Origin: Burkholderiales bacterium
GTDB lineage: Bacteria; Pseudomonadota; Gammaproteobacteria; Burkholderiales; Burkholderiaceae_C
Reading direction: 5' to 3'
Assembly: GCA_026932425.1 (NCBI GenBank)
Contig: JAIXKN010000061.1
Location: forward strand, 1 to 46,425
Length of the DNA: 46,425 nucleotides
The translations under genes were made by a program, and so were the position numbers. Under the pieces are notes generated by a model. That model was given only the letters and a program-made list of their open reading frames with translations. It had not been told where the DNA came from and searched no databases. Each line of letters opens with the position of its first letter. Positions within the stretch are counted from its first letter, which is position 1. Positions 1 through 46,425 of this stretch are shown here, piece after piece.

Positions 1-122
1 TCGAGGTTGAAGCGCTGTTCATCAGCGCACTGGGTTTGCAGCCGCCGTGGGACATCGAGAACGTGGAGCTCGATACTGCCAGGGGCCGCATCGACTTCCA
101 GATTTGCCTTCGGCGGGCGTGA
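1..122 (+). pseudogene. ISL3-family transposase N-terminal remnant
   Basis: The frame starting at base 3 is open for 39 codons and ends at a TGA at 120-122. It contains ALFISALGLQPPW followed by RIDFQI, which resembles the N-terminus of ISL3-family transposases (a short helix, then LGLxPPW and a strand ending in RxDF). A full transposase is about 400 residues, so nearly the whole protein, including the zinc-finger cysteines and the catalytic domain, is missing after the stop. The start lies at or before the window edge. This is family resemblance judged by eye. Confidence 0.5.
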
Positions 123-398
123 CTCACGCCACCAGTTCGTTAATCAGGAAAGGCTCGGCGCTCGCCGGCGCGGCTTTCGCTTGGACATCGGCTTGCACGG
201 TGCCTCGGGTGCTGACGCGTGCGGAACCGGCAGTGACCCCACCGCTTGCGGTGTTCAAGCACGCATGGGCGGCGGCTGCGCGCGGGGCGTTGCAGGATCG
301 GGCTGACACGGCGGGTTTCGACGCGCAAGCGGCGAACCCGTCGGGCCCAGGGACTGGCGTGCGCCGGTTGTTGCGGCCGACGCGATGTGGCCTTGTCG
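123..398. other. Non-coding stretch after the transposase remnant
   Basis: No reading frame here looks like a protein, and no further transposase sequence is recognisable. The last bases hold the ribosome binding site of the DUF488 gene (GAGGAGA at about 399-405). The stretch may be decayed mobile-element sequence, but nothing specific supports that. Confidence 0.4.
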
Positions 399-411
399 AG
401 GAGACCTGTCA

Positions 412-765
412 ATGAAGATCATGCTCAAGCGCGCCTACGAGGCGCCGGCCGCCGCCGATGGCAAGCGCGTGCTCGTCGATCGTCTGTGGCCGCGCGGGGT
501 GAGCAGGGACGAGGCGCGGATCGACGAGTGGCTCAAGGAGGTCGGGCCGTCGAACGAACTGCGCAAGTGGTTCGGCCACGAGCCGGCGAAGTTCGAGGAG
601 TTCCGAAGCCGCTACCGCAAGGAGCTCGAGGGCAGCGCCGCGTGGGAGGAGCTGAAGGCCCTGGCGCGGCACGGCAAGCTGACACTCGTCTATTCGGCCA
701 GGGACGAGCAGCACAACAACGCGGTCGTGCTCAAGCAGATGCTCGAGGAGCAGGGCGGGGCGTGA
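412..765 (+). CDS. DUF488 family protein
   Basis: The product is 117 residues. It has the DUF488 pattern: an N-terminal LKRAYE, then RVLVDRLWPRGVSRDEARID, a central EWLKEVGPSNELRKWFGHEP, a YRKEL segment, and the C-terminal LTLVYSARDEQHNNA. Members are small cytoplasmic proteins of unproven biochemical role, often near stress or DNA-repair genes. The ATG at 412 was chosen because GAGGAGA lies about 7 bases upstream, while an in-frame ATG at 385 has no such site and would add nine unconserved residues. Its TGA overlaps the GTG of the next gene (GTGA), so the two are probably translated together. Confidence 0.88.
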   Translation: MKIMLKRAYEAPAAADGKRVLVDRLWPRGVSRDEARIDEWLKEVGPSNELRKWFGHEPAKFEEFRSRYRKELEGSAAWEELKALARHGKLTLVYSARDEQHNNAVVLKQMLEEQGGA

Positions 766-1562
766 CGCGCTTCGACGAGCTGCTGCGCGACGTGCGTGCC
801 TGCACGGCCTGCGCGGCGCAGCTGCCGCTGGCGCCGCGACCGGTGCTGCAGGCGCATCCGGCGGCGCGGCTGCTGCTGGCCTCGCAGGCGCCGGGGCGCA
901 AGGTGCACGAGAGCGGGATCCCCTTCGACGATGCGAGCGGCGAGCGGCTGCGCACCTGGCTCGGGATCTCGCGCGAGACCTTCTACGACCGGCGGCAGGT
1001 GGCGATCGTGCCGATGGCCTTCTGCTATCCGGGAACCGGCGCTTCGGGCGACCTGCCGCCGCCGCCCGAATGCGCGCGGCGCTGGCGCGAGCGGCTGCTC
1101 TCGCAGCTCACGCACATCGAGCTGACCGTCGTGATCGGCAGCCATGCGCTGGCCTGGCACTACGGCCGCCTTGGGCCGGTGCGCGGCCTGACGATCACCG
1201 ACGCGGTGCGCGACTGGCGGCGGCACTGGCCGTCGATGATCGCGCTGCCGCACCCGAGCCCGCGCAACAACCGCTGGCTGGTGCGCAACCCCTGGTTCGA
1301 GGCGGAGCTGCTGCCGGTGCTGCGGGCCCGGGTGGCCGAGGTGCTCGCCGGCGCGGCGGCCGACAGGAAAGACACGAAAGACCGGAAAGCGCGGGCGGCG
1401 CCGGGTGATCGTCCGGCCGGGTCGAACGGGACGAGAACGGGACGAGAAGGGGAGACGGGAAATGGTGGAAGGAACGCAGGAGAGGGCGCAGGAAAGCGCG
1501 CGGGAAAGGGCGCGGGAAGAGAGGCAGCGGCTGCTCGCGGCGATCGCCGAGCAGCTGCCTGA
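762..1562 (+). CDS. Uracil-DNA glycosylase family protein
   Basis: The product is 266 residues from a GTG start that overlaps the DUF488 stop by four bases. Residues 1-195 match the compact uracil-DNA-glycosylase superfamily (COG1573 type): two cysteines near residues 14 and 17, SQAPG at 41-45, PFDDASG at 54-60, VVIGSHAL near 123-130, and HPSPRN at 164-169 as the uracil-binding/catalytic loop. Members excise uracil or related lesions from DNA. Only the first two of the cysteines that bind [4Fe-4S] in family-4 enzymes are evident, so cluster binding is uncertain. Residues 200-266 are a low-complexity Arg/Gly/Ala tail, and its last 34 codons overlap the next gene in another frame, which is unusual. 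Confidence 0.8.
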   Translation: MTRFDELLRDVRACTACAAQLPLAPRPVLQAHPAARLLLASQAPGRKVHESGIPFDDASGERLRTWLGISRETFYDRRQVAIVPMAFCYPGTGASGDLPPPPECARRWRERLLSQLTHIELTVVIGSHALAWHYGRLGPVRGLTITDAVRDWRRHWPSMIALPHPSPRNNRWLVRNPWFEAELLPVLRARVAEVLAGAAADRKDTKDRKARAAPGDRPAGSNGTRTGREGETGNGGRNAGEGAGKRAGKGAGREAAAARGDRRAAA

Positions 1563-1950
1563 CGCGGTGATCTTTGCCGACCGCGAGGGCCTGATCCGCC
1601 ACTGGAACCCGGGCGCCGAGGCGGTGTTCGGCTTCAGCGCAGCGGAAGTGATGGGGCAGAGCCTGGACGTGATCATCCCCGAGCGGCTGCGCGCCCCGCA
1701 CTGGGCCGCGTACCACCGCGCGATCGAGTCCGGGCACACGCGCGGCGGCAACGAGGTTCGCACCACGCGCGCGCTGCACAAGGACGGGCGCAAGCTCTAC
1801 GTCGATTTCAGCTTCGGCCTCGTGCTCGACGAGTCGGGCGTCGCGCTCGGTTCGATGGCGCTCGGGCGCGACGTCACCAAGCGCTACGAGGAACTGAAGG
1901 CCCTGCGCGAGCGCGTCGCCGCGATCGACGCTGCCAGGCCGCGGGGCTGA
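1462..1950 (+). CDS. Stand-alone PAS domain sensor protein
   Basis: The product is 162 residues. A charged helical N-terminus (about residues 1-28, rich in Glu and Arg) precedes a single PAS domain (about 30-145) with PDAVIFADREGLIRHWNPGA, a VFGFSAAEVMG turn and the HKDGRKLYVDFSF core strand. No kinase, GGDEF or other output domain follows, so it would act through a partner; ligand and partner are unknown. The ATG at 1462 is preceded by GGAGACGGGA, and an upstream in-frame ATG at 1405 lies deep inside the preceding gene. The start overlaps that gene by about 100 bases in a different frame. The short Arg-rich repeats there (GGGACGAGAACGGGACGAGA) suggest slippage-generated sequence. Confidence 0.75.
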   Translation: MVEGTQERAQESARERAREERQRLLAAIAEQLPDAVIFADREGLIRHWNPGAEAVFGFSAAEVMGQSLDVIIPERLRAPHWAAYHRAIESGHTRGGNEVRTTRALHKDGRKLYVDFSFGLVLDESGVALGSMALGRDVTKRYEELKALRERVAAIDAARPRG

Positions 1951-2064
1951 GAGGCGGCACGGCCGGCCGGCAGGGTGGCCGGCAGCGTCGCCGGGAAAGT
2001 GGCCGGCCGCCGCCGACGCATCGCCTGGCCTCGTCGCCCGCGGGACTCATTCGACGCATTCGGC

Positions 2065-3372
2065 TCATTCGACGGCGCCGGCGGCGCTGCCGCCGCTCGG
2101 CAGCGCCAGGGTGCCGGTGTGCAGGTCGTACTCGAACACGCCGCCGTGGCGGGCCCAGGCGACGAGGGTCTGCAGCACGCGGGCGGCATCGGCCTCGCCC
2201 AGCTGCTGCGCGAGCAGGCGCCGGAAGGCTTCGTCGGCAAGATGGCCGTCGCTCTCCTGCTCGAGGCTGTGGCGGATATGCGCGGCCAGCGGCACCTGGG
2301 TCAGCAGCTGCTGGCCGAAGAGTTCCTGGCGCAGCGGGCGCTCGGCCTCGACGTAGCGATGGCCCAGCGGCGTCAGGTGCAGGTCGCCGCTGTCCAGGTG
2401 CGCAAGGCCCAGCAGGGCGAGTGCGTGCGCCGCCGCCAGCAGCTCGGTGTCGGGCAGGCCGGCCTCGCGCGCGAGCGCCGGCAGGTCGGCATGGCCGCCG
2501 AAAGGCGGGGCCGCCAGGCGCTCGGCCAGGCCGTCGATGCGCGCGACATCGGCCTGCGGCAGGCGCTGGGCCAGCGCGGCGGCGCCGCCGTCGTGCCCGT
2601 GGCGCGTCGCGCCGGCGGTGACCAGCGCGTAGACCTCGTCGACCAGCAGGCGAACCTCCTCGCTGTCGGCCGCGCGTGGCCGCGGCAGCCAGACGGCGAG
2701 CTGGCTGCGGATGCGCCCCGGGTCGCTGGCCAGCACGAGCACGCGATCGGCCATCACCACCGCTTCCTCGATGCTGTGCGAGACGACGAGCATCGCCTTC
2801 GTCGGCAGCGCGCCGCCGTGCCAGAGCTCGAGGATGTCGTCGCGCAGCCGTTCGCCGGTCAGCACGTCGAGCGCCGAGAAGGCCTCGTCCATCAGCAGCA
2901 CCTCGGGCTCGGTGACGAGCGCGCGGGCGATGCCCACCCGCTGGCGCATGCCGCCCGAGAGCTCCCTCGGGAGCGCGCCCTCGAAACCGGCCAGGCCGAT
3001 GAGCTCGATCGCCGCGGCCGCCTTCGGCGCGCGCTGCGCCGGCGGCAGGCCGCGAGCCTCGAGCCCGAGCTCGACGTTCTGCTGCACCGTCAGCCAGGGG
3101 AAGAGCGCGAACGACTGGAAGACCATGCCGACGCCGCGCACCGGGCCGTAGAGCGGCTGCCCGCGGTAGCGCACCTCGCCGGCATCGGCGGCGATCAGCC
3201 CGGCCATGATGCGCAGCAGCGTGCTCTTGCCCGAGCCGGACTTGCCGAGCAGCGAAACGATCTCGCCTTCGTGCAGCGTGAAGTCGATGCCGTCGAGCAC
3301 GACGCGCTCGTGCCCGTCGGCCGAACGGAAGCGCTTGCCGACACCGTGCAGTTCGAGGACGGGCGTGCTCAC
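2065..3372 (-). CDS. ABC transporter ATPase with C-terminal AAA-associated domain (nitrate/sulfonate type)
   Basis: The product is 435 residues. Residues 1-260 form an ABC ATPase of the NrtD/SsuB/TauB class: Walker A GKSGSGKST, Q-loop VFQSFALFPW, signature LSGGMRQRV, Walker B VLLMDEAFSALD and the switch histidine in VVSHSIEEA. Residues about 290-420 form the extra domain called AAA-associated in this family, with winged-helix-like segments. The GTG at 3372 was chosen because GGAG lies 7-8 bases upstream and the STPVLELHGVGKRF start matches relatives. It lies 14 bases after the permease stop, so the two form one operon. Energises import of a small anion or organic sulfonate-like substrate by family; the actual substrate is unknown. 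Confidence 0.88.
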   Translation of the reverse strand: MSTPVLELHGVGKRFRSADGHERVVLDGIDFTLHEGEIVSLLGKSGSGKSTLLRIMAGLIAADAGEVRYRGQPLYGPVRGVGMVFQSFALFPWLTVQQNVELGLEARGLPPAQRAPKAAAAIELIGLAGFEGALPRELSGGMRQRVGIARALVTEPEVLLMDEAFSALDVLTGERLRDDILELWHGGALPTKAMLVVSHSIEEAVVMADRVLVLASDPGRIRSQLAVWLPRPRAADSEEVRLLVDEVYALVTAGATRHGHDGGAAALAQRLPQADVARIDGLAERLAAPPFGGHADLPALAREAGLPDTELLAAAHALALLGLAHLDSGDLHLTPLGHRYVEAERPLRQELFGQQLLTQVPLAAHIRHSLEQESDGHLADEAFRRLLAQQLGEADAARVLQTLVAWARHGGVFEYDLHTGTLALPSGGSAAGAVE

Positions 3373-3386
3373 GGGGTGCTCCGCAT

Positions 3387-5153
3387 TCAGAAGTGGATGC
3401 GCTGCTCGGCGAGGCGGTACAGGCGTCGCCAGAGGAGGCGGTTGAGCCCGATGACGAAGAGGCACATGACGCCGATGCCCAGCGCGATGCGCGGGAAGTC
3501 GCCCTTGGCCGTCGTCTGCGCGATGTAGCTGCCAAGGCCCTGCGCGACGAGCGTGGTGTCGCCCCAGGAGACGTATTCGGCGACGATGCTGGCGTTCCAC
3601 GAGCCGCCGCTGGCGGTGATCGCGCCGGTGACGAAGCTCGGGAACACCGCCGGCAGCAGGTAGCGGCGCCAGCGCAGCCAGCCCGAGAGCCCGAGGTTGT
3701 CGGCGGCGTAGCGCAGCTCCGCCGGGATGCCCGATGCACCGGCAATGACGTTGAAGAGGATGTACCACTGCGTGCCCAGCACCATCAGCGGCGAGAGCCA
3801 GAGATCGGGGTCGAGCCGCCACCTGACGATGGCCACGACCGCCAGCGGAAAGAGCAGGTTGGCGGGGAAGGCCGCGAGCAGCTGCGCCAGCGCCTGCAGG
3901 CGGCCGGACCATCGCGGGCGCAGGCCGATCCACACGCCAAGCGGCACCCAGATCAGCGCGGCCAGCGCCAGCAGCACCAGCACGCGCAGCAGCGTGTAGA
4001 CCCCAAGGCGCAGCACATGCGCGAGCTCGGCCCAGCCGAGCTCGGTGTGCACGAAGATGAAGAGGCGCCAGAGCGCGAGCGCCGCGGCAGCGAGCAGCAG
4101 CGCATCCAGGGCGCGCTGCGCGCCGCGCCGCGGCCCGCGCGGGCGCGCCCGCACCGAGCTGCCGTCGAAGCGGCGCGGCCAGAAGCCAAGGCTGCGCTCG
4201 AAGAGGCGCACGCCGCGGCGCGTCACCGCCTGCACGCCGCGCGCCCGCCGCAGCCAGGCGAGCAACCAGGAGCGGGCGGCGACCTCGCCGGCGTTCTCCT
4301 CGAAGCGAAAGCGCTCCGACCAGGCCACCAGCGGCCGGAACAGCAGCTGGTCGTAGAGCAGGATGCCCAGCGCCATCGCGGCGATCGCCCAGCCGACGGC
4401 GCCGAGATCGCGCAGCTCGATCGCCTGCGCGATATACGAGCCGACGCCGGGCAGCTTGATGCTCTGGCCGGAGACGGTGATCGCCTCCGAGGCGACGACG
4501 AAGAACCAGCCGCCGGACATCGACATCATCATGTTCCACAGCAGCGCCGGCATCGCGAACGGAAGCTCGAGCCGCCAGAAGCGCTGCCAGGCCGAGAGCT
4601 GCGAGATGCGCGCCGCCTCGTCGAGCTCGGGAGGAACCGTGCGCATCGACTGGTAGAGGCTGAAAGCCAGGTTCCAGGCCTGCGAGGTGAAGATCGCGAA
4701 GATCGCCGCGCACTCGACGCCGAGCAGGCTGCCGGGGAAGAGGGCGATGAAACCGGTGACGGTGATCGAGAGGAAGCCCAGGATCGGGATCGACTGCAGG
4801 ATGTCCAGCACCGGCACGAGCACGCGCTCGGCGCTGCGCGACTTGGCGGCAAGCAGCGCGAAGACGCCCGCGAAGGCGAGCGAGGCGAGCATCGCCAGCG
4901 CCATGCGCAGCGTCGTGCGCAGCAGGTAGTAGGGCAGCCAGCGCGGGTCGAGCGTGAGCGGCAGCGGGTCGCCGACCCGGTAGGGCTGCAGCATCTGCGT
5001 CGCACCGAAACCGAGCAGCACGAGTGCCGCGAGCACGAGCGGCAGCAGCGCCCAGTCCCAGCCGGTCGGCCGGTGCAGGCCCGCAAGGCTCGGCAGCAGC
5101 GCTGGCGGGCCGGCGCCCGGATGGACGGGAAGGAGGGCAGGCCGCTGCTTCAT
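3387..5153 (-). CDS. ABC transporter permease, two fused permease domains
   Basis: The product is 588 residues with two binding-protein-dependent permease domains in tandem (about residues 25-300 and 345-585), joined by a basic linker rich in Arg. Each half has several hydrophobic helices and an EAA-type coupling loop: PPELDEAARISQLSAWQ in the first half, and PAELRYAADNLGLSGWLRW in the second. Fused double permeases with an ATPase carrying an AAA-associated tail are a known subtype of the nitrate/sulfonate/bicarbonate ABC group. No periplasmic binding protein gene is adjacent, so it must be encoded elsewhere or be unnecessary. The gene lies 31 bases after the MarR gene on the same strand. Confidence 0.87.
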   Translation of the reverse strand: MKQRPALLPVHPGAGPPALLPSLAGLHRPTGWDWALLPLVLAALVLLGFGATQMLQPYRVGDPLPLTLDPRWLPYYLLRTTLRMALAMLASLAFAGVFALLAAKSRSAERVLVPVLDILQSIPILGFLSITVTGFIALFPGSLLGVECAAIFAIFTSQAWNLAFSLYQSMRTVPPELDEAARISQLSAWQRFWRLELPFAMPALLWNMMMSMSGGWFFVVASEAITVSGQSIKLPGVGSYIAQAIELRDLGAVGWAIAAMALGILLYDQLLFRPLVAWSERFRFEENAGEVAARSWLLAWLRRARGVQAVTRRGVRLFERSLGFWPRRFDGSSVRARPRGPRRGAQRALDALLLAAAALALWRLFIFVHTELGWAELAHVLRLGVYTLLRVLVLLALAALIWVPLGVWIGLRPRWSGRLQALAQLLAAFPANLLFPLAVVAIVRWRLDPDLWLSPLMVLGTQWYILFNVIAGASGIPAELRYAADNLGLSGWLRWRRYLLPAVFPSFVTGAITASGGSWNASIVAEYVSWGDTTLVAQGLGSYIAQTTAKGDFPRIALGIGVMCLFVIGLNRLLWRRLYRLAEQRIHF

Positions 5154-5184
5154 CGTGCGCAGGCACCCTCCGGCCGGGCGGCTC

Positions 5185-5811
5185 CTACAGCTCCTGGCTG
5201 CGCTTCATCAGCTTGTCGAGGATCACGTCGAGCTGCTGGTGCTCGTGCTCGTCGAGCACCGCGAGGAACCAGGCCTCGCGCTGCACGGCCTCGGGCAGCA
5301 GGGTCTCGCAGATGTGTGCGCCTTCGGGCACGAGCGAGAGGATGACCTTGCGCCGGTCGGCCGGGTCGCCGTAGGTGCGGATCAGCCCGAGGTCGACGAG
5401 CCGGCGCTGCGCGCGCGAGACGCGCGCCTTGTCCATGCTGGTGCGCTCGACCACTTCGTTGAAGACGAGATCGCCGTAGGCATAGAGTGCCATGATGATC
5501 CGCCACTCGGTCATCTGGATGTTGAAGCGGCTCTCGAAGAGCCGGCCGATCGATTGCGACACCCGGTTGGCGACGACCGAGAGCTTGTACGGGATGAAGT
5601 CCTCGAGCCTGCCCATCGGCCCGAGGTTGGCGCGCTTGACCGCGACGCGGCGCGGCGCGGTGTCCGTGGCGACTGGACGGCGGCTGCCGGCTTTGGCAGC
5701 TTTGGCGGCTTTGGCGGGGGGCGGCACCGGGTGCGTTGTGCGTGGACTGGCGCCGCGCAGTGTAGCGGCTGCGGCAACGACTCGTTGACAACGAAAGGGA
5801 TCCGGCGTCAT
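5185..5811 (-). CDS. MarR family transcriptional regulator
   Basis: The longest form is 208 residues. The conserved part begins near LEDFIPYKLSVVANRVSQSI and carries a winged helix: MTEWRIIMALYAYGDLVFNEV, SMDKARVSRAQRRLVDLGLI, and the wing DPADRRKVILSL. MarR dimers usually bind a palindrome and release it on binding an aromatic or similar ligand. The first ~65 residues are a low-complexity Ala/Lys/Arg stretch. The candidate operator at 5784-5796 would lie inside this longest form, so the true start may be the GTG at 5724 or the ATG at 5616 (143 residues). It is divergent from the aldehyde dehydrogenase operon, and two copies of GTTGACAACGAAA lie between them. It probably represses that operon and the importer at 16212. 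Confidence 0.85.
   Translation of the reverse strand: MTPDPFRCQRVVAAAATLRGASPRTTHPVPPPAKAAKAAKAGSRRPVATDTAPRRVAVKRANLGPMGRLEDFIPYKLSVVANRVSQSIGRLFESRFNIQMTEWRIIMALYAYGDLVFNEVVERTSMDKARVSRAQRRLVDLGLIRTYGDPADRRKVILSLVPEGAHICETLLPEAVQREAWFLAVLDEHEHQQLDVILDKLMKRSQEL
5784..5796 (+). promoter_or_regulatory. Candidate MarR operator, copy 1
   Basis: GTTGACAACGAAA, built on the near-palindrome GTTGACAAC. The same 13 bases recur at 5862-5874, and a one-base variant occurs at 16144-16156. The site lies in the MarR/aldehyde dehydrogenase divergent region and could serve autoregulation of marR. Binding is inferred from position and recurrence. Confidence 0.6.
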
Positions 5812-5828
5812 CCGCCGTCATCCGGCGC
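5801..5828. repeat. Short 10-bp direct repeats between the two MarR sites
   Basis: Three imperfect 10-base units follow one another: TCCGGCGTCA, TCCGCCGTCA and TCCGGCGCGA. They sit between the two copies of the candidate operator. Their role is unknown. The helical-turn spacing could place protein contacts on one DNA face, but this may be simple slippage. Confidence 0.5.
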
Positions 5829-5861
5829 GAGCGCGATGCCCGCCACCCCGGAAGAATACTT

Positions 5862-5891
5862 GTTGACAACGAAACAAACTGGCCCGAACAT
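5862..5891 (+). promoter_or_regulatory. Candidate promoter of the aldehyde dehydrogenase operon with MarR operator copy 2
   Basis: GTTGACAACGAAAC at 5862-5875 contains a perfect TTGACA -35 hexamer (5863-5868). A weak -10 candidate, GAACAT at 5886-5891, lies 17 bases downstream. A repressor on the GTTGACAAC palindrome would cover the -35. The gene starts at 5937. Confidence 0.55.
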
Positions 5892-5936
5892 GCACGCCTC
5901 CCACCGCAGTCCGGGCCCTGTGCGCCCGCCTTCCCG

Positions 5937-7376
5937 ATGAACTACCCCACTCCGTGCCTCTACCTGGACGGCGCCTTCGTCGAAGGCCGCTCGCCGCTGC
6001 GGGTGCAGGTGCGCAACCCGGCCGACGGCACGCTGCTGGCCGAATACGCGGGCGCAAGCGCCGCCGACCTGCAGGACGCGCTCGCGGCCGCCGAGCGCGG
6101 CTTCGCCGTCTGGTCGCGCATGCTCGCGCTCGAGCGCTTTTGCATCATCGCCCGCGCCACGGCGCTGATCCGCGAGCGCGCCGAGGCGATCGCGCGCATC
6201 CTCACGACCGAGCAGGGCAAGCCGCTGGGCGAGGCCTTGCGCGAGGTGCAGCTGGCCGCCGACATCATCGATTTCCTCGCCGAGGAGGGCAAGCGCCTGG
6301 CCGCGCGCGGGGTGCCGCCGCGGCTGGCGAACGTCGTCAGCCAGACGGTGATGCGCGTGCCGGTGGGGCCGGTGGCGGCGTTCACGCCCTGGAACTTCCC
6401 GGCCAACCTGCCTGCGCGCAAGCTCGGCGGCGCGCTTGGCGCCGGATGCAGCGTCATCATCAAGCCCGACGAGCAGGTGGCCGCGACCTGCCTCGAGATG
6501 GCGCGCGCCTTCCACGACGCGGGCCTGCCCAAGGGCGTGCTCGGCGTCGTGATGGGCAACCCGCCCGAGATCTCGTCGACGCTGATCGCAAGCCCGGTGA
6601 TCGCCAAGGTCTCGTTCACCGGCTCGGTGCCGGTGGGCAAGCAGCTCGGCGAGCTCGCCGCGCGCCACATGAAGCGCTACACGGCCGAGCTCGGCGGCCA
6701 CGCACCGGTGATCGTCTGCGCCGACGCCGACATCGCCGCCGCCGTCAAGCTTGGCGTGCAGGCCAAGTTCCGCAACGCCGGGCAGGTGTGCGCGTCTCCG
6801 GTGCGCTTCCTCGTTCATCGATCGCGCCTGGACGAGTTCCGCGAGGCCTTCGTCACCGGTGCGAAGGCGCTGGTGATCGGCAGCGGGCTGGACGCGGGCA
6901 CGCAGTTCGGCCCGCTGATCCACGAACGCCGCTGCGGCCAGATGCAGGCGATGGTCGACGACGCGCTCGAGCGCGGCGCGCGCCTGCTCTGCGGCGGCAG
7001 GCGGCTCGACCGCCCGGGCTGGTTCTATCCGCCGACGATCATCGAGGGCGCGCCGGCCGAGGCGCAGCTGCAGCAGGTCGAGCCCTTCGGCCCGATCGGT
7101 CTGCTCGACGGCTTCGACAGCCTGGACGAGGCGATCGCGCGCGCCAACGCGCTGCCTTACGGCCTGGCCGCCTACGGCTTCACGAAGGACCTGGCGACCG
7201 CGCACCGGCTTGCGCAGGAGTTGCAGGCCGGCATGGTCGGCATCAACCATTTCGGCGTCTCCCAGCCCGAGACGCCCTTCGGCGGCATCAAGGACAGCGG
7301 CTACGGCCACGAGAGCGGGCTCGAAGGCCTGCTCGGCTGCACCGAGGTCAAGCTCGTCAGCGTGGCCCTGCCATGA
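5937..7376 (+). CDS. NAD(P)-dependent aldehyde dehydrogenase (succinate-semialdehyde dehydrogenase-like)
   Basis: The product is 479 residues and full length for the family. It shows the cofactor segment FTPWNFPANLP, the FTGSVPVGK turn, the general-base glutamate E251 in ELGGHAPV and the catalytic cysteine C285 in NAGQVCASPVR. The C-terminal PFGGIKDSGYGHESG is typical of the GabD-like branch. It oxidises an aldehyde to a carboxylate, probably a semialdehyde produced by the transaminases downstream. It is the first gene of a run in which each gene overlaps or nearly touches the next, directly behind a promoter carrying the candidate MarR site. The exact substrate cannot be told from sequence. 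Confidence 0.9.
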   Translation: MNYPTPCLYLDGAFVEGRSPLRVQVRNPADGTLLAEYAGASAADLQDALAAAERGFAVWSRMLALERFCIIARATALIRERAEAIARILTTEQGKPLGEALREVQLAADIIDFLAEEGKRLAARGVPPRLANVVSQTVMRVPVGPVAAFTPWNFPANLPARKLGGALGAGCSVIIKPDEQVAATCLEMARAFHDAGLPKGVLGVVMGNPPEISSTLIASPVIAKVSFTGSVPVGKQLGELAARHMKRYTAELGGHAPVIVCADADIAAAVKLGVQAKFRNAGQVCASPVRFLVHRSRLDEFREAFVTGAKALVIGSGLDAGTQFGPLIHERRCGQMQAMVDDALERGARLLCGGRRLDRPGWFYPPTIIEGAPAEAQLQQVEPFGPIGLLDGFDSLDEAIARANALPYGLAAYGFTKDLATAHRLAQELQAGMVGINHFGVSQPETPFGGIKDSGYGHESGLEGLLGCTEVKLVSVALP

Positions 7377-8053
7377 GCATCCGCACCGCAGAACCGCAGG
7401 CGCTGCTGCTGGACTTCGGCAGCGTCATCAGCGTCTCGATGTTCGAGCGCCACCGCCAGACCGAGGCCGATCTCGGGCTGCCCGCGGGCAGCCTGACCTG
7501 GCTCGGGCCGATCGACCCCGAGACCGACCCGCTCTGGCGCTCGATGCAGCGCGATGAGATCACCGAGCGCGACTACTGGGCGCAGCGCGCGCGCGAGATC
7601 GGCGAGGCCTCGGGCAACCCCGGCTGGGACATGCTGGGCATGCTGACGCGCCTGCGGCACACCGACCCGAACGCCGTCGTGCGGCCGGAGATGCGCCAGC
7701 TGATCCTGCGCGCGCGCGAGAAGGGGCTGCGCGTGGGCATCCTCAGCAACGAGCTCGAGCTCTTCAACGGCAAGGACTTCATCTCTCGCATGGACGTGCT
7801 GCGCGAGATGCACGTGATCGTCGACGCGACGCACACGCACATCCTCAAGCCCGACCCGCGCGCCTACGCGCTCGGGGTGCAGGGCATGGGGCTGCCGGCC
7901 GAGCGCATCCTCTTCGTCGACGACCAGTTCCGCAACATCGCCGGCGCGCAGCGCGCCGGCCTGCAGACCCAGTTCTTCGATCTGCGCGACGTCGACGGCA
8001 CGCTGGCCGCGATCGCCGCGCGCCTGCGAGTGTCGATGGAGGACCCGCGATGA
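7373..8053 (+). CDS. HAD-superfamily hydrolase
   Basis: The product is 226 residues. Four HAD motifs are visible: motif I LLLDFGSVIS with the nucleophile Asp, motif II ILSNE, motif III lysine in HILKPDPRAY, and motif IV FVDDQFRN. The second Asp of motif I (the usual acid/base) is replaced by Gly, as in several YihX-like subgroup I members, so phosphatase activity needs testing. The start overlaps the aldehyde dehydrogenase stop as ATGA, and the end overlaps the aminotransferase start the same way. Its position inside a catabolic operon suggests it acts on a pathway intermediate or repairs a side product; the substrate is unknown. Confidence 0.82.
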   Translation: MSIRTAEPQALLLDFGSVISVSMFERHRQTEADLGLPAGSLTWLGPIDPETDPLWRSMQRDEITERDYWAQRAREIGEASGNPGWDMLGMLTRLRHTDPNAVVRPEMRQLILRAREKGLRVGILSNELELFNGKDFISRMDVLREMHVIVDATHTHILKPDPRAYALGVQGMGLPAERILFVDDQFRNIAGAQRAGLQTQFFDLRDVDGTLAAIAARLRVSMEDPR

Positions 8054-9417
8054 AGCACATGAACAAGGACGAGCTCAAGGCCGCCAATGCCCGGTACCTC
8101 TGGCACCCGATGGCGCATCCGCAGGGCATGCGCGACCATCCGCCGGACATCATCGCGCGCGGCGAGGGCAGCTGGATCTGGGACATCGACGGCCACAAGA
8201 TGGTCGACGGCGTCGGCGGCCTCTGGAGCGCCAACCTCGGCTTCGGACGCCGCGAGATCCGCGACGCGATCGTCGAGCAGCTCGACGAGCTCGCCTTCTA
8301 CAACACCTTCCGCGGCACCACGCACCCGCGCGCGATCGAGCTCTCGGCGCGGCTCGTGAAGCTGATGGCGCCCGACGACGTCGCCGCGGTCTTCTTCAGC
8401 AATGGCGGCTCGGACGCGGTCGAGGGCGCGCTCAAGCTCGCGCGCCAGTACTGGAAGCTGCAGGGGCAGGCCGATCGCGTCAAGTTCATCGCGCTGCGCC
8501 AGGGCTACCACGGCGTGCACTTCGGCGGCGCCAGCGTCAACGGCAACACCAACTTCCGCCGCGCCTACGAGCCGCTGCTGCCGGGCTGCTTCCACATCGA
8601 CTCGCCCTGGCTGTACCGCAATCCCTACACGGATGACCCGATGCGCCTGGGCGAGATCTGCGCCGAGCTGCTCGACCGCGAGATCAGCTTCCAGGGGCCC
8701 GACACCGTGGCGGCGTTCATCGCCGAGCCGGTGCAGGGCGCGGGCGGCGTGATCGTCCCGCCGCCCAACTTCTGGCCGCTCGTGCGCAAGGTCTGCGACA
8801 AGCACGGCGTGCTGCTGATCGCCGACGAAGTCGTGACCGGCTTCGGCCGCACCGGCCACTGGTTCGGCACGCGCATGTGGGGCGTCAAGGCCGACCTCTG
8901 GTGCCTGGCCAAGGGCATCTCGTCGGGCTACATCCCGCTGGGCGCAACGGCGGTCGGCTCGCGCGTCGCCGAGGGCTTCATGAAGGGGGACGCGACGCTC
9001 GGCTCGGTCGGCCACGGCTACACCTACAGCGGCCACCCGGTGGCCGCGGCGGCGAGCTTGGCGACCCTGGACATCCTCGAGCGCGAGGACGTGGTCGGCA
9101 ACGCCGCGCGCCAGGGCGAGCACCTGATGGCGCGGCTGCGCGACATCGCCTCGCGCTCGCGCCTGATCGGCGACGTGCGCGGCGTCGGCCTGATGGTCTG
9201 CCTGGAACTCGTCGCCGACCAGGGCAGGAAGACGCCGCTGCCGCGCGGCGCCAAGGAGGTCGCCGCGGTCGCGCGCAGCGCCTACCGCCGCGGCGCGATG
9301 ATCCGCACCTCGGGCTCGAACATCATCATGTCGCCGGCGCTCACGATCAACCGCGAGGAAATCGACGTGCTCTGCGACGCGCTGGACGGCGCCTTCGCCG
9401 AAGTCGAAGGGCGCTGA
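8050..9417 (+). CDS. Class III PLP-dependent aminotransferase (omega-aminotransferase type)
   Basis: The product is 455 residues. It has the class III fold signatures WHPMAHP, the PLP phosphate-binding FFSNGGSDAVEGALKLAR, the D in LIADEVVTGFGRTG that contacts the pyridine nitrogen, and the Schiff-base lysine K288 in CLAKGISSGYIPLGA. Such enzymes move an amino group from an omega-amino acid, diamine or amine to pyruvate or a 2-oxo acid. The pattern is close to the beta-alanine/pyruvate or taurine/pyruvate group. The start at 8050 overlaps the HAD stop (ATGA); a second in-frame ATG at 8059 would shorten it by three residues. An aldehyde product would fit the aldehyde dehydrogenase at 5937. Confidence 0.9.
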   Translation: MKHMNKDELKAANARYLWHPMAHPQGMRDHPPDIIARGEGSWIWDIDGHKMVDGVGGLWSANLGFGRREIRDAIVEQLDELAFYNTFRGTTHPRAIELSARLVKLMAPDDVAAVFFSNGGSDAVEGALKLARQYWKLQGQADRVKFIALRQGYHGVHFGGASVNGNTNFRRAYEPLLPGCFHIDSPWLYRNPYTDDPMRLGEICAELLDREISFQGPDTVAAFIAEPVQGAGGVIVPPPNFWPLVRKVCDKHGVLLIADEVVTGFGRTGHWFGTRMWGVKADLWCLAKGISSGYIPLGATAVGSRVAEGFMKGDATLGSVGHGYTYSGHPVAAAASLATLDILEREDVVGNAARQGEHLMARLRDIASRSRLIGDVRGVGLMVCLELVADQGRKTPLPRGAKEVAAVARSAYRRGAMIRTSGSNIIMSPALTINREEIDVLCDALDGAFAEVEGR

Positions 9418-9423
9418 AAAGCG

Positions 9424-10809
9424 ATGGCGGCACTCGACCCGCAGGCCCTGCACGCGGCGCTGGCGCGCGAGCAGGCGCGCTTTGCCGACACGCATCCGCG
9501 CTCGCGCGAGGCCTTCGCCGCCGGACAGGCGCATTACCTCTACGGCGCGCCTTCGCACTGGATGCGGCGCTGGGCCGGCGGCTTCCCGCTCGTCGTCGCT
9601 TCGGCCCAGGGCGCGCGGGTGCGCTGTGCCGACGGCCTCGACTACGCCGACTTCTGCCTTGGCGACTCCGGCGGCATGTGCGGGCACGGCCACCCGGCGA
9701 TCACGCGCGCCGTGTCCGAGCAGCTCGCGCACGGCGCGACGCTGATGCTGCCCACCGAGGCCGCGGCCTCGGTCGGCGAGGAGCTCACCCGCCGCTTCGG
9801 CCTGCCGTACTGGGGCTTCACGACCTCGGCCAGCGACGCCAACCGCGCGGTGATCCGCATCGCGCGCATGATCACCGGGCGGCCGAAGGTGCTGGTCTTC
9901 GACGGCTGCTATCACGGCTCGGTGGAGGAAGCGCATGTCGCGCTCGATGCAGAGGGCCGGGTCGTGCTGAGGAACGGCATCCACGCGAACGCCGTGGACC
10001 ATGCACGCGTCTCGGCGGTCGTGCCCTACAACGACGTGCCCGCGCTGCGCCAGGCGCTGGCCGCGCAGGACGTGGCCTGCGTGCTCGCCGAGCCCTTCAT
10101 GACCAACTTCGGCATGTTCGAGCCGCAGCCGGGCTTCCTCGACGCGCTGCGGCAGGCCACGCGCGAGACCGGCACGCTGCTGGTCTTTGATGAGACGCAC
10201 ACCTTCTCGAGCGGCCCGGGCGGCGTCACCGGGCGCGACCACCTCGACCCCGACTTCTTCGTCGTCGGCAAGTCGGTCGGCGGCGGCATTCCGGTGGGCC
10301 TCTACGGCGCCAGCCAGGCGGTGGCCGAGCGGCTGTGGCAGCAGGTGCCCAAGGTCAACCCGGCCGAGGTGCGGCAGAGTGCGCACCTGGGCTTCGGCGG
10401 CACGCTGGCCGGCAGCGCGCTGCAGGTGGCCGCGGTGCGCGCCGTGCTCTCCGAGGTGCTGACGGCGCCGGCCTTCGCGCACATGACGCGGCTGGCCAGG
10501 GACCTGGCCGAAGCCTCGCGCGCGGTGATCGCCGAGCACGGCCTGCCCTGGTGCGTCGTCGACCTCGGCGCGCGGATGGAAACGATGTTCGTTCCCGAGC
10601 CGCCGCGCAACGCCGCCGAGTTTCGAAAGAGTCGCGACGACGTGCTGGAGGCGCTGCTGCATGTCTACTTCATGAACCGCGGCGTGCTGATCACGCCGTT
10701 TCACTGCATGCTGCTGATGTGCCCGGCGACGACCGAGGCCGACACCGCGCGCTGGCTGCAGGTGCTGCGCGAGTTCTGCGCCGAATTCGCGGGCGACGCT
10801 TCGCGATGA
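9424..10809 (+). CDS. Class III aminotransferase of the glutamate-1-semialdehyde aminomutase-like group
   Basis: The product is 461 residues. It resembles the HemL-like branch of class III aminotransferases: YGAPSHWMRRW, GDSGGMCGHGHPAI, TSASDANRAVIRIAR, VFDGCYHGS, VFDETHTFSSGPGG and the PLP lysine K283 in VVGKSVGGGIPVG. It is not the haem-pathway enzyme, since it lacks the family's N-terminal pattern and sits in a catabolic operon. It may be a transaminase or an aminomutase acting on a different substrate from its neighbour. It starts six bases after the previous stop and overlaps the SDR start by four bases. Two divergent class III enzymes side by side suggest two amino groups or two positions of one substrate. 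Confidence 0.85.
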   Translation: MAALDPQALHAALAREQARFADTHPRSREAFAAGQAHYLYGAPSHWMRRWAGGFPLVVASAQGARVRCADGLDYADFCLGDSGGMCGHGHPAITRAVSEQLAHGATLMLPTEAAASVGEELTRRFGLPYWGFTTSASDANRAVIRIARMITGRPKVLVFDGCYHGSVEEAHVALDAEGRVVLRNGIHANAVDHARVSAVVPYNDVPALRQALAAQDVACVLAEPFMTNFGMFEPQPGFLDALRQATRETGTLLVFDETHTFSSGPGGVTGRDHLDPDFFVVGKSVGGGIPVGLYGASQAVAERLWQQVPKVNPAEVRQSAHLGFGGTLAGSALQVAAVRAVLSEVLTAPAFAHMTRLARDLAEASRAVIAEHGLPWCVVDLGARMETMFVPEPPRNAAEFRKSRDDVLEALLHVYFMNRGVLITPFHCMLLMCPATTEADTARWLQVLREFCAEFAGDASR

Positions 10810-11600
10810 ACGCGTTTCGCCTCGACGGCCAGGCGGCCCTGGTCACCGGAGCCGGCCGCGGCATCGGTGCGGCGATCGCCACGCGCCTGGCCGAGGCGGG
10901 TGCGGCGGTGATGCTCGCCAACCGCTCGCTGGACGCGGCCGAGGAACTCGCCGCTGCGCTGCGCGCCCGCGGCCTGCGCGCGCAGGCGATCCCCTTCACC
11001 GCCGACGAGGCCGGCTGCCGCGCCGCGGTGGTGAAGACGGTGGAGGCCTTCGGCGGCCTGCAGGTGCTGGTGCACAACGCGGGCGGCTGCCCCTGGGCGA
11101 GCCTGGACGCGCTGGACGCCGCGACGCTGCGGCAGACGCTTGCGCTCAACCTCGAGAGTTGCTTCTGGCTCACGCAGGCCGCGCTGCCGGCGCTCTGCGA
11201 GCAGGGCGGGCGCATCGTCGTCACCTCCTCGGTCACCGGGCCGCGCGTGGCCATGCTCGACTCGTCGCATTACGCCGCGGCCAAGGCGGGCGTCAACGGC
11301 TTCATCCGCTCGGCGGCGCTCGAGCTCGCGCCGCGGGGCATCACCGTCAACGGCGTCGAGCCCGGCTTCGTCGCGAAGGACCGGGGCCGGCTGAGCCAGC
11401 CGCAGAACAAGGCGGCTCTCGAACGCGAGATCCCGCTCGGGCACGCGGGCGCGCCAGACGACATCGCCTATGCGGCGCTCTACCTGGCCAGCGACGAGGC
11501 GCGCTGGGTGACCGGGCAGACGATCGTCGTCGACGGCGGCATGACGCTGCCCGAATCCGGGCAGGTGATGGACGAACTGAACCAGCGGAGGCCGCGATGA
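10806..11600 (+). CDS. Short-chain dehydrogenase/reductase (SDR)
   Basis: The product is 264 residues. It has the classical SDR set: the NAD(P)-binding TGAGRGIG near the N-terminus, HNAGG, NLES, the catalytic Ser in VTSSVTG, the YxxxK pair in SHYAAAKAG, and the C-terminal VTGQTIVVDGG. It would oxidise a hydroxyl to a ketone or reduce the reverse. The residues after the glycine-rich loop do not settle NAD versus NADP. Start and stop both overlap neighbours by ATGA, so it belongs to the 5937-13605 operon. Confidence 0.88.
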   Translation: MNAFRLDGQAALVTGAGRGIGAAIATRLAEAGAAVMLANRSLDAAEELAAALRARGLRAQAIPFTADEAGCRAAVVKTVEAFGGLQVLVHNAGGCPWASLDALDAATLRQTLALNLESCFWLTQAALPALCEQGGRIVVTSSVTGPRVAMLDSSHYAAAKAGVNGFIRSAALELAPRGITVNGVEPGFVAKDRGRLSQPQNKAALEREIPLGHAGAPDDIAYAALYLASDEARWVTGQTIVVDGGMTLPESGQVMDELNQRRPR

Positions 11601-12841
11601 GCCCGGGGATCCTGATCGTCGGCACCGCCGACACCAAGGCCGACGAACTGCTCTTCATGAAGCAGTGCGTGGAGGAGGGCGGCGGTCGTGCCGCGATCAT
11701 GGACGTGGGCGTGCTGGGCAAGCCGCGCTTCGCGCCGGAGTTCCCGAACACCGAGGTTGCCGCCGCAGCGGGGACGACGATCGAGGCCATCGCCGCGCTC
11801 GGCGACGAGAACGCGGCGATGACGAAGATGGCCGAGGGCGCGGTGGCGCTGGCGCTGCGGCTCTACCGCGAGGGGCAGATGCACGGGCTGCTGGCCCTGG
11901 GCGGCTCGATGGGCACCGACCTCGCGCTCGACGTCACGATGGCGCTGCCGCTCGGGATGCCCAAGTTCGTCGTCTCGACGGTCTCGTACTCGCACCTGAT
12001 CCCGCCCGATCGCATCGCGCCGGACCTGATGATGATCCTCTGGGCCGGCGGGCTCTATGGCTTGAACGGCATCTGCCGCTCGATCCTCTCGCAGGCGGCC
12101 GGTGCGGTGCTCGGTGCCTGCCGCGCGGTCAAGCCTGTGCCCAAGGACCGGCCGATGGTGGCGATCAGCTCGCTCGGGTCGAGCAACCTCAAGTACATGA
12201 TCCGCCTGAAGCCCGCGCTCGAGGAGCGCGGCTACGAGGTCGGCGTCTTCCACAGCACCGGCATGGGCGGGCAGGCGATCGAGTCGCTGGCAGCGCAGGG
12301 GCGGCTGGCCGCGGTGCTGGACCTGTGCCTGCAGGAGGTCGGCAACGAGGTGCACGGCTCGGTCGTCACCTCGGGCCCGACGCGGCTGGAGGCAGCGGGC
12401 CGGCGCGGCATCCCGCAGATCGTCGCCCCCGGCGCGCTCGACATGATCGACATGCAGACCTGGAAGCCGGTGCCGGCGACCTACGCCGGGCGCCCCTACC
12501 ACGCGCACAACCGCCTCATCGCCTCGGTCTCGATGACCCCCGAGGAACGCGAGAAGGCCGCGCGCGTGGTCGGCGAGAAGCTCGCGCGCGCCAGGGGCCC
12601 GGTCGCTTTCCTCCTGCCGCGCGAGGGCATCCAGGGCTGGGACCGTGAGGGCGAGCCGCTGCACGATCCGAAGGGCCTGAAGGCGCTGCAGGAGGCGCTG
12701 CGACGAGCGGTGCGCCCGCCGGTGCAGCTGATCGAGATCGACGGGCACATCAACGACCCGGTGTTCTCGGACGCCGTGCTCGCGCTCTTCGACCGCTGGG
12801 TCGTCGAGGGTCACATCCCGCCGGGCCGGAGCGCCGCTTGA
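11597..12841 (+). CDS. Tm-1-like / UPF0261 ATP-binding protein
   Basis: The product is 414 residues. It matches the UPF0261/Tm-1-like family: ILIVGTADTKADEL at the start, DVGVLG, a central LALGGSMGTDLA and FVVSTVSYS, then the second half with ISSLGSSNLKYM, GYEVGVFHSTGMGG and a long VTSGPTRLEAA segment. The plant homologue Tm-1 binds viral replication protein through its N-terminal domain; the bacterial members have no firmly assigned reaction. Here it sits between two SDR genes in a catabolic operon (ATGA at the start, TTGA at the end), which suggests a metabolic role such as a lyase or hydrolase step. That role is inference. Confidence 0.85.
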   Translation: MSPGILIVGTADTKADELLFMKQCVEEGGGRAAIMDVGVLGKPRFAPEFPNTEVAAAAGTTIEAIAALGDENAAMTKMAEGAVALALRLYREGQMHGLLALGGSMGTDLALDVTMALPLGMPKFVVSTVSYSHLIPPDRIAPDLMMILWAGGLYGLNGICRSILSQAAGAVLGACRAVKPVPKDRPMVAISSLGSSNLKYMIRLKPALEERGYEVGVFHSTGMGGQAIESLAAQGRLAAVLDLCLQEVGNEVHGSVVTSGPTRLEAAGRRGIPQIVAPGALDMIDMQTWKPVPATYAGRPYHAHNRLIASVSMTPEEREKAARVVGEKLARARGPVAFLLPREGIQGWDREGEPLHDPKGLKALQEALRRAVRPPVQLIEIDGHINDPVFSDAVLALFDRWVVEGHIPPGRSAA

Positions 12842-13605
12842 GCGCGGCGGTCGCCCTCGTCACCGGTGCAGCCAGCGGCATCGGTGCGGCCACGGTCGCG
12901 CGCCTGGCGGCCGAGGGCATGCAGGTGGTCGCCTTCGACCGCAGCGCCGCTGCCGCGGCAGGGCGCGTCAGCGTCGTCGTCGGCGACGTCACGCGCCAGG
13001 GCGACGTCGACGCCGCGATCGCCGCGGTGAAGGGCGCGGCGGGCCCATCCGGCGCGCTGAAAGTCGTCGTCAACGCGGCGGGCGTCGTCGCCGCCGATGA
13101 CCCGGAGAACGTCGAGGACGCGACCTGGGAGCGGATGCTCGCGGTCAACCTCACCGGGACGATGCGCGTGTGCCGCGCGGCGATTCCCCTGCTGCGCGCA
13201 GCCGGCGGCGGCGCGATCGTCAACGTCGCGTCGGTCGCGGCGTTCAACTCGACGCCGGGCAGCGCCAGCTATGCGCCGTCCAAGGCCGCGGTGGTCGCCT
13301 ACACGCGCAACATCGCCTACGTGCACGGCGTCGACGGCATCCGCGCCAACTGCCTGTGCCCGGGCTGGACCGCGACCGCGATGGCCGAGGCCGAGATGCG
13401 CGAGGCCGCCGCCGCCTCGGGCCGCAGCGCGCTGGAGGAGCAGCAGGCGCTCGCGGCCCGCCTGGCGCTGCGGCGCTTCGCGCGACCGGAGGAGATGGCC
13501 GCGTGCATCCGCTTCCTCGCCAGCGACGAGGCTTCCTTCGTCACCGGTGCCGTGCTGGTCGCCGATGGCGGCGGCCGGCTGGCGACGTCGGCGCGCGGGT
13601 TCTGA
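12838..13605 (+). CDS. Short-chain dehydrogenase/reductase (3-hydroxybutyrate dehydrogenase-like)
   Basis: The product is 255 residues, starting with TTG at 12838 that overlaps the previous stop as TTGA. No ATG or GTG lies close enough to include the cofactor loop. The SDR signatures are TGAASGIG, the acidic residue of VVAFDRS that favours NAD, NAAGVV, NVASVAAF for the catalytic Ser, and SYAPSKAAV for Tyr and Lys. VTGAVLVADGGG closes the domain. It is the last gene of the operon that begins at 5937. Behind it the sequence changes character, with an HsdS remnant and island genes. Confidence 0.86.
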   Translation: MSAAVALVTGAASGIGAATVARLAAEGMQVVAFDRSAAAAAGRVSVVVGDVTRQGDVDAAIAAVKGAAGPSGALKVVVNAAGVVAADDPENVEDATWERMLAVNLTGTMRVCRAAIPLLRAAGGGAIVNVASVAAFNSTPGSASYAPSKAAVVAYTRNIAYVHGVDGIRANCLCPGWTATAMAEAEMREAAAASGRSALEEQQALAARLALRRFARPEEMAACIRFLASDEASFVTGAVLVADGGGRLATSARGF

Positions 13606-13701
13606 GCGCTGAAGCGTCCGCCGAAACAACATTGCGCGAGGTCACGGTCGCCAAGCGCAGGCGCGTCAGACCTCCGCAAGGCCCTCTCACGTCGACCCTG
13701 A

Positions 13702-13860
13702 GGGCGTTTGAAACTACGATGTGTCCACTATGACCGTATCGTCGCAGCGAAGCAGGTGGCACGGAGCCTCGCTGCCCTACGCGATACGCTGCTGCCCAAG
13801 CTCATCTCGGGCGAGCTTCGAGTCAACGGTGCCGAGAAGATCATCGAGGTGAACACATGA
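13702..13860 (+). pseudogene. hsdS: Type I restriction-modification specificity subunit (HsdS), 3' remnant
   Basis: The frame is open from after a TGA at 13699-13701 to the TGA at 13858-13860. It encodes [19 protein letters not shown] followed by ELRV, the hallmark C-terminal end of HsdS subunits (the conserved helix before the terminus). Everything upstream, including both target-recognition domains, is missing, so it cannot work. Its stop overlaps the ATG of the next gene (ATGA), which indicates that the ATPase pair was once part of, or transferred with, a type I restriction-modification locus. Confidence 0.75.
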
Positions 13861-15095
13861 AGACGAAGCGACCCAGGGGCACTCCCGGTCGGGCCCGGAT
13901 CGAGTATCTGAAGGTGCAGAACTTCCGCGTGCTGCGCGAACTCGAGTTCAAGGACCTGACACCGCTCACGGTGCTGCTGGGGCCGAACGGCAGCGGCAAG
14001 TCGACCGTGTTCGATGTCTTCGCCTTTCTCGCGGAGTGCTTCGAGCTGGGGCTGCGCCGTGCCTGGGACAAGCGCGGTCGAGCGAAGGAGCTGAGGACGC
14101 GCGGCAGCGATGGCCCGGTGACCATCGAAATCAAGTATCGCGAGCCCGGTTTCCCGCTGATCACGTACCACTTGGCGGTCGACGAGAGAGCCGGTGGCCC
14201 GGTCGTTGCGGAGGAGTGGCTGCAATGGCGGCGGGGCAGCAGCGGCAAGCCGTTTCGCTTCCTGGACTATCGCGAAGGCAGGGGCAGGGCAGTCAGCGGC
14301 GAGCTGCCCGACGAGCGCGATACGCGCATTGACGTGCCGCTGAAGTCGGCCGACCTGCTGGCGGTGAATGCGCTGGGTCAATTCGCCGAGCACCCGCGCG
14401 TGGCGGCGCTGCGCGACTTCATCACCGGGTGGTACGTGTCTTACCTCTCGGCCGACAGCGCCCGCGGCCAGCCCGAGGCCGGTCCGCAGGAACGCATGAC
14501 CCGCAGCGGCGACAACCTGGCCAATGTGATCCAGTACCTTGCCGAGCAGCATGGCCACCACCTGGAGCAGATCTTCGACGTCCTGCGCCGCCGCGTGCCG
14601 CGTATCGAACGCGTGCTCGCCGAGCCGATGCCCGACGGGCGGTTGCTACTGCAGATCAAGGACGCTCCCTTCAGCCACCCGGTGCTCGCGAAGTTCGCCT
14701 CCGACGGCACGCTGAAGATGCTCGCCTACCTGGTTCTCCTTTACGACCCGGCGCCGCCTCCCTTCATCGGCATCGAGGAACCCGAGAACTTCCTGCACCC
14801 GCGCTTGTTGCCGGAGCTTGCGGAGGAGTGCCGCGCGGCCAGCAGTCGCACGCAACTGCTGGTCACGACCCATTCGCCGTTCTTCCTGAACGGGCTGCGG
14901 CCTGAAGAGGTGCGCGTGCTGTGGCGCGACGAACAGGGGTACGCGCAGACGCGGCGGGCCGTCGATTTGCCGGGCGTGACCGAATTCGTCAAACAAGGCG
15001 CCTTGCTGGGCCAGCTCTGGATGGAGGGGCAGCTCGGCGTGGGCGATCCGCTTGTCAACCAGGGTGCACCGAGCCGGCCTCGGGCGAGGCTTTGA
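13857..15095 (+). CDS. AAA family ATPase (RecF/AAA_21-like), candidate defence protein
   Basis: The product is 412 residues. [20 protein letters not shown] leads into the Walker A loop GPNGSGKST (residues 42-50). The Walker B region [13 protein letters not shown] comes near residue 300, and [13 protein letters not shown] near 340 is the switch-like histidine motif. This is the RecF/OLD-like ATPase pattern without a fused nuclease domain. Two bases after it starts a DUF4276-like protein, and ATPase plus DUF4276 pairs are recurrent neighbours in defence islands. The HsdS remnant in front strengthens that reading. The nucleic acid or trigger it senses is unknown. Confidence 0.85.
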
Positions 15096-15097
15096 AG

Positions 15098-15715
15098 ATG
15101 TCGGCCGCGCATTTCGAATTCCTGGTCGAAGAGCCTTCGATGGAGGCATTCCTGCGTGCGCTGTTGCCGCGCCTGCTGCCGCACGATCGAACCTTCGAGA
15201 TCCACCCCTTTCAAGGCAAGAGCGACCTGCTCGGCAAGCTGGAGCAACGTCTGCGCGGCTACGCGGCGTGGCTGCCGTCCGACTGGCGGATCGCCGTCGT
15301 GGTGGACCGGGACGATCAGGATTGCCGCGTGCTCAAGGGCCAGCTGGAGTCGATGGCGCAGCGCGCAGGCCTGCGCACGCGGACGGGCGCGCGAAACGCC
15401 CCGTGGCAGCTCGTCAACCGAATCGCCATCGAAGAGCTGGAGGCCTGGTACTTCGGCGACTGGACTGCGGTGCGCTCGGCGTACCCGCGGGCGGCGGAGA
15501 ACGTGCCGCGTCGACAGGCGCTGCGCGACCCGGACGCGATCGCCGGCGGGACCTGGGAGGCGTTCGAGCGCATCATGCAGGCACGCGGCTACTTCAGGGG
15601 CGGGCTGCTGAAGATCGAAGCCGCTCGAGCGATTGGTGCGCAGGTCGAGCTGGCGCGAAGCTCGTCGCGCAGCTTCCGGGTCTTCTGCGATGCGCTTGTC
15701 GAGGCGTGCGCATGA
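15098..15715 (+). CDS. DUF4276 family protein (TOPRIM-like), partner of the ATPase
   Basis: The product is 205 residues. FEFLVEEPSMEAFL at the start supplies the acidic residues of a TOPRIM-like fold, and VVVDRDDQDC near residue 70 gives the DxD pair. RIAIEELEAWYFGDW and the C-terminal FRVFCDAL complete the DUF4276 pattern. TOPRIM-type partners of such ATPases are thought to be nucleases or effectors (compare OLD and PARIS systems); activity here is inference. The ATG at 15098 has GAGG about 10 bases upstream and lies two bases after the ATPase stop. Confidence 0.8.
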   Translation: MSAAHFEFLVEEPSMEAFLRALLPRLLPHDRTFEIHPFQGKSDLLGKLEQRLRGYAAWLPSDWRIAVVVDRDDQDCRVLKGQLESMAQRAGLRTRTGARNAPWQLVNRIAIEELEAWYFGDWTAVRSAYPRAAENVPRRQALRDPDAIAGGTWEAFERIMQARGYFRGGLLKIEAARAIGAQVELARSSSRSFRVFCDALVEACA

Positions 15716-15910
15716 GTCCTCGGCCTCTGGCGCCAGCAGTCACTGCTTGGTGTCTGCGCGGGCACTGGATGGCAGATCGGGAATGAGCCGAAATGCCATG
15801 GCGTCCCAGGGCGGCCTCAAATCCGAAGTGCAACACCGTGGTTCATGAACCGGTTTTGATGGCTTGTGAGCGCTGGCCGGCGGCTGTGCGAAGACCTCCG
15901 GTGGCGTGCG
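15716..15910. other. Intergenic stretch with possible IS30 terminal end
   Basis: No convincing gene. A sequence reading AAGTGCAACACCG at about 15827-15839 resembles, from memory, the terminal inverted repeat of IS30-type elements, and it lies where the right end of the minus-strand transposase remnant would be expected. The matching left end is not seen. Confidence 0.3.
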
Positions 15911-16075
15911 TCAGCCATGCGTGACGCGGAGCCTGTTGTTGAAGCTCTCGGCGATCGCGTCGAGCTCTTCTTGTGTGTAGACCGAGAGGTCAGCACCCTT
16001 GGGCAGGTACTGGCGCAGCAGCCCGCTGGTGTTCTCGCAAGTGCCGCGCTGCGCGTCGCGCCAGCGCGGCACCAA
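15911..16075 (-). pseudogene. IS30-family transposase C-terminal remnant
   Basis: On the minus strand, the frame ending at the TGA at 15911-15913 reads [20 protein letters not shown] and then [20 protein letters not shown]. This is the characteristic end of IS30 transposases, including the catalytic Glu of the DDE triad in ENT. The N-terminal helix-turn-helix and the first two Asp residues are absent. The usual residues after NNRP are also altered, so it is truncated at both ends. It marks the right side of the island that starts at the HsdS remnant. Confidence 0.8.
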
Positions 16076-16143
16076 GGGAATCAGGGTCGACCCGAGGACG
16101 CGCTCACCAATGGGCCTTCTGAGTGTGGCATTCGGGTAATTCC

Positions 16144-16175
16144 GTTGTCAACGAAACGAGCTGCTCCACTAACAT
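16144..16175 (+). promoter_or_regulatory. Candidate promoter of the ABC importer operon with MarR operator copy 3
   Basis: GTTGTCAACGAAAC at 16144-16157 differs by one base from the copies at 5784 and 5862. The GTTGTCAAC core is palindromic. TTGTCA (16145-16150) could be the -35 and TAACAT (16170-16175) the -10, with a long 19-base spacer. The gene starts at 16212 behind AGGAG at 16201-16205. Confidence 0.55.
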
Positions 16176-16211
16176 CTGAGTGACCCAACCCGCTCGTCCG
16201 AGGAGCATGTC

Positions 16212-17516
16212 ATGGCCCAGATCGTTCGTTTCCCCGCCCTGCCTTCCGCGCTGACGCGGCGCCGCATCATCACTGCCGGAGCCGCGGGTGCGGCGACGCT
16301 CGCGCTGCCGGCACTGGCGCAGGCGCGCAACACGATCAAGATCGGCTACATCACGGCGCTCTCGGGCATCCGCGCCAACTTCGGCGAGGCCGACAACTGG
16401 ACGCTCGACAAGTTCAAGGCCGCGGTCAAGGACGGTGTCACGGTCGGCGGCAAGACCTACAAGATCGAGGTCGTCCTCAAGGACAACCAGTCCGATCCGA
16501 ACCGTTCGCAGACCGTCTCCAGCGAAGCGGTGCTGCGCGACAAGGTCGACCTCGTGCTCGTGCAGGACGGCGATGCCGCCGGCCCGGCAGGCCAGCTCTG
16601 CGACGTTCACGGCATCCCGATGATCTCGACGATGATGCCCTGGCAGGCGTTCACCTTCGGCCGCGGCTCGACGCCGGAGAAGGGCTTCCCGTTCTCCTTC
16701 CACTTCTTCTGGGGCGCCGACGACGTGCTGAAGAACTTCTTCGGCATCTGGAACGGCATCAAGACGAACAAGGTGCTCGGCACCTTCTACATCGACAACC
16801 CGCCGGGGCAGGCCTTCGCCGATCCGAACACCGGGCTGCCGGCCGGCGCCAAACAGAACGGCTACAAGGAGATCAACACCGGTTTCTTCAAGATCGCGAC
16901 GAACGACTTCTCGACCCAGGTTTCGGCGATGAAGGGCGGCGGCGCGCAGATCGTCTCCGGCTTCGCCTTCGCGAGCCACTTCGCCACCTTCTGGAAGCAG
17001 GCGCAGCAGGCCGGATTCAAGCCCGAGCTCGTGACGATGGCCGGACCGTTCCTGTTCCCGAGCGCGGTCGAGTCGATGGGCGCGGCCGGCGACGGCATGG
17101 GCACCGAGATCTGGTGGACGCCGGCCTTCCCGTTCAAGTCGACGATCACCGGGCAGACCGCGCGTCAGCTCGCCGACGAGTGGGAGGGCTCCACCGGCAA
17201 GCAGTGGACGCAGCCGATCGGCTACGGTCACGCGCTGTGGGAGACGGCGCTGGCGGCGATCAAGGGCGCGGGCGACCCGAAGAACCGCAAGGCCCTGCGC
17301 GACGCGATCGCGAACATGAAGCTCGACTCGATCGTCGGCCCGATCAACTTCAAGGACAGCCCGATCAAGAGCATCGCGGTGACGCCGCTGGTCAGCGGCC
17401 AGTGGCGCAAGGCCAAGAGCGGCAAGTTCCCCTACGAGCTCTTCATCACGCACAACGGGACTGCGCCGATGATTCCGGTGGACACCGACTACAAGCCGAT
17501 GTCGGCCCTGCAGTGA
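16212..17516 (+). CDS. ABC transporter substrate-binding protein (branched-chain amino acid/amide type)
   Basis: The product is 434 residues. The N-terminus has a twin-arginine-like run, LTRRRIITAGAAGAATLALP, ending in ALAQA, so it is exported, possibly by Tat. The mature part begins NTIKIGYITALSG and follows the Peripla_BP_6/LivJ fold, with DNQSDPNRSQTVSSEAV and ELVTMAGPFLFPSAV. Relatives bind amides, short acyl amino acids, urea or aromatic acids. It is the first gene of a seven-gene run with ATPases, permeases, an amidase and an HDAC-like enzyme, so an amide or N-acyl amine is a reasonable guess. Likely controlled by the MarR site just upstream. Confidence 0.9.
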   Translation: MAQIVRFPALPSALTRRRIITAGAAGAATLALPALAQARNTIKIGYITALSGIRANFGEADNWTLDKFKAAVKDGVTVGGKTYKIEVVLKDNQSDPNRSQTVSSEAVLRDKVDLVLVQDGDAAGPAGQLCDVHGIPMISTMMPWQAFTFGRGSTPEKGFPFSFHFFWGADDVLKNFFGIWNGIKTNKVLGTFYIDNPPGQAFADPNTGLPAGAKQNGYKEINTGFFKIATNDFSTQVSAMKGGGAQIVSGFAFASHFATFWKQAQQAGFKPELVTMAGPFLFPSAVESMGAAGDGMGTEIWWTPAFPFKSTITGQTARQLADEWEGSTGKQWTQPIGYGHALWETALAAIKGAGDPKNRKALRDAIANMKLDSIVGPINFKDSPIKSIAVTPLVSGQWRKAKSGKFPYELFITHNGTAPMIPVDTDYKPMSALQ

Positions 17517-17556
17517 GGACGGCGGCGCGGGCGTCGACGAGGCGAAGGTCGCTGCC

Positions 17557-18273
17557 GTGCTGCAGGTGCAGGGGCTGTCGAAGAAGTACGGCGCGATCGT
17601 CGTCGCCGATGCCGTCGAGTTCACGCTGGAGAAGGGCCACTGCCTGGGCGTGATCGGCCCCAACGGCGCCGGCAAGAGTTCCCTCTTCAACCTGATCACC
17701 GGCGTGGCCAAGGCCGACGCGGGCAGCGTGCGGCTCGACGGCGCGGAACTGCTGGGCCTGCCGCCGCATCGACGCGCCCGGCTGGGCGTGGCGCGCGCCT
17801 TCCAGATCCCGCAGGCGTTCGGCAACCTGACCGTCTACGAGAACGTGCTCGCCGCGGCCAGCTTCGGCGCGGGCCTGCCCGGCAGCCGGGCGGCCGAGCG
17901 TGCGCAGCAGTCGCTGCGGCGCTGCGGGCTTGCAGCGCGCAGCAGGGATCTTGCCGGGCGATTGCCGCTGCTGGACCGCAAGCGGCTCGAGCTGGCCAAG
18001 GCGCTGGCCACCGACCCGAAGCTGCTGCTGCTCGATGAGGTCGCCGGCGGCCTGACCGAGCCCGAGGTCGCGGCCCTGGCAGCACTCGTCGGCGAACTCA
18101 AGGCCGAATACGCGGTGATCTGGATCGAGCACATCCCGCAGGCGCTGCACGCGGTGGCCGATCGCATCCTGGTGCTGCACTTCGGGCGCAAGCTGCTCGA
18201 GGCACCGCCGGCCGAGGCGATGGCCAGCCGCGAGGTGCGTGAGGTCTACATGGGACTCGCGGATTCGCCATGA
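17557..18273 (+). CDS. ABC transporter ATPase, LivG type
   Basis: The product is 238 residues from a GTG start, and the N-terminus LQVQGLSKKYGAIVVAD fits the family directly. Walker A is GPNGAGKSS, the Q-loop region is ARAFQIPQAFGNLTVYEN, and Walker B is LLLLDEVAGGLTEPE. The signature region reads LPLLDRKRLELAKAL instead of an LSGGQ-like motif. LivG proteins often deviate here (LPYGxQRRLE), but this copy is more degenerate than most. It energises the importer together with the LivF-type ATPase at 18331. Confidence 0.87.
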   Translation: MLQVQGLSKKYGAIVVADAVEFTLEKGHCLGVIGPNGAGKSSLFNLITGVAKADAGSVRLDGAELLGLPPHRRARLGVARAFQIPQAFGNLTVYENVLAAASFGAGLPGSRAAERAQQSLRRCGLAARSRDLAGRLPLLDRKRLELAKALATDPKLLLLDEVAGGLTEPEVAALAALVGELKAEYAVIWIEHIPQALHAVADRILVLHFGRKLLEAPPAEAMASREVREVYMGLADSP

Positions 18274-18284
18274 CGCGCAGCGGG

Positions 18285-18331
18285 TGAGGGACGGGGACGG
18301 TTCGGGACGGATAGGGACGGACGAGGACGGA
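18285..18331. repeat. Tandem GGGACGG-type repeat before the LivF-type gene
   Basis: The spacer between the two ATPase genes holds five close units of (A/G)GGACGG with 0-3 base linkers. The last unit provides the GAGGA ribosome binding site for the ATG at 18331. It probably arose by slippage; a change in copy number would change spacing but not reading frame. Confidence 0.6.
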
Positions 18332-19035
18332 TGGCCGCGCTGCTCGAGATCGATGACCTGCAGGTCTGGTACGGCGACCTGCAGGCCTTGTACGGCGTGT
18401 CGACGGCGCTCGACGAGGGCCGGGTGCTGGCGCTGATCGGCGCCAACGGCGCCGGCAAGTCCACGCTCCTGTCGGCCGTCTGCGGGCTGCTGGAGGGAAG
18501 GGCCGAGGGCGCGGTGCGCCTGCAAGGCGCGCCGCTGCTCGGGCGACCCGCCGAGGCGCTGGCTTACGAGGGGATCGCGCTGGTTCCCGAGGGCCGCATG
18601 CTCTTTCCGTCGCTGAGCGTCGAGGAGAACCTGCGCATGGGCATGCTGACCCGCCGCGCCGGGCACTGGACGCTGCAGCGCGTCTACGAGCTCTTTCCCG
18701 TGCTGCAGGAGTTCCGCACGCGCCCGGCGACGGCGCTCTCCGGCGGTCAGCAGCAGATGGTCGCGATCGGGCGGGCGCTGCTGGCCAACCCGCGGCTGCT
18801 GCTGTGCGACGAGATCTCGCTCGGGCTGGCCCCGGTGATCGTCAGGCAGATCTACGAGTCTCTGCAGCAGGTGCGCGCGCAGGGCATGGCGATCGTGCTC
18901 GTCGAGCAGGACGTGCAGCGCGCCTGCCGCATGGCCGATGCCGTGTGCTGCCTGCTCAAGGGTCGCGTGACGCTGCAGGGCAAAGCGGACGCCTTCGATC
19001 ACGCGCGGATCGCACAGGCCTACTTCGGCCACTGA
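18331..19035 (+). CDS. ABC transporter ATPase, LivF type
   Basis: The product is 234 residues. Walker A is GANGAGKST, followed by VPEGRMLFPSLSVEENL, which is typical of LivF. The signature is ALSGGQQQMVAIGRAL, Walker B is LLLCDEISLGLAP, and VLVEQDVQRA contains the switch position. Unlike the LivG-type partner it has an intact signature motif, so in a heterodimer the two ATP sites would be unequal. It ends 15 bases before the LivH-type permease. Confidence 0.9.
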   Translation: MAALLEIDDLQVWYGDLQALYGVSTALDEGRVLALIGANGAGKSTLLSAVCGLLEGRAEGAVRLQGAPLLGRPAEALAYEGIALVPEGRMLFPSLSVEENLRMGMLTRRAGHWTLQRVYELFPVLQEFRTRPATALSGGQQQMVAIGRALLANPRLLLCDEISLGLAPVIVRQIYESLQQVRAQGMAIVLVEQDVQRACRMADAVCCLLKGRVTLQGKADAFDHARIAQAYFGH

Positions 19036-19050
19036 CGACAGGCCCGGGCC

Positions 19051-19917
19051 ATGGACTGGATCGAGACCCTCATCAACGGCGCGCTGCTCGGCGCGCTCTA
19101 CGGGCTGCTCGGATTGGGTCTGGCGCTCGTCTTCGGCGTGATGCGTGTCGTCAACCTGGCGCACGGCGAGTTCATCGTGCTCGCGGCCTTCGGTGGCACC
19201 ACGCTCGCGAGCCTGGCGCCTTCGGTCAACCCCTTGCTCTGGATCCTGCCGGTGGCGCTGCTGGCCTTCGGGGTCGGCTACCTGCTGCAGGCCACGCTCG
19301 TCAACCGCACCGTGCGCAGCGGCGACCCGCTGATCCCGCTGCTGCTGACCTTCGGCGTCGGCGTCGTGCTGCGCAACCTGATGGTCGAGGTCTTCGGCAC
19401 CGACCCGCGCGCGCTCGACGGCGGTGCCTTCACGCAGGCCGGCATCGAGTTCCTCGGTCTGCGCGTGGGGGTGTTCCCGATCACGGTGCTGTTCCTCGCC
19501 GCAGCGATGTTCGGCGGGCTGCAATGGCTGCTCGCGCACACCGAATGGGGGCGCATCGTGCGCGCGACCTCCGACAACGCGCGCATCGTGCGGCTGATGG
19601 GTGTGCGGCCCGACCGCGTCTACAACACCGTGATGGGGCTGGCGCTGGCGTTCGCGGCCGTGGCCGGGATGCTGCTGGCGCTGCGGTCATCGTTCAACCC
19701 GTACTCGGGCGTCGAGCGCCTGCTGGTGGCCTTCGAGGTCGTGATCCTCGGCGGCCTGGGCTCGTTCTGGGGTGCTTTCGCCGGGGGCATCATGCTCGGC
19801 ATCGCGCAGCTGCTCGGGCAGAAGTTCGACTCCAACGCCGCGGCGCTCTACGCGCATCTGCTCTTCTTCGTCATCCTCGTGATCCGCCCGACGGGGCTTG
19901 CGGGGCGCGCGTCATGA
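19051..19917 (+). CDS. ABC transporter permease, LivH type
   Basis: The product is 288 residues with about eight hydrophobic helices. It shows the LivH features: ALLGALYGLLGLGLALVFGV, MRVVNLAHGEF near residue 32, TSDNARIVRLMGV as the coupling loop, and VVILGGLGSFWGAFAGG near the C-terminus. It forms the inner-membrane channel with the LivM-type protein, whose start overlaps its stop by four bases. Confidence 0.9.
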   Translation: MDWIETLINGALLGALYGLLGLGLALVFGVMRVVNLAHGEFIVLAAFGGTTLASLAPSVNPLLWILPVALLAFGVGYLLQATLVNRTVRSGDPLIPLLLTFGVGVVLRNLMVEVFGTDPRALDGGAFTQAGIEFLGLRVGVFPITVLFLAAAMFGGLQWLLAHTEWGRIVRATSDNARIVRLMGVRPDRVYNTVMGLALAFAAVAGMLLALRSSFNPYSGVERLLVAFEVVILGGLGSFWGAFAGGIMLGIAQLLGQKFDSNAAALYAHLLFFVILVIRPTGLAGRAS

Positions 19918-20906
19918 AGGCTCTCGGTCTCGTGCTGCTCGCGCTCTACCTGGCCGCAGCCGCGGCCGTGCCCTCGCTGCTCGACGCGGGCTGGATGACG
20001 CTGCTCTCCGAAGTGCTGCTGATGCTGGCGATGGCGCAGATGTGGAACCTGCTGGCGGGCTACACCGGGCTCGTCTCGCTCGGCCACCAGGCCTTCATCG
20101 GCATCGGTGCCTATTTCGTCTTCTACTTCTCCGATCGGCTCGAGCTGCATCCCTTCCTGCTGCTGCCGGTGGCCGGGATCGTCTGCGCGCTGGTGGCGGC
20201 CTTGCTCGCGCCGCTGCTCTTCCGCCTGCGCGACGCCTATTTCTCGGTGGGCATCTGGGTGTTCGCCGAGATCGTCTACCTGCTGGCGACGAAGACGCGC
20301 GAACTGGGCGCAACCAGCGGTGTCGCGCTCAAGTCGATGCGCCTGGTCGACACCGAGACCTTTTCGCGCGACACCTTCTGGATCGCGGCGCTGCTGGCGC
20401 TGCTCGCGGTGGGCGGCGTGTACGCGCTGATCCGCTCACGCCTGGGGCTGGGGCTGATGGCGGTGCGCGACAACGAACTCGCCGCGACCAGCATCGGCAT
20501 CGACGTCTGGCGCAACCGCTTCGCCGCCTTCACGATCTCCGCCTTCGGCTGCGGCATCGCAGGCGCCACCTACTTCACCGGCTCGATGTTCGTGAGCCCC
20601 GAGGCGGGCTTCGACATCAACTGGGTCGTCGGGATGATGTTCATCGTCATCATCGGCGGCATCGGCACGATCGAGGGCCCCATCATCGGCACGCTGCTCT
20701 ACTTCGGGCTGCGCGAAGGCTTCACGGCCTGGGCCGGGGTCTCGGGCAGCTGGTACCTGGTCGCGATGGGCCTGGTGGCGATCGCGGTCATGCTGGTGGC
20801 GCCCCGCGGGCTCTGGGGCTGGGTCCGGGAGCACTGGGGCTGGGAAGGGTTCTCGGAGCGACGCACTCCACCCGCGACGCTCCTCGCAGACGGAGGGCAG
20901 CCATGA
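19914..20906 (+). CDS. ABC transporter permease, LivM type
   Basis: The product is 330 residues with multiple membrane helices. NLLAGYTGLVSLGHQAFIGI is the LivM hallmark, SRLGLGLMAVRDNELAATSI is the coupling loop, and MFIVIIGGIGTIEGPIIGT lies near the end. Start and stop overlap the neighbours as ATGA. The last ~25 residues are a hydrophilic tail not needed for the fold. Confidence 0.9.
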   Translation: MKALGLVLLALYLAAAAAVPSLLDAGWMTLLSEVLLMLAMAQMWNLLAGYTGLVSLGHQAFIGIGAYFVFYFSDRLELHPFLLLPVAGIVCALVAALLAPLLFRLRDAYFSVGIWVFAEIVYLLATKTRELGATSGVALKSMRLVDTETFSRDTFWIAALLALLAVGGVYALIRSRLGLGLMAVRDNELAATSIGIDVWRNRFAAFTISAFGCGIAGATYFTGSMFVSPEAGFDINWVVGMMFIVIIGGIGTIEGPIIGTLLYFGLREGFTAWAGVSGSWYLVAMGLVAIAVMLVAPRGLWGWVREHWGWEGFSERRTPPATLLADGGQP

Positions 20907-22354
20907 ATTACGCCGAATACGCCGCACACGATGGCCTTGCGCTGGCCGAGCTGCTGCGCAAGGGCGAGATCTCGGCCGCGGAGCTTGCCGGCATCGCGCG
21001 ATCGGCGATCGACGCACTCAACCCGCAGCTCAACGCAGTCATCGGCCGGATCGATGCGGCGCCGCCGCGCGCCGAGGCCTCGGCGCCGTTTTACGGTGTG
21101 CCCTTCCTGATCAAGGATCTGGTGCTGCACGCCGAAGGCGTTCGCTGCGACATGGGCAGCCGGCTGGTCGAGGGCGCCTTCGTCTCGCCGATCGACACCG
21201 AGCTGATGGCGCGCTTTCGCAAGGCGGGGCTGGTGACGCTCGGGCGCACGAACACGCCCGAGTTCGGTTGGTGCTCGACGACCGAGCCGGTGCTCTACGG
21301 CGCGACGCGCAACCCCTGGGATCCGGCGCGCAGCCCGGGCGGTTCGAGCGGCGGTTCGGCGGCAGCCGTGGCCGCGGGGATCGTCCCGCTTGCGCATGCC
21401 AACGACGGCGGTGGCTCGATCCGCATTCCCGCGGCGTGGTGCGGGCTGGTCGGGCTCAAGCCCACGCGCGGGCGCACGCCCGTCGGCCCCGAGACGGGCA
21501 TCGCGCTGCACGACATGGGCATCGAGCTGGCCGTCACGCGCACGCTGCGCGACAGTGCCGCGATCCTCGATGCGGTGCAGGGCGCAGCCGCGGGCGACCG
21601 TTTCGTGATCCCGCCGCCGACCAGGCCCTACCTGGAGGAACTGAACGCGCGCCCGCGCAGGCTGCGCATCGCCTATCACTTCGACGGGGGGCCGGGCGTG
21701 CAGCTCGATCCGCACTGTCGCGTCGCGGTCGAGCAGACCGCCCGGCAGTGCGAGGCGCTCGGCCATCACGTCGAGGAAGCGGCGCCCCGGGTCGACCACG
21801 CGCTCTTCGAGGACGTCAACCTCTGCTATTGGAGCTCCTTCCTCGCGGCGGCGATCGCCGGCGTCGGCGCGATGATCGGGCGCGAGCCTTCACCCACGAA
21901 CCTGGAGGCCTGCATCTGGGCCACGTACCAGCACGGACTGTCGCTGCGCGCACTCGACCTCGAGGCGGCCGACGTGCACGCGAACACGATCAGCCGCTCG
22001 GTCGCGTCCTTCTTCGAGACCTACGATCTGCTCCTGACGCCGGTCACCGCGGCGCCGCCGGTGGCCCTGGGGGTGATCGACTGCAACCGCGCCGGGCTGG
22101 ACGCGCGCGGCTGGCTGCAGGACGTCTTCCGCCATACGCCTTTCACCGCGCTCTACAACCTCACCGGCCAGCCGGCGCTGAGCCTGCCGCTGGCGGCAAC
22201 GCCCGAAGGCCTGCCGGTGGCGGTGCAGCTCGTCGCCCGTTTCGGCGACGAGGCCACGCTCTTCAACCTGGGCAGCCAGCTCGAGCAGGCCATGCCCTGG
22301 GCCGGCCGCCGGCCGGCGATCCACGTCTGCAACCTCGATCGGAGCCGATCATGA
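20903..22354 (+). CDS. Amidase (amidase-signature family)
   Basis: The product is 483 residues. The Ser-cisSer-Lys triad can be placed: K71 in FLIKDLVL, S148 in [12 protein letters not shown], and nucleophile S172 in [10 protein letters not shown]. The 77 and 24 residue spacings match the family. It hydrolyses an amide to a carboxylic acid and an amine or ammonia in the cytoplasm. The start overlaps the LivM-type stop and the stop overlaps the HDAC-like start, so it is co-translated with the importer; the imported compound is therefore probably its substrate or precursor. The exact substrate is not predictable. Confidence 0.92.
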
Positions 22355-23463
22355 GCAAGACCGCCTTCTTCCACGACGAACGCACTTTCTGGCATGTGCC
22401 CGGCGGGCTGCATGCGCTCTTCCTGCCGGTCGGCGGCTGGGTGCAGCCGATGGCCGGCAGCGGCATGGCCGAGTCGCCCGACAGCAAGCGGCGCATCCTC
22501 TCGCTGATCCAGGCCTCGGGACTGGCCGACAAGCTCGACATGCGCGGCGCGCCGATGGCCAGCGAGGAGGACATCGCCCGCATCCACCCACGCAGCTACC
22601 TGCAGGAGTTCAAGCGGCTGAGCGATGCCGGCGGCGGTGAACTCGGCGACACCGCGCCTTTCGGGCCGGGCAGCTACGAGATCGCGCGCCTGTCGACCGG
22701 GCTGGCGGTGGCCGCGGTCGACGCCGTCTGGCGGGGCGAGGTCGACAACGCCTTCGCGCTCACGCGTCCGCCGGGTCACCACTGCCTGGCGGACAAGGCG
22801 ATGGGGTTCTGCCTGTTCTCGAACATCGGCATCGCGATCGAGTCGGCCAAGGCCAGGCACGGCATCGAGCGCATCGCGGTCGTCGACTGGGATGTGCATC
22901 ATGGCAACGGCACGCAGTCGATCTTCTACGAGCGCAAGGACGTGCTGACGATCTCCTTGCACCAGGAGAACTGCTTCCCGCCCGGCTACAGCGGCGCCGA
23001 GGATCGGGGCCAAGGCGAAGGCGAGGGCTTCAACATCAACATCCCGCTGCAGCCCGGCGGCGGGCACGAGAGCTACGTCTACGCCTTCGAGCGCATCGTG
23101 CTGCCGGCGCTCGCGCGCTTCCGTCCGCAGCTGATCATCGTCGCCAGCGGCCTGGACGCCAACGGGGTGGACCCGCTCGCGCGCATGCAGCTGCATCCGG
23201 AATCCTTCCGCTGGATGACCCGGCAGGTGAAGGCCGCCGCCGCACAGCACGCCGCGGGGAAGCTGGTCGTCGTGCACGAAGGCGGGTATGCGGAAGCCTG
23301 CGTGCCGTTCTGCGGGCTGGCGGTCGTCGAGGAACTGGCCGACCACCGCACCGAGGTCGCCGATCCGTTCTCCGACTTCTTCGGCCTGCAGCAGCCGGGC
23401 GCGCGCTTCATGGCGCTGCAGCGGCAACTGATCGACGAGATGGCGGCGCTGCACGGGCTTTGA
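22351..23463 (+). CDS. Class II histone deacetylase-like / acetylpolyamine amidohydrolase-like enzyme
   Basis: The product is 370 residues. The zinc-hydrolase motifs of the arginase/deacetylase fold are intact: RPPGHHCLADKAMGF with the paired histidines, VVDWDVHHGNGTQ with the metal-binding Asp and His, a second metal Asp in ASGLDANGVDPLA, and the catalytic-pocket loop HEGGYAE. Bacterial relatives deacetylate acetylpolyamines or other N-acylated amines. The gene is last in the importer-amidase operon and overlaps the amidase stop. A combined amidase and deacetylase step suggests a substrate carrying an N-acyl amine. Confidence 0.9.
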   Translation: MSKTAFFHDERTFWHVPGGLHALFLPVGGWVQPMAGSGMAESPDSKRRILSLIQASGLADKLDMRGAPMASEEDIARIHPRSYLQEFKRLSDAGGGELGDTAPFGPGSYEIARLSTGLAVAAVDAVWRGEVDNAFALTRPPGHHCLADKAMGFCLFSNIGIAIESAKARHGIERIAVVDWDVHHGNGTQSIFYERKDVLTISLHQENCFPPGYSGAEDRGQGEGEGFNINIPLQPGGGHESYVYAFERIVLPALARFRPQLIIVASGLDANGVDPLARMQLHPESFRWMTRQVKAAAAQHAAGKLVVVHEGGYAEACVPFCGLAVVEELADHRTEVADPFSDFFGLQQPGARFMALQRQLIDEMAALHGL

Positions 23464-23498
23464 GCCTTTGGAGCTTGGGGACTTACGGGCATGGGTCG

Positions 23499-23524
23499 CC
23501 TTACAATCGAGTGAAATCGTAAGG
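23499..23524 (+). promoter_or_regulatory. Inverted repeat and promoter of the toxin-antitoxin pair
   Basis: CCTTAC (23499-23504) and GTAAGG (23519-23524) are perfect inverted arms 14 bases apart. TACAAT (23502-23507) is a good -10 and lies inside the left arm. The right arm merges with the ribosome binding site AAGGAGG (23521-23527). This arrangement suits autoregulation by the AbrB-type antitoxin. Confidence 0.5.
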
Positions 23525-23536
23525 AGGGCCCAGCGG

Positions 23537-23779
23537 ATGCTGATCACCATCACCTCGAAGCGGCAAGCCACCTTTCCCGCGCATGTGCTGGATGCCTTGG
23601 GTGTCAAGCCCGGCGACCGCGTCGAGCTTCTGCCGAGCGCGGAGGGCTTCGTGCTGCGGGCCAAGCGCGTGGACGCAAGCCGCCTGGCGCCGCTGCGCGG
23701 CAAGCTGAGCCGTGCCGCCCCAGCCTTCGACATCCATGTCTTCCGTGCGCAAGCTCATGACCCGTCGCTGCGGGATTGA
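23537..23779 (+). CDS. AbrB/MazE-fold antitoxin
   Basis: The product is 80 residues. The N-terminal 45 residues form a swapped-hairpin AbrB domain: ITITSKRQATFPAHVLDALG, then VKPGDRVELL and a final strand. The C-terminal ~30 residues would wrap the toxin. It has a near-perfect ribosome binding site, AAGGAGG, with the start at 23537. It overlaps the PIN toxin gene by 23 bases, a common layout of VapBC-type modules. Confidence 0.82.
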   Translation: MLITITSKRQATFPAHVLDALGVKPGDRVELLPSAEGFVLRAKRVDASRLAPLRGKLSRAAPAFDIHVFRAQAHDPSLRD

Positions 23780-24176
23780 TACCTCCATCCTGGTGCGGCT
23801 GACGACCGGCGAGCCGGCGCGCGACTTCGACCGGACCGTCGCCGCGCTGACGCGCCTGGTGGAGGCCGAGCATGTGGCGCTGTTCGCCAGTCCGATGGTG
23901 ATCGGAGAAGCCTACATCGCCTTGCAACATCACTACGGCGTCAGCAAGCCGGATGCGAAGGCCGCCTTGCGCAGTGTCTTGAGCAGCGGTCTCGTCGCGC
24001 CATCGGCCGGCGAGGAGGTGCTGGAAGCGCTTTCTTCCCGCCACGGCTGCGGCCTGCTCGATCGCCTGATCGTGCTGCAGTACGCCGCGGACGGGCTGGA
24101 GACCTTGACGCTGGACCGAAAGATGGCGGCGCTCCCGAAGGCCGCTCGTCTGTCCCTCGGACCGGCCAAGCGCTAG
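23757..24176 (+). CDS. PIN-domain ribonuclease toxin (VapC-like)
   Basis: The product is 139 residues from the ATG at 23757. An in-frame ATG at 23736 would add seven residues. PIN acidic residues are visible: Asp in CGIDTSILVRL, Glu in VIGEAYIAL, Asp in CGLLDRLIV, and Asp in LTLDRKMAAL. PIN toxins cut RNA and are held inactive by the antitoxin encoded upstream. A 14-base perfect palindrome, GCGCTAGCTAGCGC (24170-24183), covers the stop codon. The pair sits alone between two unrelated operons. Confidence 0.82.
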   Translation: MTRRCGIDTSILVRLTTGEPARDFDRTVAALTRLVEAEHVALFASPMVIGEAYIALQHHYGVSKPDAKAALRSVLSSGLVAPSAGEEVLEALSSRHGCGLLDRLIVLQYAADGLETLTLDRKMAALPKAARLSLGPAKR

Positions 24177-24278
24177 CTAGCGCGCAGTTCCACCGGGCGT
24201 CTCCGATGCCCTCCTCGCCGCGGGTGCAGGGCAGCCACAAGGCCTTTGAAAACCTCGTTGCGGGCGTTGGTTCGTCAA

Positions 24279-24304
24279 ACATGCCTCCGAAAAGCATGTA
24301 TTAT
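24279..24304 (+). promoter_or_regulatory. Candidate suf promoter with inverted repeat
   Basis: ACATGC (24279-24284) and GCATGT (24294-24299) are perfect inverted arms with a 9-base spacer. TATTAT at 24299-24304 is a good -10 next to the right arm. No good -35 is found 17 bases upstream, so a regulator may bind the repeat. The Rrf2 protein encoded at 30271 is one candidate; this is inference. Confidence 0.45.
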
Positions 24305-24337
24305 TCCCGGCATCCTTCCTCCTGCGCCTGACGACCG

Positions 24338-25780
<1,443 letters not shown>

Positions 25781-25849
25781 TCGATCGTCGGCTGCTCGAT
25801 CGGTCGCGGGTCGCGGACAAGGAACACCCCTGGAGTACGAGGAGAAGGA

Positions 25850-26641
25850 ATGAATCAGGCCAAGACCTCCGGCGAGCCGCTGCTGTCGGTGCGCAAGCTG
25901 CAAGTCGACATCGCCGGCAAGCGCGTGCTGCGTTCGGTGGACTTCGACGTCGATGCCGGCGAGCTCGTCGTGCTGATGGGCGCCAACGGCAGCGGCAAGA
26001 GCACGCTGGCGCTGGCGCTTGCGGGCCACCCGCGCTACGAGGTTTCCGGCACCGCGCACCTGGGTGGGCAGGACCTGCTCGAGCTGCCGGTCGAGGCACG
26101 GGCGCGCGCCGGCCTCTTTCTTTCGTTCCAGGCGCCGCCGGACATCCCGGGCGTCAAGAACAACCTCTTCATCCGCACCGCGCTCAACGCGCAGCGCGCC
26201 TCGCGCGGTGAGCCCGAGATCGACGCCTACGACTTCCTCGGCCAGGCCAAGGCCGGGGCCAAGCGGCTGGGCCTGCCCGACGCGATGCTGGCGCGCCCGG
26301 TGAACGAAGGCTTCTCGGGCGGCGAGCGCAAGCGCAACGAGCTGCTGCAGCTGGCGCTGTTCAAGCCGCGCGTGGCGCTGCTCGACGAGATCGACTCGGG
26401 CCTGGACGTCGACGGCGTGCGCGCGCTGGTCGACCTGATCACCGAGATGCGGGCGCAGGGCACGGCCTTCGTCGTCGTCTCGCACTACCTGCACATGATC
26501 GAGATGCTCGAACCCGACCGCGTGCTGCGGTTGCAGGACGGCTGCATCTCCGAGAGCGGCGACCTCGAACTGGCGCGCAGCATCACCGCGCAGGGCTTCG
26601 CGGCGGCGCCTGCCAGGCAGGCCGCGCCGGTGGGGGCGTGA
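25850..26641 (+). CDS. sufC: Fe-S assembly ATPase SufC
   Basis: The product is 263 residues. It is an ABC ATPase without membrane partner: Walker A GANGSGKST, Q-loop FLSFQAPPDIPGVKN, signature FSGGERKRNELLQ, and Walker B VALLDEIDSGLDVDG. SufC drives structural change of the SufB/SufD scaffold. It starts 69 bases after sufB behind GGAGAAGG. The last ~15 residues are an Ala/Pro-rich extension. Confidence 0.96.
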   Translation: MNQAKTSGEPLLSVRKLQVDIAGKRVLRSVDFDVDAGELVVLMGANGSGKSTLALALAGHPRYEVSGTAHLGGQDLLELPVEARARAGLFLSFQAPPDIPGVKNNLFIRTALNAQRASRGEPEIDAYDFLGQAKAGAKRLGLPDAMLARPVNEGFSGGERKRNELLQLALFKPRVALLDEIDSGLDVDGVRALVDLITEMRAQGTAFVVVSHYLHMIEMLEPDRVLRLQDGCISESGDLELARSITAQGFAAAPARQAAPVGA

Positions 26642-27867
26642 TGGACGCGGCGCGTTCCGAAGCGCTCGCCGCGCGGGCGCAGCTGCTGGAGCAGGGCGGC
26701 TGGCAGTTCCGCCGGCTCGAGGCCTTCCGCTTCGTCGCACCGCCGCCGGCGGAGACCTGGCTGGGTGACGAGACCGTTCTCGACGCGCCGGCCGTACCGA
26801 ACGGCGGCTGGACCTGGGAGCCGTCCGACGCGGCGGCAAAGCCGGACATCCGCTGGCTCGACGCGGCCGACACCAGCCAGCGCAGCGCATTGCTGGAGCG
26901 CCTGCCGCAACCCGGCGAGGATGCCGTTGCGCCCTTCGCGTGGGCGCACCGCGCGCTCTGCAAGGGCGGCCTGCGCATCCGCGTGCCCAAGGCGGCTGAC
27001 CCCGATGCGGCGCCGGTGATGCTGCGGCTGCGACAGTCCTCGAGCGAGGCCGTCGAGGCGCCGCTGCTCGTCGTCGAGCTCGAACCCGGCGCGCACTGCG
27101 TGCTGGTGGAGGAGCATGGACAGGCCGCCGGTGCCGGCCCCGAGGAGGCCGTGCGCAACCTGCAAGTCCACCTCCTGCTGGCTGAGGGCGCGCGGCTGCA
27201 GCACTGGCGTCAGGTGCAGCCGCAAGCCGGTCAACGCGTCGCGCACCACCTCAACGTCCACCTGGACGCGGGCGCGTTCTACGCGCAGGCGATGCTGGCC
27301 ACCGGCAGCACCTACCACCTGCAGCGCGCGCATGTGGTCTTCGAGGGCGAGGGCGCCGAGGCCCGCCTGGGGGGCGTGCTGCTCTCCGACGCGCGCCAGC
27401 TCGATCGCCAGGTGCGCATGATCCACGCCGCGCCGCGCAGCACCAGCACCGCGCGGGCGCTGGCCCTGGCGCGCGGCAAGGCGCTCGTCGCCGCCGACCT
27501 GTACGCGCATGTGCGCCCCGGTGCCGAGGATGCCGACATCCACCAGCACCTGGCCGGGATCCCGACCGCTGGATCGCCGCGCCTGGTGATGCGACCGCAG
27601 CTCGAGATCGAGCACGACGCGGTGCAGGCCGCGCACGGCACGACCTGGGGCCGCCTGCCCGACGAGGCGATCTTCTTCGCGCGCCAGCGCGGGCTGGACG
27701 AGGCCACCGCGCTCTCGCTGATCCTGCACGGCATGGCCGCGGCCGAGGTCGTCCGCGCGTTGGCTGACGAGCGTCTGTGCGAAACGGTGGGCGCGCTGCA
27801 GGCGCTGGACGAGGCGCTGAACCGCTACCTCTCGCCGGCGCAGGCGCAGGAGCGCAGGGATGGGTGA
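26641..27867 (+). CDS. sufD: Fe-S assembly scaffold subunit SufD
   Basis: The product is 408 residues from the ATG at 26641, which shares one base with the sufC stop. A GTG at 26638 is also in frame. The SufBD beta-helix core is seen at LQRAHVVFEGEGAEARLGG, and the C-terminal [20 protein letters not shown] matches SufB/SufD. It pairs with SufB and SufC and is needed for iron entry in known systems. Confidence 0.92.
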   Translation: MDAARSEALAARAQLLEQGGWQFRRLEAFRFVAPPPAETWLGDETVLDAPAVPNGGWTWEPSDAAAKPDIRWLDAADTSQRSALLERLPQPGEDAVAPFAWAHRALCKGGLRIRVPKAADPDAAPVMLRLRQSSSEAVEAPLLVVELEPGAHCVLVEEHGQAAGAGPEEAVRNLQVHLLLAEGARLQHWRQVQPQAGQRVAHHLNVHLDAGAFYAQAMLATGSTYHLQRAHVVFEGEGAEARLGGVLLSDARQLDRQVRMIHAAPRSTSTARALALARGKALVAADLYAHVRPGAEDADIHQHLAGIPTAGSPRLVMRPQLEIEHDAVQAAHGTTWGRLPDEAIFFARQRGLDEATALSLILHGMAAAEVVRALADERLCETVGALQALDEALNRYLSPAQAQERRDG

Positions 27868-29131
27868 CCGGCTGCCCAGCGGCGACGCGATGACGAGCGC
27901 CTTCCCGGTGCTCGCGCAGGAAGTCAACGGCCACGCGCTCGCCTACCTCGACAACGGCGCAACGACGCAGATGCCGGTGCAGGTGATGGATGCGATGCGG
28001 CGCTTCGACACGCACAGTCGCGCCAACATCCACCGCGGGGTGCATACGCTCAGCCAGCGCGCGACCGACGCCTACGAGGCCGCACGCGCACGGCTGCTCG
28101 CCTACGTCGGCGGCAGTGCCGATCACGAACTCGCCTTCACCAGCGGGACGACCGAGAGCCTGAACCTCGTCGCGCAGGGTCTGGCACTGCCGGCGATGCC
28201 TTCGGGCGGAGGCGAAGGGGCGCTGCTGTCGCCCTGGATCCGCGCCGGCGACGAGATCATCACGACCGGGCTCGAGCACCACGCGAACCTCGTCCCCTGG
28301 CAGCTTGCGGCCAGGCGCAGTGGTGCACGGCTGCGCGTGCTCCAGCCCGATGCAGAGGGCAGGATCTCGACGCAGGCGCTGGCCGAACTGCTGTCGCCGC
28401 GCACGCGCGTGTTCGCGATCACGGCCTGCGCCAACGGCAGCGGCGAGCGCCCGCCCTACGAGGAACTGCTGGCGATGGCCAAGCAGGCCGGTGCGCTGAC
28501 CGTGCTCGACGCCGCGCAGGCGGTCGCGCACGAGGTGCCGGTGATCTCGGCGCTGCCTTGCGACTTCATGGCCTTCTCGGGCCACAAGATGTACGGGCCG
28601 ATGGGGATCGGCGCGCTCGTCGGCCGCCGCGAGGCGCTCGAGCGCCTGGCGCCGCTGCGCATGGGCGGCGACATGGTCGAGTGGGTCTCCGAGACCGACG
28701 CCGGCTTCGCCCCGGTCCCGCAGTGTCTGGAGGGCGGCACGCCCAACGTCTGCGGCGCCGTCGGCCTGGCCGCGGCCGCGGACTTCATCGACGGCGTGGG
28801 TCGCGAGGCGATCAGCGCGCACGTCGAGGCGCTGCGCGAGCACGCGGTGGCGGGACTCTCGGCGCTGCCGGGCGTGCGCGTGCTCTCGCCGGAGAACCGT
28901 CGCACCGCGATTGCCTCCTTCATCGCCGAGGACGTGCACCCGCACGACATCGGCACCGTGCTCGACGAGCGCGGCGTGGCCGTGCGAACCGGCTGGCACT
29001 GCGCGCAGCCGCTGCTCGAGCGGCTGTGCCAGTCGCCGACGACGCGGGCCTCCTTTGCCCTCTACAACACGCACGCCGAGGTCGAGCGACTCGTCCAGGG
29101 CGTGGCCGCTGCACTGGACATGCTGCGATGA
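27860..29131 (+). CDS. sufS: Cysteine desulfurase SufS
   Basis: The product is 423 residues. It is a class V aminotransferase-fold desulfurase: YLDNGATTQMP at the start, the PLP lysine K243 in FSGHKMYGPMGIG, and the sulfur-carrying cysteine C381 in RTGWHCAQPLL. It takes sulfur from cysteine and passes it to SufU. The 27860 start overlaps sufD by eight bases; the ATG at 27890 (MTSAFPV) is an equally plausible start. Confidence 0.94.
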   Translation: MGDRLPSGDAMTSAFPVLAQEVNGHALAYLDNGATTQMPVQVMDAMRRFDTHSRANIHRGVHTLSQRATDAYEAARARLLAYVGGSADHELAFTSGTTESLNLVAQGLALPAMPSGGGEGALLSPWIRAGDEIITTGLEHHANLVPWQLAARRSGARLRVLQPDAEGRISTQALAELLSPRTRVFAITACANGSGERPPYEELLAMAKQAGALTVLDAAQAVAHEVPVISALPCDFMAFSGHKMYGPMGIGALVGRREALERLAPLRMGGDMVEWVSETDAGFAPVPQCLEGGTPNVCGAVGLAAAADFIDGVGREAISAHVEALREHAVAGLSALPGVRVLSPENRRTAIASFIAEDVHPHDIGTVLDERGVAVRTGWHCAQPLLERLCQSPTTRASFALYNTHAEVERLVQGVAAALDMLR

Positions 29132-29664
29132 GCGGTGCCGACTTCGATCTCTACCAGCAACTCGTGCTCGAGCACAAGCGCTCGCCGCGCTGCTTCGGCA
29201 CGCTGCCGTCGCCGACGCACCAGGCGCGCGGGCGCAACCCTTCGTGCGGCGACGACATCGGCGTGCAGCTGCAGGTCGAGGGCGACGTGCTGAAGGACAT
29301 CCGCTTCGAGGGCCGCGGCTGCGCGATCTGCATCGCCTCGGCCTCGATGATGAGCGAGGCGGTGCGCGGCCAGAAGGTCGACGACGCCAAGGCGCTGCAG
29401 CAGCGTTTTCGCGCCGTCATCACCGGCGAGCTCGAACCCGAGGAGGCCAACCTCGGCAAGCTCGTGAGCCTGGGCGCGGTGCGTCGCTACCCGAGCCGCA
29501 TCAAGTGCGCGCTGCTGGGCTGGCATGCGCTGATGCACGCGCTGCAGGGCGAGGGCAGCGGCAGTAGCGCCGCTGCCGAAGAGGATCCGGACATCGTCGT
29601 CGACCACGCCGCCGGCTCGGGCGGCGCGGCGGCAGCCGCCACACCCGATGGAGCACCCCGATGA
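29128..29664 (+). CDS. sufU: SufU-type sulfur-transfer/scaffold protein
   Basis: The product is 178 residues. Three conserved cysteines are in RNPSCGDD, GRGCAICIASAS and SRIKCALLGW. The 18-21 residue insertion before the last Cys (around ELEPEEANLGK) marks the SufU branch rather than IscU. SufU receives sulfur from SufS. The last ~35 residues form an unusual acidic, then Ala/Gly-rich tail (EEDPDIVVDHAAGSGG) absent from typical members. The start overlaps the sufS stop (ATGA). Confidence 0.92.
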   Translation: MSGADFDLYQQLVLEHKRSPRCFGTLPSPTHQARGRNPSCGDDIGVQLQVEGDVLKDIRFEGRGCAICIASASMMSEAVRGQKVDDAKALQQRFRAVITGELEPEEANLGKLVSLGAVRRYPSRIKCALLGWHALMHALQGEGSGSSAAAEEDPDIVVDHAAGSGGAAAAATPDGAPR

Positions 29665-30209
29665 GGTTGCAGCAGGAAAAGACCACGACCACGCGCACCG
29701 TGCAGGCACGCTGCGTCCCGAGCGGCGAGCCGATCGAGATTCCCGCGGGCACCGCGGTGACGATCACGCAGGCGCTGGGCTCGAGCTTCAGCGTCGTCGC
29801 CGGCGGGCAGCTCGTGCGCATCGACGGCGCCGACGCCGACGCGATCGGCCGCGAGGTGCCCCCGCCGCCGCCGACGCTGTCCAAGGGCGCGTCGATCGAG
29901 GAGGTCAACGACCTCGTCTGGGCCACGCTCAAGACCTGCTACGACCCCGAGATCCCGATCGACATCGTGGAGCTCGGCCTCGTCTATCGCTGCGACATCG
30001 AGCCGCAGGAGGACGGACGCTACAAGGTCGACATCGACATGACGCTGACCGCGCCGGGTTGCGGCATGGGCGAGGTGATCGCCAACGAGGTCGCCGACAA
30101 GGTGCTTGCGCTGCCGGCGATCTCGCAGGTCGACGTGCAGATGGTCTTCGACCCGCCCTGGGACCGCTACCGCCTCTCCGAGGCCGCGCGGCTGCAGCTC
30201 GGGATGTAG
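29661..30209 (+). CDS. sufT: Fe-S assembly protein SufT (DUF59/MIP18 domain)
   Basis: The product is 182 residues. The N-terminal ~75 residues match the SufT-specific part (ARCVPSGEPIEIPAGT, VTITQALGSSFSVV). The C-terminal DUF59 domain has LKTCYDPEIPIDIVELGLVY, LTAPGCGMGEVI with its conserved Cys, and VFDPPWDRYRLS. It acts as an auxiliary maturation factor for Fe-S proteins. The start overlaps the sufU stop. Confidence 0.92.
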   Translation: MRLQQEKTTTTRTVQARCVPSGEPIEIPAGTAVTITQALGSSFSVVAGGQLVRIDGADADAIGREVPPPPPTLSKGASIEEVNDLVWATLKTCYDPEIPIDIVELGLVYRCDIEPQEDGRYKVDIDMTLTAPGCGMGEVIANEVADKVLALPAISQVDVQMVFDPPWDRYRLSEAARLQLGM

Positions 30210-30243
30210 GGCAGCGTCCGCACGCAAGCGACCGCCGACATCA

Positions 30244-30265
30244 GAGCACGATCCGAGCACGATCC
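30244..30265. repeat. Two direct GAGCACGATCC repeats before the Rrf2 gene
   Basis: GAGCACGATCC occurs twice head-to-tail, followed by GAGCC just in front of the ATG at 30271. No purine-rich ribosome binding site is otherwise visible. It may be a regulatory repeat or a slippage product. Confidence 0.55.
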
Positions 30266-30270
30266 GAGCC

Positions 30271-30840
30271 ATGCGCCTGGCCGACTACACCGACTATGCC
30301 TTGCGCGTGCTGCTCTACTGCGCGCAGCACGCCGATCGCCTGGTGACGGTCGGCGAGATCGCCGAGCGGCAGGGCCTTGCGAAGAACCAGGTGATGAAGA
30401 TCGTCGCCGACCTCGCGCACGCCGGGCTGCTGGAAACCGTGCGCGGCCGCAGCGGCGGTGTGCGGCTGATGCGCCCGGCGGCGGAGATCCGCGTCGGCGA
30501 CGTCGTCCGCCTGAGCGAGACCGACCTGCGCCTGACCGAGTGCTTCGACCACCGCAGCAACCGCTGCACGCTGACCGCCGAATGCGGCCTGCGCGGCGTC
30601 TTCGCGCGCGCGCTGCACGCCTTCTTCGGCGTTCTCGACAGCGTCACGCTGGGTGACCTCAGTGCGCCAGCGCGAAGTCGGCGCAGCGGCTCGCAGGGCG
30701 TGCGGGATATCAGCGGCACGGCGAGCAAACCGTTGCAACGAGCCGCGGTCGCTGGGCCCCGCGCGCTGACGGCGAAGGCGACGAAACCCGAGGCGGTCGC
30801 CGTGCGTCGCGTGCGCCCGGGTGAACCTGCCCCTGCCTGA
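30271..30840 (+). CDS. Rrf2 family regulator (NsrR/IscR-like)
   Basis: The product is 189 residues. The N-terminal winged helix reads MRLADYTDYALRVLLYC and then QGLAKNQVMKIVADL. Three cysteines, C91, C99 and C105 (C-x7-C-x5-C), have the spacing seen in NsrR, which holds an NO-sensitive Fe-S cluster; IscR spacing is tighter. NO or cluster-status sensing is therefore likely. Residues ~135-189 form a basic, Ala-rich tail not found in NsrR. The gene follows sufT by 61 bases and may regulate the suf operon. NO sensing would fit a denitrifying host. Confidence 0.82.
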   Translation: MRLADYTDYALRVLLYCAQHADRLVTVGEIAERQGLAKNQVMKIVADLAHAGLLETVRGRSGGVRLMRPAAEIRVGDVVRLSETDLRLTECFDHRSNRCTLTAECGLRGVFARALHAFFGVLDSVTLGDLSAPARSRRSGSQGVRDISGTASKPLQRAAVAGPRALTAKATKPEAVAVRRVRPGEPAPA

Positions 30841-30867
30841 ACGCGAGCGTGCAACCGAGGAGCGCCG

Positions 30868-31500
30868 ATGGACACCCTTGCCCAGACCGAGAACTTGCCG
30901 AGCTTCTACGCGCAGGCGCCGCGCATCCGGGTGCGGGATCCGCTCGCCGCATTCCTTGGCGCCGCCAGCGGCGGCGTCCTCGACTACGGCTACGACGACG
31001 CGGTGCGGCTTGCGGGCCACTCCTGCCCGACGGTGGCCGGCGCCTGGCTGATGGCCCGCGCGGCGCTGAAGGCGCTCTACCCGGATGCGCTGCCCGAACG
31101 CGGTGGCGTCACGGTCGAGTTCGCCGACGCCGCCGACCACGGCGTCACCGGCGTCATCGCGCGCGTCGTCTCGCTGCCCACCGGCGTGGCCGGCGAGGAA
31201 GGTTTCAAGGGCATCGGCGGCCGCTTCACGCGCTGCGGCCTGCTGCGCTTCTCCGCACCGGTGCGCGGCGAGTTCCGCGTGACGCGCAGCGACGGCGGCG
31301 GGGCGGTCGACGTCTCGTCGCAGATCGGGCTCGTTCCCGGCGATCCCAACATGCGCGCCGCGATGATCGGCGCCTTCGACGGCGACCCCGATTCGCTCGC
31401 CGCCTTCGGCGCGATGTGGCAGGACCGGGTCCGCCGGCTGCTGCTCGAGCACGCCGACGACCCCGAGGTGATCGTCGTCCGGCCGGTGCGCGCGGGCTGA
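30868..31500 (+). CDS. FmdE-like domain protein
   Basis: The product is 210 residues. The segment LAGHSCPTVAGAWLMARAAL resembles the GHxCP start of FmdE domains, known from molybdenum formylmethanofuran dehydrogenase operons, and is followed by VTVEFADAADHGVTGV and TRCGLLRF. Bacterial members have no settled function, although a role with molybdenum enzymes or C1 chemistry has been suggested. It lies between the suf/Rrf2 genes and the convergent paaK gene, close to the Mo enzyme genes. The ATG at 30868 has GAGGAG just upstream. The family match is by eye only. Confidence 0.6.
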   Translation: MDTLAQTENLPSFYAQAPRIRVRDPLAAFLGAASGGVLDYGYDDAVRLAGHSCPTVAGAWLMARAALKALYPDALPERGGVTVEFADAADHGVTGVIARVVSLPTGVAGEEGFKGIGGRFTRCGLLRFSAPVRGEFRVTRSDGGGAVDVSSQIGLVPGDPNMRAAMIGAFDGDPDSLAAFGAMWQDRVRRLLLEHADDPEVIVVRPVRAG

Positions 31501-31532
31501 ACCGCGGCGCGCACCTGCCGCACCTGGATTTC

Positions 31533-32870
31533 TCAGCTCTTGGGGGCGTTGCGCAGATCGCGCACGCGCACCGCCTTGCCCTGCGAGCGCGGGATCGCGC
31601 CGGGCGCCAGCACGTCGACGTGCGCCGAAATGCCGACGATCGCCTTGATGTGGTGCGCCGCGTCGGCGGCCAGCAGCGGGTACTGCTCGGGCGGGATGTC
31701 GGGCAGAGCCTCGATTTCCATCCGCACCGTGTCGAGCGCGCCGTCCTTCATCAGCACGACCTGGTAGTGCGGCGCGATTCCGGGCCGTCCGATGAGGACG
31801 GCCTCGAGCTGGGACGGATAGACGTTGACGCCGCGGACGATCAGCATGTCGTCGTTGCGGCCGGTGACGCGCAGGATGCGCACATGCGTGCGGCCGCAGG
31901 CGCAGATCTCGCGCGTCAGGCGCGTGATGTCGCGCGTGCGGTAGCGGATCATCGGCAGCGCCTGCTTGGTCAGCGTGGTGATCACCAGTTCGCCGGGCTC
32001 GCCATCGGGCAGGCGCTTGCCGGTGTCCGGGTCGATCGTCTCGAAGAGGAAGTGGTCCTCCCAGCCGTGCAGGCCCTGCCCGTGCTCGCATTCGCAGGCC
32101 ACGCCCGGCCCCATGATCTCGGAGAGGCCGTAGATGTCGCGCGCCTTCAGGCCCAGGTGCGCCTCGATCTCCTGGCGCATCGCCTCGCTCCAGGGCTCGG
32201 CGCCGAAGACGCCGACCGCGAGGCCGCATTTGCGCAGGTCGACCCCCTGCTGCTCCGCGACCTCGGCCATCGCCAGCGCGTAAGACGGAGTCGAGCAGAT
32301 CACGCGCGGGCGGAAATCGGAGATCAGCGTGATCTGCCGCTCGGTGCCGCCCCCCGACACCGGCACGACCGTCGCACCGAGCCGCGTGGCGCCGTCATGC
32401 GCGCCCAGGCCGCCGGTGAAGAGACCGTAGCCGTAGGCGTTGTGGACGATGTCGCCCGGGCGTGCCCCGGCCGCGAAGAGCGAGCGCGCGACCAGGTCGG
32501 CCCAGTTCGAGAGGTCCTGCATCGTGTAGCCGACGACCGTCGCCTTGCCGGTCGTGCCCGAGGAGGCGTGGATTCGCGCCAGCTCGGTGCGCGGTCGCGC
32601 GAAGAGGCCGAAGGGGTAGTTGTCACGCAGGTCGGTCTTGACGGTGAAGGGCAGCTTCTGCAGCGCGTCCAGAGAATCGATGTCCTCGGGGCTGGAGAGG
32701 CCGGCTGCCTTGAGCCGCGGCTGGTGCCAGGGGACGTTCTCCCACGCGTTGCGCACGGTCTCGCGCAGGCGCTGCAGCTGCAGTTCCTCGATCTTCTCGC
32801 GCGGCAGGGTCTCCATCTCGGGATGGAGGAATTCGCGCTTCGTCTGCGTGGGGGCGGCGATCTCGGCCAT
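31533..32870 (-). CDS. paaK: Phenylacetate-CoA ligase (PaaK/PadJ-like)
   Basis: The product is 445 residues from the ATG at 32870. Earlier in-frame starts would only add a poorly conserved stretch. Adenylate-forming motifs include HASSGTTGKATVVGY, YGYGLFTGGLGAHDG (the PaaK hallmark), GAEPWSE, YGLSEIMGPGVACEC and MIRYRTRDIT. The C-terminal RSQGKAVRVRD contains the catalytic lysine. It makes phenylacetyl-CoA (or a close aryl-acetyl-CoA) from the acid, CoA and ATP. It lies downstream of padBCD-like genes on the same strand after a 126-base gap, so it probably provides the substrate for the PadBCD enzyme. Confidence 0.93.
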   Translation of the reverse strand: MAEIAAPTQTKREFLHPEMETLPREKIEELQLQRLRETVRNAWENVPWHQPRLKAAGLSSPEDIDSLDALQKLPFTVKTDLRDNYPFGLFARPRTELARIHASSGTTGKATVVGYTMQDLSNWADLVARSLFAAGARPGDIVHNAYGYGLFTGGLGAHDGATRLGATVVPVSGGGTERQITLISDFRPRVICSTPSYALAMAEVAEQQGVDLRKCGLAVGVFGAEPWSEAMRQEIEAHLGLKARDIYGLSEIMGPGVACECEHGQGLHGWEDHFLFETIDPDTGKRLPDGEPGELVITTLTKQALPMIRYRTRDITRLTREICACGRTHVRILRVTGRNDDMLIVRGVNVYPSQLEAVLIGRPGIAPHYQVVLMKDGALDTVRMEIEALPDIPPEQYPLLAADAAHHIKAIVGISAHVDVLAPGAIPRSQGKAVRVRDLRNAPKS

Positions 32871-32904
32871 GACGGGGTCCTCGGTGCTTAAGGCAGGGTA
32901 CGTG

Positions 32905-33000
32905 TTAGGCAGCGTGCATGTCTTTGCTGGATGGCGTCCAGCTCGTGGCAGGCGCGCCCGAAGCGGCGGCTGCACGAACGCGTTGGCCGCGGATGTTCAT
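32905..33000 (-). CDS. Possible 31-residue ORF between padD-like and paaK
   Basis: ATG at 33000 overlaps the stop of the padD-like gene (ATGA), and GGCGGGAG lies just upstream. The product would be 31 residues, starting MNIRGQRVRAAA and ending KDMHAA, with no recognisable domain. Position supports translation but sequence does not, so it may be chance. Confidence 0.25.
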   Translation of the reverse strand: MNIRGQRVRAAAASGAPATSWTPSSKDMHAA

Positions 33001-33839
33001 CTCCCGCCGCGGACCGGAAGATGCGGTAGCGCAAACCCCTGGTTGAATGCGGCCCGGGTGATGAGCATGAACTTGAAGAAGGCCCCGCCCGCGGTGGCGA
33101 GCAGCCCGGTGAGCGCCTGCAGCGGCTGTGCAAGCGAGGCCGGCAACGGGACGAGCCAGACGATCAGCATCAGCGCGAGGGGGACGAGGCTGCCGGCGAC
33201 GTATCCCGGTTTCGTGCGATCGACCGCGCGCAGCGATGCCGGCCGCTTCTGCAGCGAAGCGGCGAGCTTGGCGTACCAGCCGCTGCCCGCGAGGAAGCGC
33301 AACAGCAGCAGCACGCCCAGCGCCAGCCACGCCCAGGTGCTGCCTTGCCCCCACCAGGGGGCGAACAGCCAGTACAGGCCCGCGCCCTCGGCCAGGCCGG
33401 TGGCGAAGATGAGCGGCACGATGCGCGGCTCGCGCCAGGACGGGATGCCCTTGCTCGCCTTCAGGATCCGCGCCTGGCAGTAGAGGAAGGCAGCGGCGAA
33501 GAGCGCGGCCAGCGGCTGCAGCTGCGGCCACAGCAGGCTGGCCGCGCCGCTGATCATCACCAGTGGCGCGACCGCCGCTTCGCGCGACATCCACGAGGTG
33601 TGCGGATGGAAGAAGACGTTGATCGCGCGCAGCGGACGCCCGATCTCGGCCCAGACGCAGAGCAGCCCGATGCCGATCAGCGCCAGCGAAAGCAGCAGGA
33701 GGACGATGCGCAACGTGCCTTCGGCGCCGGCCAGCGTCGAGAAGATCAGCAGGCCGGTGCCTGCACCCCCTCCCATGAAGTTGCCCGCAGCGCGCTCGTC
33801 CCAGTGCAGCTGCTGCCAGGGCTTGGGGCCGTAGCTCAT
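32997..33839 (-). CDS. padD: PadD-like membrane anchor subunit (DmsC/NrfD type)
   Basis: The product is 280 residues with about eight hydrophobic helices. Features include AAGNFMGGGAGTGLLIFST, PLRAINVFFHPHTSWMSREA and LARFLAG-like helices, matching NrfD/DmsC anchors that pass electrons to quinone. The ATG at 33839 overlaps the PadC-like stop (ATGA) and has AGGAGA upstream; a longer start at 33881 would sit inside the PadC-like gene. With the two subunits encoded upstream it gives a three-subunit membrane-bound Mo enzyme like phenylacetyl-CoA:acceptor oxidoreductase. Confidence 0.82.
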   Translation of the reverse strand: MSYGPKPWQQLHWDERAAGNFMGGGAGTGLLIFSTLAGAEGTLRIVLLLLSLALIGIGLLCVWAEIGRPLRAINVFFHPHTSWMSREAAVAPLVMISGAASLLWPQLQPLAALFAAAFLYCQARILKASKGIPSWREPRIVPLIFATGLAEGAGLYWLFAPWWGQGSTWAWLALGVLLLLRFLAGSGWYAKLAASLQKRPASLRAVDRTKPGYVAGSLVPLALMLIVWLVPLPASLAQPLQALTGLLATAGGAFFKFMLITRAAFNQGFALPHLPVRGGR

Positions 33840-34510
33840 CGGCTGTTCTCCTCGTCGTCCTTGCCGTCCTTGGCGTCCCACAGGTAGTAGAAGTTCGGCT
33901 TGGTGCCGAGCTCCTCGTGCATGCGGAAGTGCTTGTTCTCGGCCAGCAGCTGCGAGACGTTGCTGTCCGGGTCCTCGATGTCACCGAAGGCCAGGGCCTG
34001 CGCCAGGCACGAGTTGACGCAGGCCGGCGTGGCCGCCGGGTCGACGCCGGGCGTCAGGCCGTTCTCGAGGCCGTAGTCGATGCGGTCGACGCAGAAGGTG
34101 CACTTGGTCGCGACGCCGATGCGCTCCTCGTCGAAGCGCGCCTGCTCGTGCTCGCTCATCTTGCCGTAGGCGAAGGTGGGCTTCTCGGTCTTGTAGCGCG
34201 CCTGGTAGGGGCAGGCCACCGCGCAGTAGGCGCAGCCGATGCACAGGTCGTAGTCGATCGTGACGATGCCGTCGGGCCGCTTCTTCGTCGCCGTGCTCGG
34301 GCAGACTTCCATGCACGGCGGGTCGTCGCAGTGCTGGCAGCCGGTGGGCACGAAGACGCGCTGCACGTTCGGGAATTCGCCGACCTCCATGTCGAGCACG
34401 CGGCGCCACTGGACGCCCGGCGGCGTGGCGTTGGCGTGCTTGCACGAGGCGGTACAGGTCTGGCAGCCCACGCAACGGCGCAGGTCCGCCACCATCGTCC
34501 AGCGCGTCAT
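33836..34510 (-). CDS. padC: PadC-like iron-sulfur subunit (four [4Fe-4S])
   Basis: The product is 224 residues. Sixteen cysteines fall in four ferredoxin-like groups: C13/16/19/23, C58/61/66/70, C90/93/96/100, and C137/140 with C164/168. This is the DmsB/NrfC-type electron-transfer subunit. It carries electrons from the Mo site to the membrane anchor. Start and stop overlap the neighbours by ATGA, and the C-terminal ~25 residues are acidic and Lys-rich. Confidence 0.88.
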   Translation of the reverse strand: MTRWTMVADLRRCVGCQTCTASCKHANATPPGVQWRRVLDMEVGEFPNVQRVFVPTGCQHCDDPPCMEVCPSTATKKRPDGIVTIDYDLCIGCAYCAVACPYQARYKTEKPTFAYGKMSEHEQARFDEERIGVATKCTFCVDRIDYGLENGLTPGVDPAATPACVNSCLAQALAFGDIEDPDSNVSQLLAENKHFRMHEELGTKPNFYYLWDAKDGKDDEENSR

Positions 34511-37296
34511 GCCGGCACCCTCCGTCGGCCCGCCGGGGCCTTGGTGACTTGCACGCGCACGAGGTCGGCGCCGGAGCCGGTGGCGTCGGTCAGGTCCAGC
34601 GACATCTCGGCCAGGGTGTTGAGGCTCGGCACGCCGAAGTCCTTGGCCAAGGGTGTCGCCCAGTGGTCGAACTGGCCGACCAGCAGCAGCGTGTCGGGCC
34701 GGATGCCCTGGCGCAGCACGACCAGGCCGCGGGTGCTGCGCCGCGGCGTCGCGATGTCGACCCAGTCGCCTTCGTCGACGCCCAGCTTCTCGGCCGCGGC
34801 CGGGTTCATCACGACGCCGTTGTGCCCGGCGACGTTGCCCGCGACCTCGCGGATCATCTGCATCGCGACGTTGCCGCCCCAGGCGTACTGCATGCTGCGC
34901 GCGGTGACGAGCCAGAAGGGATAGTCGGTGGGCTTGCCGCCGGCCTTGCTGACCGCGGCCTCCCACAGGCTCGGGAAGTCCTTCCAGGGCGGCAGCGCCT
35001 GGTACTCCTCGAGCTGCTTGTCCCACCAGTGCATGTCGTTCTCGTGCAGGCGGCGGCCGAGCTCGGCGCCGACGCGCTTGAGCCGCTCCTGGTAGGGCAT
35101 CTCGAAGCGGATGCCCTTCTCGACGACGGTCGGGTAGAGGTACCAGAGGTCGCGCGGGAAGGGCCGGGTCTTGAAGCCGTTCTCCTTCCACCACTCGAGC
35201 CCGAGCACCTCGGCGCCTTCGGTCAGTTCGGCGCTGGCGGCCTTGCAGGCGGCATCCCAAATCTGTTCGCGCGTGTGCGGCACGGTCGGATCCAGCGAGA
35301 AGTCGCCGAACTCACCGTCGAGCTTGACGCCGCAGGTGCCGCGGTTGATCGCCGCGTTGTACTTCTCGAGGAGGCCGCAGCGCTTGGCGAGCTCGGTGCA
35401 GATGTCGCTGAAGTCGCGCGCGTCGCCGCGCGCCTGCACCGCCGGCTGGCGCAGCGCGAAGCCCTCGTGGTCCCAGAACTGCTCCTGGTACTTGGTCGCG
35501 GCCAGGCGCAGCAGCTGCAGACCCTCGAGGTCGGTCGCATCCGGCAGCAGCACGTCGGCGAAGTGGTTGCTTTCGTCGTGCGTGTAGGCGAAGGCGACGA
35601 CGAAGGGGAAGCGCGCGATCTTGTCGGTAACGCCCTTGGTGTCCCAGAACGAGATCGCCGGGTTGGTGCGGTAGACGAACCAGACGTCCGGCGGCTCGAC
35701 CTTGGGCAGACCCTTGGGCGTGTTGTCGAGGAACATCCACGAGAAGTGCGTGGGCCCCAGCGCCTGGGCCCAGGCGTTGTTGCCGGTCAGCGGCACCATC
35801 GTCTTGTAGGCGTTGCGGATGTTCGGCTGCGCCGACCACTTCTCCTTGGACGTCGGGTTGAAGGGGTAGTCCATCAACCCGTCCTCGCCGGCGCGCACGC
35901 TCTCGTGGCGCTCGGCCATCGGGCGCACGAGGCGCACCGTGGTGCCGATCGTGCCGCCGGGCACCTCGAGCGCACCGACGAGGGTCGCCAGCAGCGTGCG
36001 CGCCCAGCAGCACTCGTAGCCGCCCCAGCCGTTGTTGACGGTCTTGCCGAGTGTCACCGCCACCGGGCGGAAGGGCATGGTCTTGCCGTTGATCTCGATC
36101 GTCTGGCCGACGCAGGCGTGGTCCAGGTACTCGTTGGCGATCTGGCGCATGTCCTTGGCCGGCACATCGCAGATGCCCTGCGCCCACTCGGGCGAGTAGG
36201 GCTTCATGTGCGCGACGAGCTTGTCGAAGGCGGTCTCGCCGGTCAGCATGCCGTCGCCCATCACGTCCTGGTCCGGGCCGATCTCGACCGCGTCGACCTC
36301 GACCCTGGCCGACAGCGCCTCGCGGATGCCCGGGGTGTCGTGCGGCACCGCGCGCCGGGTGTTTTCATCCCACACGAGCGGCTTGCGCGTCGCGCGGTCG
36401 CGCAGGTAGTAGCCGTTGGCGCCGATCAGGTAAGGCGAGCTCGTGTGCCGCGCCAGGTGCACGAGGTCGAGCTTCTCGCGCGGCGCCTCGTGCAGCATCA
36501 CGTGGATCAGCGCGTAGAGGAAGGCGGCGTCGGTCTTGGGCCGGATCGGCACCCACTTCGCGGAACACGCCCCGGTGACCGAGAGGTGCGGCTCGACCTG
36601 GACCCGCTTCATGCCGCGGATGCGCGCATCCGAATGACGCCAGATGCCGACGACGCCGCCGGCGGCCTCGATGTTGTTGCCGCAGGAGATGAGGTAGTTG
36701 CAGCTCGGCGTGTCGGGCGCGACGATGAAGGCGCGGTGCCAGAGCTCGCCGTAGAGGTGCTCCGAGTGGTAGCACTTGACGCCCTGGCCCGAACCGAAGC
36801 CCATGTCCACCGGCCCCCAGGCGGCGAGGAAGGCCGGGAAGGTGCCCATGTAGAACTGCGGCGTGCCGCCACCGCCGAAGCTCGCTGCCAGGCGCGGGTA
36901 ACCCGAGGCGTCGGTCAGCCCCTCGGCGCGCAGGCGGTTGAGCCGCTCGGCGATGAGGTCGAAGGCCTCGTCCCAGCTGATCGGCACGAAGCCCGGATCC
37001 TCGTCGCGCCCCTTCTTCGGATTGCTGCGCTTCATCGGCGTCAGGATCCGGTTCGGGTTGTAGGTCTTCTGGATCAGGCCGAAGGCCTTGACACAGACCT
37101 TGCCGCCGCCCGGGTGCACCGCCGCGGCGCAGAAGTTGGGTTCGACCTCGGTCGCGACGCCGTTCTCGACCTTGACGGTCAGCAGATCGGGGCCGGCGAC
37201 GCACTGGTAGCAGTAGGTCGGGACGCGCTTGACGCCTTCCGGGTCGCGCGGACGCACCTCACGGGTGACTCGCCCGAGCGCTTCCGGCGCGTTCAT
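34507..37296 (-). CDS. padB: PadB-like molybdopterin oxidoreductase, catalytic subunit
   Basis: The product is 929 residues from the ATG at 37296, which has GAGGT about 8 bases upstream. It is a DMSO-reductase-family protein: the Fe-S region holds C29, C32, C56 and C68, followed by NPNRILTPMKR, ISWDEAFDLIAERL and the C-terminal VTARSMQYAWGGN and NPAAAEKLGVDEGDWV molybdopterin-dinucleotide segments. The usual C-x2-C-x3-C start lacks its third Cys at the expected place, so cluster ligation may differ. The padBCD order next to paaK fits phenylacetyl-CoA:acceptor oxidoreductase, which oxidises phenylacetyl-CoA to phenylglyoxylate anaerobically. Other aryl substrates or a hydroxylase cannot be excluded. 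No Tat signal is seen, so the active site would face the cytoplasm. Confidence 0.8.
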   Translation of the reverse strand: MNAPEALGRVTREVRPRDPEGVKRVPTYCYQCVAGPDLLTVKVENGVATEVEPNFCAAAVHPGGGKVCVKAFGLIQKTYNPNRILTPMKRSNPKKGRDEDPGFVPISWDEAFDLIAERLNRLRAEGLTDASGYPRLAASFGGGGTPQFYMGTFPAFLAAWGPVDMGFGSGQGVKCYHSEHLYGELWHRAFIVAPDTPSCNYLISCGNNIEAAGGVVGIWRHSDARIRGMKRVQVEPHLSVTGACSAKWVPIRPKTDAAFLYALIHVMLHEAPREKLDLVHLARHTSSPYLIGANGYYLRDRATRKPLVWDENTRRAVPHDTPGIREALSARVEVDAVEIGPDQDVMGDGMLTGETAFDKLVAHMKPYSPEWAQGICDVPAKDMRQIANEYLDHACVGQTIEINGKTMPFRPVAVTLGKTVNNGWGGYECCWARTLLATLVGALEVPGGTIGTTVRLVRPMAERHESVRAGEDGLMDYPFNPTSKEKWSAQPNIRNAYKTMVPLTGNNAWAQALGPTHFSWMFLDNTPKGLPKVEPPDVWFVYRTNPAISFWDTKGVTDKIARFPFVVAFAYTHDESNHFADVLLPDATDLEGLQLLRLAATKYQEQFWDHEGFALRQPAVQARGDARDFSDICTELAKRCGLLEKYNAAINRGTCGVKLDGEFGDFSLDPTVPHTREQIWDAACKAASAELTEGAEVLGLEWWKENGFKTRPFPRDLWYLYPTVVEKGIRFEMPYQERLKRVGAELGRRLHENDMHWWDKQLEEYQALPPWKDFPSLWEAAVSKAGGKPTDYPFWLVTARSMQYAWGGNVAMQMIREVAGNVAGHNGVVMNPAAAEKLGVDEGDWVDIATPRRSTRGLVVLRQGIRPDTLLLVGQFDHWATPLAKDFGVPSLNTLAEMSLDLTDATGSGADLVRVQVTKAPAGRRRVPA

Positions 37297-37397
37297 GCGA
37301 ACCTCGCTTTCCGAGCCGACGCCGCGGGGCAGAACCTGCGGCTGGCCACGCCGACAACAGGGCGCAGATGGCGACCCGCTTGCAGGATGGACTTCAT
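37293..37397 (-). CDS. 34-residue leader ORF translationally coupled to padB
   Basis: ATG at 37397 is preceded by AGGAAACCACCC. The ORF encodes a basic 34-residue peptide beginning MKSILQAGRHLRPVVG and ends at a TGA that overlaps the padB ATG (ATGA). It lies about 72 bases downstream of the FNR-type promoter, in the padB leader. No family is recognised. It may be a coupling leader that governs padB translation, or chance. Confidence 0.4.
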   Translation of the reverse strand: MKSILQAGRHLRPVVGVASRRFCPAASARKARFA

Positions 37398-37468
37398 GGG
37401 TGGTTTCCTGGTCGTGGAGGGATCGGCCGATCGTGCGCTGACGCATAGGCCGTGGCAATAGTGGCACT

Positions 37469-37508
37469 GTGGTACCGGAATACGGTGATAGGGTTTGACG
37501 AAGAACAA
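37469..37508 (-). promoter_or_regulatory. Candidate FNR-type promoter of padBCD-paaK
   Basis: Read on the minus strand: TTGTTCTTCGTCAA (37508 to 37495) matches the FNR/Crp-family box TTGAT-N4-ATCAA in 8 of 10 positions. It is followed by ACCCTAT, GTATT and CGGTACCA, where TACCAC (37474-37469) is a plausible -10. The box-to--10 distance suits a class II activator promoter. A wider inverted repeat, TTTGAC-N11-GTCAAA, also spans the box. The same composite element occurs at 38897-38936. Confidence 0.65.
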
Positions 37509-37592
37509 ATGTCAAACCGGACATAAGGGAAGACCCTAGGCGAGCCGGCGCCGCAGCGCGCGGAGCTTACCCGCAGCGCGGTCGTGAGCGGC

Positions 37593-38546
37593 TCAGCCTG
37601 CCAGCGCCGCCTCGTTGGCAGCATGGGGTCCGGCGCCGAACAGGCTGCGCACCTGCTCGCGCAGCCAGCGCTGCGCCGGGTCACCGTCGACGCTCTCGTG
37701 CCAGAGCATCATCACGTCGTAGCCGACGCCGTCGGGCAGTTCCCAGACGCGCAGGTCGTGGCGCTCTGCCTCGGCGCTGGCGAACATCTCGGGAACGATC
37801 GCGAGCATGTCGGTGTCGCGCACGAGTTCGGCCACGGCGCCATAGTGGCGCAGGCGCACGCAACTCGTCGCGCTCAGGTCCAGGCGCTCGAGCACCTGCT
37901 GCACGCTGCCCAACAGGCTCGCGGTGGGCGCCGCCAGCGCCAGCGCCGCGTGCGCGAGCTGGCGCTTCTCCAGCCGCCTGCCCGCAACTGCCGGCAAAGG
38001 TTGCCAGTCGCGTGCGGACAGCGCCACGTAGTGCTCCCGAAAGAGCAGCTCGGCGACCACGCCCTGCTGCTCGGGTACCAGCATGCCGATCGCCAGGTCG
38101 ATCTCGCGCGACTCGAGCGCCGCGCTGACGCGGGCGGCGTCGACCGCCTCGTTGGTGATCCGGCTGGCCGGCGAGAGGCGGCGCATGCGCCGCGCCAGCG
38201 TCGGCAGGAACATCATCTCGCCAAGGTCCGAGAGCGAGAGCCGCCAGTGCACGCTGTCGGTCTGCGGATCGAAGCTCTCGCCGCGGCAGAGCGCCGTCTC
38301 CAGTTCGCGCAGCTGTGTGGCCACCACCGGCGCGATGCGGCGGGCGAGCTGCGTCGGACGCAGGCCGCTGGGCGAGCGCACGAAGAGCGCGTCGCCGAAA
38401 CAGTGCCGCAGCCGCGCCAGCGCGTTGCTCGTCGCCGACTGCGACAGCGCAAGCTGATGGCCGGCCTCGGTCACCGAGCCGGTGCGGTGGATCGCGCACA
38501 GCACGCGCAGCAGGTTGAGGTCGAGCTGGCGGAAGTTCAGTGCCAT
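37593..38546 (-). CDS. LysR family transcriptional regulator
   Basis: The product is 317 residues from the ATG at 38546, where the family start LNFRQLDLNLLRVL follows directly. The DNA-binding helix-turn-helix is AIHRTGSVTEAGHQLALSQS and then ATSNALARLRHCFGD. The C-terminal ~200 residues form the effector-binding domain, with a SLSDLGEMMFLPTLARRMR start typical of the NahR/LinR-like branch. It lies between the padB-like and NfnSL-like genes on the minus strand and may control either. The ligand is probably aromatic by context, which is inference. Confidence 0.9.
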   Translation of the reverse strand: MALNFRQLDLNLLRVLCAIHRTGSVTEAGHQLALSQSATSNALARLRHCFGDALFVRSPSGLRPTQLARRIAPVVATQLRELETALCRGESFDPQTDSVHWRLSLSDLGEMMFLPTLARRMRRLSPASRITNEAVDAARVSAALESREIDLAIGMLVPEQQGVVAELLFREHYVALSARDWQPLPAVAGRRLEKRQLAHAALALAAPTASLLGSVQQVLERLDLSATSCVRLRHYGAVAELVRDTDMLAIVPEMFASAEAERHDLRVWELPDGVGYDVMMLWHESVDGDPAQRWLREQVRSLFGAGPHAANEAALAG

Positions 38547-38563
38547 GGCCACGGTCCACATTC

Positions 38564-38579
38564 GCCGCATCGATGCGGC
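38564..38579. promoter_or_regulatory. 16-bp perfect palindrome upstream of the LysR gene
   Basis: GCCGCATCGATGCGGC is a perfect palindrome about 18 bases upstream of the LysR ATG. It could be an operator for autoregulation or a small hairpin. No LysR T-N11-A element is better placed. Confidence 0.35.
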
Positions 38580-38896
38580 AGATTCCGACAATCCATTGGC
38601 CTTGGCCCCCGATCGGCACTAGATTGCGCCCCACCCAGAACAAGGGCCACGACCCACGAGGCCCGATGCGCAGCGAGGAGACAAGCGCCGTGCAGCCGAG
38701 AACATCCGGTGATCGCCGATACAGCCTGGGCCCTCGTCGAGGGCGGGGTGGGCGGTTGGCCGATGCCCATCGGCGTCATCGCACACCTGCTGCCGGCCAC
38801 CGAGCGCCTGCACGGGCACTGCCATTCCTGCGTGGCGCGCCCCGGCCGCCAAGCCTGGCGGCCCTAGAAAGCTAGTCACCCGGGCGAGGGCCTGCA
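38580..38896. other. Intergenic region between LysR and the NfnSL-like gene
   Basis: This stretch holds only short GC-rich frames with no recognisable protein. It presumably contains the LysR promoter. The functional element seen begins at 38897. Confidence 0.4.
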
Positions 38897-38936
38897 TTGC
38901 ACCAGATCAAACCCTATTCGGGTATTGCGGTACCAA
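38897..38936 (+). promoter_or_regulatory. Candidate FNR-type promoter of the NfnSL-like/rubrerythrin-ligase operon
   Basis: TTGCACCAGATCAA (38897-38910) has a perfect right half (ATCAA) and a weaker left half of the FNR box. It is followed by ACCCTATTCGGGTATT and CGGTACCA, with TACCAA (38931-38936) as the -10. A 29-base block here (38907-38935) matches the padB promoter block (37470-37498) at about 24 positions and in the same orientation to its gene. The gene starts at 38966. Confidence 0.65.
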
Positions 38937-38965
38937 ATTGAACCTTTGATGACGGAGCGCCCTGC

Positions 38966-41320
38966 ATGAGCAACCGCATCGTCCGCCGCGAGCAGTTCTC
39001 CGAACAGACCTTCCTGTGGGAGATCGAGGCGGCCGACGTCGCCGAGGCCGCGCAGCCGGGTCACTTCGTGATGCTGCGCCTGCACGAGGACGGCGAGCGC
39101 ATCCCGCTCACCGTCGCCGACTTCGATCGCGAGCGCGGCACGATCACGATCGTCGTACAGGCGCTGGGCAAGACGACGGCGGCAATGCGCGACCAGTACG
39201 CCCAGGGCGACGAGGTGCTGGACTTCGTCGGGCCGCTCGGGCTGCCGCAGCACATCGAGAAGGTCGGTCACGTCGTGCTGGTCGGCGGCGGCCTCGGGGT
39301 GGCGCCGGTCTACCCGCAGCTGCGGGCGTTCAAGGAGGCCGGCAATCGCACGACCTGCATCGTCGGCTTTCGCGACGCCTCGCGCCGCTTCTGGCTCGAC
39401 AGGCTCGGGCAGTGGGCCGACGAGCTGATCGTCTGCACCGACGACGGCAGCGCCGGTCGCCCGGGCTATGTCGACGCCGCGCTCACCGATCTGCTGCAGC
39501 GCGATCCGGCCGACCTCGTCGTGGCCATCGGCCCGATGCCGATGATGCGTGCCTGCGCCGAGGCCTCGCGGCCCTTCGGCGTGCGCACGATGGTGTCGCT
39601 GAACACGATCATGGTCGACGGTACCGGCATGTGCGGCTCCTGCCGCGTCACCGTCGGCGGCAAGGTGCAGTTCGCCTGCGTCGACGGCCCGGACTTCGAT
39701 GCGCACCAGATCGACTTCGACGAGCTCATCACGCGCCAGCGCCGCTTCCGGCAGGAGGAGGAAAAGGCCAACGCCGACCACGCGCATGTCTGCAGCCTCG
39801 AGGAGCTGCTGCTCAAGCAGGGCAAGCGCACCTACAAGAAGTACGCGGCGCTCGAGCGCACCCAGGTGCCGATGCCCGAGCGCGACGCCCAGCAGCGTGC
39901 GAGCAGCTTCGACGAGGTCAACCTCGGCTATGCGCAGATCGATGCGCTGCGCGAGGCCGAGCGCTGCATCCAGTGCGCCAAGCCGACCTGCGTCGAGGGC
40001 TGCCCGGTTCGCATCGACATCCCGCGCTTCATCCGCCACCTGCTGGTGCGCGACCTGCCTTCGGCGCTCTCGGCGATCCACGAATCGAGCCCCTTCCCGT
40101 CGATCTGCGGCCGGGTCTGCCCGCAGGAGAGCCAGTGCGAGGCGCAGTGCATCCTGATCAAGGCGAAGATGGAGCCGGTGGCGATCGGCCGGCTGGAGCG
40201 CTTCGTCGGCGACCACGCGCCCGTGCCCGAGGTCGCGCCGCCGCCGGCCGATCTCGGCCGTGCCGGGCGGGTCGCGATCGTCGGTTCGGGACCGGGCGGG
40301 CTTGCCGCGGCGGCCGACCTCATCAAGCTCGGCGTCGAGGTCACGGTGTTCGAGGCGCTGCACGTCGTCGGCGGCGTGCTGCGCTACGGCATCCCCTCGT
40401 TCCGCCTGCCGCGCAGCATCATCGACCGTGAACTCGAGCAGTTGCGCGACGCCGGCGTCAAGTTCCAGACCAACAAGGTCATCGGCAAGACCTTCCGCAT
40501 CGACCAGCTGATGGAGAAGATGGGTTTCGACGCCGTCTTCATCGCGGCGGGCGCCGGGGCGCCGACCTTCCTAGGCATCCCGGGGGAGTCGGCCGGCCAG
40601 GTGTTCTCGGCCAACGAGTTCCTGACGCGCGTGAATCTGATGGGCGGTGACCGCTTCCCCTACCGTGACACGCCGGTCGGTCTGGGCCAGCGGGTTGCGG
40701 TGATCGGTGCCGGCAATACCGCGATGGACTGCCTGCGCACGGCGCGGCGCCTGGGCGCGCAGGTGCGCTGCGTCTATCGCCGCTCGGAGGCCGAGGCGCC
40801 CGCGCGCGTCGAGGAGCTGCGCCACGCGCGCGAGGAGGGCGTCGAGTTCTCGTTCCTGCACGCGCCGGTGGCGATCCTGCTCGACGAGCATGGCGACGTG
40901 CGCGCGCTGCGCGCGCAGAAGATGACGCTCGGCGAGCCCGATGCGCGCGGCCGGCGCCAGCCGGTGCCGCTCGACGAGTTCGTCGAGTGGCCTTGCGACA
41001 GCGTGATCTACGCGCTGGGCACACAGGCCAACCCGATCGTCGGCCGTTCGACGCCGGGACTTGCGCTCGATTCGCGCGGTTTCATCGCCGCCGACGACCG
41101 GAGCCAGGCGACCAGCCTGCGCGGCGTCTTCGCCGGCGGCGACATCGTCACCGGCGGCGCGACGGTGATCCTTGCGATGGCCGCCGGGCGCCGCGCCGCG
41201 CGCGCGATCGGCCACTGGCTGCAGAGCGGCCGCGAGCACTGGCCGCCGCCGCTGCCGTCGCCCTGCGCGGACGCCCACGAGTCTGCCCGAACCACCGAAC
41301 CCGCCACCACCGCCGCCTGA
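38966..41320 (+). CDS. NfnSL/SudBA-like fused NAD(P)H:ferredoxin-type oxidoreductase
   Basis: The product is 784 residues and joins two proteins that are usually separate. Residues 1-~285 are the FNR-like small subunit (SudB/NfnS/PyrK type): VLVGGGLGVAPVYPQ for NAD, and C223, C226 and C238 of a [2Fe-2S] site in GMCGSCRVTVGGKVQFACVD. Residues ~300-765 are the glutamate-synthase-small-subunit-like flavoprotein: C334/337/342/346 and C381/385/391/395 for two [4Fe-4S] clusters, the FAD loop GSGPGG (440-445) and the NADPH loop GAGNTAMD. NfnSL enzymes bifurcate electrons between NADH, NADPH and ferredoxin; SudAB reduces sulfur. It is first in an operon behind an FNR-type promoter, so it may feed low-potential or rubrerythrin electron flow. 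Confidence 0.88.
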   Translation: MSNRIVRREQFSEQTFLWEIEAADVAEAAQPGHFVMLRLHEDGERIPLTVADFDRERGTITIVVQALGKTTAAMRDQYAQGDEVLDFVGPLGLPQHIEKVGHVVLVGGGLGVAPVYPQLRAFKEAGNRTTCIVGFRDASRRFWLDRLGQWADELIVCTDDGSAGRPGYVDAALTDLLQRDPADLVVAIGPMPMMRACAEASRPFGVRTMVSLNTIMVDGTGMCGSCRVTVGGKVQFACVDGPDFDAHQIDFDELITRQRRFRQEEEKANADHAHVCSLEELLLKQGKRTYKKYAALERTQVPMPERDAQQRASSFDEVNLGYAQIDALREAERCIQCAKPTCVEGCPVRIDIPRFIRHLLVRDLPSALSAIHESSPFPSICGRVCPQESQCEAQCILIKAKMEPVAIGRLERFVGDHAPVPEVAPPPADLGRAGRVAIVGSGPGGLAAAADLIKLGVEVTVFEALHVVGGVLRYGIPSFRLPRSIIDRELEQLRDAGVKFQTNKVIGKTFRIDQLMEKMGFDAVFIAAGAGAPTFLGIPGESAGQVFSANEFLTRVNLMGGDRFPYRDTPVGLGQRVAVIGAGNTAMDCLRTARRLGAQVRCVYRRSEAEAPARVEELRHAREEGVEFSFLHAPVAILLDEHGDVRALRAQKMTLGEPDARGRRQPVPLDEFVEWPCDSVIYALGTQANPIVGRSTPGLALDSRGFIAADDRSQATSLRGVFAGGDIVTGGATVILAMAAGRRAARAIGHWLQSGREHWPPPLPSPCADAHESARTTEPATTAA

Positions 41321-41338
41321 GAGAGGAGCTTGCAAGCC

Positions 41339-43474
41339 ATGCTGTGCCCGAAATGCCATCGTCCGCTCGCCGACGACAGCGAAGGACCCTACATCTGCTG
41401 CGCCGACGCGCCCAACGAATGGCAATGCCTGGGCTGCGGCAAGGTCAGCGAGGGCTTTGCGCTGCCGTACGGGCGCTGCCCCGATTGCGGCGGCGAGCTG
41501 CAGCTGCGCGACGCGCCGCGCGAGGCGCCGATGGGGGCGGCGCTGCACGCGCTGCGCATGGCCTTCGAGATCGAGCTCGGCGGGCGCGCCTTCTATCAGC
41601 GCGCCGCCGCCGAGACCACCGATCCGGTGCTGCGCCAGCTCTTCGGCCGCTTCGCGGTGATGGAGGGCGAGCACATGGAGACGCTCTCGCGGCGCTACCA
41701 CATCGACACGCCCAACCCGTCACCGGAGTTCCGGCTCGAGGTCGCGGCGCTGTTCGCCGATGTCGCGCACCGGCCCGAAGACCCGGAGAACCTGTTCACG
41801 ATCGCGATCGGGCTCGAAGAGCGCGCTGCGCGCTTCTTCACCGAGCACGCGGAATCGGCGCCCGAAGGCTCGGCCGAGCGCGCGCTCTTCCGTGAACTGG
41901 CGGCCGAAGAGCGCGAGCACGCGCACATGCTGCAGACCGAGCTCGCGCGCTGGCGGCAGGGGCGTGCGGGGCTCTTCGGCGGCGGCGACGAGTCGATCGC
42001 CGCGACCTCGCCCGACGGCTTGATGAATGCCGCGGCCCTGCTGCTGCAAGGCCACGAGGCGGACCGCATCGCACTCGTCTGCGGCGACCAGAAGCTCACC
42101 CGCGGCGAGCTTCGCGACCGGGTCGCGCGTGCCGCGGCGCTGTGGCGCCAGCGCGGCCTGGAACGCGGGCACCGCGTCGCGATCAAGCTCCCCGACGGTC
42201 TGGACTGGGTGGTCGCCTTCCTGGCGACGATCTGGGCCGGCGGCACCGCGGTCGCGGTCAACCCCAAGGTGCCGGCGCCGGAGTGGCAGTACATCCTCGA
42301 GGAGGCGGGCTTCACCGTGATCCTGGCCGAGACTGCCGAGGACACGCCGTCGCCGTGGCGCGAGCGCGTCGTGCTGGTCGACGAGAGCCGCCATCTCGTC
42401 GCGGCGATGGAGCCGATGCCGCCGCGCCTGGTCGATCCGGACACGCCGGCGTTCTGGGTGCACTCCTCGGGCACCTCGGGCAAGCCCAAGGCCGTGGTGC
42501 ACGGCCACCGCTTCGCGCGCATGATCGAGAGCGTCTCGCGCGACCGGCTGGGCATCACCGGCGACGACCGCTTGTTCGCCAGCTCGCGGCTCTTCTTCTC
42601 GTACCCGCAGACCAACAGCCTGTGGGCCGGGCTCAAGCTCGGTGCAACGATCATCCTCGACCCGCGCTGGCCCACGCCCGAAGGCGTGGCCGACATCGTC
42701 CGCGAGACGCGCCCGACCGTGCTCTTCAGCGTGCCCTCGCTCTACCGGCTGCTGCTGGCCGAGGGCCTGGCGCCGGGAATCGCGCAGGCCGGCGTGCGCC
42801 TGTGCGTCTCGGCCGGCGAGGCGCTGCCGCAGAGCCTGCGCGATGCCTGGCGCGAGGCCACGGGCCTCTCGATGTTCGACGGCTACGGCGCATCCGAGAC
42901 GCTGGTGCTGGTGCTGACGGCGCGCGAGGGCGACGACGGCCTGCAGCCTTCGCCCGGCGTCAAGGTGAGCGCGCTCGACCCCGACAGCGCCGCCGACGGC
43001 CGTCCGACGCGGCTGCGCTTCAAGCTCGATTGCCAGGCGCTCGGTTACCTCGACCGCCCGGCCTCGCAGGCCGACAGCTTCCGCGACGGCGCCTTCTGCC
43101 CGGCCGACCTGTTCGTGGCCACCGAGGGCGGCGGCTGGCGCTTCGCCGGGCGCGAGGACACGCTGCTGAAGATCAAGGGCCGCTGGGTCAACCTCAACGA
43201 CCTCGAGGAACGTCTGAGCGCCGGCACGGCCGGCCTCATCGAAGGCGCCGCGGTGCGCATCACCGATGCCGACGGCTTCGACGCGCTGGCCTACTTCTAC
43301 GTCGCGCGCGACGGGCAGGGGGAAGCGGTCGAAAAGGAGCTTGCCACCCGCAGCCAGACCCTGCCGCAGTACCAGCGCCCGCGCTGGCTGCAGCCGGTCG
43401 ACATGATTCCGCGCACCGCGACCGGCAAGCTGTTGCGGCGCAAGCTGGCCGAACTGCTTGGGGAGACGGCGTGA
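41339..43474 (+). CDS. Rubrerythrin-like diiron protein fused to an aryl-acid CoA ligase
   Basis: The product is 711 residues in one uninterrupted frame, starting at ATG 41339 behind GAGAGGAG. Residues 1-52 hold a zinc-ribbon/rubredoxin-like part (C3, C6, C30, C33, C47 and C50, plus C20 and C21). Residues 65-205 are a four-helix ferritin-like domain with a full diiron set: E79, E109-x2-H112, E160, E191-x2-H194. Residues ~228-711 are a benzoate-CoA-ligase-like adenylating domain: HSSGTSGKPKAVVHG (375-389), FSYPQTNSLWAGLKLGATI, YGASE (516-520) and the catalytic lysine in RTATGKLLRRK. A fused pair of this kind is unfamiliar to me. An internal ATG at residue 229 could give a separate ligase. The operon partner just upstream could reduce the diiron domain. 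Confidence 0.85.
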   Translation: MLCPKCHRPLADDSEGPYICCADAPNEWQCLGCGKVSEGFALPYGRCPDCGGELQLRDAPREAPMGAALHALRMAFEIELGGRAFYQRAAAETTDPVLRQLFGRFAVMEGEHMETLSRRYHIDTPNPSPEFRLEVAALFADVAHRPEDPENLFTIAIGLEERAARFFTEHAESAPEGSAERALFRELAAEEREHAHMLQTELARWRQGRAGLFGGGDESIAATSPDGLMNAAALLLQGHEADRIALVCGDQKLTRGELRDRVARAAALWRQRGLERGHRVAIKLPDGLDWVVAFLATIWAGGTAVAVNPKVPAPEWQYILEEAGFTVILAETAEDTPSPWRERVVLVDESRHLVAAMEPMPPRLVDPDTPAFWVHSSGTSGKPKAVVHGHRFARMIESVSRDRLGITGDDRLFASSRLFFSYPQTNSLWAGLKLGATIILDPRWPTPEGVADIVRETRPTVLFSVPSLYRLLLAEGLAPGIAQAGVRLCVSAGEALPQSLRDAWREATGLSMFDGYGASETLVLVLTAREGDDGLQPSPGVKVSALDPDSAADGRPTRLRFKLDCQALGYLDRPASQADSFRDGAFCPADLFVATEGGGWRFAGREDTLLKIKGRWVNLNDLEERLSAGTAGLIEGAAVRITDADGFDALAYFYVARDGQGEAVEKELATRSQTLPQYQRPRWLQPVDMIPRTATGKLLRRKLAELLGETA

Positions 43475-43532
43475 GGCGGCGTGCCGACGCGCGAGCGCTC
43501 GTGCCGCAGTGCCGCGCGCAGGGGAGCACGCG

Positions 43533-44327
43533 ATGAGTCCCGGCCAGCGGCTTTCGACGCAGCGCGAGGGCAGCGCCCTCGTCGTCACGCTCGACCGCCC
43601 GCCGGTCAACGCGGTCGACGACCGGCTGCTGGTCGAGCTCGACGCAGCGATCGACCTCGCCGAGGCCGACGAGGGGGTCTGCCTGCTGCACCTGCGCAGC
43701 GCGAACAAGGTTTTCTGCGCCGGCGCCGACCTGGAGCTGATGCGCTCGTCGATCGCCACGCCCGAGGGCCGCAACCGCATGGTCGCGGTCGTGCTCGAGA
43801 TGCAGCGCGTCTTTGCGCGCCTGGAGAACCTGCCCTGCGTGACGATGGCCGAGATCGGCGGCGCGGCGCTGGGCGGAGGCTTCGAGATGGCGCTGGCCTG
43901 CGACTGGCGCATCGCCGCCGACGAGGCGCGCGTAGGGCTGCCCGAAGCGGGCCTGGGTCTGCTGGCCGCGGCCGGCGGCACGCAGCGCCTGACGAACCTG
44001 GTCGGCGTCGGCGTGGCGCGGCGGCTGATCCTCGGCAGCGAGACGCTGACCGGGCGCGACGCGCTGCAGCTTGGCCTCGTGCAGTGGTCGGTGCCGCGCG
44101 CCGAGCTGCCCGCGGCGGCACGGGCGCTGGCCGAGCGCTGCGCAGCGATCCCGCGCCACACGCTGGCCGAGAGCAAGCGCTGCATCGCGCTGGCGGCCGC
44201 CGCCCGCGGCGACGGCTTCGCTGCCGAGATCGCGGCGACGCGGCGGCTTTACGATCATCCCGAGACGCGGCGCCGCGTGGCGGCCTTTCTCGACAAGAAC
44301 ACAAGCAACCCGAAGGAGAAACCATGA
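43533..44327 (+). CDS. Enoyl-CoA hydratase/isomerase family protein
   Basis: The product is 264 residues from ATG 43533, which has GGGGAG 6 bases upstream. Crotonase features are LDRPPVNAVDDRLL, the oxyanion-hole loop NKVFCAGADLELM, and EIGGAALGGGFEMALACDWRI. The second catalytic position reads LPEAGLGLLAAAGGTQRL with the usual Glu. It would hydrate or isomerise an acyl-CoA in the pathway fed by the ligase. It lies 58 bases after the ligase stop and overlaps the SDR start (ATGA). Confidence 0.88.
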   Translation: MSPGQRLSTQREGSALVVTLDRPPVNAVDDRLLVELDAAIDLAEADEGVCLLHLRSANKVFCAGADLELMRSSIATPEGRNRMVAVVLEMQRVFARLENLPCVTMAEIGGAALGGGFEMALACDWRIAADEARVGLPEAGLGLLAAAGGTQRLTNLVGVGVARRLILGSETLTGRDALQLGLVQWSVPRAELPAAARALAERCAAIPRHTLAESKRCIALAAAARGDGFAAEIAATRRLYDHPETRRRVAAFLDKNTSNPKEKP

Positions 44328-45070
44328 CCTTGAAGAACAAGCTCGCCGTCGTCACCGGTGCCGCATCGGGCATCGGCCGCGCCACGGCCACAGCCCTTGC
44401 CGCCGCCGGCGCGAAGGTGATCGTCGCCGACATCGCCGCCGAGCCGGGCGAGAAGGCCGCTTCCGAGCTGCGCGCCGCGGGCCACCAAGCCGAGTACCTG
44501 GGCGTGGACATGACGTCCAATGATTCGATCAACGCCTTCGCCGAGGCGCTGAAGGCCAGGCACGGCAACGCCGACATCCTCGTCAACGCCGCCGGCTGGG
44601 GCCGCACCGCACCCTTCTGGGAGGGCACGCCCGACTTCTGGGACAAGGTCATCGCGCTGAACTTCGTGGGGCCGATGACGCTCGCCAAGGCGCTGCTTCC
44701 GGCGATGATCGAGCGCAAAGCGGGCAAGATCATCAACGTCTCGAGCGACGCCGGCCGCGTCGGCAGCCTCGGCGAGACCGTGTACTCGGGGGCCAAGGGC
44801 GGGCTGATCGCCTTCACCAAGGCGCTGGCGCGCGAGGTCGCGCGCTACGGGATCAACGTCAACTGCGTCTGCCCGGGGCCCACCGACACGCCGCTGATGG
44901 CGGCCGTACCCGACAAGGTCAAGGACGCGCTGACCAAGGCGATCCCGATGCGACGCCTGGGACAGCCGCAGGAGGTCGCCGACGCGATCGTCTTCTTCAG
45001 CGGACCCGGTTCGGACTTCATCACCGGCCAGGTGCTGAGCGTCAGCGGCGGGCTGACGATGGTCGGCTGA
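44324..45070 (+). CDS. SDR, 2-hydroxycyclohexanecarboxyl-CoA dehydrogenase (BadH)-like
   Basis: The product is 248 residues. SDR motifs are TGAASGIG, NAAGWG, the catalytic Ser in NVSSDAGRVG, and VYSGAKGGLIAF for Tyr and Lys. The C-terminal stretch NCVCPGPTDTPLMAAVPDK and then SDFITGQVLSVSGGLTM closely resembles BadH of the alicyclic branch of anaerobic benzoate degradation, as recalled without alignment. BadH oxidises 2-hydroxycyclohexanecarboxyl-CoA. Its place with an aryl-CoA-ligase and two hydratases supports a CoA-thioester ring pathway, but the substrate could be different. Confidence 0.82.
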   Translation: MTLKNKLAVVTGAASGIGRATATALAAAGAKVIVADIAAEPGEKAASELRAAGHQAEYLGVDMTSNDSINAFAEALKARHGNADILVNAAGWGRTAPFWEGTPDFWDKVIALNFVGPMTLAKALLPAMIERKAGKIINVSSDAGRVGSLGETVYSGAKGGLIAFTKALAREVARYGINVNCVCPGPTDTPLMAAVPDKVKDALTKAIPMRRLGQPQEVADAIVFFSGPGSDFITGQVLSVSGGLTMVG

Positions 45071-45077
45071 GGCGGCG

Positions 45078-45575
45078 ATGAGCTACTCGCTGCCCGAATT
45101 CCTCGCGCACGCGATTGCGCTCGAGCGCGAGGCTGCCGAGCGCTACCTCGAGCTTGCGGACATGATGGAGTCCTACCGCAACGACGAGGTCTCGCAGCTC
45201 TTCCGCGACATGGTGCGCTACTCGAACATGCACCACGACTCGATCGTCGAGCGCGCCAAGGGCATCGCGCTGCCCGCGCTGCGCAGCTGGCAGTACCGCT
45301 GGCGCCAGCCGCCCGAGGTCGGCGGCGAGGAGGCCTTCGATCCGGGCCTCAACGCCTACGACGCGCTGCGCTACGCGCGCGAGAACGAAATCCGTGCGCG
45401 CGACTACTACGTGCAGGCGGGCAAGGAGTCGAGCGACGCCGAGGTCCAGCGCCTGGCCGCCGAGTTTGCCGCCGAGGAAGCCGAGCATGTCCAGGCGCTG
45501 GAGGAGTGGCTCGCGCGCACGCCGCGCCCCTCGGCGACCTGGGAACACGACCCCGACCGCAGCGGCGCGGCCTGA
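45078..45575 (+). CDS. Ferritin-like protein with incomplete diiron motif
   Basis: The product is 165 residues and predicted four-helix. [17 protein letters not shown] (helix 1), [14 protein letters not shown] (helix 2), [17 protein letters not shown] (helix 3) and [14 protein letters not shown] (helix 4) follow the ferritin-like order. Helix 4 has a proper E-x2-H, and helices 1 and 3 have Glu. Helix 2 has a His but Asn or Ser where the Glu of E-x2-H is expected. Metal binding may thus be altered. It lies seven bases after the SDR and is the second ferritin-like protein in the operon, after the rubrerythrin-ligase fusion. Confidence 0.8.
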
Positions 45576-45640
45576 CATCTGCACCCGGCGCGATCCCGAC
45601 CGTACCCTCACGAACCCTTCAACCGTCCAGGAGAAACACG

Positions 45641-46425
45641 ATGAAGCGACTGCAGCTCGCCGGCTACAAGGCCAAGCACTTCGAATACTCGGCCAGCGGC
45701 AAGGTGGCCACCATCCGCCTGAATCGCCCCGAGCGCAAGAACCCGCTGACCTTCGATTCCTACGGTGAGCTGCGCGACCTCTTCCGCGAGATGAACTACG
45801 CCACCGACATCAAGGCGATCGTCTTCACCGGCGAGGGCGGCAACTTCTGCAGCGGCGGCGACGTGCACGAGATCATCGGCCCGCTGGTGAAGATGGACAT
45901 GCCCGAGCTGCTCGAGTTCACGCGCATGACCGGCGACCTGGTGAAGGCCATGCGCCAGTGCCCGCAGCCGATCATCGCCGCCATCGACGGCATCTGCACC
46001 GGCGCAGGCGCCATGATCGCCTGCGGCTCGGACATGCGCCTGTCGACCGCCCGCAGCAAGCTTGCCTTTCTCTTCGTGCGCGTGGGCCTGGCCGGTGCCG
46101 ACATGGGCGCCTGCACGCTGCTGCCGCGCCTCATCGGCCTCTCGCGCGCGGCCGACCTGCTCTACACCGGCCGCACCGTGGGCGGCGAGGAGGCCGCGCA
46201 GATGGGCTTCTACAACCGCCTCGTCGAGCCCGAGCAGCTGCTCGCCGAAGCGCAGGCGCTGGCGCAGAGCCTGGCCGAGGGCCCGACCTTCGGCCACGCG
46301 ATGACCAAGACCATGCTCTGGCAGGAGTGGAACTCGGGTCTGGGCGAGTGCATCGAGGCCGAGGCGCAGGCGCAGGCGATCTGCATGCAGACCAAGGACT
46401 TCGAGCGCGCCTACCACGCCTTCGC
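45641..46425 (+). CDS. Enoyl-CoA hydratase family protein, cut by the window edge
   Basis: At least 261 residues are present, and the 3' end lies beyond the window; only a few residues should be missing. Start at ATG 45641 behind CAGGAGA. Crotonase motifs: [34 protein letters not shown] and [20 protein letters not shown]. The acid/base position is in [18 protein letters not shown], which lacks the usual Glu of hydratases (Asp is nearby). From memory it resembles the hydratase of CoA-dependent 2-aminobenzoate (2-aminobenzoyl-CoA) clusters. It belongs to the same operon as the BadH-like SDR. Confidence 0.85.

Follow-up and report, generated by a model that had tools for sequence, protein, structure and literature searches.

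The window, that is the whole stretch of 46,425 nucleotides that was analysed, contains a gene in which a rubrerythrin-like segment is joined to an aryl-CoA ligase (Table 1). The open frame runs from 41330 to 43474 on the forward strand, and the ATG at 41339, which has the ribosome-binding-like stretch GAGAGGAG immediately 5' of it, gives a protein of 711 residues. The G+C content at the three codon positions is 73, 51 and 93 %, and the surrounding genes are alike. Pfam, run on the 714-residue reading of the frame, finds two domains in that one protein: a rubrerythrin domain (PF02915) with 39.8 bits against a cut-off of 22.8, and an AMP-binding domain (PF00501) with 196.5 bits against 29.9. 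This confirms the preliminary description, made from the DNA letters, of a zinc-ribbon-like segment, a diiron domain and a ligase in a single frame. A stop between residues 205 and 229 had been named there as a finding that would speak against the fusion, and the frame has none. PF02915 also matches all 66 relatives that were scanned (E<=1). In the structure model the helices of the diiron domain lie at residues 66-92, 96-120, 149-173 and 179-206; the prediction for the full-length protein has a pTM of 0.64. The linker, measured from W205 to N230, is 18 to 37 residues long across 38 fusions.

Table 1. Features of the fusion gene and of its surroundings in the window
Feature	Coordinates	Strand	Remarks
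Rubrerythrin / aryl-CoA ligase fusion	41339..43474	+	711 aa plus stop
Residues 1-60, rubredoxin/zinc-ribbon-like segment	41339..41518	+	
Residues 66-206, four-helix ferritin-like diiron domain	41534..41956	+	E79, E109/H112, E160, E191/H194
Residues 207-229, variable linker	41957..42025	+	
Residues 230-711, ANL-type aryl-CoA ligase	42026..43471	+	HSSGTSGKPK loop, TGK lysine motif
Flavin/Fe-S reductase, 784 aa	38966..41320	+	ends 18 bases 5' of the fusion ATG
Enoyl-CoA hydratase ECH1	43533..44327	+	
SDR dehydrogenase	44324..45070	+	closest model BadH, 278 bits (cut-off 431)
Second ferritin-like protein, 2OH3/COG1633-like	45078..45575	+	PF02915 37.1 bits
Enoyl-CoA hydratase ECH2, family PRK08258	45641..46423	+	runs past the window end
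LysR-type regulator	37593..38561	-	divergent neighbour
PaaK-like (phenylacetate-CoA-ligase-like), DmsC-like membrane, Fe-S and molybdopterin oxidoreductase genes	31533-37296	-	
sufB-sufC-sufD-sufS in a row	24338-29131		ordinary Fe-S assembly cluster, ~10 kb off the fusion operon

The cluster on the reverse strand at 31533-37296 is, judging by the gene order, probably a phenylacetyl-CoA oxidoreductase (pad) cluster. Hydroxybenzoyl-CoA reductase genes were found upstream in 17 of the 27 fusion loci with enough sequence; subunits A and B score above their curated cut-offs in one locus (L033), and the assignments elsewhere are by similarity to those subunits. A reductase of the 38966 type lies directly upstream of the fusion in 20 of 33 testable loci, or 21 when L054 is counted, where the reductase alignment overlaps the start of the fusion. 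Downstream, ECH1 follows in 20 of 33 testable loci, the SDR gene in 20 of 31, ECH2 in 13 of 25 and the ferritin-like gene in 8 of 25. Beyond this set of downstream genes L048 has an acyl-CoA-dehydrogenase-like gene, of which L033 carries a relative. At the level of genomes, 11 of the 19 that carry the fusion gave a reductase match (in G262 the gene is cut by a contig end). Seven others gave none at E<=1e-150, and the match in G077 is confined to the second half. The recurrence of the same neighbours therefore stands in part: the reductase is often adjacent, but not as a rule, and a dedicated partner reductase everywhere was rejected on the same counts. None of the partner genes tested is adjacent to the fusion copies L070, L099 and L117. 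The window genome has a second fusion copy (L028, G000:C85:54236-56350), which is 64 % identical to the first, has no reductase beside it and is close to the gene of a sigma-54 regulator that resembles MobR (465 bits against a cut-off of 999). As for the second ferritin-like protein downstream, the gene that had been noticed is real, but its helix B reads YSNMHH and by eye is without the usual metal-binding Glu.

The metal sites of the N-terminal part are conserved. Across 81 sequences (38 fusions, 20 stand-alone and 23 reductase-fused proteins), eight cysteines, E77, E79, Y86, E109, H112, E160, E190, E191 and H194 are invariant. The invariance of C47 and of E109-H112 in this set is partly by construction, because the search patterns of the scan contained them; the fusions recovered by profile search are free of this bias. 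In 22 further sequences (16 fusions and six unfused) the six diiron ligands and C30, C33, C47 and C50 are kept wherever they are covered, the fragment L036 not reaching E79. The ligands E79, E109/H112, E160 and E191/H194 had thus been read correctly, and their loss, which would have weakened the case for the fusion, was seen in none of the fusions examined. Not all eight cysteines are essential. Two fusions (L033 and L034) and one reductase fusion (L043) lack C3, C6, C20 and C21 or have only some of them, and L133 has Gly in place of C21, while C30, C33, C47 and C50 are present in all sequences that cover them. From the alignments, the constant Cys4 site is the second one, C30/C33/C47/C50. The earlier assignment of a cysteine-rich zinc ribbon holds for the cysteines, but the segment may resemble rubredoxin more than a plain zinc ribbon: at E<=1, RUBY_RBDX has a match in 53 of the 66 members, the best at 2.8e-4, with zinc-ribbon models matching about equally, and the window protein itself scores 11.0 bits, under the cut-off of 26.5. 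The segment lies N-terminal of the diiron domain, not C-terminal as the classical rubredoxin domain does. Position 163, three residues after E160, is Ala in 81 of 81 sequences and in the 22 further ones. In classical rubrerythrins the equivalent position, if the register of this comparison is right, holds an extra Glu for peroxide, and its replacement by Ala may lower the specificity for peroxide. In comparisons with four relatives, dN/dS ranges over 0.14-0.28 in the diiron domain and over 0.13-0.30 in the ligase, which indicates that purifying selection is acting on both. Together with the kept ligands, these values rule out a degenerate passenger domain.

The ligase domain has the HSSGTSGKPK and TGK motifs, and its PF00501 score places it among the ANL enzymes, in which the TGK lysine is the catalytic Lys. 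The fold and motifs are those of the benzoate-CoA ligase family, at about 30 % identity to the BadA structures 4RLF and 4EAT. However, the domain scores under the curated cut-offs of the benzoate-CoA ligase model TIGR02262 (254.3 bits, cut-off 375) and of HbdA NF053567 (299 bits, cut-off 1000). We know of no member of the benzoate-CoA ligase family that carries a diiron domain. The hydroxybenzoyl-CoA reductase neighbours suggest that the substrate may be a hydroxybenzoate.

The origin of the N-terminal part can be traced to PRK12775 (NF009413), an NCBIfam protein of 1006 positions that consists of a flavin/Fe-S reductase plus a rubrerythrin. Residues 5-215 of the fusion (714-residue reading) match positions 798-1005 of PRK12775 with 289.7 bits, and the upstream gene matches positions 3-761 with 1359.1 bits, in agreement with its earlier reading as a flavin/Fe-S reductase. 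The cut-off for the whole protein, 1895 bits, is not reached by the two separate genes of the window. PRK12775 has the two parts in one chain; in the window they are encoded separately, and a CoA ligase is attached to the rubrerythrin part. A search of the named genome collection returned 213 relatives, of which the best 80 were kept, so that less similar fusions may have been missed. The script sorted these 80 into 37 rubrerythrin-ligase fusions, 23 reductase-rubrerythrin fusions and 20 stand-alone rubrerythrins; the expectation that homologues with both domains would recur is thereby borne out. The 37 fusions come from Rubrivivax, Ramlibacter, Ideonella, Piscinibacter, Rhodoferax and their kin, two of them being Ramlibacter isolates, R. 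monticola KACC 19175 (L117) and R. lithotrophicus RBP-1 (L074), and because so many loci from many assemblies carry it, the fusion is not an artefact or a chimera. The 23 reductase fusions are from Anaeromyxobacter and other Myxococcota, Telmatospirillum and Thiocystis. The reductase is present in 19 of the 20 stand-alone loci and pyruvate:ferredoxin oxidoreductase in 10; L121, the one locus sorted as stand-alone that lacks the reductase, is in fact a fusion truncated where its contig ends (in G001). In L084 the unfused reductase and rubrerythrin genes lie between those for 4-hydroxybenzoyl-CoA reductase and indolepyruvate:ferredoxin oxidoreductase. The reductase/rubrerythrin pair is therefore a module that is often found with ferredoxin-linked enzymes.

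The history of the fusion was followed in a ligase tree of 63 rows, made by a quick method and rooted on three ordinary ligases. In this tree all 52 fusions, among them some near-copies from two collections, form one group with five ligases that have no diiron domain (SH-aLRT 92). One of the five (L035) is nested in a group of seven rows with support of 100, and the other four (L039, L045, L140 and L141) cluster together on long branches with support of 91. On this tree a single lineage attached the second half of the reductase-rubrerythrin module to the ligase, and the diiron domain was then lost twice; the loss in L035 is firm, and the second is only likely because the long branches were flagged by the program as uncertain. 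In L140 (G202) the ligase is preceded by a short MPCPPCHPP that resembles the start of the fusion and is possibly a remnant of the lost ribbon. The diiron domain is dispensable in at least one lineage of these ligases, since it was lost there while the genomes keep benzoyl-CoA reductase. Three more ligases without the domain (L142, L143 and L144) branch outside the group and are unfused kin. The rubrerythrin tree asks for two changes to account for the fusions, with the stand-alone protein of Ramlibacter monticola (L093) standing among them at support 89. Alignment A5 had 66 rows including the window protein, 15 of the 80 loci being excluded; L121, sorted by the script as a rubrerythrin (RBR), was not counted among the unfused proteins, either in the rubrerythrin tree or in the comparison of fusion-specific residues given below. 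Two sequences with distant labels, L060 (Anaerolineales) and L116 (Chitinophaga), group closely with Burkholderiales-type sequences and are perhaps from misbinned contigs.

The occurrence of the fusion is associated with that of class I benzoyl-CoA reductase. Among the matches listed, it is present in at least seven of the 37 genomes of the genus and in at least 14 of 399 sampled genomes of the family; the family count includes G001, where the fusion spans a contig break, and G160, both checked separately. In G021 the fusion is cut at a contig end. The benzoyl-CoA reductase subunit BcrB is above its cut-off in 21 of 399 family genomes, a sample drawn identically and with genome handles that agree wherever they can be compared. 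Class I benzoyl-CoA reductase occurs in 12 of the 14 fusion genomes and in 9 of the 385 others (family sample, matches listed), which upholds the anaerobic setting proposed for the fusion; the Fisher p of 9e-16 counts related genomes as independent. A renewed search of the fusion genomes G386 and G160 for benzoyl-CoA reductase gave a match under the cut-off in the one and none in the other. In a selection of 24 genomes, of which 18 carry the fusion and six the unfused ligase, BcrB is above the cut-off in 23 and BoxB in 22. BoxB is present in 17 of the 18 fusion genomes tested, which thus have the genes to live under both oxic and anoxic conditions; G087 has no BoxB match, and TIGR03225 has none at E<=0.001 in the window genome (84 % complete), the fusion included. 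Among the matches listed from thin samples of the class (340) and the order (300) at E<=1e-40, no further rubrerythrin-ligase fusion was seen, and apart from the window genome the diiron domain occurs there only in a reductase fusion (G570) and in a 219-residue frame (G878). A plasmid-borne origin was rejected, as none of 559 matching plasmid records covers 80 % of the query, and the diiron domain has no match in PHROG.

Four residues of the diiron domain distinguish the fusions from their relatives. R83, Q87, G110 and E114 are all present in 38 of 38 fusions and occur together in none of 42 unfused relatives; they are also found in 16 of 16 further fusions, although the ligase tree shows seven of these to be nearly identical to members of the first set, and in none of six further unfused proteins. 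The cut fusion L121 has the four residues and the unfused L093 does not. They are the sole positions that are invariant in the fusions, below 60 % in the stand-alone proteins and not invariant in the reductase-fused ones. In the reverse comparison, two positions that vary in the fusions are invariant in the stand-alone proteins and 18 in the reductase-fused group. From helix geometry, the quartet would sit on the flank or outer side of helices A and B. Its invariance is partly shared ancestry, because the fusions have one origin. In the ligase domain, residue 618 (43190-43192) is Asn in 42 of 43 fusions and Asp in five of five ligases that have lost their former diiron domain.

Several known proteins bear on the function. 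In reverse rubrerythrins, such as revRbr1/2, the Cys4 segment is N-terminal. The fusion is like them in having a Cys4 segment before a four-helix diiron domain with the full ligand set; it differs in being fused to a ligase and, in most members, in an extra N-terminal CxxC...CC. The COG1633 proteins 2OH3 and 2FZF are the best matches of the diiron domain by both sequence and fold, among the matches listed, and stand alone, whereas the domain here is fused. There are no canonical rubrerythrins among the 50 matches listed per fold search, which is uninformative by itself.

We propose that the fusion protein has two functions in the anaerobic degradation of (hydroxy)benzoate, being a ligase with a tethered O2/H2O2 reductase that guards the oxygen-sensitive aryl-CoA reductases, a proposal that we place slightly on the probable side. 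The C-terminal domain would convert an aromatic acid, ATP and CoA to the aryl-CoA, and the N-terminal domain would act as a reverse-rubrerythrin-like reductase of O2 or H2O2. Electrons would come from NAD(P)H or ferredoxin, through the neighbouring reductase or another donor, and reach the diiron site by way of the Cys4 centre; there, O2 or peroxide would be reduced to water. Because of the tether, the scavenger would stand next to, and in constant proportion to, the enzymes that provide the oxygen-labile reductases of 4-hydroxybenzoyl-CoA and benzoyl-CoA with their aryl-CoA. Of the readings, a protective role appears to fit best, since the diiron part corresponds to the C-terminus of PRK12775 and reverse rubrerythrins reduce O2 and H2O2; those of Clostridioides difficile are NADH-linked O2 and H2O2 reductases according to PMC7482061. 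Benzoyl-CoA reductase is termed the sole oxygen-sensitive enzyme of its pathway in PMC5658619. Counting against protection are that the reductase is not universal, that ligases of the clade have lost the diiron domain in genomes with benzoyl-CoA reductase, that some fusion copies have no tested partner gene next to them, that two fusion genomes have no benzoyl-CoA reductase over the cut-off, and A163.

The two domains might instead be joined for co-expression only, a stop codon having been lost between adjacent genes of an operon so that each domain works separately and the link has no special role. The order reductase, rubrerythrin and next gene is common, and the variable linkers and the loss of the domain from some ligases of the clade are what this would lead one to expect. 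We nevertheless think it unlikely, given that the fusion persists over many genera with both domains constrained, that fusion-specific residues are conserved, and that isolated copies (e.g. L070, L099 and L117) persist. Alternatively, the Cys4/diiron domain might sense O2 or the redox state and switch the fused ligase, so that this enzyme would activate aromatic acids only under conditions in which the anaerobic reductases work. An invariant quartet on helices A and B is what a domain with a specific docking partner would be expected to show. The change from N618 to Asp after loss of the domain points the same way, and the co-occurrence of BoxB means that there is a choice of pathway. Such a switch is quite unlikely, however: the four residues could also belong to a dimer interface or reflect common descent within a clade that arose once, the linker varies in length, and no precedent was found in the titles and abstract openings of the open-access literature searched. 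That rubrerythrin docking through the R83/Q87/G110/E114 face sets the activity of the ligase, and hence the choice between anaerobic and aerobic routes, is likewise a doubtful proposition.

The preliminary description had also raised the possibility of a new diiron catalyst, in which the domain would hydroxylate, epoxidise or otherwise oxidise the aryl-CoA made by the adjoining domain, with the 38966 protein as its reductase in the manner of BoxB/BoxA. BoxB is a diiron enzyme that acts on an aryl-CoA thioester, and in BoxB/BoxA a diiron protein and a flavin/Fe-S reductase are arranged around the aryl-CoA much like the fusion and the 38966 gene. A reductase upstream in 20 of the 33 testable loci and a ligand set that, without the peroxide-type Glu, resembles that of bacterioferritin would suit such a role. 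BoxB, however, is a separate protein encoded elsewhere in the fusion genomes, the same ligands are found in the 23 reductase fusions that have no ligase, and the genetic context, with 4-hydroxybenzoyl-CoA and benzoyl-CoA reductases, is anaerobic. Catalysis on the thioester is disfavoured as the least likely of the readings, and is in our view very improbable, because the domain exists without a ligase and nearly all of the genomes already have BoxB.

How facultative bacteria keep oxygen-labile aromatic-ring reductases running as O2 fluctuates is an open question, to which a scavenging or sensing domain within the pathway's entry enzyme would offer a concrete and testable answer. The reductase-rubrerythrin module has here been dismantled and reused, and the family models used in this work divide the resulting architecture among unrelated names. 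No description of a rubrerythrin-ligase fusion was found in the titles and abstract openings covered by searches of the open-access literature. A different use of the module is seen in L040, L041, L043 and L044, where pyruvate:ferredoxin oxidoreductase follows the rubrerythrin, which is accompanied by the reductase in those loci whose contig extends far enough. L040 also encodes a dihydroorotate-dehydrogenase-like protein and a small ferredoxin-like protein, and in loci of this type the rubrerythrin/reductase and the oxidoreductase possibly form an NADPH-to-ferredoxin module.
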